Origin: Undaria pinnatifida
Taxonomy: Eukaryota; Sar; Phaeophyceae; Laminariales; Alariaceae
Direction of reading: 5' to 3'
Length of the DNA stretch: 64,000 nucleotides
Assembly (NCBI GenBank): GCA_012845835.1
Contig: JABAKD010000023.1
Location: forward strand, 23,499,108 to 23,563,107
In this document: positions 1 to 64,000 of the stretch, in pieces
Layout of the letters: each line of letters begins with the position of its first letter
Numbering within the stretch: the stretch's first letter is position 1
The notes under the pieces: model-generated
Seen by the model: the letters and a program-made list of their open reading frames with translations, nothing else
What the model was told of the DNA's origin: nothing
Database searches by the model: none
Position numbers and translations under genes: made by a program

Positions 1-118
1 TCGACCCTTCACTGCCCCAGCGTCCACAGTTTTAGCACTGCAGCGTTGACACCCTCCGCTGCTGTGCGAGTGCTCGTTTCAAGTTCGGTTCGAGAGGTTT
101 TTTCGTCTTGGCCCCCGC

Positions 119-642
119 GTGACTAGAACTTGAATTTAGTGAACGCTGAAACTCTGTGTTGGCTTTTTTGGGCAAGGCTGTCGGCGTGTGCGATGCCCTA
201 TATTCCACCATTCATGGGTACGCGGGGGCGAATACCACTTTCTGTATGGGGAAAGCTGCGATAGTGCGGCACTCTACGCTGCTGTCGACGCAACTGTCCC
301 TATATAGTGCGGTCGGTGTGGGTACGGATTTTTTTCAGCTGTTCAGGCGTTAGGCCGTCTTCCTATTGCAGCCCCCCCCCGTGACTAGAACTTGAATTTA
401 GTGAACGCTGAAACTCTGTGCTGGCTTTTTTGGGCAAGGCTGTCGGCGTGTGCGATGTCCTATATTCCACCATTCATGGGTACGCGGGGGCGAATACCAC
501 TTTTTTTATGGGCACCGCTGCGATAGTGCGGCAATCTACGTTGCTTTCGACGCAACTGTCCCTATATAGTGGGGTCGGTGTGGGTACGAATTTTTTTCAG
601 CTGTCCAGGCGTTAGGCCGTCTTCCTACTGCCGGTACTTGTG
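119..642. repeat. Tandem duplication, about 262-bp unit, two copies
   Basis: Copy 1 runs from 119 to 380 and copy 2 from 381 to about 630. Both begin with the same 40-base block (119 and 381) and share the TATATAGTG-containing middle. Each copy holds a 65-codon open frame on the plus strand, but these differ only as the repeats do and resemble no known protein. Copy 2 fades at its 3' end into a related degenerate sequence. The 118 bases before the array show nothing recognisable. Confidence 0.9.
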
Positions 643-1270
643 CTGCCCTTCCTCAATGCTGCTAGGTTAAATGCTGCAATACGTTTTTGCAGCTGTCACG
701 ACGGATACTGTCCGTTGCAATGCGGTTTACAGTTGGCGGAGACACTGAGCACTACACTTTTGGCGCAAAAGCTGCCTTTCTGCTGGTGGCAGTACACGTG
801 CTGCCCTTCGCGATGCTGCCAGGGTCTACGAATGCTGGCATTTTTTTTCTCTGCGCATGTTCGGACAGCTACTGCCCGTTACAGAGCGTTTACTACAGTT
901 CGCGGAGGTACTGCGATTTACTGCTTTTAATACTTGTAGTGCAAGTGGAGATCAGCCCGTTTGATGCGATACTTGGTTACAAACAGCCTTTCTATTCGGC
1001 TGCGGGCGTACACACCTTTTTACAGCTGGTCTTGGTATTATACCACCCTTTTTAAGGCGGTTGGTGTGGTGGGCGTACACCCCTTTTCTACAGCTGGTCT
1101 TGGTATTTTACTACCCGTTTTAAGGCGGTTGGTGTTGTCGTCACCCACGGTCACAGGAGAAATCTTGCAGCAATCAGCACTACCGTCTCTCTATAGTGCG
1201 GTCGGTGGGGGAACTGCCTTGTTCGGACGCTATACTACCCATCATGGTGCAGTTGGAATTTCGCTTGCAA
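643..1270. repeat. Degenerate CTGC-rich repeats with a 68-bp tandem pair
   Basis: The stretch continues the low-complexity style of the array before it. Short blocks such as CTGCCCTTC and ATAGTGCGGTCGGTG recur at irregular spacing. A clear tandem pair starts at 1021 and 1089 (68-bp period, common core CAGCTGGTCTTGGTAT). Open frames here are made of these repeats and I do not regard them as genes. Confidence 0.6.
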
Positions 1271-1279
1271 TTAATTTTA

Positions 1280-1710
1280 GACAGATTGACCACCTCAAGC
1301 AACACACAGCGTGCACAAACCTCCAGGAACGATTAGAGGTTGAACTATGTAGAGTAAAATGCAAAGTTGTACAACGTGTTCAGAAATATGTACATTGCCA
1401 ACCTTCGTGGCGGACCACTTTGTGCAATCTGTGTGATTGTGGCAAGATTGACAACCTCAAGCAGCACACAGGTTGCGCAAACTTCCAGAAGCATCCCAGG
1501 TTGAACTATGTAGGGTGAAATTAGGTTGTGCAATGTCTTCAGAAATACGGAGTATGTAGATTGGCAACCTTCGTGCCGAACCATTTTGTGCAACCTGCTT
1601 AATTGCGACAAGATGCACAACCGCAAGCAGCACACAGACTGCGCAAACTTCCAGAAAGGCGCCAGGTTGAACTATATAGGGCAGAATAACCAAGTTGCAC
1701 AATAATACGT
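1280..1710. repeat. Satellite, 162-166-bp unit, three copies
   Basis: Matching anchors (CAAGCA/GCACACA followed by GCGCAAAC-like sequence) lie at 1294, 1456 and 1622. Each unit then carries AGGTTGAACTA, a GTTGTACAA-like block and AACCTTCGTG. The copies differ by scattered substitutions and small indels, so this is an old array. Open frames on the minus strand follow the repeat and have no recognisable domain. Confidence 0.9.
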
Positions 1711-2139
1711 GGGACCTTGTGAGAGATTATACAATGGGGGGGGGGTCGGCCACCTGCGAACGGCTACGCCTGCTGTAGCTTTGGCGGCTCTCGGCTGAGC
1801 ACAACGCCACGAACGTAGATTTGGCGGCTTTTGGCTAATAGCTCAACGCCACCGGCAACGTTAGGTCACCACCGCCTCTGTTGCTGCATCTGCTGCTGTG
1901 GTGCTGCTCTGGTGCTGCTATGGTGCAGGTATGGTGTCGCTGTGGTAGTTTTCGTAATGCTGGTGGTGCTGCTGTCGCGTTTGTGCGAGGACGAATCTCT
2001 GTCTCGCACACAACAAGCGCGGTGTGCTGCGGTATGCTGCTGCATGTGTGTTTGTAATTTTTTTTTGTGGGTGATGGGTGACGTGTACAGCAGACAGGTA
2101 TCATACCCGGTTAGAGTTGCACCCCGTCTAAATGAGACC
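1711..2139. other. Unassigned spacer with short repeats
   Basis: The spacer contains a run of G at about 1736-1746, two related blocks near 1780 and 1820 (TTTGGCGGCT...GGCTNA), and CTG-rich sequence. The 144-codon plus-strand frame from 1831 is Val/Cys/Leu-rich low complexity, and I do not think it encodes a real protein. Confidence 0.4.
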
Positions 2140-2262
2140 CGGATACCCGGTACTGAGACCCGGGTACCCGGTGGCGGGTACCCGGAATCGTCGGACCCGG
2201 AATGGACCCGGGTGCGTTCGCGGATACCCGGGTACTTGGAGCCCGAGTACCCGGGTACCCGA
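2140..2262. repeat. GGTACCCGG-type degenerate minisatellite
   Basis: Blocks of (A/G)CCCGGGTACCCG recur about every 15-25 bases. Each block is nearly palindromic around GGTACC, so single strands could fold on themselves. It merges into the left arm of the foldback repeat that follows. Confidence 0.75.
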
Positions 2263-2627
2263 TGATTGTACTAGATACACACACTGCTGGTACAGTACAC
2301 TGAAAGGAGAGCAATGAGCGATACGCGATACACACGATACCCCTTCGAGCGGACGCGGACCTACTTTACCATGAGCGAAGAGATGTATAGGCAGCAAGGA
2401 ACTGTAGCCTCTGAGGCAGCAGGTCTTGCGGCCGCACCAGCGAAGGACATAGCAGAGGAAGCAGGACCTACTCCAGTCCCTTGCCTCCTATCTACCCATA
2501 TCTTCTCCGTCCATGGTAAAGTTGGTCCGCGTCCGCTCGTAGGGGTATCGTGTGTATCGCGTATCGCTCATCGTTCTCCGTTCAGTGTATCTATAGCACA
2601 AATATCGGATACCCGGGTACGGGGTTT
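2247..2627. repeat. Foldback element: two ~150-bp inverted arms
   Basis: The left arm (about 2247-2402) and right arm (about 2476-2627) are imperfect reverse complements. They share the blocks GATACGCGATACACACGAT, GAGCGGACGCGGACC and TTTACCATG, and a weaker match runs inward to a spacer of about 75 bp. The outer edge of both arms is the GTACCCGGGTA motif. No transposase is present and no target duplication was identified. This looks like a MITE or a rearranged palindrome. Confidence 0.8.
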
Positions 2628-2800
2628 CGTCCTGTGGCCATGGAGTACGTTTCGACGCCAGCGCTCGCAAGCCCCGGGGGGGCGCCACCAGCTGCCACCC
2701 CCCGCGCTCGACAGGGCACCACCGCCGCCACCTGGGCTCTCCGCGCTCGATAGAGCGCCACCCCTAGAGCTTCCGGTACCGGGGCGCCCATGCCGGCCTC

Positions 2801-3436
2801 TTGAACTTGGCATATGTGGCGGCGTGGGTCCAGCGGGCGCTCGACGACGCCGACCAGACGAGTATCAGGCGTGAAGCACGCCGACGTCGGTTTGAAGAAG
2901 ATGTTGAGCGGGCGAAGACCGCTGCACGGGAGGCGTGCCTGGAAGTGAAGCGGGCGCAACAAGCCCTGGCCCAATCAGTTGCGTCGGCTGCAGCGAGAGC
3001 TACCGCGGCCCCTTCGCCTTCAACGCGCCCGCAGGATGTCGCACTCCAACGACGACGACCAGGGAATGACGCCTTCTTCAAGGGCAGCGTCACGTGCATG
3101 GCGTCGGCACCAAGGGTAGACTTCTTCACAGCATTGGCGACCGCGGCGGTGGAAACGGCCTGCGCCCTCCTCACGTCAGAAAGGCCGGCGTCGCGGCAAG
3201 CGGACCCCCTTCCAGTGGAAGTGGCCTGGACTCGCATGGATTGTACCTCCTATGCAGGACAGACGAGAGCCGCCCCGACCCTTGCCCTCGTCAAGGCCCT
3301 GCGGAAGGCCGAACCCCGGAGGAAGAGTTGGCGGAACACAACCGGAGGAAACAGCGACGCAGCGACATTGGTGACCGCGGGGACCGCAACCATGGGGACC
3401 CAGGCTACGGTAGGGGGGTCCCTTTTTGGGCCTTGA
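2801..3436 (+). pseudogene. Unidentified coding relic, possibly gag-like
   Basis: A 211-codon frame begins with an Arg/Glu/Ala-rich stretch (residues about 20-65) with heptad-like character, consistent with a coiled coil. A second frame from 3094 becomes more protein-like near its end, with a Cys-poor segment followed by EEELAEHNRRKQRR, reminiscent of the basic tail after a gag zinc knuckle. This suggests a frameshift around 3230. High G+C content alone can keep frames open, so the call rests mainly on the clear gag-like coding just downstream. Confidence 0.35.
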
Positions 3437-3665
3437 ATTTCAGTGGCTAGGGGTCATTCGCGCGAGTAACCCCTATGTTATTTTGCTATCTTACGTTTTC
3501 TTCATGTTGTATATTGACGAAATCGATCCGCAATGCAAAGGTAACCTAAGATGCTCCAAAACAACTGTCTAAACCATTTTCATCCGTGAGGTACAAAGTC
3601 ACTCGTGCGACTGGCTCAAACACACCACTGGAAACGGGGGTACCCCCCCCTACCGTAGCCTTAGT
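3405..3665. repeat. Short inverted repeat around a non-coding spacer
   Basis: A block with GGCTACGGTAGGGGGG near 3408 returns as its reverse complement with CCCCCCCTACCGTAGCC near 3643. The intervening ~220 bp contains no open frame of note and lies between two gag-like blocks. It may mark an insertion or a junction between two element copies. Confidence 0.6.
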
Positions 3666-4893
3666 CTGGGGGTGGTGGCTTCCGGGGTGGCGGCAAAAAT
3701 GGTGGGGGTGGCGGGGAAGGCGCATCGGGTGCTGGCGTGGCTCAGGGCGCCGCCGAGGGGGAAATTTGGTCCAACAACCGGGGCAGTTGGCCGCAGCTCT
3801 GGCGGAGGCAAAGGAGGGCGGAGGAACGGCGCGAGAGAACGTTCAGCGTGGGATGGCTCGTCAACCTCCTCCCGCTCGTCTTCGGCCTCGAGCTCGGACG
3901 ACAGCAAGATGGCCGTGGCAGTAGACAAGAGGTGTCAAGAGCTATGACGGGAAAGGCATCTGGGCATAAGGCTTTCATCCTCCTTTTGCGTCTGGTGTTG
4001 ACGCACTTCGACGGGGTTGACACGGAGGCGAGTCATCCCACGGTAGGGGTTGCACGTTTATCGCCAAAACATCCCTGGGCGATTGAATTCCTCATGTGAG
4101 GAACTGCCGGTTAATGAAGTAATTTCATGATTACATTTTATTTTTGGACTAAGGCATAGAAGCTTGGTTGGGTAGTGCGAACGAACGCCTTCGAAGTCAT
4201 TTTTCGGGTGAGATATTGAGTTGTTCATGTGAGGAATCCAAGGGCTTTCTGCTGCAATCCTACCGTGGGATGGCTCAGGAGGGCTACACTAAGTTGCATA
4301 TTTTTGGAGTGTGTAACGGCACGCGTTTTTCTGATTTCAGTCGGGAGTTTCGCGTACTTGTGTGGACCGCTACGGGGAGTGAGCGTGTTTGGTCTCCGGG
4401 GACGGATGTGGTGTTGGAGGTGGTTCGGGTGGCGGCGAATGAGCAATTTCCGGCTCTCATGCCTGCGTTCTACCCTGGGTCGAAGGCAACTTACCCGCGG
4501 CCATAGGCCTCGTTGGATGCTATATGGCGGGCGTTTAGTGCCTAAGCGCATAGTAAGACACCTGCCGTCAACGGCGAAGCATTTTTTTCTCTGCCTGTTT
4601 CTTCGACGGGAGCGCGGGCATCCGCCCCGTCGGGGCCCCGGCCTGCCGATCATGGGCGCGGCCAGGGCCGAGTGCTGTCCCAGTCGCTTTCGTGGCAGAC
4701 GGGCATCATTACGCAGAAAGTTTCGCCGTTTATGCCTCGTTCAAGACAGACAACCCTCCTCTTTGGAGCAGCCTCCTTTCACGTCGCGCTGATGCCCTTC
4801 GAGAAAACCGGGGGCTTTGCATCAACTGCCACTAAGGCAATCATTCCTTCAAGCGTTGTAGGCGTCCTTTCATTACTGCGAGTAGCTACTTGA
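3660..4893 (+). pseudogene. Gag-like polyprotein relic (Ty3-type element)
   Basis: A coherent coding signal passes through several frames. The first part (about 3660-4099, frame change near 3840) ends with an acidic/aromatic stretch containing LTHFDGVDTEASHPTV. A second part (4168-4506) includes CEESKGFLLQSYRGMAQEGY and FSREFRVLVWTATG, then NEQFPALMPAFYPG. After the TAG at 4504 the same frame continues with a plausible ASLDAIWRAF stretch, another stop near 4541, and goes on to 4893. The continuation of sense across stops is the evidence for decay rather than separate short genes. I recognise the style as a retroelement gag but cannot name a family. Confidence 0.55.
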
Positions 4894-6239
4894 ACCCTGA
4901 ACTTGGCAAACGTGGCGACGATGACGCACACCGACGTTGGAAAACACGCATGGTCTGCTACCGCCGAGACGACAAACCTTCTCGCCCGAACAACCGCAGG
5001 AAAAATTGTCGCCATCGTTCAGGTCAATCGCGAGGGTACCACCAGGATCACGGCCAGGCCAACTGTCACAACGATACCACATACAATTCGGATGACCATG
5101 GTGGTATCCCGCGCTCGCCCGCCTCTTCTGCCCCCACTCCTGCTCCTCGAGTGGGCTTTGGAGCCACCCATAACCCGGGCGAAAATACTCACGCGCGCCA
5201 GCCTGGTACATTCCGTACCGGCAGTCGATAGCTCGACGGCGGTACGGCACCGTCGACAACACTGTCGGGGACGCATCTTTTGGTTTCAGAAGATGCTCGT
5301 GTTCCCGTTGCTATCCTATCCAACAAAGCAGCACAAATTGCCTTTGTCAAGAGCCCACGGGCTCCTACGCCGTCTGCGGACGATTCTCACGGCGTAGTAT
5401 CGGCGACGGAAACTAGCGCTTCAAACGTGGTTCCCCCCAGCCAGGTAACTGTTTTTCGACGGCAAGAACGCGCGCTTCCTGCGACGTTCCCCTCGGTCAT
5501 GGTCTGAGTTTAGCGACGGGAACCGTGCTTCCAGCGCCGTTTCCCTCAGCCGCAAAAAAAATCGGCACCGGGGGTACGCGCTCCAAACGCCGCCCCCATC
5601 AACCATGGCACGGGAGCCTGCACTTTGCGCACCCCCCCCCAGGCACGCATCGCGTAGCAATATAGCTGCGGTGACGGAGCGTCGCCTTTTTCATTTTTCA
5701 CGGGAACGTGTTGATCTCCCCATCTCCCTGACCAGGCGATGTCGGTCGCTTTTTGGCGTGGGACGGCCGACCCTCAAGCACATTTTCTTACCACGAGGTG
5801 ACGGTCGGTTTGAGGTGCGGGAAGGCCAACACTAAAACAACGAGATATTTTGCGAGGTTCGATGCGGTGTTTGCTCGCGATAGCAACGGCCGCTCTTTTT
5901 TTTCTTTTCGTTCTTCTATCAAGGAGGAGTCGACAAGATCAGCTACCTTGTCTCCCTTCTTCAAGAGGCCTAACGGAAAAGAGCCTCCTCGGGTAAAAGC
6001 ATTATTGCCACCTGCCCGAGCCCCGCTCCAGAAAACGCCCACAAGGCCTACGGGCCCTGCTTCGCCTTTTAGCATGCTAACCCACGTGTTTTAGGCTACG
6101 TCTGCCCCAGTGGCAAATAATCGAGACCCGACACTGCGCAATGGGTCAGTGGTGACGCCACGGCCTCCAGCCTAATCAGCTAGACTCTTATTCCCGTGAA
6201 GATACGGAAGAATCGCACCTCTCGTCAAGCAATAACAAC
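4894..6239 (+). pseudogene. Decayed continuation of the retroelement, no clear domain
   Basis: Open frames on the plus strand shift repeatedly: 4890-5231 is Asn/His/Arg-rich and could be a worn nucleic-acid-binding tail of gag, and 5280-5507, 5605-5835 and 5753-6094 follow. None shows a protease or RT motif. A retroviral-type aspartic protease would be expected here, but no D[ST]G context was found. Confidence 0.3.
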
Positions 6240-6870
6240 TCCGTGCCCCCTGCCCCTTCGGGCGCAGTTAGAGCAGTTCTTTGCGATTTTACGCCAAAGA
6301 GCGACAAGGCCACGACGCGACCACCTGCGGGTTCGGACTCGCGCCGTGCTCCCGAGGTCGTGCGTTCCCAAATGATAACGCTGCAGACCCAAAGTGCCGA
6401 AGACTGGTGTTCCCACAGAAAGACATTGCAGACCCAAATGCCCAACGAGGCTACCGACAGTGCCATGGGTGTCGGACTCTTTTTCGGGTGCAGTGAGGGC
6501 GGCTTCTTACGAGTTTCCGCCAGCTAGTGAGGAGGACCCGAGGCTAGAAACCGCGGGTGAGGACTCACACCATGCTCCCGAGGCCTGGTGTTCCCGCAAC
6601 GGGATACTACAGGCCCAAAGAGCACAGGACTGGTGTTTCCCGAAGGAGACATTGCAGACCCAAATATCCAACGAGGCTACCGAAGGGTTGGCACCGTCGG
6701 TTTTTGCCATTTTTCGGGCGTATTTAGAGCAGATTCTCGCGTTTTTCTGCCAACGAGCGAAAGCCAACCGAGGCGAGAAACCACAGGTTTGGATTCGCGT
6801 CGTGTTCCCGAAGCCTGGTGTTCCCGGACGGGGACATTGCAGGCCCCATTCCAATACGATTTTTGACCCT
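6240..6870. repeat. Tandem array, 226-230-bp unit, about 2.7 copies
   Basis: Anchors TTCGGGCGCAGTTAGAGCAG-like occur at 6258, 6484 and 6714. Inside each unit a shorter block (CCTGGTGTTCCCGNANGG... ATTGCAGGCCC) repeats about every 50 bp. The array is directly upstream of, and in frame with, the NADAR coding, so a 270-codon frame (6394-7206) joins them. The repeat-encoded part is probably not a folded domain. Confidence 0.8.
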
Positions 6871-6878
6871 TCTCTCGA

Positions 6879-7330
6879 ATACTCCACAAACGAAGTGGTG
6901 ACATTCTGGCAGCCCCCATCCTATACTTCACCGTGGTCCCCTTCGTCGTTTGTCGTGGACGACGTGCCATATTCTTGCGCGGAGCAGTACATGATGGCCG
7001 AAACGACCAGGCTTTTCCAAGACCATCGAGCAATGGAGCTCATCATTTCGTCGCCTAGACCAAGAACACGCAAACGCATCGGTCGAGGCGTGCGCATCTT
7101 TGATTCCGGTGTTGTGGACAGGGAGAAGCAAAACGCCGTGTTATCTGGCACCTATGAAAAATTCACGCAGAATCCACTCATAATAAAATCACCGCTTGAG
7201 CTCTGACAACGAAATTCCGGCTGAAGCCAGCCCTCTGGACCCTACGTGGGGCATTTGTCTCGAGGACGATGATCCCAGGGCCAACAGCCAAGGCCAGTAG
7301 AGAGATAAAATTTTCTCGGTGAGGGATTTT
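6879..7330 (+). pseudogene. NADAR-family (YbiA/DUF1768-like) domain, broken
   Basis: The predicted protein matches the NADAR family in order: an N-terminal VVTFWQPPS..SPWSPSSF segment, then VDDVPYSCAEQYMMAE (6955-7002, the Glu of AEQY at 6982-6984 being the conserved acidic residue), then KRIGRGVRIFD, EKQNAVLSGTYEKFTQNP, and the C-terminal AEASPLDPTWGICLEDDDPRA block. NADAR proteins act on ADP-ribose-type substrates; several are N-glycosidases that remove ADP-ribose from modified guanine or act on riboflavin intermediates. Two lesions are visible: a frameshift near 7202 and a TAG at about 7295 where the family usually has Trp before Arg. The domain covers nearly the full usual length of about 150 residues. 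Its place between gag-like and RNase H coding is unusual. What it did in the element is unknown. Confidence 0.85.
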
Positions 7331-7785
7331 CTGCCGTTCGCGAATCTATTCGCGACCGCGAGACCGGGTCGGCGCACCCGGCCTCCCCTAGTCGGTTCCG
7401 CACCTGCACTGCCGCTGCAAAAACCAAGGAATCTTGTCCGCGCCACGGCCGGGCCGTTAACAGCGGTCAGCGCTCGCAAAGCTTCCCCTTCGGAGTTCCC
7501 GAGCTTTTTCTCGGGCGTGTTGGCCAATTAAAAGCCGTGAAGTTTTGGAAATAGCTTCTGGCGTTGGTCCTGACCTTGCGCTGTCAGAACAGGGCCCCTT
7601 TTCGTCGGGGGTACTGTGACGCTGGACGACGTTTCGCTCACTATGAAAATCGAGTACGTCAGTCGAGCAACGCTCGACTCGGAGAGGCACTAGACTCCTC
7701 TCGACTTTTTTTGGGGGGGGACCGGCAGCAATGTTTGGGCTCCCAAACGCTTCCGAGGGTACTGTGGGGAACAAAGTTCCGCATA
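7331..7785 (+). other. Short unassigned stretch where RT would be expected
   Basis: There is no YxDD motif or other RT signature. One plus-strand frame runs from 7564 into the RNase H relic but is not recognisable before about 7780. It includes a run of eight G at 7712-7719. About 1.5 kb of coding would be needed for RT plus the rest of RNase H, so a deletion is likely. Confidence 0.5.
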
Positions 7786-7965
7786 TCACCCGGCCACAAG
7801 GCAAAGGAGAGCATTGGCAAAGTGGGGACCCTCAATGCACGACTTCAGCGGTAGCTTGAGTTCGTCACCGCGTTCGATTGCACACTCGAGTACCGCAAAG
7901 GCAGCGCCACGGCATCGCCTATTTTTCTGGCCCGCTTTCCAGAGCCTGCTACGGAGTACGACCAC
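7786..7965 (+). pseudogene. C-terminal end of Ty3-type RNase H
   Basis: The frame reads GKVGTLNARLQR, a stop (TAG, 7852-7854) in place of an expected Trp, then LEFVTAFDCTLEYRKGS and a PEPATEYDHSG stretch. The W-x-x-(F/L)..FD.(T/V)(L/I)EYRKGS pattern followed by a worn NADFLSR-like segment is the classic end of RNase H in Ty3/gypsy Pol. The catalytic residues upstream are absent, so only the last ~60 residues remain. It is in the same frame as the linker that follows. Confidence 0.85.
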
Positions 7966-8085
7966 AGTGGCTTGACAAAATCCAACCCCGTGGGGTTGAC
8001 AAGCCCCGACCCCGTTAGAGATAGCGATGTCTACCTCCTGCGGACCGGCGGGCTGTGCGCTCCCTCCTCGCCGATCCCAGGGGTC

Positions 8086-8265
8086 GGTTTGGGTGGACTC
8101 GTGCCCCGCACCGAAAGCACTGCTTTGGGTACACTCGTGCCCAGCACCGAACGCACTGCATCCAGTGGAGTCGTGCCCTACGCCGAAAGCGCTGTCTTGG
8201 GTGGGCTCGTGCCCCGCATTAAACATGCGGCCTTGGGTGGGCTCCCTCTCACCTCTACGGCATTT
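8086..8265 (+). repeat. 36-bp in-frame minisatellite in the Pol linker, five copies
   Basis: The block CTCGTGCCC or its variants recur at 8098, 8134, 8170, 8206 and 8242, an exact 36-bp period. In the Pol frame this gives 12-residue repeats of the type xLGGLVPRTESTA. The array lies between RNase H and integrase, where Ty3 Pol usually has a short linker, so the linker was expanded without breaking the frame. Confidence 0.9.
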
Positions 8266-8327
8266 CACGAGTTTCGCCCACACCAGCCACGTATAAGGAT
8301 TGACGGCCTTTCTGCTACGCTGTTGAA

Positions 8328-8840
8328 ATGAGGTGTGCTAATTCCGTCGCGCGTTATTCGCATGCCGATTGGAAGCGAGGCCAGCACACTGAGCCGACGT
8401 GCCACGCCACAATACGTTACATCTCTATCGGCCGGCCATCGGTCCTGCCGCCCGCCTTTTTGGCGTGCTACCCCTCGCACAAGCGTCCCTCCCTCCCAGA
8501 CATCCAGGAGCTGGCGGGTAAGGGTCGACCACATACAACCGACGACGACATCGTCCTACTCGTCCGTAACCCGACACTGCCGCTAACAAGGTCTAACAAA
8601 CCCAACTCTGTGGAGCGAGTTGCTTGCTTGTTAAACGACGAGCCAGGTCGCATCTACGTCCCCCTGCTTATGCGCCCTTGGATCATGCAAGTTTGTCACT
8701 CGACGCCCTCTTGTCACCTTGGCACCACGCGCACATTGTGCATGCTCTGGAGCGGTTTTATTGGGGGATTAGCATGAATGTGTGCACCCGGTGGTGGGTT
8801 GTTGTCTCGCGATTTATCATGCCCCCCGATTTATGGGATT
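8328..8840 (+). pseudogene. N-terminal part of Ty3-type integrase
   Basis: After a frame change near 8330 the frame 8328-8777 reads a pre-integrase segment (RYISIGRPSVLPPAF, PSLPDIQELAGKG, TTDDDIVLLV) and then RIYVPLLMRPWIMQVCHST and PSCHLGTTRTL. The two His of the HHCC zinc-binding module (H-x5-H in CHSTPSCH, about 8696-8719) are present. A further frameshift near 8757 moves ERFYW...MNVCTRWW into another frame, giving the third ligand (Cys). The fourth ligand and the whole DDE core are missing because a minisatellite replaces them at about 8850. Confidence 0.85.
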
Positions 8841-8870
8841 CCTTTCACAATACATGATCCCCACTTCAAT

Positions 8871-9042
8871 ATATCATCCCCCCCTGAAATATATCACCCC
8901 CCCCTGAAACATATCATCCCCCGCTGAAATATATTACCCCCCCCCGAAGTATATCACCCCCCCTGAAATATATCATCCCCCCCTGAAATATACCATCCCC
9001 CCTAAAAAATATAATCCCCCCCTGGGGATGATATATTTCAGC
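8871..9042. repeat. 20-21-bp C-rich minisatellite ending in an inverted monomer
   Basis: The monomer is CTGAAATATATCATCCCCCC with C-run length varying from six to ten; about eight direct copies run to 9022. The last unit (about 9023-9042) is in reverse orientation as GGGGATGATATATTTCAG, so it can pair with any copy before it. A weaker related block with CCCCCCCCCGATATA follows near 9078-9115. Confidence 0.9.
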
Positions 9043-10419
9043 ATGTGCTAGTATAGAATAAGAGATAATATAGCTTCCCCCCCCCGATATACTGTTTCAG
9101 GGGTGATATAGCCCCCCATTAGGCACGTGTCAAGCTAAGTTACAGCAAGCGATTACAACTCCTGGAAGGTTGATGCAACACAGTTACAGTAGCAGTAGTG
9201 CCAGTATGACTTGTTGCTGAGTTGCGCTGTTTCGAATGTTTTCATCAGGTTGTATTATCGCCGCGTTTGGGCGCGTTTCTGGTGCACACACTGGTGCCTA
9301 CATCTTGCGGATGTCGGCGACCACAGCTGTGTCTCGGCATCCCAATTTCCGCAAGAAGTACTCAGAGGACGCGGAATGTAAATGGTGGGTGTTTGGCGTG
9401 AAACATTCGTTTCCGAAGTGCCTTTCCAACAGGCACCAGAAGGTTCGACGATTGAACCCGCTGGGGATGAGACTGCGAGTAGGTAAGATATTAGCCATTC
9501 TGATGCATGAAGGCGCCGTACAACCATACAGCATGTCGTTGACGCCGCTCCCAGCGAACAAGTACTAGTGTTCGCTCGAACCAACGCTGCCATGTGCTAC
9601 TATATTGTCGCCATACGGTTTACGATACGATGACTACCGACGTTGTCTTTGTCGGTGTACTTCAGAGGTCCGATCAGGTCGAGTGGAGTACATATCGAAC
9701 AGGAGCAACATGGCAGGTTGCGAGGAGCTGATACACGACCCCGAGTGTTCGGTAGTGAAGCAACGAGTCGCGGTCGCAACGGCCACCAAAACTGGGCGTT
9801 GCGTTGATGCCAATCAAGACCCGAAAACAGAGAAGTCGCCCAAGGTGGGCGGGCGTGCTTGGGGGGGCCCGTCAGGAGTTTCACCAGACGCCATCGGCAC
9901 ATGGAAGCACATAAGCATTGCGGCTTGTGGCGGCTCGATACGACAATCGCCTGCTATCCCCGCGCCCCTTGTCTTACTTCGCGTGCGTGACTACCATAAG
10001 CCGTCCTAGGGTTGACAGCCTCTGTTGCTTGAGCTCTACGGCGGTATTTTATTTTATCGTTGACCTGAAACCCGCCCTCTACACTTGTATTTAACCCGCC
10101 CCTTATACCCGTTCCATCACCCACGTCGTACTCTCGCCCGTAGACAAATGCGGGCGGCGACGGCGTTGATGGGAATGTTTATAATGCCGATTTAGCTTGA
10201 CAGGTACGTGCCAGTTCGTGATACTAGCACACTGTGAAGAATGTGGATCTTGGCATCTGAGTGTGGTATGGTGCACGGTGTCACTTTCTGCTGTCCCTAC
10301 TCTGCTGGAAGATAATAATAAACGACATAAATCATGAAGCCATCGACTTTGTCCGGGTGTATTGACAACTTTTCTTGGGGATGCCGAACACTCTAGAGCG
10401 TTGGTACCGACGCAGCTTC
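9043..10419. other. Unassigned region, possible worn retroelement coding on the minus strand
   Basis: Minus-strand frames at 9255-9593 and 9600-9902 are open, and the latter ends with TPLDLIGPLKYTD, which is faintly like the start of an integrase core. The match is too short to assign a family. A plus-strand frame at 9605-10009 overlaps it. Nothing was recognised from 10010 to 10419 apart from AT-rich sequence. Confidence 0.25.
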
Positions 10420-10421
10420 AT

Positions 10422-10819
10422 CATGGGTGATGAACTTGGTGATCTTCGGGCCATAGTCTCGGAGCAGGGCCTCGCTCTCCGAGGTTTACAGCAAGCAGCC
10501 GCAGACGTGGAGTAGTGTCGGAAATAATCGAGAAGGCGGGGCGCAGCGAAAGACCGGCGGGGAGAAAATGTATCTGCCGCAGATATAGCACCGAGGGACA
10601 TTGTGTCGCCATCGTTGAATCGCTCTGACGATGGCACCGGAATCCAGGAGGAGGAGCGTGGTGATGCTCCGGGAGCTGATCATACTGAAGGTTAGCTTGG
10701 CGGTAGATGGCAAGATTGGGGCGACGGCCCCCTAGGTGAGCCCTCAATCACTGCACGGGATATTCTTTGTAGGCGGCCATTTTTGGGGCAACCCAAGACG
10801 GCTGTTCTTACATCGAAGG
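10422..10819 (+). other. Possible start of gag coding
   Basis: A short frame from the ATG at 10422 (MGDELGDLRAIVSEQ, then GLALRGLQQAAADVE and a stop at about 10512) looks like the N-terminal coiled coil of a retroelement gag. It is followed in the same frame by acidic sequence (DGTGIQEEERGDAPG). Whether it belongs to the copia gag downstream is not clear. Confidence 0.3.
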
Positions 10820-10830
10820 GGAGAGAGAAG

Positions 10831-11741
10831 TTCGACTCCTCCTCGAAGCAGAAGAGAGTCTACGCAATGCTGCATGGATTCGAGTCAGACTTCGATAGCG
10901 ACTAATACAGTGAGGCTGGGGCTGAGGGAAGCGACCGTGCTTCTATGATGGCCCAGGAAGTGGCTGCCTCTATGTACGAGATGCAATCATGGCGTGGATG
11001 TTTCTCCCCCAAGCCTTACAAACTACCGTAGACCAAGATATTTTTCATCGGAGAAAATCTCCCAGAGAATGTTGGGAATCAATAGCAGATTGATATGACA
11101 CGGAGACAAACGCCCAAAAAGGCTCCTGTATGCGAGAGCTGTACAACTTTACGATCAAGAAGGAAGATGGTCCCGTAGGGAAGTTATACGCGATGGAGGA
11201 CTTGGGTGACAAACTGAACAATGCGGGCATCAGCGTAGACGACAACACTCTGTACACTTGCTTTGTTTCTGCCTTGCCTACTGCCGAGTACGCGCTCAAG
11301 ATTCGAGACTTAAATCTCAAGCAGATACGCGATCGGAAGATCAACCTTGTTTGCAGCAAGTACGAGACGTTTGGCAAGTCGAACGGCTCGTCAGACTCGC
11401 TTGCGCCAATCGGAAAAGGGAGGAGTGGCTATTGGGAGAGAGGTGGAAAGGCACATGGGGGTCGGGGAAAGTCTGGAAATAGAAAGGAAGGCAACGGCAA
11501 CGCCAATTCAAACGGTGGAGCCGGGAAAGCGAATTTTTCGATTGGGAAGTGCTTCCGGTGCAGGGCTGCTGGCCACTACAGCGAACGTTGCACCGCAGCA
11601 ATCTTAGAACGGTGTGTAGGGGGAGGACACCAGATAGACAAGTGCGCTTCGCCGGCGGACATGGACGAATCAGCGGCGGAAGCTGTACTTGCGATGGTGG
11701 AGGATCTCGAAGATGATGCTGTGGAAGCGACAATGTTTTAG
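10831..11741 (+). pseudogene. Copia gag with CCHC zinc knuckle
   Basis: The intact last part (11130-11741, 203 codons) holds the copia gag helical region (YAMEDLGDKLNNAGISV, SALPTAEYALKIRD), a Gly/Lys/Asn-rich linker (about residues 95-135) and a zinc knuckle CFRCRAAGHYSERC at 11550-11591 (CX2CX4HX4C). A second, worn knuckle follows (ERCVGGGHQIDKC, first Cys replaced). Gag-like sense extends upstream to about 10831 through a stop (TAA near 10897) and a frame change near 10980. Gag forms the particle that packages element RNA. The protein is acidic at its C terminus. Confidence 0.85.
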
Positions 11742-11808
11742 GGGTACAGCAGCCAAAGCCCCACGATGAGGGTATTATCGTGGGCACCTCCTTCGCACGT
11801 AGTAGTAC

Positions 11809-12266
11809 GTTAAGGGACCGGTGCATATGGGGACCGAACCTGGGATTTGTGCCTAGGGGGGCCGTGCATTACGGAGCCGAATCGAGTATTTTAGCTAAGG
11901 GAACGGTGCATTAATCAAAACGGAACAAGCAAAATAGCGACAGTAGTACAAATTCGTACGACCTTTGGAAACGAAATAGGACCGGAAACGGTCAAGAAAA
12001 GCGACCAATGGTACGAAATCGTACCGGAAAGCGACATCTAAGTACGAATTCGTACCAGAAACAGTCAACAACAGCGATCTTTGGTACGTGCCGGAAACAA
12101 GCATAACAGCGATCTTGCGACGAAATCGTACAAGAAACGTTCGAAAACAACAGCGTAATGAACCGGTCCCCTATCTAAAATACCCGATTCGGCCCCCTAA
12201 TGCGCCGGCCCCCTAGGCGCAAATCCCAGGTTCGGCCCCCTAATGCACCGGTCCCCTAACGCATTA
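11809..12266. mobile_element. Foldback MITE with ~105-bp terminal inverted repeats
   Basis: The left end (about 11809-11915) and right end (about 12155-12266) are imperfect inverted repeats beginning CGTTA(A/G)GGGACCGG and sharing GGACCGGTGCAT, CCGAACCTGGGATTTG, GCGCCTAGGGGG-like and GTATTTTAG blocks. The interior (11920-12150) is a tandem array of about 50-bp units with the quasi-palindromes GTACGAAATCGTAC and GTACGAATTCGTAC. There is no transposase. It sits between the gag and RT parts of the copia relic, so it probably inserted there. No convincing target duplication was seen. Confidence 0.85.
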
Positions 12267-12959
12267 CAACGTGACGAGCGGGGAAACTTAAGTCACACGG
12301 CAGTTATCTTTGTTATTATTTGCCGTGCGCCCTCTACTTCGGAAGTTGGTTGTGGAGGCAACAGATATAGTCTAGGGTTATCTGTATATTCCGCGAGAAG
12401 CCGCATGGCCGCCAGCCGTGTGCACCCTAACAGGGTGGTGGTTTGGTAGGGCAGACCCCGGACGATCGAATGGCGATACATTTCGAACACCTCTTCAAAC
12501 TCGTGGGAATACGGGGCGCGGCTCAACGAAGGGGCGCATCGATAAGGACATGGGAGCTCGGGGCAGCAACAATGTCTACAGCCTAGCTACTAGGTACATT
12601 GTCCTCTGAGACTACCACAGATAATTCGTGTTCTATTATCCTATCGGCAACGCATCATCCACCATAGCGACGTCATCATCACGAATATCAACGTAACCGC
12701 AACAGAAAAAGGCGCGTTCAGAGAATCAAAGACATGGAACCTTAAGCGGTTCAAGACACGGAGCAAACATCTTCCACATCATTATCACTACCATTATCAT
12801 CCTCAGCAACTGCAGCAAACCTGGCGGTACCTACATCAGCCAAATCACTACTACAGCAAAGGCGGCTACAGCAGGGTTACTCCATCAGTTTCAATAGCTG
12901 CATTTGCTTCACAAGCTCAAGCTTCATCGGCTGCTTCCGTTTCATCAGCTCCATCAAAT
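12267..12959. other. Unassigned spacer in the copia relic
   Basis: Copia integrase would be expected here but no HHCC or DDE motif is visible in any frame. The section 12780-12960 is ATC/CAT-rich and may be worn coding just before RT. The minus-strand frame at 12293-12526 is not recognisable. Confidence 0.4.
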
Positions 12960-13990
12960 ATAACGGCTTCTTGGTATACGTCTGCGATACGGACGACGAG
13001 CCCATCAACAGCACGGCCAACACGAACAAGAAGCCGGCCGCCATCCTCACCTTTTACGTTGACGACCTGGCACTTGCATAAGGCGACAAAGCGGTACCCA
13101 AGATGTAAAAGGAGAAGCTAACGAGCCGCTTTGTTGCAAGCGCCATGGGAGACATCTCGCTGATATTCGGCATGCAAGTTAATCGCAACCGTGAAAGCGA
13201 GACTCTCACCATCTCCCGGGCAGACTACACCAGGTCCGTGCTCGAAAAGTACGGAATGGGGGAGTGCAAACCCGTGGGCACGCCCGGAGCAGGAAAGGAA
13301 CTGCCACTCGATGAACATGAAGGGAATCTAAACGGCTCACAGAAGCAAGAATACCAAGCAATCACAGTTCATTACTGTACCTGGCTAAAGTGACTCGCTA
13401 CGGCATCGTCTATGGCGTCAACCGACGTGCGAGGGTCATGTCATTGCCATCCAATGCACACACTGGGGCGGCCAAGCATGCTCTCCGTTACCATGCCGGC
13501 ACGATTAACTACCAAGGCACCTACAAGAAAGGGGGTATTACCCTAACCACGTTTTCCGACGCTAACTTGGGCAACAACCCGGACAACGGCAAGTCAAGGG
13601 AAACGTATTATATTATGATATCCAACGGCCCAGTGAGCTTTAAAGGTGGGTCTTCAAGGAATCATGGGGCAGTCCATCATGGAAGAACTTGTCGCAGCAA
13701 CACTAGCGATGAGAGAGGCAGTCTACTGCGCTAACAAAATGGAAAAGCTCGGGTTCGGGAAGGTGTTCAAGAGCGTTACCCTTTCACATCGACAACACTG
13801 AGTCCTTCAGCTCTGCATGTGGTTGGGAACCACACAATCAGCTCGCGTGCTTCAGCACGTGGCTCCACGTATTTTCTACATCCGTTAGAAAGTGCAACAA
13901 CGAAAGGTAAGCATTCACTACGTGCCGACCGAGGGCAACATATCAGATTTAGGGACGACGTTCCTGAAGAAGCATCGTAATCGTGCATCG
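12960..13990 (+). pseudogene. Copia reverse transcriptase and RNase H, C-terminal half
   Basis: The frame starting near 12968 reads FLVYVCDTDD and then FYVDDLALA, with the catalytic YVDD at 13055-13066, a TAA at 13079, another stop near 13106, then GDISLIFGMQVNR and ISRADYTRSVLEKYGMGECK, the typical thumb region of copia RT. A frameshift near 13385 precedes RNase H (VTRYGIVYGVN, FSDANLGNNPDNGKSRETYY), and another near 13650 leads to MEELVAATLAMREAVYCANK and the end HYVPTEGNISDLGTTFLKKH. The RT fingers are missing. RNase H acts on the RNA of the RNA:DNA hybrid; its SDA...(acidic)...E pattern is partly kept. Dead copy. Confidence 0.9.
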
Positions 13991-15765
13991 GGCTGATCAA
14001 GGATTTCAGGGCCTGGACAAACGTTACCGACTCTCAACGAGACGATCGGACATCACAGGTATCGTCTGAGGCACGGGTATCATCTGAGGCGGATGCAGCA
14101 GAGGATTCTACAACAGGGACTGCAGCAGAGCGGACATATAATTTTCATCAGCATATTCATCAAACCTTCGTCATTTTAGCTTCATCATTTCAGCTACATC
14201 GAATTCACCAGTGGCTTCCATGGCCGAAAATATCATTGGAGCATGGAGCGTATTAGTGGGGGGCGGTTATCAATCACGGATCGCTGTAATTTGCACATTT
14301 TGTGTGGCATTGTTATGGGATGTCTTTCATTAGTTTTTGACTTCAGTTCAACTAAGCGAATGAATCATCACCCACGGATACTCATACGATGCGCTGACAG
14401 TCGAGTACTTGGCGGACGACAAGGCCTTACGAATGAAGGCCAGAGGGCGAAGGGAGATAGATATATAGCTAATATTATGTGATGTCTTCGTGCAAGGCGC
14501 GATGCAGCAATGCTATGTATCGTCGCGGATGCAATGCTACATGTGAAATAATACGCTGGGTTTATCTTCTGTTTTACTAGAGGAGACAGAAAATGCAAAA
14601 AAAGCGCTGAAACACTAGGAAATGGACTGAACCCTAAAAAACGTGACCTCAAACGTATTTTTATATCCGACTCTTTTTACCCCAGAAGGACAACCAACTG
14701 GTAAAAACTCTTAGGAACGAAACGGTAAAGTACTGCGAGTGCTGGCAGTATGGGCAATACTAACAGCCGAAATACTGCAAGTACCAGAGTACGAGAGGTA
14801 CAAATCCCCGAAACACTCGGAACACTTGAAGTATTCTACAGCATCGAAGCCCGAAATACTTGAAGTGCAGGGAGTATTTATAGTGTCAAGTCTCGACATA
14901 ATGCGAGCCCGGAAGTGTCCGCAGTGCAGAAACCCGAAATACTGCGAGTGTACAAAATACCTGCATTTATTTTTCCAAAATACTGTACTTTAGCCCCAGG
15001 TGCTAGGTGCATCGGTGCAGCCTCCGATAGCCAGCAACCTAGCAAATCGTTGCGCATCTACCGCAGGCACAGCACAGCCCAACCAGCCCAGCAAATATTA
15101 GCAGTACAGCATATACGTGCCGATCAGAGAACGACGACGCAAGCAAGCAGACAGAATTGCCGTGAGTCAGCATGTCGTCGAGTATCTGTCGCCACTCGAT
15201 GTGTTCTGCAGACGACGAAATCGCAATAAACCAGCCGGGGAGTCTTGCAAGCAGCACCTGCTGGTGAAAGCATCAACACACGACAAGCAGCTCGGGCTGG
15301 TGGCGTGCCAATGGCTTTGCCTGTATTTCCAGTCTCAGCAAGACACACGCTACCCTATTGTTTCTCTCCGTCCCTTCGTACAGACACGCATGCGGCTCCC
15401 GGGTCATTTTCCTGTAGTATGGCGGAGCCGTGGCATTTGCAAGTCGTCAGTGTGAATCTGAAATCCTGTTCGTTGTGCGTTTCACGACTTGCTCCATTTT
15501 TCCTGAGCGACCTCGATCGAAGCGGCTGATACTAAGGGTCAGATATTGCGGCAAAGAAGTTCGCAAATACGCAGATTTGACGAATGAGGTATTTTGAAAA
15601 AAAATGTATAAACACGTCAGCTTATTTAGTATCAACTATATTATTACTATCATTGAGACAAGCTTGGGGGGGTAAAGTCCCATATTACAAAGAGACGAGA
15701 ATGCCAACACCGAGCCAGAAAGCGTCAATGGAAGCTGTCTGAGACTCCCTAATTGTTTGTGTCGC
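13991..15765. other. No gene recognised; weak AATACTGCGAGTG repeats
   Basis: No coding domain was found. At 14720-14985 the block GAAATACTGC(A/G)AGTG and its relatives (AATACTTGAAGTGCAG) recur every 20-60 bases, a worn minisatellite. A CAGCA-rich stretch follows at 15050-15120. Open frames in 14915-15529 show no familiar motif. Confidence 0.5.
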
Positions 15766-16044
15766 TCAAGAAAGCGATGCCGCAGTATCCTGCGCATAGG
15801 CCTCCTTCTCGTAGCGTTCCTTGTCAGCTTCCTCTAGCTCCTTGTATAGCTCGGTTTCTTCGTCGGGCATACCGTGCCACCTTTGACCGAATGCCTTGCT
15901 CATTAGCGTCTTGGCACGGTTCGATCTGGACGACAGCACCCCAATTTTCTCCTGTTTCAGGAGCGCAACAGTGTTGTTCAGAAGTTGTTGAATACAATGT
16001 TCCAAAAAAACAGCGGAGATTAGCACAGTACCCGCACTATTCAT
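15766..16044 (-). CDS. HMG-box protein, probably partial
   Basis: The predicted 92-residue protein has, from about residue 33, the pattern of an HMG box: LLKQEKIGVLSSRSN, MSKAFGQRWHGMPDEE, then ELYKELEEADKERYEKEAYA. The Trp, the (M/L)xxEE turn and the KERYEKE end match helices 2 and 3 of the fold, which bends DNA in the minor groove. The usual N-terminal part (Pro-Lys-Arg-Pro then an aromatic-rich helix 1) is absent or not recognisable. The ATG at 16042-16044 is the only in-frame start after a stop at about 16062. A possible 3' splice site (CCTGAAACAG) lies just before the GAG of EKIG, so the real exon may begin there and helix 1 may lie in an upstream exon that I could not find. No retroelement domain adjoins it. 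It could be a true host exon or a captured fragment. Confidence 0.6.
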   Translation of the reverse strand: MNSAGTVLISAVFLEHCIQQLLNNTVALLKQEKIGVLSSRSNRAKTLMSKAFGQRWHGMPDEETELYKELEEADKERYEKEAYAQDTAASLS

Positions 16045-17819
16045 ATCGCTCAGCGCCTAGATGTAGATATATCATGATGGTTGTTCCGCACCTGGTGAGC
16101 AAAGTGAGTATAGGCTGGCCACGGCCGCCGGCACGGCTGTGCCGAAGTGCCAGCATTGACGTCAGGGTCCCATGCAACCGATGAGTACCCTTTTGGGACG
16201 TTGATCCTGTTGGAGGAAAACGGCGACATTCGTCCATCTTTTCAGCGATCGAAATCTGTGAGAATTGAAGTAGCCGATACTCAAAAGCGTTACTTTGCTG
16301 CCGGATAAGAATCTCGACATATATGGCCTCTGAGGGTCAAAAAAGGCGCTGGCAGCCGCCGGCTTTTCTTATTGAATAACAAGAGCAAAAACAAGGGGCA
16401 AATGTAGATGTCACGTGTGTGGCATGGCGGGTCGAAGAACTACCAGTGCGAGAACAGCACACGGTTGCGACACCGGTTGTGACCACACCTCACCTCGGAG
16501 CGATGCGCTCGTATCCTTCTGGCGGGCGGTACGCGTTCATTTCCTGAAAGCACGAGCAAAGTTGCAAACCAGCGGTTGGGAGCTTGGGGTCAAACAATAA
16601 AATGCCTATCGTTGCTCATAAAAGAAAAAGGACGGGAATTACATAAGTTTGTCAACCGATTCAAACCAAGTCTCAAACTTGCATAAATAACATCATGTAT
16701 CGCCTACGGAGTAGAAGGCTTGGAGTAGCAATTACCATTCGTTTCGCACAGACAACCGATAAGAATCCAACCTGCGTCCTTGCATATCTTACCGATGATA
16801 AACATGGCAACACAAACACGTCAATGGCAGGGTTCCTCGGTCGTGCAAAGTTCCAGCATACTACTTCGACTCCACCCAGAGCTTACACTGGGTTCGGAGG
16901 GGTTCGAAGTGGAGGATATCGCCGTTTTGTTTTTGGTCCGACACACGGCAACCCACTTGCACCTTGCAAAGCGCCGCTGACGTGAACGCCTCTAACTATC
17001 GATCGTCACGGGCACCCCCAGCAAGTATCAGTATTCCACGGAGATTTCGACATACTTGTAGGGTAGGACCATTTAGCAGGTCACCTTCTATTTTCTATTG
17101 GTCTCTAGACAAGTATTCGTGCGGTACGATCTAGCGCAGCGCCCCTTCGCTGAATTGCTACACCCCACAATTGATCCGGCATGCCTTTAAATCGTTTATT
17201 GTTCCCTCATCAGCTCAGCGCCGCAGTCTAATTCGGGGTTTCAAGTAGCTACAAATAGTCAAAAGACAGGCTCAAGTAATTTTCAAGGATAAGAAAAGGA
17301 AAAAACAAAAACAGGCTGAAACAAAATTTACACGCAAAACTGAAGCAAAACACCAGACATGAAACAAACGTGACATCAGAAGGCACAGTACGTACGTATC
17401 ACATGTATACATGTGCCATAAGAGGCTTGCAACACCAAGACCTTGCAGAGCTCCGGGAAGGAATGAAGGGTTGAGGGATACAAACAGGATGGGCTTGAGA
17501 CATGATAATTACACATAATTGTTGCCGTGGGTGTTAGGGGAAAATGCAATGCCTAGTGTTGGAAAGTCGACGGCTTTCATGCTCCGGGAATGGGGGGAGG
17601 GTGATCGACGTTGAAGTTCGTGCAGCAACATTGACGGATGGTGAAACACAAAAAATTACGATAAACATATAAAAGATTTTTCCTGAATTCGGCAGAAGAC
17701 GGCCGACAAGTCCACGGTTTTGACATAACCGAAGGGGTGAGTTCAAAATCGAGTCTGCGTTTCGCAGATGGACAAAAACTGGCACATAAAAGAACGTGTA
17801 CGGATCTTAAGCTTGATTT
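16045..17819. other. No gene recognised
   Basis: Both strands were read. A 96-codon plus-strand frame at 16695-16985 ends Gly/Arg-rich but resembles no family. The sequence from 17270 to 17400 is A-rich (AAACAAAA-type) and leads toward the A-rich array that follows. Confidence 0.4.
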
Positions 17820-19255
17820 ACCCGGATCTCCCGGAGGATCTTAAAAAAGAAAAAAAAAAACTACTTTCTCCACCAAAAAACTGTCTATCTGGTAGCTGCA
17901 CGCCCGCATGAGCGCGACTACAAAACAGAACAAACTTCCGTGTGCCGCTTTGTTCACAGCCCCGCAAAATCACAGAAACTAGCACGAAGATCAGTCAGAT
18001 GTACACGGAAATCGCTCTAACATGGCACAAAACTCATAAACTCTCCATAATAACGGACCAAGGCACATGGCATATTTTCCAATCGCACAGAAATAACGGA
18101 AGTCACATGAGGTCACAGAAAATTGCAGAAAATCGCACAAAATTACTGAGAGTCCGACGAAATCGCACCAAAACACAAGCGCACAAAAATCTCGAACACA
18201 GCAGTCCGTCCCTTAGCCCCACCGAAAAACGTTCTACACGCAAACCCTATATAAGCAGCATGTCGCACACAATTGCCCAAAACTTGACGAAATCGCACTA
18301 AGCACAATCTCACAAAAATCTCGAACACAGCAATCCGTTGCCCCAACAAAATAATTATAAATGCAAGCCTTGTACAAGTATGAGCACCACAACATAAGAA
18401 TGTTTTCGTGCATCGTTTTACTCAAAATCACGAAAACAAAAAAAAACTTCAAAATCGAGAAAAAGTCCGACATATTCACACGAAAATCGCAAGTAAAACG
18501 CACAAAATCTCACAAAACTACCACCAAATCGGACGAAAGCACGCGAATTGGGTCAAAATAATATAAAATCAACCAAACTGACACAAAATCGCAGCACGTC
18601 GCAGAAAGTCAAACAAAATTACTCGAATCTCGACGAAATAGCAATAAAATTACACAAACAAAATACGATCCCCATCAACAACCGTTTCTCCCACCGACAA
18701 AAAATCCAAGACTCAAACCCCATACGACCACGACGACAGAAACTCCCATCGACAAAGTTCAAAAATGCAAGCCCCATACAAACACGACAACAGCAACTTG
18801 TTCTTCTTGTGCACTGGTTTGTTCAAAATAACACAAAACGGTATAAAATCACACATTATCGCTCAGATTTACACAAAAATTGCAAGCAAATTGCACAAAA
18901 CCTTACAAATACTCCACAAAACCGGAAGAGAGCACACGAGGTGTTACAAAATCTTCAAAAAAAACAAACAATACGAAATCGCAGACGATAGTAGAAAATC
19001 GCACACAAACTCACGAAATTACTCACAATCCGACGAAATCGCATTATAACTACACCAAATAGAAAAAAGCTAATGAGTAACTCTTTTCTCCCACCTAAAA
19101 CCTGTCTAGCAAAGCCAGTATGAGCGCGTCGACACTAATTACATTTCCGTGCCCCGCTCTCATCAAAATCACTGAACATGGTACAAAATCGCATGTGTGT
19201 TGACATGAAATACGAACTAAAAGACAATATCAGCAAAAATCCCAAATGTACAAAT
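17820..19255. repeat. A-rich degenerate repeat array with GACGAAATCGCAC motif
   Basis: The motif CGACGAAATCGCACNAAA, or parts of it, recurs throughout (for example 18156, 18286, 18633 and 19033). Larger blocks (CTCCCACC...CCTGTCTA..., then GTATGAGCGCG) near 17855, 18685 and 19090 suggest an original unit of roughly 400 bp, now very worn. The strand is strongly A- and C-biased, which keeps frames open without meaning. Confidence 0.7.
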
Positions 19256-19260
19256 CCTGC

Positions 19261-19470
19261 TGTCACGGTACCCCGAGTGGGGGATGCGTGGTTGGCCGGT
19301 GTTGGGAAGCGTGCCCCCTCATGGGTTCCGGTGTCTATATTAGTCTCTCCTCATGACTCGCTGGCTAGGCCCAACGCTTATACATTAGTTCTCTACATAG
19401 AACGCTAAAATAAAAGACAGACAGAGCAAGACAAGGCTGGGTAGGGCAGGGTAGTGAGATGAGGGGCGTC
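19261..19470 (-). repeat. Solo fragment of the 571-bp LTR family, inverted
   Basis: From 19261 the plus strand is the reverse complement of the last ~200 bp of the LTR described at 19616, beginning TGTCACGGTACCCCGAG and passing through GGGATGCGTGGTTGG and CTCCTCATG. It differs from the intact LTRs by many substitutions and small indels, so it is an older insertion of the same family. Confidence 0.85.
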
Positions 19471-19615
19471 CTGCTTGTCCCATCATCGTCACCTACATTA
19501 TCGCCCATATATGATGGCCTTGACGTGAGTGTAAAATCTAATATCACGTGGTTTCACCTCAACCATGACATGCTTTCACGTCGGATCTACAAACTATCCT
19601 TCTACGGAGAGCACC

Positions 19616-20186
19616 TGTTATAGAGTGTCAGTATAGCTGGCAATAGATTCGGTAGGATAGTCCGCAGAGTTATGGTCTAATGGCCACAAGAAGGTTCTCT
19701 TAAACGGAATATTCTGAGTGAAGCGGATAACCCGTAGAATGTAGCTAGTTTGTACCACAAGAGCGTTCTCGGAAATGGAACGCTCCTCCTCTGGACAAGA
19801 TAGATAGAAGTAAGCGCGTTAAGCGCTCATGGGAACATTAGGACACCCAGGAGAACGTTCCTTGTACGTTCCATAGGAAAAGGTCCGGAACAGAGCACAG
19901 TAGCAATGCTGGGGTGAAGCGAACTCTGTGAGCTTCACCCCACCCCCGTGCTCTCACTACCTGCTCTACCAGCTCTATCAGCTCTACTTATTCTGCCCTG
20001 CACTACCGTGTGCCAAGGGCCTGTGTTGTCTGTCTTTCAGAGTTCCATGTAGAGGAAATAATGTATAAGCTTTTGAGTCTATCCAGCGAGCCATGAGGAG
20101 AGACCAAACAAGGGCACCGGAACCCATGAGGAGCACGCTTCCCAACACCGACCAACCACGCATCCCCCACTCGGAGTACTACAACA
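19616..20186 (+). repeat. 5' LTR (571 bp)
   Basis: Starts TGTTATAGAGTGTCAG and ends TACTACAACA. It contains GTTCTCGGAAATGGAAC and a GTATAAG element near 20061. Related fragments occur at 19261 (inverted), 49799 and 56324. Confidence 0.9.
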
Positions 20187-22488
20187 ATTGGCGACGTCGT
20201 AGCAGTGATCGTGTCGACCTTGGGCTTCGTGACCTTCTCCCCGGTGCTCTTCTCTCCCCAAGGCAAGCTCTTTTCGGCTTGCACAGCTTTGCATTTTACT
20301 TTTCCCGTTTTTTTTTTGGTAGTTTTTATTTTTTACCTTTTTTTTTGCTTTTCCTCTCGTATTTTAACATACTCCCTTTCATCCAGTAGAAGCGCAGTTG
20401 GACCCCTGTGAGCTGTTTGCACTCGACTAATTCGAGTGGCCGGCTCCGTTGAACCACACCTTACTACTGTACCGTGTCGTTGCGGAATAGGGGTACATGT
20501 GCAATAGTTTGCCCTATCACACCCCCCCGAGTCCGAGTTGCGCGCTCCGGATGAAGGCAATAACTCGCCCTTGTTCTCTCTCCTACTTTTGGCCATCCCC
20601 TCGCATTTCTGCTAATGATCTATATTATAGACACAGCAGGCCTGCAGTAGTAGTGCGTGACTATTTCTTGGGTTTCGTTTTTTAGCTGAACCATGTTTGG
20701 GTTTTGGTTTCTTGGCATATTTTTACCAGGTACCAGCACGCTGTGTGCTTTAACCTTTCGAGCATTGCATCTCCGACCTACAGCCTATGAGACACTCCAC
20801 CTTCATGTGGGTTCGCTCACAGCACGGCTCATGTACTCGTATAGGCCAGCTTTTCGTAATTCTCGTTTCTTTTCTTTTTCTTTTTCTGCCCGCATACTTA
20901 GCCGGTGGTGTCATTTTTACGGCGTGTGATTGGCATCGGGTACGACGTATTATAATAGTAATATTTTTGCTTGCGTACCTTTGGTGAGACAGCGGCTCAT
21001 AGATAATTTGCGTACCTCGTACACAGCACAAGCAGTGGTACGTACACACGTATGGGTTGACACGTACCTTTCGGGCGTGGCACACCCTCATAATCGTAGC
21101 ATACCTACCCCCCCCACCAGGTACGGAGTTGTACCGAGTCTGACTCCCAGGGTTTTAGGCCTGTATGCACGGTTGCGTCTTGCCCTGATACTCCCGGTAG
21201 TGCCCCGTTTCCACCGCCATCCCAAAGTCGTTTTGGTTTGCCCCTGGTTTGTTCTTTTGTTTTGATGCATTTCCCTTGTTTGCTTCATTGATAGCTACTT
21301 TGTTTGCTTGTTTGTTGCTTGGTTAACAAGCACGTGTCTCGGGGGAATACTGCTTGTACTGTTTTTTCTTCTCGTGCAAACTTTCGTTTTGTTTTTATAC
21401 ACTGACTGGTGGTGTCGCACGTACCATCTCTCCAGTTAAAGACATATCGTACGCGGACCCTACACTGCTATGGCGAAATTACCGTTGTCTAGTGTGCAAT
21501 TCTTACCAGCTTATGACGTACAGGGCTCTATTTTGCCGTTTGTCATCATGCTGCTGTTTAGCGTACACTTCGTACATTTTGGCCATTGCATCGCATCTAC
21601 GCTGTTAAAAAAATTGACAAAATACTGCTGTAGTACGTGTATCTCGCCAGCCTTCTGTCATACACGGGCTTTATGCTGCCTTAATTTGTCAGGATACTAG
21701 TGTCATATATGAATTCCGTCGGTTTTGTCTCACGCACGGCCCCCTATGCTGCTCACATCATCCGAAATGCTGCAGTAACCGTGTCTCTTACTTACCAGTT
21801 TTAAGCTATATATGGGCTCTATCATGCCCATATGCATCTGCTGTAAGATCATTTTGCCAGTATATTTGTCGTGCCCGAGCTCTACGCTCTGTCTAATATT
21901 GGATTATTCCCCCCCCCCCCGCGTTCGGCCAGCTTTTTACGCCATAACAAAAGCAGGCTCTACGCTAACATTTTTTTTTTTTTTTGCGACAGAACGCATC
22001 AAAGTCCCTCGCATCTGCCCCATCTCGTATGATGAAGTGGAGTAGACGCTGCTGAGATTTGCCCGATTTTTGTCACCGGACCGAGTTTACTTTTCCCCGT
22101 TTCTGGTGATACAGGGTAGATGATGCCCAAATTTCAACGCATTTTTCGCTTCAATTTTACGATAAAGCAGGGTCTATGCTGCTCAAAATTGTAACGTTGC
22201 TGCGCAAGCTTGAAAGTCGATAACTGTTTCTTTTTTTTTACTTTTCACTTTTTTGGTTTGAAGGCATTCATTTCTGCTGTTAGTTGCTTGACAATAATTT
22301 TGCGAGCGACCACGGGAAATGCCCCCCCTCCGTTTCTATGCCGCACGTGTTGCTTTCATCATGCTGGCGCACGTCTCGTCTTGCAAAAATGGTCGTGCAA
22401 CCATGATCGTCTTGTCACGAGCGTCAACACGCGCTGCACATGATGTTGACTTACACAATTGACAATGATTGTGCTCTGTCACGGTGAA
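20187..22488 (+). other. Interior of the LTR element, non-coding and T-rich
   Basis: Two bases after the 5' LTR comes TGGCGACGTCG (20189-20199), a plausible tRNA primer-binding site because it starts with TGG, the complement of tRNA 3' CCA. No gag or pol motif is present. From about 21470 to 22200 blocks of the type GGGCTCTATGCTGCC recur every 60-90 bp as a worn minisatellite. T-runs are frequent (20308-20345, 21969-21985). No clear polypurine tract precedes the 3' LTR. Confidence 0.65.
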
Positions 22489-23059
22489 TGTTATAGAGTG
22501 TCAGTATAGCTGGCAATAGATTCGGTAGGATAGTCCGCAGAGTTATGGTCTAATGGCCACAAGAAGGTTCTCTTAAACGGAATATTCTGAGTGAAGCGGA
22601 TAACCCGTAGAATGTAGCTAGTTTGTACCACAAGAGCGTTCTCGGAAATGGAACGCTCCTCCTCTGGACAAGATAGATAGAAGTAAGCGCGTTAAGCGCT
22701 CATGGGAACATTAGGACACCCAGGAGAACGTTCCTTGTACGTTCCATAGGAAAAGGTCCGGAACAGAGCACAGTAGCAATGCTGGGGTGAAGCGAACTCT
22801 GTGAGCTTCACCCCACCCCCGTGCTCTCACTACCTGCTCTACCAGCTCTATCAGCTCTACTTATTCTGCCCTGCACTACCGTGTGCCAAGGGCCTGTGTT
22901 GTCTGTCTTTCAGAGTTCCATGTAGAGGAAATAATGTATAAGCTTTTGAGTCTATCCAGCGAGCCATGAGGAGAGACCAAACAAGGGCACCGGAACCCAT
23001 GAGGAGCACGCTTCCCAACACCGACCAACCACGCATCCCCCACTCGGAGTACCACCACA
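22489..23059 (+). repeat. 3' LTR (571 bp)
   Basis: Same as the 5' LTR through 23052; the last bases read CACCACA where the 5' LTR has TACAACA. It is followed by CACC, the copy of the 4-bp flank. Confidence 0.9.
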
Positions 23060-24408
23060 CACCCCATTTCATTAGGCCACCCTCAATAGTCGTAGATGCA
23101 GATCGCTCGGCAATCAAAAGATGTCAACGAAACATCCAGAATTGGAAAGGGGATCAAAGATGCGGCTATTCGAAACAAACGAAAATGAGGCTATATATTC
23201 CCCCACACCTCGTAATAATGAGGCTAAAAAGCCTCATTGCAAGAGACATACAACCGTATGACGGAGCTTACGACCGTGAGAGCTCGAGAAAGAGTATTTA
23301 CCTATGGTATACCAGTAACAATCGGCGTAAAAAACACGAAGGGCGCGGCCACTGAGCGCAAGGATGCGAAGGGAAACAAGATAAAGGTACAGACGCGGAA
23401 ACAATGTCGGAGGGGAACAAAGCAACCCATGTCACGCTGTGAAGGTCAGACAAAGTTAAGGCCTGAAACGTGGTGCCGAAGGGGCGGGCGGTAGGCCGTT
23501 TGGTCGATAGGCAGGACAAAAAGAGCCTGAAACGAGAAAACAACGAACACTGCCAAAATAATGCCAGGGTCCTCAAGGTTTGACCTGGAAGGCTGACGTA
23601 GGACCATTGGTCGAAAAACTATTTGGAACCAGTACGCTGAGGTGTAATGGAAGCAGGGGCATGTGGGACCTAAAAGGCTAGCATAAGGCCCTTGGTCGAA
23701 CTGTAGAACGGGAAACTGAGGCTACCAAAACAAATCGCGAAAACGCAGAGAAAGACAATGCCTAAACAGTGGCACAGACAACACCAATATGGTGGTACTG
23801 GAGGCGTGTGATACGCCGGAAAGCTGAACCGGGGGACAGAGTGGAGTACCCTTAGAAGCCCTCTGGGAACAGTATCAGCAAAACGGTAAGAGATATGTGG
23901 TGAGGTCACCTGGCCTAAGCAATGCGCAAACAAGGACGAAAATGAAACGTAGACACAGAAAGACGGAAGGTACTATCGGACGCCGGAAAGAGAGTCGATA
24001 TCATGCAACTCAAGAGGCGAACAAATAACAGGAACAATGCCAGCGAACGCAGAGAGGCTATTCAACCATAACAAGGCAAGCCAAAAATGGGGTCAACAAC
24101 AAGATACTCGTTCAGCTCAAAGCAGCGCTGGGACTGTCTAGCTCCATAAAAAATGTAGGGAACAGAGAAGGCAATATGAAAAAGAAGCCGCAGCTAGGTA
24201 GTACACGTCGGGAACACGGGGTCGCTAACGTGGAGCAACCCTAAAAAGGTACCCGAGAAAAAGTAGAGGGAAACCGAAAGTAGGAAAATCGTGTGATAGC
24301 GACGTACTGCAGCCTAAAAAAAAAAGGAGGGTCCATAGCAAGGGACCTTCAAAGGCTAGCTTTAAATAAAACGAGCAACACTAGTATGTAGCGAAGGCAT
24401 TCCTCCGA
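23060..24408 (+). repeat. Dispersed satellite block, copy 1
   Basis: This stretch matches the reverse complement of 54527-56320 over its whole length, with roughly 100-bp length differences. Inside it a ~95-bp degenerate unit recurs, marked by GACGTAGGACCATTGGTCGAA and CATAAGGCCCTTGGTCGAA. Open frames (for example 23237-23494) are not kept in the other copy, so I do not call a gene. Confidence 0.85.
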
Positions 24409-24802
24409 AAGGTGCCTAACGACCACAAAAAAAGTGGCTCGAGAAAATTCAAGACATGCACAACAAAACGGTCAACCAAGAGACCAAAACTCGAGCAAGA
24501 CGACCGACCATCCATACAGGCTCAAAACATCTTGATTTTAGAGTATACAAGACATCGTCACACGATCGGCAAATGCTCGCCATACCGTACAAATCAAAAG
24601 TCCAAACTTCGGGAAACGGTGTAAAGTTGTGGGTTCTGTCGTCAAAAGTGTTAACGCGCCCTCTGTCGACCATGTTACAACGGGAAAAGGTACCTATTTA
24701 GATTGTTTTCTTTTGCTTTGCAAGGAAGCTGTATGGTTAGCGATGTCAATAGAAAAAGTGAGCAGCATACGCAATAGCTGTGTTGTTCAGCCACCCCATA
24801 CA
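24409..24802. other. Spacer, nothing recognised
   Basis: A-rich sequence between the satellite block and the left repeat of the next element. Short open frames show no motif. Confidence 0.4.
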
Positions 24803-25084
24803 CAAAGAGAAATATTCTTAGGAATCGGGAACCGATAAGAATAATATGTTGGATGTTGTTCATAGAGAGAATCCGGCGTTATGGTTCATATTTTTTTTGG
24901 CGGGGTACGTACGTAGCTTGCTTTGACAGCAGCAGCTGGCATTGTTTGGTTGATCGTGCATGTGGAGATACTAAGTGGATACCGCACGGGACGGTGCTGG
25001 CAGACTGGTAGAACACGCGAACAGACAGACCTGTTGTTCACAACTGGACGGCGGTCGCTCAATGGACCAGATAATTCGTGATTT
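24803..25084 (+). repeat. Split direct repeat A1
   Basis: 282 bp from CAAAGAGAAATA to GATAATTCGTGATTT. It aligns to 31003-31284 without net gaps and with scattered substitutions. Confidence 0.9.
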
Positions 25085-25837
25085 CGTGATTCTCGAGTTC
25101 ATCGCTAGACGGCGAATCGGGAAATTAGCGAGAGCATAAAGCAACAGCGAAGGCGAAGCGCTTCATACGAGGCACAGGAAGCGAGCGAGGAAGCGTCGAC
25201 ATCGGGCCTCGCCTTGACCGGTATGATATTACGTGCAGAAGGGTTGTTATTTGTCTCCTAAATACCCGAAACTGGTGGGCCGAGAGCGTGTGTGTACGTT
25301 TGGAAACGGTTCGAGCGAGTTGTGTTGCTTGTGTAAAAACAAACAAAAACAAAAGCGGGGAAATAGCAACAAATTCAACATCATGATCAAGCACATGCGC
25401 ATCACAGATCGCGACAACGAGATATCATCGGACTCTCCCCCCGATCGAAGCAGAGATACGATTATGCTCGTAATCGTGAAAGGGATTGTGTCTGGTGGTA
25501 CTCTCGACGGCCTGGGCGTGGGTACATAACGATATTTCGAGTACATATGGCATATCGTATCACATTGGGGCAGTTCATCAGGTGAAGAACGAAAAATCTT
25601 TGTTCCAAAAAATTACTCCGGAGTACTTGTTTATATCGTACATAATGTGTTTGACAACAAGGACCGGCAGAAAAATGCGTTGGATTGCTGTGTTGAAACA
25701 TACATGGTGTGCTTGAACACAAGGACCCGGAGACAAACGAGTTGGATTACTGTTGGCGGAAACGTCAGCAATATTATCGCCATTCGATCACATGTAGCAG
25801 TAAGGAAAAAAGAAGTTACAGCAGCAGGTGGCTGGTG

Positions 25838-27136
25838 TGTCAACTGAATATGGCTCCACGTCGCGTTGGGCACAGACAAATTCATATACTCTGTAAGTTG
25901 ACCACAAAAATGCGCTCCACATTACTGCTGTTGGGTGAGTCGTGATATCATACTGCTGTTGGGTGAGTCATGATGTCATACTATACCTATTATTGCAATG
26001 GAGTTCATACGTTGTGACAAGGCGTCGCAAAAACATTGCACGTGTAAGATATCGCTCATCCCGAGCAACTGAAAAATTATTGCTGGTACCTATCGCGCTT
26101 TCGCGGTGGGGTGCAGATTAAAAATTTCAGATCGATGTGTGCGTGCACGCTATATATTATGTGGCATAATGAACGAGTGATTCCTCATGCGGACTGCTGG
26201 GTGAGAGATAATCTTCACAGCCAAACGATCGTACGTGCACGATAAATATTACGTGGCATAATGAACGAGTGATTCCCCATGCGGACTGCTGAGTGAGAGA
26301 TAATCTTCACAGCCAAAACGATCGACTCGAGGGGTCTTGAGCGCGAACACAAGTATATAATATGGCAATATCAATTAATGACTTCTCACCTGCATGGTTG
26401 GGTTAGATAAAACCCTCACAGCCAGACGCTCAAGAGGTCTTGAACGTGGATACTTGTAGATGGTCAACCACAAGGGCAGAAATTGCGTCTTGTTGGGTGA
26501 AATGTCAACTGAATATGGCTTCACGTCACGTTGGGCCCAAACTAATTAATATATTCCGTAAGTTGACCCCAAAAATCCGCTCCACATTACTGCTGTTGGG
26601 TGAGTCGTGATGCCATACTATACCTATTATTGCCATGGAGTTCATACGTTGCGACAAGGCGTCGCAAAAACATTCCACTTGTAAGATATCGTCCCGAGCA
26701 ACTGAAAAATTATTGCTGGTACCTATCGCGCTTTCGCGGTGGGGTGCAGATTAAAAATTTCAGATCAACGTGTATGGGCACGACATATATATATTATGTG
26801 GCACAATAAACAAGTGATTTCCCATGCGGACTGCTGGGTGAGAGATAATCTTCACAGCCAAACGATCGTACGTGCACGATAAATATTTTGTGGCATATTG
26901 AACGAGTGATTCCCCATGTGGACTGCTGAGTGAGAGATAATCTTCATAGCCAAAACGATCGACTCGCGGGTCTTGAGCGCGAACACAAGTAGATAATATG
27001 GTAATATGAATGAATGACTTCCCACTCGCATGGTTGGGTGAGACAAAACCTTCACAGCCACACGCTCGAGATTTCTTGAGCGTGGATACTTGTAGAGGTC
27101 AACCGCAAGGGCAGGAATTGCGTCTTGTTGGGTGAA
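25838..27136. repeat. Tandem duplication, about 635-665 bp, two copies
   Basis: Copy 1 starts near 25841 and copy 2 near 26506 (both CAACTGAATATGGCT). Copy 1 has about 30 bp extra from an internal duplication of CTGCTGTTGGGTGAGTC. Inside each copy a ~90-bp unit (GTGGCATAATGAACGAGTGATT ... GAGAGATAATCTTCACAGCC type) is itself repeated. Non-coding; it lies in the 5' part of the YR element. Confidence 0.9.
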
Positions 27137-27572
27137 AGAAAGTGAGTGGCATAATTCACAGATCGCGGCAATGCGACAAAAATCTTACAGCGCTAAAATG
27201 CGGCTGGGTATAGTGAAACTGTGTATTCTGGCTGATCTGGTCGCGATGGGGCGCAGAATGTTTCAGAATGATCGGTTTTGCCTGATGAATAGCAGTACGT
27301 AATGCTAAAATCAAGTAGTTGTGCAGTGCCACTGGATAATCTTGCTGGTACCTCTCACGCGGTTGCGATGGGGCGCAGATTAATATGTTCACACTGTTTC
27401 CGAACTGAACAGCATTATAAAAACAAAAATAGTATACGTTAGAAGAAAAAAAAAAAACGTGATCAATTCATCTCGGCCCGTAAAGCAGCGGAGCAGGCAC
27501 ATGCATACATGTGATGTCGACGTCGTGGCAAGACGACGATGGAATTGCAATACTATTGCATTACTCGATATG

Positions 27573-28090
27573 TTTTACCTTGTGTTGGTGGTAATGGTTG
27601 TCAGACAGGAAATATAAGTATTATTGCGGATACCCCTTGCGCGGTTGTGATGAGGTGCAAAATTATCTGCTATTTTGAATCGAATTGACTGACTTGCTCG
27701 CTGAAACGCCAGTCCGCAAACAAGGCAGTGGTAACGATCGAGCAATTCGCCCGATAAGCAAAGGAGTACATACACTAATATGACAAGGGTGTGTGCCCAT
27801 GCTGGCTGCTCGAGCGCATTTTTCGGTATGGTTTACCTTGTGTTGGTGGTAATGGGTGTCAGACAGGAAATATAAGTACTATTGCGGATACCCCGTGCGC
27901 GGATGTGATGGGGCGCAAAAATATTTTATATTCTGAATCGAATTGACTGACTTCCTCGCTGACACCAGTTCGCAAACAAGGCAGTGGTGACAATCGAGCA
28001 ATTCGCCTGATAAGCAACGGAGTACATAGTACATGCTGGCCGCTCGAGCGAAAATGACCAAAAGTGCGTTTATTTCCGCATATACAGTGA
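27573..28090. repeat. Tandem duplication, 258-bp unit, two copies
   Basis: The anchor TTACCTTGTGTTGGTGGTAA lies at 27575 and 27833; both copies run through GCGGATACCCC, GAATTGACTGACTT and CAAGGCAGTGGT. About 10-15% divergence by eye. Non-coding. The bases between 27137 and 27572 hold a related GGTACCT(C/A)TC..CGC..TTGCGATGGGGCGCAGA block at 27242 and 27350. Confidence 0.9.
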
Positions 28091-28263
28091 TGGCGAGCCA
28101 CCCTGGTTCCACCGGCAAAGATGTGGCCCCCTGCAAAGTTATGGTCGCCCTTTTAAAACTTGCACTCACTATGAACTCTGGCATCGTATCACGTGGTTCA
28201 TTTTTTTCTCAAAAAGAGGTTTAATTTTGACTCAAGGACACGGTGTGGCGGGAGACGACCACG

Positions 28264-29525
28264 ATGAGCGGCAAGTCGAATGGTGCGAGCAGCCGGTCGG
28301 GTGGTGCTAGCAGCAACACGGGCGAACGTTCAGTCCGTCAAGCTGAATACGCTGTGCACCGCGAGGCGGTTAACGATCGGCTTGGCGCGATCGAGGCCGG
28401 TGCGGATGAAAACGGGGAGCGACTCGAAAAGATTGAGGACAGCACCGCCGAGAACGGGGGGGCGGCTCGAAATATTGAGGACATACTCGGGCACCTCCAT
28501 ATGTCTGGATGACATCCAAGCCAACCAAGACGTTGACTGGTCGAACAGTGACCAGGGGCAGCACAACAGTGAGGCTTCCGCTCGCGGTAGCATGTCAAAA
28601 AAGATTTGGCTGAAGGAGAGGATCACGCCTCCGAAAAAACCCAACCTTCGAGCGTTTTGGATACTTGTTGTGAGAAGCCAAAGGGGTGCGAATTGTCGAG
28701 GGTCCAGCTGCAAGGGGCATTCAAGAATACCGCCCTGGCATGTTCTGCGGTAGTGGAACAGGTCAACGCTTAGGCTGGGCTCGATGTCAGCGCGTTCATA
28801 CCGCGTAGGGCGGAACCGCGCATTGCTGGCACCATCGACATCGAAAAGCAGTTCGCCATTCTGGCGAAGGTGTTGCTTCTCGTCATCGGGCGGGGCATTA
28901 CTTCGGTGGGGGGGAAGGCGCGGATGGAGAAGCTACGCGCGGCATTCAGGACGGTGTCGACATGGTGACATCACACAGCGAAGCTAACCGCCAAGAGATT
29001 CAAATGCCGGTCCACAAGGTGAGATAGCTCGCTTCACCACCAAAGATCTCGAGGCGGTTGACGACGCAGCTCTCTCCGCTAAGTCTAACCGGCACGAGCA
29101 GCGGGGGATCGACCAACTGCCAGGAGCGGTGGTTCCCACCTGGGCAAAGATTGGCGCTTACAGTGACGCCGGTGGGCTGGAGCACGTCGACATTCACAAG
29201 GAACCGGTCGCACCTCGGGAAAAAGGAGGGCGTGCGGTCAAACGTGGGCGCAAGGATGAAGACTCCGCTCAGCTTCCGTACTTCGGTTAGGCCTCCCGGC
29301 GGGGATGCCGGTTCGAGCAAAAGAGAGATCCGTGCAAGTACCGCCACGATCCGGCCGACAAATTGCGGGAACAGAAAGAAAGCGGAGGAGGCGCCAGTGG
29401 GGCCGCACACAATAACCCCAAGGCTGGTGTTCGCACGGTACCGAGCGCTTTCGCGTCGGGAAACGGAGACGGGAGCGAAAAAAGGTGGAAGCTCTGCTAA
29501 ATCGTCCAAGGGTGATGACGAATAG
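28264..29525 (+). pseudogene. Gag-like protein of the YR element
   Basis: The ATG at 28264 opens a Ser/Gly-rich start (SGKSNGASSRSGGASS) and a charged helix (RLGAIEAGADENGERLEKIE, then STAENGGAARNIEDILG), typical of a gag coiled coil. A frameshift near 28505 leads to LDDIQANQDVDWS and on to about 28753. A third frame from 28770 reads AGLDVSAFIPRRAEPRIAGT and then an aliphatic helix to about 28965. The last part (29030-29500) contains CRFEQKRDPCKYRHDP (29305-29352), close to a CCCH/CCH-type zinc finger, followed by a Lys/Gly-rich tail. DIRS-order gag proteins often end in such a finger. At least three frameshifts and a TAG at 29288 break it. No RT follows. Confidence 0.6.
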
Positions 29526-29699
29526 GGGTGCGGCAGCTGGCAGAGCCAACTTTGGCGACCGAACGAGCTCGGGTTTCAGCAAATGACGCGCAGCTTGTAC
29601 GGCCGAGGTTGGCGTCGTTTTCTCAACCAGGAGCAGAACTTGGGGCAAGCGGGTGCAAATATTGTATACAGGAGTTTTGGGCACCAGTACCTCCGTCGA

Positions 29700-30752
29700 T
29701 CAGTTGCGACATCGTTTGAAATAACTTACGCGTCGAGTTTCCGGTCTTGGTGCACTTTTCGCGGGTTAATCGCACAGGACCGGTATCTGCGACCTGTGAG
29801 TCGGAGGAGGCCAAAGTGTGAGCTTTGATGGATTTCGCTGCTTGGAGTTGTGCGTCACACGACAATCAAGCCGGATCTATTTCGACTAAGCTAGCTGCGA
29901 TCCAATAGTTCTATCGGGATCATGTTGGCATCGAGCTGTCGATCCGGCCCCCGTTGACCAACAGTGTATTGCAAGATATCTCACGATCGCATACATTGGC
30001 GGGAACACGGCCACGGGTTCGGCTCCCTATATCGGGGGATATGTTGATCAAGGGGCAGGAACTGACATCTTCCTGGGGTTCTGGGGATAAAGTGCTTTGG
30101 CTATGTCTGGGCATGAGCTAATATTTCTTAGCCAGGTCCGATGAGGTATTTGCCAATGGCTCAGGTGTGGTGAACCCAGCGCATTGTCTCACGCGAAGTG
30201 ACGTTGCGTTTTTTTTCTGGCGACAAACAGTTGAGGCGTCTTCAATGGAGTGATGCCGATCGGGATGAGGTGCGATTCCGCGGCCATAAAGGCGACCAGG
30301 CTCAGGTTGAAAGCGTCATTGTACGTACCCGGAGCGAGGTTCGGGGCCCGTGTTCCGAGTTGGGTGAAGGTGGCGGAGCCATAGCTCTTATGGTAGCACT
30401 ACTGTCATGTTTTGCGGCTCTACCTGAACACGCACCACTTTCCTCGTACCGTTCAGGGAGGCAAGTAATAGTGTGGGGATATGGTCCGGCGTTACGAGCG
30501 TTGAGAGAACTAGTTGAAAAGTCGGGGCGTAAACCCGAAGAGTACGCTCTGCACTCTCTGAGGATAGCAAGTGCCTCGATGCTTGCGGCTGGAGGTGACG
30601 TGTCGGAACGAGTCATACAGCGAGAAGGGAGGTGGAAGTCCGACGCATGCAAGGTGTACACCCGGAATAATGCGGAGGATGCACGACATGTGTCTCGTAA
30701 ACTAGCAGCTGGTAAAGGTTTGCGAAGACAGCCAGGTCAAGATACTGTATAG
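29700..30752 (+). pseudogene. Tyrosine recombinase (integrase) of the YR element
   Basis: The recombinase cuts and rejoins DNA through a tyrosine and integrates circular element DNA. The N-terminal core-binding part starts near 29700 (SFEITYASSFRSWCTFRG) and continues as STKLAAIQ and RDHVGIELSIRPPL. The catalytic part has Arg I at 30134-30136 in LARSDEVFA, the GHKGDQ turn near 30285, the HxxR motif HSLR at 30552-30563, a Trp at the second His position (GRWKS, 30633-30635) and the nucleophile Tyr at 30657-30659 in KVYTRNN. All expected active-site positions are therefore present. Lesions: a frameshift near 29800, stops at 29819, 29906 and 30119, and a frameshift near 30197. Length (about 350 residues) is normal for the family. 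It ends 37 bp before repeat B1. Confidence 0.92.
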
Positions 30753-30788
30753 GATAAACTGTAGAAGTCCCGGAGTAACCTCGGTTGC

Positions 30789-31006
30789 GGAGGAGTCAAT
30801 GGTGTTGGATCATTCGGTGTCTCAGTCGTCGGAGAATTCGCACAGTAGAACCCAGACAGTGGAGGGAGGGAGATGTGTTTAGGGGCAAAGACTATGGGTA
30901 TAAGGCAGAGTTGGATACTGCGGTAGACATGTCAGCCAGCTGCTCTCCCGCCCGAGCCACAGAAAATGATCATATAAAACGCAATTCGAAAGATACATAC
31001 AACAAA
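30789..31006 (+). repeat. Split direct repeat B1
   Basis: From GGAGGAGTCAATGGTG to about CAAAGAG; matches B2 at 31447-31668 at a 658-bp offset. It overlaps the first four bases (CAAA) of A2. Confidence 0.9.
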
Positions 31007-31284
31007 GAGAAATACTCTTAGGAATCGGGAACCGATAAGAATAATATGTTGGTTGTTGTTCATAGAGATAATTCGGTGTCATGGTTCATAGTTTTTTTGG
31101 CGGAGTACGTGCGTAGCTTACATTGACAGCAGCAGCTGGCATTGGTTGGTTGATCGCGCTTGTGGAGATACCAAGTGGATACCGCACGGGGCGGTGCTGG
31201 CAAACGGGTAGAACACGCGAACAGACAGAGCTGGTGATTACAACTGGACGGCGGTCGCTCACTGGACCAGATAATTCGTGATTT
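31003..31284 (+). repeat. Split direct repeat A2
   Basis: Copy of A1, 6,200 bp to its right, directly after B1. A 162-bp linker (31285-31446) separates it from B2. Confidence 0.9.
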
Positions 31285-31446
31285 TTCCCGCCCACCCACC
31301 CTTTTTCTTCGATGGTGAGGGGACGAAAATACTATGAGAATGTAGGTACTATTATCGTATAACTGAGGGTATATGCGCTTATTATCTTTCATTTTTTCAG
31401 TGTCATGCGAGGGTTTATATCACGGTATATGTTTTCTCGGAGGAGT

Positions 31447-31668
31447 GGAGGAGTCAATGGTGTTGGACCATTTGGTGTCTCAGTCGTCGGAGAATTCGCA
31501 CAGTAGAACCCAGACAGCAGTGAAGGGATGGAGATGTGTTTACGAGCAAAGACATGTGGGTATGAGGCAGAGTTGGATACTGCGGTAGACATGTCAGCCA
31601 GCTGCTCTCCCTCCCAAGCCACAGGAAATGATAATATACAACGCATTTCGCAAGGTAAATACACCAAA
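31447..31668 (+). repeat. Split direct repeat B2
   Basis: Copy of B1; includes GTCTCAGTCGTCGGAGAATT and CAGAGTTGGATACTGCGG. Its end reads CACCAAACCG, sharing CAAA with the starts of A1 and A2. This is the probable right end of the element. Confidence 0.9.
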
Positions 31669-32480
31669 CCGCACAATTATACGACCAGCACAGCTCAACA
31701 ACTAGACCCAGCACAGAGTAGTCAGGTAAAATTACCAGTAACCAAGGAAGAAGCCGACATCGCAAAAAAACAGGAGAGCGGCTAAAAAAAAAAAAAAACT
31801 AGCGATGAACTTGTCGCTCGGACGGGAAGGTCGTTTGCCGCGATGGGGGTGATCAGACGCGCTGCGCTGAGATTTCCGCAGCGTGGTGATTATCAAGCGT
31901 TGCAGCGGCTGAACAACGACGCGACGCGAGCCCGTGTCGTGGCCGTTGCTCGATGCACTGAGGACGCCGAAGCTTGACGATCAGCCGAAACATTCGCCGA
32001 ACAGCACAAACAAGCATCGGAAACATTCGAGCTGTTGAGTGGAATGATGTGGCAGTTGAATTGGCGGACGAAATACAGCGGAGGAAGCGCCCTGAAGCGG
32101 ACACGCGCGAAGCCCAAGCGGCACCGGAAGTCGAGGTTGAGGGGAGGAGATAGAACTGAGTTTACTATCAGTCTTATACCGCCGCCAAGTCGTGTTGGCA
32201 ACATCCGATCGGTTCGTGTTGTACCAGATGATGCCGAGCAAACTAACCAGGCGCTGCCGTGGCCAATTATGCCAAGCACCCTTCCCGAGAAAACCCATGA
32301 AAAACAAATTCTCCATGCCCGCGTTCATGGGGAGGTGGAGGACATGCAACAGACAGCCGATGCGAAACGCACATATGATGCAAGAGGGAAGCACCAGGGT
32401 GTCTGCGACATCGTCCATCCGTCGCTACTGCTGCTGCTTATCGCAAGCACTTTCGTTCCTCCTTGTTCCTATTAACAACC
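31669..32480 (+). pseudogene. Unrecognised coding relic
   Basis: After a run of A (31786-31798) a frame reads charged and Ala-rich sequence (VIRRAALRFPQRGDYQALQR, VVAVARCTEDAEA), then a stop at 31976 and FAEQHKQASETFELLSGMM. A helical, coiled-coil-like protein is suggested. Other frames continue to 32475 without a known motif. It may belong to yet another retroelement. Confidence 0.3.
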
Positions 32481-33739
32481 GGATATACTCGTCTTCTCCT
32501 TTTGCCCATCACGAGTTAATCTACTGATTGATGGAATACTTACGGTGACTTTTCGTTTGGGGCTGCTGAAATTTTGGTTTTCGGCGACGTCTGCTGTCTT
32601 CAGACTTGGTTGTGATAGGTTGAAGTTTTGAATTTCCTTTGTACTCATAGCGACCTATGGACACTCTTAGTGCTGGTACCGGCTATAAAACACACCTTAC
32701 GCGCTCTGCTAACCGTATAATGGCTTGCATGAAATATAAAGCTTAAGATCACTATACTTCCAAATATATCCATGCGCACCGTGTGTCAATTTTAACGCCA
32801 TTGTATTCGCAATATTATCTTCACAGTAGTAGATAATATCTTATCGTAACGCATGGGACATTGTTTCTTGTTTTCATGTCATCTATAATGTTTTACTAAA
32901 TATGATGTCATTACTATGTCTCATTGCAGGTTTATGTGGACTATTTGATGTGGTGAAAGAGCTCCGCATGGGCGCCGGCGATGCCGGCACCCATGCTTCG
33001 GGTAGGGTAGGGCAACACTTCGAATTGTTCCAGATCCAACATTCGATAGAGTGAAAAAAGTAACCACATACACACATAGTCCACGCCTTCAGCATGTCAG
33101 GCAATGCCAAGATTTCGATTTAGGCTAGCAATGGACTAATTGCTGCCATTCCTGAGTGAATCCGATTCCGAGCGTCATCAGATTTCGATCGGATAAATCC
33201 GACCACACGCCGACTGACCTTTTAGTCTGGCCATGAAGAGTTGTGTCGAGTTCGTTTTTATTATGTATTTACTCAATCAAGCATCCGGGGCCAGCAAGGT
33301 GACTGACCATGTCTGCTGCGTATTCTCTTCGTAGTCACTGAGAGGAGCGCACTGAGCCAGCTTCTTCTGTTATACCATGCATAGTAGTATCTAGATCCGA
33401 GCCTCGCCGACCGACTGTCTGTGTGTAGTCTGATCGTTGAGAGACGTGCTGACGATGTTCCAGGTGCGAAACACGGTATCACTGCCTTCGCCATTCAACT
33501 CCTCCAATGCTATTGCAATGCTTCTGCTTGTTGCTATAGATTGCTCACTTGTAGATACAGTACCAGACGGTACGTACAATTTTTGCAGTTAAGAATATCA
33601 GACTCGAGCTTTAGACGAAAATAAAAAGCATGGCCTTTTAGTTTGATCGCTCATTGGCCGGGGCTCGTATGATACACAAGGTAAGCGTTACCCGGGGACG
33701 ATAGGGTCACATCTCGGGATCGCAATCCACCCACACATT
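32481..33739. other. AT-rich spacer, no gene recognised
   Basis: Nothing coding was recognised on either strand. It contains the strong hairpin listed at 32966-32996. Confidence 0.4.
32966..32996. other. Strong hairpin, 14-position stem with one mismatch
   Basis: GCATGGG and GCCGGC on the left pair with GCCGGC and CCCATGC on the right around a GAT loop, with a single C/A mismatch. The flanking CTCCGCATGGGCGCC recurs at 45178, so the half-site is also found elsewhere. Function unknown; not followed by a T-run. Confidence 0.7.
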
Positions 33740-34640
33740 TACAACTCCGACAACCGGCGGATGACCACGGTTGATAGCTGCCCGCACGGCGTGGAAATCC
33801 CAACCTCGCCGGCCGATCTCTGATTGGCTGGGATTCGTATATTGAGCCAGCTCCACCTTGGGAAGATAGGGTCCCATCCCCGGTGCAGAGGTTGTTTCAT
33901 ATCTCCAAAACTTTGACCAAAGGGGGAAGAAAGCCGGGCTTTTTCGAGTCGACACTGCCCCGCACAGTATGGAAACCCCAATCCCGTTGGCTAACCGTTG
34001 ATTGCTTCAAGCTCCACAGCGTAGTCCTACGTTCTAGGAGGATGTAGAGGCCAGTTAATGGGGGGCCGTTCCGTGGCACACTGGGGAGATAGGGTCCCAT
34101 CCCAGTCCATAAATTCCCCGAATCTACAGCACCAACAACGCGGGAACGATAGCGATGATTTCCCGGGTCGACACCGCCTCACGCGGTGTGGAAACCCACA
34201 CCATATTGGCTCACCGATGATTGGCTGGCTCTCGGACATAAGGACAGCGCCACCACGGAAGGACAAGACTCCCATGCTCGTTTCAGAAGTCCTTACGAAC
34301 CGGGGACGAAAAACGAGTTCTTCCGGGTCGACACAGCCACGCATCGTGGGAAAACCCTATTCACATTGGCTTATCGCTAATTAGCTAGGTAGCCCGTAGA
34401 GCCCGCGCCACCCAGGGAGGATTTAGGCCAGCCAGGGGAGGGGGGGGCGTACCGACGCACCCGATGACGATATGGCCCCATCCTCGTGCCAGAAATCCTT
34501 CCATACCTGATCAATTCCAACATACCGGGGACGAAAACCGACTTATCCCGGGTCGACACCACTCCGCACGGTGTGGAATCCCTAGCTGAGGGTCGTTCAT
34601 AACGCTCGCGCCACAGAATTTGGCCCAACCCCCGGTTCAG
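33740..34640. repeat. Degenerate satellite, ~160-220-bp units, five copies
   Basis: The core CGGGTCGACAC...CGCACGGTGTGGAAACCC recurs near 33775, 33951, 34171, 34331 and 34555, each followed by TTGGCT(A/C)ACCG(A/T)TGATTGGCT-like sequence and GATAGGGTCCCATCCC. Unit length varies through indels. Frames on both strands are open by repetition only. Confidence 0.85.
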
Positions 34641-34787
34641 AAATCCTCCAAGGTATAGTTACAACTAAAATAAAATGGAGCCACTCGTACTGCTGTATTT
34701 CTATTTAAATGCCCCCGCCCTGGTACGCTGACATTTCAATTGAGCCCCCGCCTCGAAAGGAACCCAACCTCCCGGTACCCGATGGAT

Positions 34788-35013
34788 CGGCTCAGCTGGG
34801 GCTCGTGGATAGAGCAAATAAACACCACTAAAAGTTCAGCAAGTTCAATGACTATCATCTCATGTACTAGCCTGTAACTATTAGAAAGAAGTTGTACAGT
34901 CGGCTCAGCTGGGGCTCGTGGATAGAGCAAATAAACACCACTAAAAGTTCAGCAAGTTCAATGACTATCATCTCATGTACTAGCCTGAAATTATTAGAAA
35001 GAAGTTGTACAGT
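34788..35013. repeat. 113-bp tandem duplication, almost exact
   Basis: Copies 34788-34900 and 34901-35013 start CGGCTCAGCTGGGGCTCG and end GAAGTTGTACAGT. Only about two differences were seen, so the duplication is recent. Confidence 0.95.
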
Positions 35014-36090
35014 CAAGATGAATCAATTGCATAATTCATAGCATCATTGAGTCCAGATCGAGTGCGAGATCGGTGCAACTTGCTTTGGTATCGTATTATA
35101 GCAGCAGGAATAAATGCACGTCAAAAAAAAAAACATCCAGCAATCAGCAGCAAGGAGCACAATTGTCAAGTAAGAAGCACACAAAATTAACTGTCCACTA
35201 AGCTACATACCAACACGACACCCGCTTCCAGTTGACCGGCAAACGACCAAAACGGCAGCAACGGAGACAGGCGCCACAGCAACAGCACGACTTCCACACC
35301 GCCTATACTGTTCCAAAGAGTCCTGGGGAGAGGGCAACCCGCCGATGCCATACCGGGACGAATGCATGCAACTGGTTTCGTCCGTGGATACCGTCTACTA
35401 CGACCTTTGCTTGGCGCAGCTTAAAAAGAGAACGATGTTTTCCCTTGTTTTTCATGTCGAAAAGTTATTCCCTGTTTTTTTGGTACACCCTCCCCATACC
35501 ATATACGTCCAGACTCAAAGAAACGCTCGAGAGTACGGTCAGACAAAGAGCGTGTGTGCTCTTACTCGTTCCCATATAATACTTGCACGAGTACAAACTC
35601 ATATATGTGTGTGTGTCCACATGCCCAAACTCGTGAAATACCACCCTCGAGGCCGGGACAAAGCAACTCGTACCGCTGCTGCGTGGCTTTTTCTGGCGCA
35701 GTACTCTTATCACTACCTCCTCGTTTAAGCCATGCATGCACTTGCCATCTATCCACATAGTCTATGTACGTACCGAAATTCAAAAGAAAGTACACTACTG
35801 TGGATACCTAACGCAGTACTACAGCACTATGGGGTCTTGTTAAACAGTACAAATTATTTGTTTAGGGTCAAAATATCAAAATGATGTCAATTTGGAAATG
35901 CCTTCCCATGTTTTATTTAATCAACCTCTTCATACGTCAAGATCCAAATAAAAGCTCGAGAGTACCGTCCAAAATACAAAATGTTAGTCACTTCTCGCTT
36001 GTCTCCCGCAGCCCCCATACGCGTTCACAGCCAGGTATGGAACGGATAAGGCATGGCGACGGGCGTTGGAGCCGCCCCTCGAAGACAGCG
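35014..36090. other. No gene recognised
   Basis: Overlapping frames at 35232-35760 lack a known motif. A related block (CGTC(A/C)AGA(C/T)...GCTCGAGAGTACGGTC) occurs at 35505 and 35935, suggesting worn duplication of about 430 bp. Confidence 0.4.
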
Positions 36091-36820
36091 CTCGAACGAA
36101 GCGATTTGACCGAGAAATTCGAGGTTCGATAATTCCATACTGAGGCCGAGACAAAAAACAACTCCGTGCCAATCCCTGTCTTCTCAGATTCATATAATTT
36201 TATATAGAGATACCAGGGGGGCTGCCGCCCGACTTGGCTCGGCGCATGCCCGTAATAATCGAGGATGCATGAGACATGTGTTCTGCGCTCGAACGAAGCG
36301 ACTTGACCGAGAAATTCAAGGTTCGATAATTCCATGCTGAGGCCGAGACGAAGAAAGAGTGCTTGCCAATCCCTGCCTTCTCAAATTCGTCTCATTTTAT
36401 ATAGAGATACCAGCGGGGCTGCCGCCCGCCTTGACTCGGCGCATGTCCGTAAAAATCGAGGATGCATAACACGTGTGTTACAAGCTCGAACGAAGCAATT
36501 TGATCGAGAAATTCGAGGTTCGATAATTCCATGCTGAGGCCGAGACGAGAATAACTCCTTGCCAATCCCTGTCTTCTCAAATTCGTCAAATTGAGGTGCG
36601 ACAATTTCATACTGAGGCCAACACGAAAATAAGTCCTTGCCAATCCCTGTCTCCTCCAATTCGTCTCGCTTTATATAAAGATACCAGGGGGGCTGCCGCC
36701 CGCCTTGGCTCCGCGCATGCCAGTAATAATCGAGGATGCATAAGACATGTGTTATGCCTTGGCTCGGCGCTTGCCTGTAATAATTGAGGATGCATAAGAC
36801 ATGTGTTATAAGTATAGGAT
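36091..36820. repeat. 197-bp satellite, three full copies and fragments
   Basis: CTCGAACGAAGCGA(T/C)TTGA starts units at 36091, 36288 and 36485 (exact 197-bp spacing). Each unit carries TATAGAGATACCAG, GGGGCTGCCGCCCG and AATCGAGGATGCATAA. Two shortened units follow to about 36820. Confidence 0.95.
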
Positions 36821-38815
36821 TATAGGTAAATCGAGGCTGTACATGCGACAACACTGCCAAGGACGGCATTCAAATAAATCGTGTTTAAACAAAGAAAAAA
36901 AAGACTGGAATAAGGTGCAATAAACCGCAGCAACAATCTGCGTCAAAAGGCACACGATGACAAACAACAACAACAGTAGCAGCAGCCCCCGCACAACTCG
37001 TATGTACTTGTAATTCCACCAACAGCAGGAGCGGCAGCTGCGGCAGTTCGACAAAAGCACAAGCATTATTTCCTGTAAAATAACATCCATACGATGATAC
37101 TTTCACTTTTCCTTGCGCCGATAAATATTATTTTGTTCTTTAAGAACAAAAAGAAGGGGAGGGGGAAAAGAATAAGAAAAAAAAGGATCGGATGATGTAC
37201 ACACCGAGGCTCGAACCCACAGGAAAGGAAACAAATACACAAATAAAAAATATTGAATTCACCGAGACTCGCGGCCAACGACTAACAATCGTTCGGGGCT
37301 ACCCTTCAAGCTACTGTTGTACGATTACTACTGGGACACCATTTTGTATTATTGTACATACGGTTATGCAAACATACGCACTTTATATTACGCAACAGAA
37401 ATTTGGCAAAAACACGATTTTTTAGGGGCTGTCACGACACGAAGCGAGAACGGCCGAGGCCGCCGCCGGCAGAGTTGGGAGGGGTGAGCAAGGTGATGCA
37501 CGTCCAGAAGACAGCGTGCCAAGAAGTAGACCTAAGCTCGTCTTATCTCGAAAACGACTCAAAACCTGGTCTCAATCGGTCCTCTCGATCGCTCAGACGA
37601 CATGGCTAACATGTTTATACATGGACATACAACGAAAACAAGCCGCATCAGCGGCGCAGTCCAACGACAAACAAACGGCAAATCGTAGACGTACAGCATG
37701 CATACATAAAGTAACAGTAGCAGCAACGCCATACAACTCTTACGTGCGTGTAAATTCAAAAAAAAAAGGAAACACCACGCCGCAGCAGCGGCAGCAACGT
37801 CAGTGCGTCAAACAGCAAGCAGTATCCAGTGTAATATGCATAGTATATTCACTTTGGGCCGGTACCCGGTACATGTAGGCACAGAAAAAGAAAGGGCAAA
37901 AAAAAAAAAAGTAACGGAATACCTGATGCACATCGAGGCACAAACACAAACGTGAGAAAAATAACACACACCTGAAAAAAAAACAGCAAAAGCAGCAGAA
38001 GCGGCAGTCCAACGACAAACGGCAAGGCGTGGGAGAGTAGAACATACACAGCATTAAGAGCAGCAACGCTGCACAACTCTTACGTGCGTGGAAAATCAAC
38101 ATCTAGCTGCAGCAGCGACAGCACCAGCAGAACAACAAGCAGCAAGCAGTACCTTGTGTAATATGCAAAAATACTACCTGGGATAAAATACGTATTATAG
38201 CGGTTACTTTTTGTAGGAGTTATATACGTTCAAAATATGATGCCTCTATAAAATGTAATTTGGCTTGCCATGGCATCTATATAAAATGCTAATGTTATTA
38301 TATAAAATCACTCTAAAAACGTCAGCTGTAAGTTCGACAAATAGGGTCGATGCCCATCGTTGCAAGCTGCGTAGTACACCGGTCGCCCGTTTTCATTAAC
38401 AATACGTTTCCTTGCAGGTTTTACGTTAATTATTTCTGGTGGTATTGTTCGAAGAATGTGTTTCGTAAATACCGCTCATGTTGTCGTTGGTATTGTTCTA
38501 CTAGTTCAGGTATTTAATATATTGCTGGTAACACCGACGAATCATAACAACTTAGTAAAGTACCTTGGGACGTATGAGTAGAGTAGTAGCTGCCATTATA
38601 ACAATTTGCTGTTCACCCTGACAACATCCGTACGTAGGAGTAATATATTGTCAAAGGATAATACATCTCTACAAACGAGCGGCCGGTGTATCACGCAGCT
38701 TAGAAGATAAGAATCGACCCGAAATCTATCGAACTCACAGCTGGTGTGTTTAAAACAATTTATAATACTAATATGTTCACTTCACGCAGGCAGTCTCCTG
38801 CACTACTTGCTTTTT
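36821..38815. repeat. CAG/CAA-rich dispersed repeat cluster
   Basis: A family block (ACAACTCTTACGTGCGTG followed by CAGCAGCGGCAGCA and AGCAAGCAGTA(C/T)) occurs near 36990, 37735 and 38075, and again at 44325. A perfect palindrome with 10-bp arms (TTTTGTTCTT, one-base spacer) sits at 37131-37151. A-runs are common. No gene was recognised; 38150-38740 is AT-rich and featureless. Confidence 0.55.
37427..37605 (+). repeat. Dispersed repeat R, copy 1
   Basis: Matches 44090-44270 and 63835-63990 in the same orientation. In one plus-strand frame all copies can be read alike (ACQEVDLSSS, then DSKPGLNRSSRSL here), so the repeat may derive from a coding exon of an element. No domain is recognised. Confidence 0.75.
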
Positions 38816-38817
38816 TC

Positions 38818-39083
38818 GTGGAAGTTCATGAAAGCTTCCGTGGAAGCTTCCACCGCTTCCATGGAAGTTTTAATGGAAGTTATGGAAGCGTCCATGAAAA
38901 AAAAACGGAAGCTTCCACGAAAGCTTCCGCGAAAGCTTCGATAGAAGCAGCTTTCACGAAAGCTTCTGCGAAACCTTCCATGGAAGTAGCTTCCACGAAA
39001 GCTTCCACGGAAGCTTTCATGGAAGTAGTGGAGGCTTCCATGGAGGCGATGAAGGCTTCCATGGAAGCTTTCATGAGCTTCCA
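38818..39083. repeat. 12-bp palindromic minisatellite (GGAAGCTTCCAC)
   Basis: About 22 degenerate monomers of GGAAGCTTCC(A/G)(C/T). The monomer core is its own reverse complement, so the array can fold at many registers. Because 12 is a multiple of 3, both strands stay open (a 167-codon plus-strand frame from 38746 and a 103-codon minus-strand frame), which explains the frames without a gene. Confidence 0.9.
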
Positions 39084-39637
39084 CCAAAATACAGATAGTG
39101 GCAGGTGGCCCCACGCAGCTTGCAAATATGAGTATATCGACCCTAAACTTATCGAACTCACATCTTATTTTTCTCTTTTTTTCATGGTCTGGCTTGTTTT
39201 GTTGTGTTCTCGTACCCGGTACGCTAGCATTTCACTTGCTTTACCTTGATGAATTGCGACTGTTAGGTTTGCTCTGGTTCAAACACCGCGACCACATAAT
39301 TTGTATCTCTCTACGATGAAGAATCAGTACGAACACTGGGTGTACTGACGTCTTCAAGTAAAAAGAACGTTTTAATGTGAAGAGAACACACACAGCTGAC
39401 GTGCTCAGAATACTTATATTAAATATCTTCGCTTCTGGCCGGTAGCCGGTACGTGCGGCACAAAAAATAGTAAACAAAGCCAAACCCGACAACGAACAAA
39501 AAAAGTTAATATTGGATACACATCAAGGCTCAACAACAAACAAAAAAATAGAAAAATACCTGCAAAAAAAAAGGAAACAAACTATTGGCAGGCGTCGAAC
39601 TCGCTACTGGCGAATACGAACAGAACAGTGCGCACTT
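39084..39637. other. No gene recognised
   Basis: AT-rich. A block ATCGACCC(T/G)AAA..TATCGAACTCAC at 39137 repeats one at 38711. A-runs at 39490-39575. Confidence 0.4.
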
Positions 39638-40094
39638 TAAAAGATCTAGTATGTGCAGCCTGCCTGATGAGCAGCGTTTTCATGCAATCTACGGAGATAT
39701 GATTCATGATTAACGTATGTACGAATATTATAGGATATTTTGGTATTGGGAAAAGAGTTAATTCTAATGGATGGTGGTGTGTTGTCAGAATGGTAGCCAC
39801 CCCGCTGGAAACATGCCTTCTATGGTATGTTTGGTTCAGGGTTGATTCCGATAGAATACGCCCACCATATTTCAATCTTGTTTTGGTCTAGTTTTGGTCT
39901 GGTGTGGTCGCCTTCTGGCCGATCTTGACTCATACGTCTTGATTGTGATAATATACTCGGATGTACGCCACGATAATATAGTACATAATGATCAACTCCT
40001 GGGACGTATTTTTATCCGCTGCCACCGCGCAACCAAGGCCCCCACATACGGTAAGCAACGCGAGCAAGCCGACCCTGAGCATAAGTTTATCCCA
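39638..40094 (+). repeat. 457-bp direct repeat, left copy
   Basis: Matches 43514-43972 at an offset of 3,876 bp with scattered substitutions and few indels. Shared blocks include CGTATGTACGAA(T/C)ATTATAGG, CACCCCGCTGGAAACATGCC and ATAATGATCAACTCCT-like sequence. No coding motif. Confidence 0.95.
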
Positions 40095-41705
40095 TAAAAC
40101 TAGTGCGATGTTCATCGAGAACCGTGCTCGGGTAGAGGAACGCGCAGGACGGCTGATTCACCACGCATTTTTTCCGGGCTGCTTCAGGACCGATTTTTCC
40201 TTGACATCGACCACCCCCCCACACTACAGTGACGGAACCCGTACGTAAACCAGCAGCAACATAGACCAAGACCATCGAGACGCAGCCTACGACAGCCATA
40301 TACAGGAAGAGGCAGAGCATCAGGGATGGATAGCATGAGCCAGAAGAGCTACGGTCCTTCACCTGCTAGCCAGACCTCCTCGTACGTGCTTGCATTGAGC
40401 GAGCAATTTTGGGGTTGACTTTAGAGCTGCGATTACGAGCAGTTATGCGCGACGATGATGGGGGCAAAAGAGGGATGGCTGTGGAAGGACAGCCGGCGAA
40501 CCAAATGGGGATGGGCGTGAAGGAGAAGCATGTGCACAGCAGGGGATTTGGGGAAGGTCAAGGGGGGAAGCGAGCAGGACAGAGCAAGAGAGGAAAGGGT
40601 CATCCAAACTTCCATGCATAGGCGCGTACTCATCTTCTTGATTTCTGTGTTGTTCCATATTTCTCTCCCGAGTTAATTGAGTTGATTGATATGTTGTTTT
40701 ATATGTGCGTATCAGTTGGTACGTATAGTGGCGTTTGTAGCTGAAAAGTTCAAGTGGATTGTTCGTTTTTCAAGGCACATACTATACATATAATAATACG
40801 ACATGATTCATTTTAGGGTCGGATAGAAGTTCGCAAGACTTACGTGGTACATCGATAGCCTACGTACTGGCTCATTGATGAATTAATATTTCATTCCTAG
40901 GAGTATTTAATGTTTTTTGCTCGGCGCAGTTGGTAGTTCTACGAATAATAACATTGGTACCGAAAGCACGTGGAACTGAGTACCGAGGGAATGAACGCCA
41001 AGCAGGGGATTGGTAATATATATATATATATTGCTGGTATTTTGGAATGCAACACTTACTCCTTAGCGAACATCAGAGATATGAGTGTCTTTACTTGATG
41101 TGTACATTTGACAAGTGGTGCTGGTGCGCATTGCAGCAGTAGCTCTGATGTAGTTCATATCTCAAGGGTGGTCATGGGATTGAATGGGACGGGCATGTGG
41201 GACGGGGATGGGATGGGATGGGATGGGACGGCAATCCCACAGTGATATTCGTGCTGCCCATCCCATCCCATTCCCATCACATCGCGAACTCCTACCCCAC
41301 TTGCTCCCACATAACCGATAAATCTCCGCTGTCGTCCCACCTGCTTCCCATCCCATCATTGGCACAGCTACTCCCGTCCCAACCCCGCTGTCAACGCAGC
41401 TACTCCCGGAACTCTTGGCGCGAGACTTACCCATCCAAATAGAGCATATTCCTTCCACAAATAGAATGTTCTGCAGCATTCAGGACACACACAACAGTCA
41501 TTGAAAGTACAACAGAATCTTCGGGGGATATCATATACGGAGTATTTCATAATATATACGTATATATATTGGAATCTCCGATGTTCATCCGCACTGCGGA
41601 CAGGCAGCAGGGAAACACACACAGCCCTATGGCGGACCCTACCGGCGGCGGGACTACCACTCGCTGTAGAGGGCTCAGGGCCATAGTGGCACACGCTCCA
41701 CTTAA
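40095..41705. other. No gene recognised; G-rich pentanucleotide run
   Basis: At 41199-41230 a (GGGAT)4-like run gives four or more GGG tracts and a possible G-quadruplex; the complementary CCCATCCCATCCCATT lies at 41256-41272, so a hairpin is an alternative. A (TA)8 run is at 41018-41032. Short frames near 40409-40660 show no motif. The left part of the LINE 3' UTR may reach down to about 41450. Confidence 0.5.
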
Positions 41706-42383
41706 TTAGTCGAACTCGTACCTTGCCACACGATCTGCCATTTCGTTCCTGCATTCATCTATAGCTGTATCAGTACGGCCGCCTCTCCCCTCCCCCCGCC
41801 CCCCCGGTTTCCCTTGGTTGCTGCTCTTGGCGTCCCCTGCTGTGAGACGTTGCCAGCTCTTCTTCGCCTCGGCCCTGTACCATCTCGTCATGAAGCGGTC
41901 CGCCGTGTCGACAATCCCCCGGTGCCAGTTGTCACACTTCTTAGCCGCCCCCGGCCATACTCCGAACAGTAAAGGGGAGCTATCCGTGGATCCCTCGGAT
42001 GCTTCCACTACCTTGATGTCGTCTACCAGACACTGGGCCCAGTTCGTTTCTGGTCGGCCTCGTCCCGGGTTCACCGCACCAGGCATCGTCCAGAACATCA
42101 TGCGATGGGTCAGTCGCTCATTGGCCGTCCGTTGTACGGCTCCCGCAAAAAAAAGGCGCCGTTTGCGGATATCAACGCTCTCACATTGTGCCTTCTCGAG
42201 AGCCTTGGTGTACGACATGCGGTGGTCGATGCGCTGTCGGCGCTGAAGGCCAATGATCCTTAAGAAGAGGTTATGGTGTGCCGTTCGAAGTTTAGCGAAG
42301 TGTTCCAGGCCGAGAGCCCAAGTCACACACCCGTACAGCAGGGTCTCCATCACCTAGGTCTTTAGCAGACGCACCTTTAACAT
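41706..42383 (-). pseudogene. LINE reverse-transcriptase protein, C-terminal fragment
   Basis: The minus-strand frame reads LLYGCVTWALGLEHFAKL, RTAHHNLFLRIIG, RRQRIDHRMSY, then RRRLFFAGAVQRTANERL and a Trp/Arg-rich end (DTADRFMTRWYRAEAKKSW). The LLYGC-(E/V)TW motif followed by HH..LLRI(I/L)G and RR..FAG is the usual end of RT ORFs in non-LTR retrotransposons. Sense extends upstream through an in-frame TAG (near 42355) to about 42383, where similarity stops. The copy is therefore 5'-truncated, as LINEs commonly are. The RT catalytic motif is absent. Confidence 0.87.
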
Positions 42384-43513
42384 GAATTAGTGCGTGCTAA
42401 ATAAGAGCATTAATATTATAATTTGGATATATGTCGTAGCCCACCCGTGCCTGAACTGATAGTAAGACCACATACAAGTAGTTCCCCCTTGTCATGAAAC
42501 AGCAGAGAATTGATCAGCTATGCTCCTTGCTTGGCAGATAGGGTACCATGGATGGTGGGATTTACCACCACCAGGTACTTTTATGGGACTCTTTGGTTTG
42601 TTTAGGGATTTTGTGGACTTGTGCCATCTATTATTGAGGATGCCAGGTGTTACGAAGGTATACATGGTAATATTGGGTGGTGAAACGTATGTGAATATCT
42701 TGTGGATGATCTGTTCATGCATTCGTAACATCGGTGACTACTCGCTGCGAAAGTATACGCCCATATGCACGTATGCTACAAATCTAATTTATGGTATGTT
42801 GACTTTATTTGTGGTATGATATCATTAATTAGGTGTTTTCCCGATGGGAGTTCTGGGGCAATCCTCATATCGGTATGATAGGCGATGTGATGTTTGTTTG
42901 AATGATGCTATAGTCGGTGCTAACAACGGACCTGTCGTCGGTTCTGCTGGTACCCGTGACAAGGCGTTGTGCCTCGTTGAGCGGACACGTCGATTCGAAC
43001 GATGCGCCTGTACTGATGATCAAAAAAATGGTGATTTAGCTATAATAGGCTTGGGGGGGATATTGGATTTTAGTTTTTGACGCTGTTATATGTTTGGGTT
43101 TGGAATTTCTGACAGGTCATATCCGGGGGCTATTGGTGATATTTCGGAGAAGGAATCATGAGGTTATATTTTGAATTTTTGTGTTTTAGGCATTTGCTTC
43201 AAACATATGCAGATAGAATAAGGCAAACATATTTTTTAGTCGGGAAAACATAATTCCGTGCGCAGAAAAAGGATGAACGTCGTAGTCTTCTTGACCCTGG
43301 CATTAGCAGGGGAGTCACCGGCCTGTATCCTTCACGAGGGTATACACAGCGCGTAACACGCACGATGGAAGTATCGCACGCAGCTTGGAAAGTGCACTCC
43401 TGATTAAAACAAAAAAAAATGTCATCTCACAGCTGAAGTGTATTTTTCATTGTTTATAAAATATTTCAGACGTAGAGGCACTGCTGTCAAGGCAAACATC
43501 CAAGCAGGTGGGA
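42384..43513. other. No gene recognised
   Basis: AT-rich. The 99-codon plus-strand frame at 42520 and the 78-codon frame at 42844 show no motif. Confidence 0.4.
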
Positions 43514-43972
43514 TAAAAGATCTAGTACTTGCAGCCTGCCTGATGAGAAGTTTGTTCATGTAATCTACGGAGATGTGATTCATGATTAACGTATGTACGA
43601 ACATTATAGGATATTTCGGTATTGGAAAAATGAGTTTATTCTATTGGAGGGTGGTGTGTTGTCAGAATGTCAGCCACCCCGCTGGAAACATGCCTGCTAT
43701 GGTATGTTTGGTTCAGGGTTAATTCCGATGGAATGCGCCCACCATAGTTTAGTCTTGTTTCGGTCTAGTGTTGGTCCGGTGTGTGGTCGCCTTCTGGCCG
43801 CTCTTGACTCATATGTCTTGATTGTGATAATCTACACGTACGTAAGCCACGATAATATAATACACAATGATCAACTCCTCGGACTTCTTTATATCCGCTG
43901 CCACCGCGAAACCAAGGCCCCCACATAAGGTGGGCCATGCGGGCAAGCCGACTCTGAGCATAGGTTATCCCA
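43514..43972 (+). repeat. 457-bp direct repeat, right copy
   Basis: Partner of 39638-40094. After 43972 the two loci diverge. Confidence 0.95.
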
Positions 43973-44089
43973 ATATGTCAAACTGCGGAAATACTGCTAT
44001 TATCACTGGCTTGTTTTCAAATGAGATTTTAGTGCTCGGCTTCGCACTTTTGACATTTCGGGACGGAATTTTAAGCAAAAACGTGATTT

Positions 44090-44270
44090 TCCGTTGGCCA
44101 CCACGTCATGAAGCGAGCACGACCGACGCCGAAACTGACAGGGTCGGGAGAGTTGAGCAACCTGACGCACGTGCAGGAAACAGCGCGCCGAGAGGTGGAC
44201 CTCAGCTCGAGTTCTTTCGAAGACAACTCAAAACCTGGTCTAAATCGGAGCCTTCGGTCGCTCTTGTGCA
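44090..44270 (+). repeat. Dispersed repeat R, copy 2
   Basis: Best-preserved copy: the frame reads KRARPTPKLTGSGELSN, then TARREVDLSSSSFEDNSKP and GLNRSLRSL. It is preceded at 44070 by GCAAAAACGTGATTTTCCGT, also seen before copy 1. Confidence 0.75.
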
Positions 44271-44300
44271 AGGGCCAACATATTTGTGCTTGCATTTAGC

Positions 44301-46048
44301 AGAGGGGCTTCGCCGCAACCTCTTCTGTGCGTGAAAATTCAACAACATACAGCATGCTGCAGCAACGGCAGCACCAGCAGTACGACAAACAGCAAGCAGC
44401 ATTCAGTGTAACATGTAAAAATTAACAAAAGTAATAACAATACTAATAGTAATATACCTAACTAATATTACGTGTGAACGCTCCCGTGCAAGCGGGGCAA
44501 TTCGCCCTACTCTCAAAACAGTACACTTACAACTCTCCGCTCTACTGCTCGCCACCCGGCCCCCAGTGACCACACGCCAGTGCCACGCCCGCCCCACACA
44601 TCAGGCCTCGGTGTCCCCGGCGACGCAACGGCCAACGAGTCCCAAATCCGCGAGCGGGGGGCATAAAAAGCCTCTCACGGGGACGGCTCGAGCTCTTCTT
44701 CGGATGGCGGAGAATCGTAAGAAAGTGCAAATTCCACCCAGCTCCTGCCGTACTGCCGTTGAAGATTGGTCGGTACGTATGCTCCACTGCTGTTGTACGG
44801 CTGTGGTAGTGCCGCTGCTGCTGCTGCCGCTGCTGTTGATGCTGCTGCCTCTGCTGTTGAGGCTGCTGCCGCCGCCGCTGCTGCTGCTGCTGCTACTGGT
44901 GACTACTGCGTTTGTTTCTAAAAACAAAAAACGGCTTTCTGTGGCCATGACCTCGCCTAGCCAACGCCAGTGCAGCGTGTGCTCCTCCTCCTGCCGGAAA
45001 ACCGCTGTAGACACTACTGCTGCTGTGTCCCAATTCCTTGCTGGGTTATCGCCCGACTCTGCGACCGCAGCCGCTGTCGCCGCTGCTGCTGCTGTGTTTT
45101 GCTGGTGGTGGTGCTGCTCTCGCTCTCTTCTGTGCATGTTCCTAACGTTTGCTGTCTTTGTTGAGATCTACAAGGGCTCCGCATGGGCGCCGCGGCTGTG
45201 CCGCAATCCCTTGCTGGGCTATCGCCCGCCTCTGAGATTGCCGCCGCCGCTGCTGCTGTGTGTTGCTGCTGCTGGTCCTGCTCTCACTCTCTTTTATGCA
45301 TGTTTCTAAAGTGTGCTGTGTTTGTTGTGCTGATCTGTGCCGTGCGTGGATTTTTCACATTAATCATGTTTCCTATACTGAGCCCTATATGTTTATTTGT
45401 ATGTCATAGCTGCGTAAATAGTCGATGTCTGAGTGGATCTGTGCAGTTTTTAGTAATATTTTCCGCATTTTTTGTGTGTTTTTCTTATAACCATGTACCA
45501 CTCAGCTTGCAAAGTTTTGTTTCAACCATTCAATCGGTCGTACTCAAAGCTGACGTTTTTTCACACTTTTTTTATAAAAACATGTTTTTTGTGTAAGGTA
45601 TAGCTGCCGCGCGGCTGCTGCTTCTGCGGCTGTTGGTGTCTCCTGTGAGTACGTTTCTAATAATAATAAAACGGCTGTCTGTGGGCTTGAGCTCGCCAAG
45701 CCAGCTTGTGTGTACCCCCTCGCCCTTTCAACCGCGGTTTTCTTTCCATTTTCTTCCCATCTATTTCTCACCTATCCACACCACCACAGTTCTCCCTACT
45801 ATATATTTTACAACCTTCTTCTTTGCGTTTTCTTTCGTTTTTCCAATCCCTCTACTATGCAGAACATCAACAGCTATCTACCGCACCTTCGCATATGCTT
45901 GTGCGCAAACCCAATGCCGACAAACCCACAACTTTTAACGGAATACATATATATATGTGTCAAATACATGTACCACCTCAACCTCTTGGTACGGTCCCAT
46001 CGTTAGTCACGTCCTTTCAGCGAAACTATTATGGAGAGCGGGGCCACC
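44301..46048. repeat. CTG/CCG-rich low-complexity region with a 173-bp tandem pair
   Basis: CTG, CCG and GCC runs dominate 44780-45290. A tandem pair with the anchor CCTTGCTGGG at 45036 and 45209 spans about 45010-45336. The long plus-strand (247-codon) and minus-strand (178-codon) frames are trinucleotide-repeat frames (poly-Leu, poly-Ser). The rest (45340-46048) is T/C-rich without a recognised gene. Confidence 0.7.
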
Positions 46049-47733
<1,685 letters not shown>

Positions 47734-47734
<1 letters not shown>

Positions 47735-47790
47735 TAATAATAATAATATACTAATAATAATAATAATAATAATTAATAATAATAATAATA
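47734..47790. repeat. AAT trinucleotide run
   Basis: About 18 units of (A/T)AAT directly after the GAT tract, likely a compound microsatellite. Confidence 0.95.
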
Positions 47791-48560
47791 ACAAGATCTC
47801 CCTTCGGAGTGGGCTCATGAGAGCACAGCGGATGGGGGTGATGCAAGACGAAAGCAAACAGTGATATAGATTTGAAACGCCTCTTTTCCAGCAACAACCC
47901 GCTGCCGAAACACAGCGCGAACCACTTCCTGTACGAACGCATACGGATGTTCAGCCCGTGTCAACACTGCTGAGCGGCGCACCCAGCCCCTAAGTAGTAT
48001 GACGATATTATGTTAAACTAAAAAAAAAATATAATTGAAAAACAGTTTTCAGTCATGGATCGCTATCATTATTATTGTGCGCGTTCGAAGGTGACAGAGT
48101 GCAGTAGTGAAGGGAATTGGCGTGGAAAAGAACAGTGAGAATGTTTGGCTGGTGAGGGTCAGCCGGCGGTGGGTAATTTGTTCCAGCGACCCGGACTTCT
48201 ATGATCACCCCGTATAGTATCACGGCGGCCGCTACCCCTGCAAAACACACCACCAACAGTTCCGGCCCCAGATTTTGCATACAGAACCGGGTGCTCCTGT
48301 ACGGACGCTCGTGTCAACACAGCTGCGCATAGCTGTGCCTTACAGCTGTGCCTTACAGCAGTGCTCGTAGCTGGCATATGACGATTTTCTGTTGAACTAT
48401 GACTTTTTTTTGTTCAACTGCTTCTGTCGTTGTGGCATATGTATGCGATTTTTTGTTGTTGACGGTGCAGCTCCCATGCAAGACACAGCAATAGCAACCC
48501 CGGCCCCACTCCCGCGGCCCCAGATATACAGAAGAACCGGCTGCTCCTGTACGGACGCAT
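47791..48560. other. No gene recognised
   Basis: Open frames on both strands are short and carry no motif. The block TACGGACGC(T/A)..GT..CA..GCTG near 48300 resembles the duplication that follows. Confidence 0.4.
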
Positions 48561-49402
48561 GTTACAGCAGCTGTGCCTGCTCTCAGTGCAGTGTGCTCAA
48601 AACGTGTTATTGTTTCTAAATTACTGCTGCTGCAACTGCCGACAGCTGCTGCTGACGTGTTTTTTTTTGTGCAAAACACAGCAGCACAGCAACAGCAGTG
48701 CTGAACTGGTGGCCCTGTACAGACGCCCGTGTCAACATAGCTGTGCAGGTCTGCTCCTCTCAGCAGTGTGTAGGCCTGTGCCTCTCGGCAGTGTGCTTAG
48801 CTCTAGCTAGGGGCATTTTTTGTTCAACTATACCCTGCTGGAGTTGCTGTAAACGTGTTCAACCAAAAGAGGCAGCTGCTGTTTTTCTGACGTGTTTTTG
48901 GACTGTTGAGCCAACAGCCCGCCAACAGCCCGCCGACAGCCCACGGAAGCGGAAAGAAAAATGACAGTCCTGCGCCAGATTTTGGTATATAGCCTGTTAC
49001 AGCAGCTGTGCCTGCTCTCAGTGCAGTGTGCTCAAAACGTGTTATTGTTCTAAATTACTGCTGCTGCAACTGCCGACAGCTGCTGCTGACGTAGCACAGC
49101 AACAGCAGTGCTGAACTGGTGGCCCTGTACAGACGCCCGTGTCAACATAGCTGTGCAGGTCTGCTCCTCTCAGCAGAGTGTAGGCCTGTGCCTCTCGGCA
49201 GTGTGCTTAGCTCTAGCTAGGGGCATTTTTTGTTCAACTATACCCTGCTGGAGTTGCTGTAAACGTGTTCAACCAAAAGAGGCGGCTGCTGTTTTTCTAA
49301 CGTGTTTTTGGACTGTTGAGCCAACAGCCCGCCAACAGCCCGCCGACACCCCACGAAAGCGGAAAAAAAAATGACAGTCCTGCGCCAGATTTTGTATATA
49401 GA
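48561..49402. repeat. Tandem duplication, 435-bp and ~407-bp copies
   Basis: GTTACAGCAGCTGTGCC starts copies at 48561 and 48996. They share CTGAACTGGTGGCCCTGTAC, GTTCAACTATACCCTGCTGG and the end ATGACAGTCCTGCGCC. Copy 2 lacks about 25 bp (a T-run segment near 48660) and runs directly into the GAA tract. Confidence 0.93.
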
Positions 49403-49409
49403 CATATAA

Positions 49410-49770
49410 GAGTAAGAGGAAGAGGAAGAAGAAGAAGAAGAAGAAGAAGAAGAAGAAGAAGAAGAAGAAGAAGAAGAAGAAGAAGAAGAAGAACAAGAAG
49501 AAGAAGAAGAAGAAGAAGAAGAAGAAGAAGAAGAAGAAGAAGAAGAAGAAGAAGAAGAAGAAGAAGAAGAAGAAGAAGAAGAAGAAGAAGAAGAAGAAGA
49601 AGAAGAAGAAGAAGAAGAAGAAGAAGAAGAAGAAGAAGGAGAAGAAGAAGAACAAGAACAAGAAGAACAAGAAGAAGAACAAGAAGAAGAAGAAGAAGAA
49701 GAACAAGAAGAAGAAGAAGAAGAAGAAGAAGAACAAGAAGGAGAAGAAGAAGAACAAGAACAAGAAGAAG

Positions 49771-49800
<30 letters not shown>
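49410..49800. repeat. GAA microsatellite, ~390 bp
   Basis: Almost pure (GAA)n to 49640, then mixed with AAC and GGA triplets. It is a homopurine-homopyrimidine tract able to form triplex structures. The predicted poly-Arg, poly-Phe and poly-Leu frames are artefacts. Confidence 0.97.
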
Positions 49801-49801
<1 letters not shown>

Positions 49802-49875
49802 GTTCTCGGTGGTGGAAAGTTCTTTCTCTGGACAAGATAGAAAGACGTAAGCGCTTCATGCGCCAATAGTTTCAG
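49799..49875 (+). repeat. Fragment of the LTR family
   Basis: GTTCTCGGTGGTGGAA, CTCTGGACAAGATAG and AAGCGCTTCATGCGCC match the middle of the LTR at 19750-19850 and 56470-56530. Confidence 0.75.
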
Positions 49876-51130
49876 CGCCATTGCTTTCCCAGAGCTGTCA
49901 TCGCTCCACCGCCGCCGCTGGAATCATCGACCACCTTTCCGACTACGGTTTTTCCGCCAGTACCTGTGGCTACATTTCCGAGAACATCGAACGCCCCTAC
50001 TGCCGCGCGAACCCCGCGACCAGATCTTCGTCGTCACCTGAGTTTTGCGACCAGAGCTCCATCTTCACCAGAGCTTCGTCGTCACCTATGCTTCGCGACC
50101 TGAGCTCATGCTGCACGGGAAAATAATCGTAACCTGTCGTCACCTGAGCTCCGCGACCAGAACTCCACCCTCATCAGAAATCCACCTTTCGCCAGAGCTT
50201 CACCCTTGTCAGCGCTCCAGAGCTCCACCTTCACCAGAGCTTTCTCGTCACCCGAGCATCGCGACCAGAGCCCCACCTTTCGCCTGAGTTCCACCTCCAT
50301 CCTCCGCGACTACTACATTCGACGTATTTCCCCTTCAAGCCACTACCAATGACAAGGCGCCCTCTTCCTGGCCACTACCACCAACTCCGGCGTCATCAAA
50401 CCGACAGCGTTGACCAGCTGGGACATATTTCGCCGACTCCTGCAGCCACCGCGCCGGTACGCCTGCTCCTTCAGTCCGCTTCCAACCGCCTCCGGCGTCA
50501 CCGCCATAGTCTGCTACTTCGGGCCTTTTCTACCGCCTATTCCAGCAACCACGCCGTCATCCTCGCCGCGGAAAAAGCTAACTCCACCACCACGAGCACC
50601 GCAGGCATCTCCACTGGCCCACTTTAAAGGCCTACTACAGCATCAACGCTTACTTTCTACATGTATGCTGCGGAACACGCACATTTCCCTGCCGCGTACG
50701 CGATTCGACACCTTCTTCAACCAACCATATTGAGCTACTACAGCCTCGTCTTTTTTCGGCACAGAGCTCCTACTGCATCGTCCGCGAACACCCCGCTCTC
50801 ACCGATTCGTGCTCGGAGCTCTTCAACGCGTTTTACTGGACCATCATCCGTCTCCGGCGCTCCTACAACGTCTTCCGCGAACACCGCGACGCTACCGTCT
50901 CGTGATCGGAGCGCTGCAGCACACCCTAGTACGACCACCAGCCGTGGTTTATCGATTTTTTCTTCAGACCCTACACCATCCGGTTCCAGAATCAACCTAC
51001 GGCGTGTCTACTGTACATCTTCGCGGAGTACAACCCACGGATCGGCATGTCTGCAACGCCACGCGACTGTCTGCAGCCAGGGCATTATAGCGTTGAGTCG
51101 CACTTGCCTTTTTGTCTTGTTCCTTGAGTT
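49876..51130. repeat. C-rich minisatellite region
   Basis: Between 50010 and 50300 a ~45-bp unit (TTCACCAGAGCTTCGTCGTCACCTGAG type) is repeated with changes. Related Ser/Thr/Pro-coding sequence (GCGAACACC, CGTCTCCGG) continues to 51060. A 245-codon plus-strand frame at 50661 is Ser/Thr-rich then hydrophobic; I see no domain and do not call it a gene. Confidence 0.6.
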
Positions 51131-51289
51131 CCTTCTTGAATATCTTCTTGGGATTTGTTTTGGACGCATTGACTCCTTGTTTTTCTCTTTCGGGTTTGAT
51201 TTTGCTGTTCAGTTAGTTTCAAGGTGCCTCTTCTTTGCCTTGACTTTTGGGGTTGTCCCACTCTTGACCAGCACGTGTGTTTGCGTGCT

Positions 51290-51850
51290 CGTGTCGGTGT
51301 GCTACCCTGGCTTCCCAGCCACTGGTTTAGCTCGCTCCATTTTCGTCATCAGGCCGAAAAATTGTGTTTGTTCCGTCTTCCTGTTCCTGCCGGTTTAGCC
51401 TGCCCAGTTTTCGTAACTTGGCCCCAAACCTGCTGTGTTTTTGTTTCCTCTCGTCGGTTTGGCATACCCTCGTTTCGCAGCCCGCCAAACCGCTGCGGAT
51501 TGGTTTGTTGGCCTTTCCCATGCTTTCTGCACTACGTACGAACTAGGTGCATATTTGGGCGTCGTATATGTCTCCAAACCCGCTGTGGTATGCCCGTCTT
51601 GGCTCTTCTTCTGCTTTTGGCACTACGTACGTCAAAGGTGCTTATTGAAGCGTCGTGTTTGTTTTCTTACCGCTATGGCATATATATCTTAGCCCTTCAT
51701 CAGCTGATTGCACTACGTACGTCATAGGTGCTTATTGGGGCGTCGTATTCGCTCTCTTACCGCTGTGGTATTTAAGTCCTGACCCTTCGTCTGTTTTCTG
51801 CACTACGCACGCCTTAGGTGCTTATTGAGGCGTCTCGTTAACCTCGCTTC
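51290..51850. repeat. 90-bp satellite, four copies, after worn ~65-bp repeats
   Basis: GCACTACGTACG anchors at 51531, 51622, 51712 and 51802 (91, 90, 90 bp apart), each followed by AGGTGC(A/T)TATT and GCGTCGT. Before it, 51310-51500 holds three worn units with GGTTTAGC(C/T)(C/T)G.. and CGTAACTTGG-like blocks. Confidence 0.9.
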
Positions 51851-52754
51851 CACCATATCGTTCTGCCCAAGTCCCCTCTTCTCGGTTGGACATCCATGTG
51901 TTTTCGCGTACTTCTCCCCCGATATTTCGTCGCTTAGCTTTCAATAGGAATGGCTCTATAGTAAACCACATTTTCAGAGTTTCACGACGTCAACTTTTTG
52001 CTAGTACTTTCGGGTCCGTTGTTTGTTCACGACCCCTCCCTTCTAGGCTTCTTCATAGTATAAACCTCCGAAACCATGGTATTTTTGCTTGATCCTCGTT
52101 AACCTGAACTTCGCTTGCATGCTGTGCATGCGCCCAGCTAGCAGTTTTCGAGTTGTACGTCATTTGCTCTCCTCTCTGTCCGGCTTATGGTATCAGCCCG
52201 CGACATCGTAAAAGTTTCGTCTGATTCCTTCTCAGCCATCGTAACAGTTTCGTCTGATTCCTTCTCAGCCGAGATATCGTCTGCACCATGTGCGTGCTCT
52301 TTCGCAGAATTTCTGGGTTTTCCGTTGAGTTAAGACCCTGTTTTCAATGTTCTCACAGTATAAGTTGAAAAACAAATCGTTTCAGTTTTGGTTTTTCTAT
52401 CTTGGTTTTTGTTCCCCCTGCACTGTGTGCCGGATGGGAACATATACCCTCCCGCCTCTGCCGTATGTGCATGTTTGGAACGTACGCCCTCCCGCCTCTA
52501 CAGAGCGTGCATTTTCGGAACCTATACCTTCCGCTTTCGCGTCCATGCAACGCGGGTACTATTTGTTTTTTGTTTTCTCCGGGCAAGCTTGTTCCTTACC
52601 GGTAGTGGTTATAGCGGTGCGCGGCCATCGACTGTAGTAGCCTTCTCCCCTTTCTTCTGGGAAAAATCTGTTCGTGAACACCTATTAATAGTGCGCATAT
52701 TAGATTTGGACCCTACTGTCTCAGTACAATTCTACCTGGTGAGGACCAGTATAG
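51851..52754. repeat. T/C-rich spacer with short tandem repeats
   Basis: A ~38-bp pair (GTTTCGTCTGATTCCTTCTC) lies at 52217 and 52247. At 52415-52560 a ~53-bp unit (GGAAC(A/G)TA(T/C)(A/G)CCCTCCCGCC) occurs three times. No gene recognised. Confidence 0.65.
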
Positions 52755-53305
52755 TCAGTGTTGTCGCCTCGTGGCTCCATAAAGTACCCCCTTCAAGTCT
52801 AACTGTCGTTGAGGATCCAAAAACGTTTTACTATAGTATGCTTTCTGTCTTTGCCGCATTCCAAGCATATCATTTGCTCGTTTTTCGGTGATCTTCACGG
52901 TCGCCTTCATCTTGAACTTGTGCCCAAGTTGTTCTACTTTTCTACAGTACGACGAGTGTTCGTCTTCGTGATTTTCCTTCCGCACTCTACCCCCCATGTA
53001 GTCTGCCCACATTTCGTGCATACCGACGAACCATGGCGTTCCCGTACTATGTTGGGGTATTCCATCTTGTCGTTTCCACCTCGCCCTATGCGCTTGGTGA
53101 CAACATAGATGCATCCCGCGTTCTTCTCTTCATTTTTGCGAGGCATTGCCTCCCTTTTCGTTTTGTTCTTAGACTTTCCTTGCTTCTTGGCGTACTTGTT
53201 TTCCCACGAATATCTTCGCTGCACGTCAGCCACAGCCACGTAGTATTGCGGCATTCCAGCTATTGCTACCGCGTACGGTAGTACGTTGTCGACGATTGTC
53301 TTCAC
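52755..53305 (-). other. Two overlapping minus-strand frames, unidentified
   Basis: Frame 53305-52934 (123 codons) contains GMPQYYVAVADVQRRYSWEN and a C-x2-C...C set (CTKCGQTTWGVEC), like a zinc ribbon. Frame 53114-52755 is Lys/Arg-rich. The two may be parts of one broken protein. I do not recognise it. Confidence 0.3.
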
Positions 53306-54526
53306 GTTGAGAACTACCCCGTCAGACCGACGACAATGGAAAGCCGATAATTTGTTATTTGCTGAAAGATTTCCGGTAACGTCGCTATGGGGAAAATATG
53401 ACTAGAATGTTTTTTTCAGGCTCTTTTTTGGGTCATACGGTCCAACAGGTCAATTTGTCCAGTTTTCATCAAGCCTTGGTCAACAATGCTCACCAAACAC
53501 GATTGACCTTCGATCTCGAGATAGAGGCAACCCATGGTCACTCCTGTTCGTTCCGGACAAGGCCACATGAGTGTAGGTGACAGCACTGAAGAATCCATCT
53601 CGATCCATGCCCTAAGGCGTGAGAGGTCGCCTGTGTTGTCCTGTGGTCTTCCGTCACATCCTCTCAAAATCCTGCTTTTCGCCCGTTGGGAGACGATAGA
53701 GAGTATTGTCTCAGTTTTCTACACACCAGCCGCCAAATGTGTTTTTAACAGAAGCTTGATCGGCGCCCGCAACAAATCACCGGCCGTAGAGTGAGCGCTG
53801 TACACCAAGAGGGGGTCGGAGCCCCTAACGAGCTCGCCACGTTCAGAGTTGACCACGCTGTCGTTGATTTCGTCGAACGAAGTGTGTAAAAAACACGAAA
53901 TTGCGCCGCGTCTAATCCAAGATCTGCTTGAGAATTTCTCAGGCCGATGTTGGCCAAGATCGCCGCGAGAAATCATTTTATCCCGGAATTCTGGAAAGTT
54001 TCCAAAAAGAATTCTACCAAATTGGGTCCATAGGCGACCGCTCAGGCAAAGTTTGGCTGGGATCTTCGGGAATTTCAGACTTTTGGCGTTCCATTGTCAC
54101 CGGTCTTGGGCCCCACGTTCGCGGTCCCGTGTCGACTCTCCAGTCCATTTGTCGGTTCTCTTTGGCCTCTACATCCTCGTTTGGTCGTACATGCTTCCAA
54201 GAGTTCCCTGTTCTCGGACTCCGCTCTAGCTTTGTAGGCAAAGGATCTATTCCCCTGGACCACGTTCTCTCACCCTTTTTCTCGGCAACCCTGCCCCTGC
54301 GGTCCAACGACACTGACTCGCGTCCTGACTTTGCAGGTAACAGGTCTTGTTTCTCTCGAACACTTTTTCTTGTTTATTTTCGGCATACCTGCCCATTGGG
54401 TTCAACGACCTTAATCGTGGCTTTGCAGCCGGTCCCACGTTTTGACCCGAGCTTGGGTTCGCAGCCAATTTAGGTCGTTTCCTGTCGACCCTCTTTCATA
54501 TTTTGTTTTCGGCGAAATCGCTTTCG
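53306..54526 (-). pseudogene. Minus-strand coding relic, possibly retroelement polyprotein
   Basis: Read from 54480 down, the signal moves through several frames: a Lys/Arg/Pro-rich part (54313-54014), an ILANIGLRNSQADLGLDA helix (53957-53880), VYSAHSTAGDLLRAPIKLLL near 53780, and GCLYLEIEGQSCLVSIVDQG near 53510. The last could be a very worn aspartic protease strand, and the order would fit a gag-protease region. This is inference; no key catalytic motif is intact. Confidence 0.3.
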
Positions 54527-56320
54527 GAGGAATGCCGTTGCTGCGTACCTAATGTTGCTCATATTCTTAAAGCTAGCCCTACAAGGTCCCTTGCTATGGA
54601 CCCTCCCTTTTGTTCAGGTGCAGAACGTGACTATGACACGATTTTTCTACTCTCTGTTTTTCCCCTACTTTCTCTCGGTTACCTTTTTAGGGTTGCTCCA
54701 CGTTAGCGACCCCGTGTTCTCGACGTATAGTACCTAGCTACGGCTTTATTCATATTGTCTTCTCTGTTCCCTACATTATTTTTGGAGCTAGACGCTTACA
54801 GCGCTGCTTCGAGCTGAACGAGTATCTTCTTGTTGGCCCCATTTTCGGCTTGCTTGGTTATGTTTAAAATAGCCTCGCTACGTTTGCTGGCATTGTTCCC
54901 GTTAATAGTTAGCCTCTCAAGGTTTCATGATGTCGACTCTCTGTCCGGCTTCCGATAGTACCACTAACCGGTCGCCCGGTGGCGTATCAGGTTATCCTTG
55001 AACCCTGTATAAGTCAGTTTCGTGAGTTCGAATCCCCCCGAGTGCATATTCGTGCAAATTCGTGGGGACTTTCTCTTGTGCAGAAATGACTTGCGTAAAA
55101 CGCTCGAGCGTGAGTTAGCAACACCCGATGAAAAATCGACGAGCAGTGGGATTGCTGGACCCTATGCACGATAAAAATCAAAGGCAAGAACCAGGGGGGA
55201 GAAGGGACGACACCTGTGACCACGGCCTGTCCAGAAGCTGGAAAAGAACAAGTGTGAAAAAAAAAAGTACCTTCCGTCTCCCTGAGTCTACGTTTCAGTT
55301 TCGTCCTTATTTGCGTATTGCTTTGGCTAAGTGGCCTCACCACGAATTTGTTACCGTTTTCCTGGCACTGTAGCCAGATATATTATAAGAGTACTCCACT
55401 GTTGACCCCGGTTCAGCTTTCCGGCGTATCACACGCCTCCCGTACGACCATTTTGGTGTTTTCTGTGCCACTGCGTAGGTATTGCACTTGCGTTTTCCTA
55501 TTTGTGATGGCAGCCTCGGTTTTCCGTTCTACATTTCGACCAAGGGCGTTATGCTAGCCTTCTAGGTCCCACATTACGGCCCCTGCTTCCATTACACCTC
55601 AGCGTACTGGTTCTTTATAGTTTTGCGTTTCGACGAATGGTCCCACGTCAGCCTTCCAAATCGAACCTTGCGGACCCTGACATTGTTGTAAGCAGTGTTC
55701 TTTGTCTTGTATCGTTTCAGGCCCATTATCTCCTGCCTTTCGACCAATGGCCCGACGCTTGCGTACTTCATCGCGTCTTGGTTGTTTTTCACCGTCGAAC
55801 CGATGGCCCCACGTCAGCTTTTTATGTCCAACGCAGCGGACTCTGACGTGCTCGTGGCAGTGTTCCTTGCTTTGTCTCTAGTCTTTCGGCGAACGGCCCA
55901 ACTGCCCGCCCCTTCGGCACTACGCTTCAGGCCCTGAATGTGTCTGGATTTCACAGCGTTACACGTGTTCCTTTCTTCCCTTCTGACATTGTGTCCGCGT
56001 CTATACCTTACTCTTGGCTCCCTTCGCATCCTTGCGCTCAGTGGCCTCGCCTTTCGTGTTTTCGTAGGCCGAATGCTATTGGTATACCGTAGGTACACAC
56101 CCATTGTCGAGCTCTTACGGCTGTGAACTCCATCATAGGGCTGAATAGCTCTTGCAATGGAGCGTCTTAGCCTCATTACAAGGTGTGGGGGAATCTATAG
56201 CCTCATATCTTTCTTTTGAATAGCCGCATCTCCGATCCCCTTTCGCGGTCGTTTAGGCTGAACTTTGTCGTCACCCTTCGACCGCCTTGACGTCTGCATA
56301 TACGACTATTTAGGGTGGGC
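54527..56320 (-). repeat. Dispersed satellite block, copy 2, inverted
   Basis: The reverse complement matches 23060-24408 from the LTR junction to CCTCCGAAAG. It has about one extra ~100-bp unit near 55750 and a 303-bp SINE at 54963-55265 that copy 1 lacks. Divergence is roughly 15% by eye. Confidence 0.88.
54963..55265 (+). mobile_element. tRNA-derived SINE with target-site duplication
   Basis: It has a Pol III A box TGGCGTATCAGG (54980-54991) and B box GTTCGAATCC (55026-55035), then a ~220-bp body and a 3' A-run (55257-55266). AGTACC flanks it at 54957-54962 and 55266-55271. Copy 1 of the surrounding satellite has a single GGTACT (complement AGTACC) at the same place near 23974, the empty site. 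The tRNA-like head does not fold into a proper T stem, so this is not a tRNA gene. SINEs are copied by LINE proteins. Confidence 0.85.
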
Positions 56321-56323
56321 TAA

Positions 56324-56690
56324 TGTAATATAGTGTCAGTACAACTGGCAATAAATTCGGTAAGATAGCCCACAAAGTTTGGTATATCGGTAACAAGAAT
56401 ATTCTCTTGAACGGAATATTCTGAGTGGAAAAGATAACCCGTAGAATCTAGCTAGCTTACATCACAAGAGTGCTCTCGGTGATGGAACGTTCTTCCTCTG
56501 GGCAAGATAGATGTAAGCGCCTCATGCGCCAACAGGAAATAGAACATCTAAGAGAACGTTATTTGTACGTTCCACAGAAAAGGATCTAGAAGAGAGCGCA
56601 GCAGCAGTACTGGGGACAAGCGAACCCTGTGTGAGCCTCGCCCCCAGGCGCTCACTCCTTTCCTGTCTCCTCGAACTTCTCATGGCTCCA
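56324..56690 (+). repeat. Older LTR remnant of the 571-bp family
   Basis: Starts TGTAATATAGTGTCAG and follows the LTR for about 360 bp with many substitutions. It abuts the inverted satellite block at the same edge that the 3' LTR abuts at 23059. Confidence 0.9.
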
Positions 56691-57301
56691 CGCAAGTAAT
56701 ACTAAATCTACCAGAAGAGGTCGGTGCTGGCTCCAAGCGAAGTTGATGCCCCTGCGTCCTTTCCCTTACACCTCACGGTACCTCGAAATATCACAAATGA
56801 GAATATTAGTATCTTGTTTTTTCCGGCTAGCTGCTCTCCGGCGGCCAAGGGTTTCTTCTCGCACTTTCGGCTGCGGGGCAAGCAAGGCTGCCATGGGGAC
56901 ATTGTGAAGAATGTCTGGATCTTGGCCGAGCTCCGTGGCGGTACCCGACGCATTAAACGCCACTGAGCTGGCTCTACTTGGCAAGATAATGCGTTCCGCC
57001 TCCCTGAGACGAGCAGGTCACTTGGAACACCCCAAATTGTATTACAAATTTCGATAAAGTTTCACATTTATGTTCTTTTTTTGTTTCGTTTGAAAAAAAA
57101 TGGCCCGCTATCCGCCCAGTCTCGAAACGCCTGCTCTGTTTTTATCACACCTTGCAGCAGTAGAAGCAGAAGTAGCCGCAGCAGTAGCCGCAGCACAACA
57201 GCAGCAGCTGAAGCAATATACAGCACACATCTGCCGAGCGACATATCTCTCGCGGCGGCGAGCAGGATGCAGACAGGGGTGTTTCATGCGCCGAAATGGG
57301 C
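56691..57301. other. Unassigned
   Basis: An 80-codon plus-strand frame at 56724 has a compact-looking end (FRLRGKQGCHGDIVKNVW) but no known family. CAGCAGTAGCCGCAG-type repeats lie at 57160-57210. Confidence 0.35.
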
Positions 57302-57895
57302 CCTGTCCTCTCGCTTGGTATGCCGTGTCGGCCGGGCTTATAAGGAACAATACAACAATCGTATCCATTGGCCAACGCCAACTATCTTTTCGCCCAGCAA
57401 CAAACTGTTAACAGATCCGCAACGTTTGGGTGGTTTCCTCGGGCACCGTGATAGCGGCCTGTAACCGTGTGCGCCTGGTGAACGTGCGGCGGGGACCGGG
57501 TCTCCTCGACTTCGAGGGGTCGAGGCTGCCGATTTCCGTTGCGACTTTGCCGGCATCGGCTGAGAGAGGGTGGCTAGCGATGGGGCGCCTTGTTCCTGTT
57601 CTCTCGCTTGATAAGCCGTGTCGGCCGGGAATATAAGGAACAATACAATAATCATACCCACTGGTCAACGTCCCAAATATTTTCGCCAAGCAAGAAACTG
57701 TCAACACATCCGCAACGTTTGGTTGACTTCCTCTGGCACCGTGATAGCTGCCTGGGACCGTGTGCGCCTGGTGAACGCGCGACGGGGGCCGGGTCTCCTC
57801 GACTTCGAGGGGTCGGGGCTGCCAATTCTAATCGCGATTCGGCCCGCATCGGCCGAGAGTGGGCGGCTGGGAATGGGGCGCCTGGTGCTTCCATT
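57302..57895. repeat. 293-bp tandem duplication
   Basis: Copies start at 57302 and 57595 (CCTGT(C/T)CTCTCGCTTG). Both contain TATAAGGAACAATACAA and CTCGACTTCGAGGGGTCG, the latter a short palindrome. The frame YKEQYNN...FSPS(N/K)K is kept in both copies but joins no recognised domain. Confidence 0.93.
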
Positions 57896-58350
57896 AACAT
57901 AAAAATATCGCGGGGTGTTGCTACAAGAGACCTGTATTAAACATAAAACAATAACATATTAGAGCACAAGACGCCTACCAATCGGTCCTAATATTTCCGT
58001 TCACTCGGATAGGTTGCTCTTGCCCCAGGAACGAGGACGGTATATAAGGGCCGATTGGAGTGCGTGCGTGTGCATGTCTATGTGTGTAAATAGCGTGTAT
58101 GTATGTGTGTGCTTGTTGTGGTGTATACAACATGATGATGAGCGGTCAATTACAAGCCGTGCGATCGTCCAACGTCCGCCCGCTCGCTCACTCAATCGGT
58201 CCGTTGTGTGTGTAGCATATGCGTGTGACACGTCTAGTCCTTCGTTTCACGAATGACATCTTACGTGCGTCCCCTGTGACTCCCTTTCCGCCTTGCGACG
58301 CCCCCGACATTTTACGTTACACACATCCCGAAGGGGAACATTGTAATAAT

Positions 58351-58405
<55 letters not shown>

Positions 58406-58484
58406 GGGTGGCGGGGGCGCATGTCCCCGTCGGGAGCTCAGGGTAGGGGTATTTGAGAAGGAACAAGGAAATAAAGGATAGAAA
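57896..58484. other. Spacer with TATA-like site and AAC microsatellite
   Basis: GGTATATAAGGG at 58039-58050 resembles a TATA box, followed by TG-rich sequence. (AAC)n, about 19 units, occupies 58348-58405. No start of a known gene follows. Confidence 0.6.
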
Positions 58485-59972
58485 GTGAGAAATCTAAGAA
58501 AGATACGTACGCATCGAGGAAAAGATACACCTGTGACGTATGAGTACGCATCGTGTGAACACTGCGACACGGACGCGGCGGTGTGGGAAAAGAAAGGCAG
58601 CCCCGACAATCTAACAGTCTACAGCGACCGGCCTAGGAAGTGGGGTATGGGGCAAGCTCTCGATCGCATCACGCCGCGCCCGTTTGCGAGGGTGTGTGCG
58701 CACCGAAACTCGGCGGAACCTCGCAATGAGCCGTATCAACGTTTGAGGGTGTGCGAGGCGAGTGGTGGCTTTGGAGGTTGAGAGCTGCTCCGCGGCGTGG
58801 AGGGGGGCACGAAGGAAGAACGATTGGCCGGTCAAGTCGATCGACGGATAAGAGAGAGGGAGGAGGGGGAGCTAGCTAGGTCGGTGGTCTCGGAGCCAAC
58901 ATGTACGAGTGGAAGTCCATTTGGCAAAAAGATCGTCGTGGTCTATTTACTTGGCAGTGGCAGTGGGTCCAACGACGTAATCGCAGTTTTCGCGATCACG
59001 TTTGGCCGACAAAGCCTAAGATCGTGCGTTGCGCGTCGTCCTATTTATTTCTGACTGTCTAGATACTGCCGTGTTGCCGGTGACCGCACCTTGTCCGCTG
59101 CTCGTTCTGTGGTTTGTTGTACACAGAAGGGTGAAGAAAAAGAGCGGAATAGGCACCACACACAGGATACCGTACGTACAATCTTAATCCTCGTATTCTT
59201 TACTCGTATTTTTTCTCGTACTCCGTATATCTGTTTTAGCTCTGTCTACTCTATGTGCCTTATAGCAGAAGATACCCACGAGAGATACTGGTGTAGATTG
59301 GCGAGCGTATCGTTTCCGCGATTCAGACTGCTGCTGTCGTAAGACGCGTGAAACAACGAGCGTAAATAACATCGCACCATATTCTGGCTGTCCACTCGTA
59401 GATTCTAGATACTGCCGCTTGCTCTGCTGCTGCAAATTGCATTTGTTGTACTGTGAGTAGGTCGAGTGACAAAAAGGCAAAACAAAGAGCGTAAACGGTG
59501 CTGCACAAATTGCAGCCCAACCAATACAGCTTTAGGAGGGACGCTGTTCGGCGCGGCAATTACTGGGGTTGGGAGGGGACACTACAGTACTATTTTTGTG
59601 TGCCTGCATACCAGTGTTGGCACAACTGTTTTTCGTTAGTTCTTTCATTTTGTTTTATTTTATTTTTCGCGTGAGTTGGGGGCAGACAGTCCTTGGTTGT
59701 AACGCCTATCTTTGACGGTACCACAGTACTTACATGCAGTCACTCGCACGCTCATGCCCGTGGTTCAGGAAAACGTCAACGTTCAGTCGCGAGCAAGGTA
59801 ATTAAATCGTAGTAGTCGTAACAATAATATTACAGCGGTGGCATGTGCCTCCTGCTGTTGTCTAATGTGGTCATAACGTGGATCATAATAAGAGGGGCGA
59901 CCCGTGTCGCCAGAGGAGGATTTGTGCACTGTAGGACAGGAAGGTTGATGAGGGGGGGGGGGGGGGTTAATA
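58485..59972. other. No gene recognised
   Basis: The 98-codon frame at 58485-58781 has a CEHCDTDAAVW segment but matches no family I know. Other frames are short. A poly-G run (59951-59966) precedes the next array. Confidence 0.4.
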
Positions 59973-61745
59973 ATGGCAGAGCCACAGAGAGAGCAAGACG
60001 GCGAGGACTCTTTCCTTGCCACGACCGATAGCAGTATCAAACAGGAATACCGCACAGCCCTCTCCGGATTGAAACATACGCGTAGCAGTTACAAACCAGC
60101 GGTTTATATGGGCAGGGGGTTGTCGTTTGATGTTTTTCCGGGAGTGTATGGGGGGGGGGGGCTCGGCCCTTGCGGGTGGAAGTGGCAAGGTTAAGGGTGG
60201 GAGAGGTAGTGTTTTGGGGGAGACTGTGAAGAGGGCAGGGTCACAGATAGAGCAAGACGGCCGGGACTCTTTCCTTGACACGAGCGACACTAGTATTGAA
60301 CAGCAATACCGCACAGTCTTCCACGCTTTGAACCATGCACGCAGCAACTACAAACCAGACATTTATGTGGGTAGCGGGTTGTCGTTCGATGCCTTTTCGG
60401 AAGTGCTTGGGGGGGACGGGTTGGCCCTCGCGGTTGGAAGTGGCAAGGTTAAGTGCGGGAGCGGTGGTGTTTGGAAGGAGAGGATGAAGATGGGAGGGCC
60501 ACAGAGAGAGCGAGACGGCGGAGACTCTTTCCTTGCAACGACCGATAGCATTAGGCAGCAATACTGCACCGCCTTCTGCGCGTTGAAACATACGCGCAAC
60601 AGATACAAACCAGCCGTTCATTACATGGATAGCGGGTTGTCGTTTGGTGCTTCTTCGGAAGTGTATGGGGGGGAGGACTCGGCCCGTGCGGTTGGAAGTG
60701 GCAAGGGTAGAGGTGGGAGCAGTAGTGTTTGGGAGGAAGGGGTTAAGAGGGCAGAACCGCAGAGAGAGCGGGACGGCGGGGATTCTTTCCCTGCCACGGC
60801 CGAAAGCATTAAGCAGCAATACCGCACAGCCTTCTGCGCGTTAAAATATACGCGTAGCAGTTACAAACAAACAATTTATGTGGATAGCGGGTTGTCGTTC
60901 GATGCCTCTTCGGGATTGTATGGGGGGGGAGGAACTGGCTCTTGCTGTTGGAAGTGTCAAGGTTAGGGGTGGGAGCAGTAGTGTTTTTGGGGGAGGGGTT
61001 AATAGGGCAGGGTCACAGAGAGAGCGAGACGGCGGGGACTCTTTCCTTGCCACGACCGATGCCAGTACTAAACAGCAATACCGCACAGCCTTCTGCGCGT
61101 TGAAACATACGCGTAGCAGTTACAAACCAGTCATTTTTATGAATAGCGGGTTGTCGTTCGAGGCCTATTGGGAAGTGTATGAGGGGGGAGGCTTGGCCCT
61201 TGCGGTTGAAAATGGCAAGCTTAAAGGTGGGAGAGGTAGTGTTTGGGGTTGGGGTGAAGAGGACAGGGTCGCAGAAAAAGAGAGACGGCAGGGACTCTTT
61301 CCTTGCCACGACCGATACCAGTACTACACAGCAATACCGCACAGCCTTCTGCGCGTTGAAACATACACGTAGCAGTTACAAACCAGCCACTTTTACGGAT
61401 AGCGGGTTGTCGTTCGATGCCTCTTCGGAAGTGTATGGGGGGGAGGACTTGGACCGTGCAGATGGAAGTGGCAAGCTTAAAGGTGGGAGCGGTAGTGTTT
61501 TGGGGGAGGGGATGAAGAGGGCAAGGCCACAGAGAGGGCGAGACGGCGGGAAATCTTTCCTTGCGACAACCGATAGCATCTGGCAGCGACACCGCACAGC
61601 CTTCTGCGCGTTGAAACATACGCGCAGCAGTTACAAACTAGCCAGTTATTATGTGGACAGCGAGTTGTCATTCGATGCTTCTTGGGAAGTGTATGGAGGG
61701 GAGGACTTGGCCCTTGCGGCTGGAGGGGGCAGGGCCAGGTGGACA
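59973..61745 (+). repeat. Seven tandem 256-259-bp units with 86-residue coding potential
   Basis: GACTCTTTCCTTG anchors lie at 60006, 60265, 60523, 60781, 61037, 61293 and 61550. In the plus-strand frame each unit reads as RERDGGDSFLATTDS, QQYRTAFCALKHTRSSYKP, DSGLSFDASSEVYGG, then a Gly/Lys-rich spacer. Three units of 258 bp keep one frame (an 840-bp open stretch 60127-60966); units of 256, 257 and 259 bp shift it, and the differences fall near runs of G. Unit 1 begins with an ATG at 59973. The minus strand is also open (up to 192 codons). No known domain. It may be a true repeat protein, a worn one, or a satellite with chance coding. Confidence 0.75.
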
Positions 61746-61895
61746 TGGAGGTACATCTAGTATTCGCAGTATTCGGTTGTTGGAAATATCGTTTCACGCT
61801 TTCATCTGGATGTTGTGTTCTGTCATCATGTTTATGTTTTTTGACACTCACGCTACATTGTCTAATGGCAAATGAAACAATAAAAAAGATACAAT

Positions 61896-61921
61896 AGCTG
61901 TCGCTAAAACGAGCGACAGCT
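61896..61921. terminator. Perfect 10-bp hairpin near the end of the array
   Basis: AGCTGTCGCT, loop AAAACG, AGCGACAGCT. On the plus strand it follows AATAAAA (61879) by about 15 bp and could sit at a 3' end. On the minus strand it lies ~120 bp after the helicase relic and could be the 3' hairpin of a Helitron-like element, but no CTRR end follows. Either role is inference. Confidence 0.4.
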
Positions 61922-62042
61922 GATAGATGTAACTGTCGTCACACGTATGCGTTCACAGGCCATTGGTTCGTGCGATTGCGAGGGGCACCACAGGCGGAAT
62001 AGAGCCGATGTGACGTTTGTTGTATTGCAATTGATGTGGTCA

Positions 62043-62714
62043 TTAGTTGGCCGCGACGGCGTTGAAGACGCCAGTGCCTGTGTACCTACCCCGCGTGCTT
62101 TGTGCTAAGTCCATCAGCTTAACCTCTTCCCGCAACCTAGCCTTCATGGTGCCGGAGTTTCCAAGCTTGCCTACCCTGTCGAAACTCCTTGGCTCTACCA
62201 TGAGGTCCGCTAGTCTTTTAGCCCTACTACGACAGACGAAAGTAAGCCCCGTGCAGGCCTCCTTCGGCCCCAAGTCTATGACGGCCTTCTCTAACGTCTG
62301 CCCCTGTGATTTGTGCATAGTGATGGCCCAGCAGAGCCTCAACGACAGTTGCGTCCTGACCTGCGCTCCCCCGTCCTGCCAAGTAGTGTCTACGGGAGAA
62401 ATCGGCACACACACCCTCTATATCTCTCCTGAGACGACCATTCCCCCCCTGAGTACCCTCTGAACTTGACGACAACGTAAAGGGGGAGGTTCGGCGGGGA
62501 CGCGTCGTCTGCAAACACCAACTCGACGACTTGGCCTCGAATGCCGTTCACGAGTCTAACTTGTTCGTACAGATTCTTCGTGAGCATGACCTTGGTTCCC
62601 TTAGCTAGGTAGAGGTCCCTCTCAAGTCCCTCCGCCGTGTCTGCTGTCGCCCTTCTGCCGTTGGCGCACGGACCGAGTTTGGGTCAATCGCCAACGTCTC
62701 TCCATGATGACCTA
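62043..62714 (-). pseudogene. PIF1-like helicase, C-terminal fragment
   Basis: The minus-strand sense starts near 62690 (PKLGPCANGRRA) and reads DTAEGLERDLYLAKGTKVML, TKNLYEQVRLVNGIRGQVVE, then after a frameshift near 62400 QLSLRLCWAITMHKSQGQTL (HKSQGQT at 62296-62316), EKAVIDLGPKEACTGLTFV and RAKRLADLMVEPRSF. The A-x-T-(I/M)-HKSQG-x-T motif and the VML..N.....LVNG...V segment are typical of PIF1 superfamily 1B helicases, which occur both as host proteins and as the helicase part of Helitrons. An in-frame TGA near 62695 and the frameshift mark it as broken. The Walker A part is missing. Confidence 0.87.
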
Positions 62715-62861
62715 CTCTCACCACGAGACAGCCGTAGATACACTCAGCAGACACACCCCTAACGAGCACACACTCCCCATGCCCGCGCTCCGCTGGCCAC
62801 TATTGTCGCCCGCTGCGCCCGTTGTCTGTGTGCTGCCCGCCGTGTGAGCGCTGTGTGCTGC

Positions 62862-62972
62862 TGTGCGTGTGCGTGTGTGTGCGTGTGCGTGTCCGTGTGC
62901 GTGTGCGTGCATGCGCGTGCGCGTGCGCGTGCGCGTGTGCGTGTGCGTGTGCGTGTGCGTGTGTGTGTGTGA
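62862..62972. repeat. GTGTGC/GC-rich alternating microsatellite
   Basis: Alternating purine-pyrimidine (GTGCGT)n and (GT)n, about 110 bp, able to adopt Z-DNA. The Cys/Val/Arg frames across it are artefacts. Confidence 0.95.
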
Positions 62973-63834
62973 TTCCAGAATCCAGCGTGTATGCACGGTG
63001 CGCAGCCACCATCACAGCAGTGCAGTAGCGTATGCTGCTGCCTGGTTGTCGTTCCCTTGGTTAATGTTTCATGTTACAGCGCCCACGGCTCGCGACCGCT
63101 CTGATACCTAATGCCTTGATATTCGGTGCTTGGCACCCTTCCATCCTTGACATCTCTCGCCAGCTGCTGGTGTGCGTACAGTAATCCTGTTTTATTGGAT
63201 TTCTACTACTTACTCCTACTGCTGTACTTGCTTTCACCTGCTGTATTGACTACTTAGCTACGCACAGCGATCAAACCTTCACATTTATTCACGATCTGCT
63301 GCATGTTTGCTGGTAGGTTTGCAACTAAATCGTGACAGAATCCAGAGGACGGTTGCGCTCGATCATAACAGACGACCGATGAAACAGGGCCATAGACCGC
63401 CAAACGGCAAACTAATGCAGAAGTTCTGTCTCACTCCTGGTCCGCCCAGAAAGCCTCTACGCTGTGGTGACATCAAACGACGCCACCGCAGCCGCAAGAG
63501 TAGCGACCGTCATCGATGGAGCGACTGCGGCGGCATATGGTATAAGCTCTCGTCACCACCGAAGGAGCAGCCACTGTGGCCCCCGCAGGAGTAGGGGCCT
63601 CAGCACTAGGCACAGGATCAGACACGCTGTTGCTGACGACTAGGTATTCTACCTGTGTCGCTGTTGCTGTCGTCTCGTGTCTGTCATCTGAGAGCCCAGG
63701 ATCAAGAACATTTTGGTGGGATTTGCGAGGCATTTCCCACCATGGAATGAAGAAGCTAATTCATGCCCAAATCGAAATTATGCCGCATCCCGCATATTGA
63801 GCAAAAAAGCAGGAAATAACTCCCGGTTGACATA
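62973..63834. other. No gene recognised
   Basis: Short frames (63307-63594, minus-strand 63733-63473) show no motif. Confidence 0.4.
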
Positions 63835-63990
63835 CGACGCGAGCACAACCGACGCCGACTCCGGCAGGGTCGGGAGAGTTGAGCAAGCTGATGAACCTCC
63901 AGAAAACAGCGCGCCGAGAGGTGGACCTCGAGTAGTTATCCCGAAGACAACTCAAAACCTGGTCTTAATCGGATCCAACAAAAATTGCGT
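63835..63990 (+). repeat. Dispersed repeat R, copy 3
   Basis: RAQPTPTPAGSGELSKL and TARREVDLE read as in copies 1 and 2, then a stop and a frame change to DNSKPGLNRI. It lies at the window's right edge. Confidence 0.75.
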
Positions 63991-64000
63991 CATCCGACAT

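Follow-up and report, generated by a model that had tools for sequence, protein, structure and literature searches.

The element at positions 24,802 to 31,668 of the window, the 64,000-nucleotide stretch of Undaria pinnatifida DNA analysed here, is very probably an old, degenerate, non-autonomous Ngaro-like retrotransposon of the tyrosine recombinase (YR) type. It has kept gag and YR, lost the reverse transcriptase (RT)-RNase H region in one or more events at a single junction, and was then multiplied. The following features were assigned, with a slash marking the junction wherever short motifs are given.

24802..25084, + strand: A1 repeat, left terminus, 92% identical to A2
25085..28250, + strand: non-coding leader with tandem duplications (self-comparison), common to RT-less copies and the RT-bearing locus L017
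28264..29525, + strand: gag-like gene with frame changes, ending in TAG at 29523-29525 (13 protein matches with a gag-YR query)
29628..29766, + strand: RNase H remnant, last ~45 residues (tblastn, residues 708-753 of the 753 of P0059)
29631..29632, + strand: junction of the missing RT-RNase H, ~2.05 kb absent, here CAG/GAG
29632..30752, + strand: degenerate tyrosine recombinase gene with two frame changes and stops
30789..31006, + strand: B1 repeat (direct-repeat comparison, gapped alignment)
30996..31006, + strand: B1/A2 overlap, TACAACAAA (gapped alignment, end comparison)
31002..31284, + strand: A2 repeat (direct-repeat comparison, gapped alignment)
31285..31446, + strand: spacer S between A2 and B2, copies of which are 82-93% identical in 14 of 20 stretches fetched
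31447..31668, + strand: B2 repeat, right terminus, ending ...ACCAAA (repeat comparison, end comparison across loci)

The preliminary description had reported 282-bp A repeats 6,200 bp apart, B repeats of about 220 bp 658 bp apart, and a YR ending 37 bp before B1, and this arrangement was recovered. A1 and A2 measured 283 bp at a start-to-start distance of 6,200 bp, and their gapped alignment (24797-25084 against 30996-31284) contained 265 identities in 288 columns with one gap. B1 and B2 were 90% identical over 222 columns, with starts 658 bp apart, and the YR frame ended at 30752, ahead of the B1 start at 30789. When the region was shuffled 50 times in two-base blocks, no off-diagonal direct match exceeded 31 bp, so a chance origin of the A and B repeats is excluded.

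The end of B1 and the start of A2 share 5 bp, or 11 bp in the gapped alignment, and we propose that the overlap may be a copy of a circle junction. The 162-bp spacer between A2 and B2 is conserved in the family. Inverted pairs of at least 30 bp, as expected for DIRS1-like inverted termini and an internal complementary region, were absent from positions 24000-32500. Folding of the B1-A2 junction as RNA showed nothing remarkable (z -1.8), and Rfam returned no match at gathering scores.

The leader spans ~3.1 kb and contains a ~636-bp duplication (25829-27137), with ~92-bp units inside it, and a second duplication of ~257-bp units (27558-28028). Both the gag and YR frames of the window copy are interrupted by frame changes and stops. 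A C-x8-C-x8-C-x3-H motif lies near the end of gag in other copies, such as L015, and the R, HSLR, GRW and Y residues of the recombinase are still legible in the window. The fold of the YR relative P0002 gave Cre as the top match (E 3.6e-10), and Pfam PF00589 was matched in 4 of 23 relatives; the window YR is degenerate and Cre-like, and the tyrosine recombinase of a Ngaro-like element is present. No Pfam match was obtained with six window reading frames and three gag-YR frames, and no relative was found by tblastn of YR in phages or by a scan of IMG/VR. GTDB yielded a single contig, L001.

In the window copy gag leads straight to YR, and of the RT and RNase H that stand between these genes in Ngaro-like elements only the RNase H tail is left, overlapping the YR start in a different frame. 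The RT-RNase H fold gave CaMV and Ty3 RT as top matches (overall TM low, 0.24-0.29 of the query). RT-RNase H proteins aligned to loci L017, L052 and L053 across the RT domain. The same proteins matched the window and the other RT-less copies over the last ~45 residues only, or not at all. Because RT and most of RNase H are absent, the window copy is a non-autonomous, RT-less derivative. Its degeneracy might suggest the private decay of a full element; the junction is, however, common to 12 other places (13 rows) and to the public protein P0042, which refutes that reading and leaves it with almost no credence.

Among 19 gag/YR places examined, 16 were RT-less and the other three kept RT sequence, a proportion that is not a census because resemblance to the A or B repeats of this very element was the basis on which loci were selected, which makes the sample biased. 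L019 and L022 share flanks and were counted once, L021 duplicates L019, and L024 duplicates L023. The flanks differed among the seven RT-less element loci read (a set without L054-L061), except for L019/L022. The complete series gag-RT-RNase H-YR is present in L052 and L053, and L017 keeps the RT part. RT-bearing copies lie at C30:21830500-21836700 and C34:7211000-7217700. Both complete loci have the same leader and B1-A2-spacer-B2 as the window, with the RT-RNase H gene upstream of YR, and the order A1-...-B1-A2-B2 recurs at eight other loci, the A1 of L017 lacking its first 34 bases.

These relatives bear on another assignment, that of a Crypton (a YR DNA transposon) lying beside unrelated repeats. 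In its favour, the YR of the window copy stands without RT. A Crypton is nevertheless highly improbable, because L052 and L053 carry RT-RNase H-YR together with the same repeats, leader and gag, and A and B lie at equivalent places in the eight other loci. A Crypton would have neither RT-bearing relatives nor split repeats, and both are present here.

The methyltransferase Dam (PF05869) marks DIRS and PAT. None of eight RT-RNase H proteins scanned gave a match to it, a weak result because RT itself escaped these Pfam scans or was picked up only marginally (best RVT_1 E 0.084). The RNase H end runs into YR in L052 and L053, so that a methyltransferase would have no space behind it. PAT-like elements share the split direct repeats with the family and, on this weak test, would differ from it by this domain. 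The family shares with Ngaro-like elements the order A1-[ORFs]-B1-A2-B2, in which the internal repeats follow YR in the window copy, as well as gag, YR and, in two relatives, RT-RNase H between them; it differs in the RT-less state of the window and most examined places, the lack of ATG at the usual YR start, and the long tandem-repeat leader. On this weak evidence, a Ngaro-like affinity appears to fit better than PAT. The earlier assignment to PAT/Ngaro-type DIRS holds at the level of the order, given the split repeats and YR, but such a layout is not exclusive to PAT/Ngaro, because VIPER has it too, according to the excerpts of PMC6681497 used here. Ngaro-like retrotransposons, of the order DIRS, comprise 15 families in the brown alga Ectocarpus (excerpts of PMC12477816).

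At the junction, among 17 RT-less rows, nine had exactly CAG/GAGCAG, five carried private changes, and three joined 36 bp further on, again at CAG/GAG or a variant. In L052, where RT is present, the left side reads CAG/GTGGGG and the right side CAG/GAG; L053 has CAG/GTGGGG and AAG/GAG, and L017 has AAG/GTGGGA on the left.

Internal deletion derivatives are frequent in retroelements. We consider it slightly more probable than not that RT disappeared through an ordinary deletion from one CAGG word to another, or because the template slipped while being reverse transcribed, and that transposition and recombination then carried the junction to other places. Both L052 breakpoints have a 4-nt microhomology, and recombination between RT-bearing and RT-less forms is visible in L052 and L054, in agreement with this reading. 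On it, the GT-AG fit, a stretch rich in pyrimidines and the absence of a YR start codon would be coincidences.

These same features suggest a rival route for the loss, with the identity of the element unchanged, to which we give a substantial but lesser chance: part of the RNA would have RT-RNase H spliced out as a GT-AG intron, so that YR becomes joined to the gag/pol frame, and the spliced RNA would be reverse transcribed and multiplied. Within the same intervals, microhomology pairs (at least 4 nt) compatible with GT-AG numbered only 35 of 1,594 in L053 and 45 of 1,635 in L052, i.e., 2-3% by chance. Pyrimidines made up 68% and 70% of positions -50..-3 of the right side, which ranks at the 99th percentile among 128 and 119 AGs; at -20..-3, however, they were ordinary (41st and 56th percentile). 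All 16 family rows keeping the site have TTG at the YR start, where ATG stands in two further families of this genome and also in P0002 and P0015, and the join sets YR in the gag frame, behind a TAG. Against this, the common CAGG equally allows microhomology deletion, and the splicing pattern was read from DNA alone and noticed post hoc.

The second junction type, in which YR is no longer in frame with gag, can come from slippage between two CAGGAG words. A separate splicing event is only one possible origin of these copies, since they group in gag with L061, a copy of the first type, and slippage accounts for them. The RT-bearing copies did not form a clade in the tree of YR, and the window sided with the main RT-less group at 12 of the 23 gag sites that separate the groups but at only 1 of 11 in YR, so that one clean RT-less lineage is not shown. 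Such mixed affinities would fit repeated loss at one junction, which speaks for the splicing route.

A precedent exists in CRR, for which splicing that removes rt is stated in the excerpts of PMC3735527. The same excerpts describe BARE2 as parasitic on BARE1, so that non-autonomous members using a partner's proteins and, in spliced CRR/copia RNAs, the splicing out of pol sequence both have parallels there. In contrast to the present family, these are LTR elements, BARE2 lost Gag and not RT, and DNA copies of spliced BARE RNA were not found in barley, which speaks against the splicing route.

The RT-less form may have begun as spliced RNA that was reverse transcribed. More tentatively still, a Ngaro-like lineage may have dropped its YR start codon and make YR by splicing out the whole RT-RNase H, and reverse transcription of the spliced RNA, perhaps repeated, may have made a gag-YR parasite which, in the copies examined, is more numerous than its RT-bearing parents. 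Within the search listings and text passages covered, neither an RT-less gag-YR Ngaro family nor a spliced YR transcript of Ngaro was described. Split-repeat YR retrotransposons are already known; to our knowledge, the expression of the overlapping YR gene and the origin of non-autonomous forms are not settled. The family offers a direct test case: a multiplied RT-less gag-YR form shares its genome with RT-bearing relatives, the junction is defined and has features of splice sites, and YR lacks its start codon.

Of 17 other left-end A rows, 15 started within the first few bases of A, the exceptions being L018 (7 bases inside) and L017 (34 bases inside). Among 15 right ends, ten read ACAACAAA, three were variants, and two (the duplicate pair L023/L024) stopped earlier; the internal unit reads TACAACAAAGAGAAATA or near to it. 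At the eight loci with both ends (L017, L018, L023 and L024 left out), no target-site duplication longer than 5 bases was found, as in the order DIRS, although duplications of up to 5 bases could have passed. The longest word shared between flanks had 5 bases, and such words were mostly A-rich core words.

Distances between A1 and A2 within elements were 6.4-9.4% (eight elements), and those between elements averaged 8.0% (398 pairs), in keeping with a single old burst; amplification of the RT-less gag-YR form in such a burst is the best reading. No selection was visible on YR: in nine rows, pairwise substitutions at the three codon positions were 8.9, 9.9 and 8.6%, with no third-position excess. 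Because these values are equal, nothing shows that the YR of the RT-less family was used, and YR, too, may have been supplied in trans.

For the mobilisation of the RT-less family we propose, from sequence, the following course. RNA would be transcribed from A1, and RT would be supplied in trans by RT-bearing members. Incomplete cDNA ends would be completed by copying the internal B1-A2 unit, yielding a circle whose B-A junction would be recombined by YR into A-rich host sites. Stop-free RT-RNase H frames are present elsewhere in the genome, in other families, and their action on ends of the window type is putative.

Outside full elements, the 20 stretches fetched included four A-spacer-B units, four A repeats with a piece of leader and one A alone, all of which look like remnants. 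According to the excerpts of PMC6681497, SIRE is a truncated form of VIPER in Trypanosoma cruzi; its A2-B2 remnant resembles the solo A-S-B units found here, but SIRE is without genes, whereas the present family has kept gag and YR and lost RT-RNase H.

The four split direct repeats claimed in the preliminary description were recovered at the proposed positions after recomputation of coordinates and identities, and the reading frame of the tyrosine recombinase (YR) does end shortly before B1, closing at 30752, with B1 starting at 30789. The features of the window copy are as follows.

24802-25084: A1, 92% identical to A2, spacing 6,200
28264 to TAG 29523-29525: gag-like sequence, broken by frame changes
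~29632 to 30752: YR, with two frame changes and stops
30789-31006: B1, 90% identical to B2, spacing 658
31002-31284: A2, 92% identical to A1, spacing 6,200
31447-31668: B2, 90% identical to B1, spacing 658

For comparison, the longest direct match in the shuffled region was 31 bp (50 trials), and inverted repeats were absent from the element region. The spacer S between A2 and B2 measures 162 bp, and the leader between A1 and gag extends over 3.1 kb with internal duplications. Compared with the window copy, loci L019 and L021/L022 have a leader extended by several kb, with extra repeat units; that of L021/L022 also contains unmatched sequence.

With the conceptual translation of the window YR as query, 7,994 candidates were scored and 41 relatives obtained at E ≤ 0.01, the named one being from Ectocarpus sp. 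CCAP 1310/34 (59% identity, 68% of the query). Judging by this match, the host is probably a brown alga. Across the 23 of these 41 that were aligned, the catalytic R and H-x-x-R were invariant and W and Y were kept in at least 90%; all are readable in the window YR. Pfam PF00589 matched 4 of the 23, and for relative P0002 the predicted structure (mean pLDDT 77) was closest to Cre (TM 0.61 of the query).

A search from contig L001 gave 30 hits to relatives' RT-RNase H proteins, and 18 of these were aligned. The model of one of them, P0059 (mean pLDDT 83), best matched the CaMV and Ty3 reverse transcriptases (RT), with low overall TM. P0059 and P0061 matched the window only with their last ~45 residues, at 29628-29766, just past the gag end. 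The match was likewise confined in L013-L016, L018, L019 and L022, and L012 gave no match to either protein. In locus L017, whose A, B and S repeats are those of the window copy, RT lies after gag and before the second half of YR. The L001 element itself (1-3704, RT-RNase H-YR) is of eukaryotic type on a contig assigned to a Rickettsiales MAG, and is probably host or contaminant DNA. In the public ORF P0019, RT ending in VVRPG leads straight into YR and RNase H is absent, which may reflect a second internal loss of independent origin.

The split-repeat layout of the proposed PAT/Ngaro-type DIRS assignment was upheld, and Ngaro is the better fit of its two options. A Ngaro-like rather than PAT family is favoured by the split repeats, gag, YR, the lack of Dam matches among RT-RNase H relatives (0 of 8 proteins, a weak test), and RNase H running straight into YR, as in L052 and L053. 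PMC3783388 and PMC4157794 describe Dam as marking DIRS, not Ngaro, and PMC12477816 gives 15 Ngaro and 5 PAT-like families for Ectocarpus. Because the window copy is without RT-RNase H, one defining Ngaro feature, it is termed an RT-less derivative.

The assembly (511 Mb, 68 contigs) was searched with the A repeat (612 first-look candidates; each of the 40 scored matched at 90% or more) and the B repeat (215 candidates, 40 scored). Twenty stretches of 10 kb were fetched from the host genome. Ten held gag and YR sequence, representing nine loci since L021 and L022 overlap; A1 of L013 lies beyond the fetched stretch, and YR of L014 is mostly deleted. Four held A-S-B units, of which one has S interrupted by an insertion, four held A with a piece of leader, one A alone, and one (L030) a 3' end. 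L020, L023/L024 and L028 are solo A-S-B units, akin to solo LTRs; because their flanks are the same, L023 and L024 are duplicates. Among 20 further short stretches upstream of B matches, eight contained the RT-less junction, two RT-RNase H before YR, one gag only, four A or A-S, and five none of these. Longer stretches of L052 and L053 read gag-RT-RNase H-YR-B1-A2-S-B2 with frame changes, A1 being outside the fetched part. In all, 17 RT-less rows from 16 places (L019/L022 share flanks) were compared with three loci having RT sequence, in a sample biased toward RT-less copies because loci were picked by similarity to the window element.

The RT-less rows join CAG to GAGCAG exactly in 9 of 17 cases and with private changes in five (L013, L014, L016, L019, L061); the other three (L012, L054, L060; type 2) have the junction 36 bp downstream, where CAG is followed by GAGTTTTGG or a variant. 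In the RT-bearing copies, the gag side reads CAG, then GTGGGG (L052, L053) or AAG, then GTGGGA (L017), and the YR side starts GAGCAG, preceded by CAG (L052) or AAG (L053). Splicing followed by reverse transcription of the spliced RNA would fit these GT and AG sides, although this pattern was recognised post hoc. Deletion at CAGG is a possible alternative; GT-AG compatibility is expected in 2.2-2.8% of microhomology deletions. Splicing would also agree with the pyrimidine content of the 47 bases upstream of the right side, which is 68-70% and at the 99th percentile for AGs in this region. The nearest 27 bases lie at the 83rd and 91st percentiles, and the nearest 17 are ordinary (41st and 56th). 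The YR start points the same way. ATG occupies the aligned position in two other families of the genome and in relatives P0002 and P0015, and in none of the 16 site-keeping rows of the window's family, which have TTG and no common ATG in the next ~110 codons. The RT-less join brings YR into frame with gag after a TAG; in 4 of 9 rows that position holds a sense codon, and the frame is open across in L015, L018 and L022. With RT present, the RT frame follows the gag frame in L053, and is out of frame in L052 and L017 as they stand. PMC3735527 describes spliced retrotransposon RNAs, among them CRR RNA from which rt is removed, and states that attempts to amplify DNA copies of the spliced BARE RNA failed.

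A1-A2 distances within elements were 6.4-9.4% (n = 8), compared to a between-element mean of 8.0%; B distances scattered more, at 3.4-14.5% (n = 11) compared to 7.8%. YR differences were equal across the three codon positions in nine rows (singleton columns 96, 106, 88; informative 15, 20, 19). Judged by sequence, the copies are an old burst with later decay and no visible constraint. In the gag tree, the three RT-bearing copies formed a clade (support 0.994), the three type-2 copies grouped with the type-1 copy L061 (0.970) and L013 with L019/L022 (0.978), while most other inner branches were short. The YR tree gave no clade of RT-bearing copies. Of the sites that tell the RT-bearing group apart from the main RT-less one, the window copy sided with the latter at 12 of the 23 gag sites and at 1 of the 11 YR sites. 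On these trees and this pattern, a single RT-less lineage is one possible history; RT may also have been lost repeatedly at one junction, or the copies may have recombined. Comparison of L052:4154-5149 (with RT) and L054:1473-2553 (without) yielded 92-99% in a common YR block, 86-93% in gag and down to 89% beyond YR, which suggests that the two forms recombined.

RT is broken in L017, L052 and L053. A host genome search with relative protein P0043 (803 residues; 2,580 first-look candidates, 56 scored) gave at least 81 matches, among them 30 spanning at least 690 residues without a stop. These frames, candidate helpers for the RT-less copies, are assigned to other families, being far closer to P0043 (70-85%) than the L017 RT is (42-47%, two longest pieces). 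Such frames of Ngaro-like families include C26:3675872-3678265 and C56:9673854-9676058 of host genome G000, and the many equal-scoring copies suggest that one such family was recently active.

At the left end, most of the 18 rows start with GAGAAATA or a sequence close to it, and A-rich bases often precede this start. The right end is ACAACAAA in 10 of 15 and a variant in three; the duplicates L023/L024 stop earlier. The internal B1-A2 unit equals the right and left ends joined. In elements of this kind, YR integrates a circle. At eight loci with both ends (L017, L018, L023 and L024 left out), the longest word common to both flanks was at most 5 bases, most such words being A-rich core words. 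Elsewhere in the window, a 113-bp tandem pair (98% matches) lies at 34787-35014, and a trinucleotide microsatellite at 46003-47950, over 1 kb judging by its frames, gives rise on either strand to long reading frames that are spurious.
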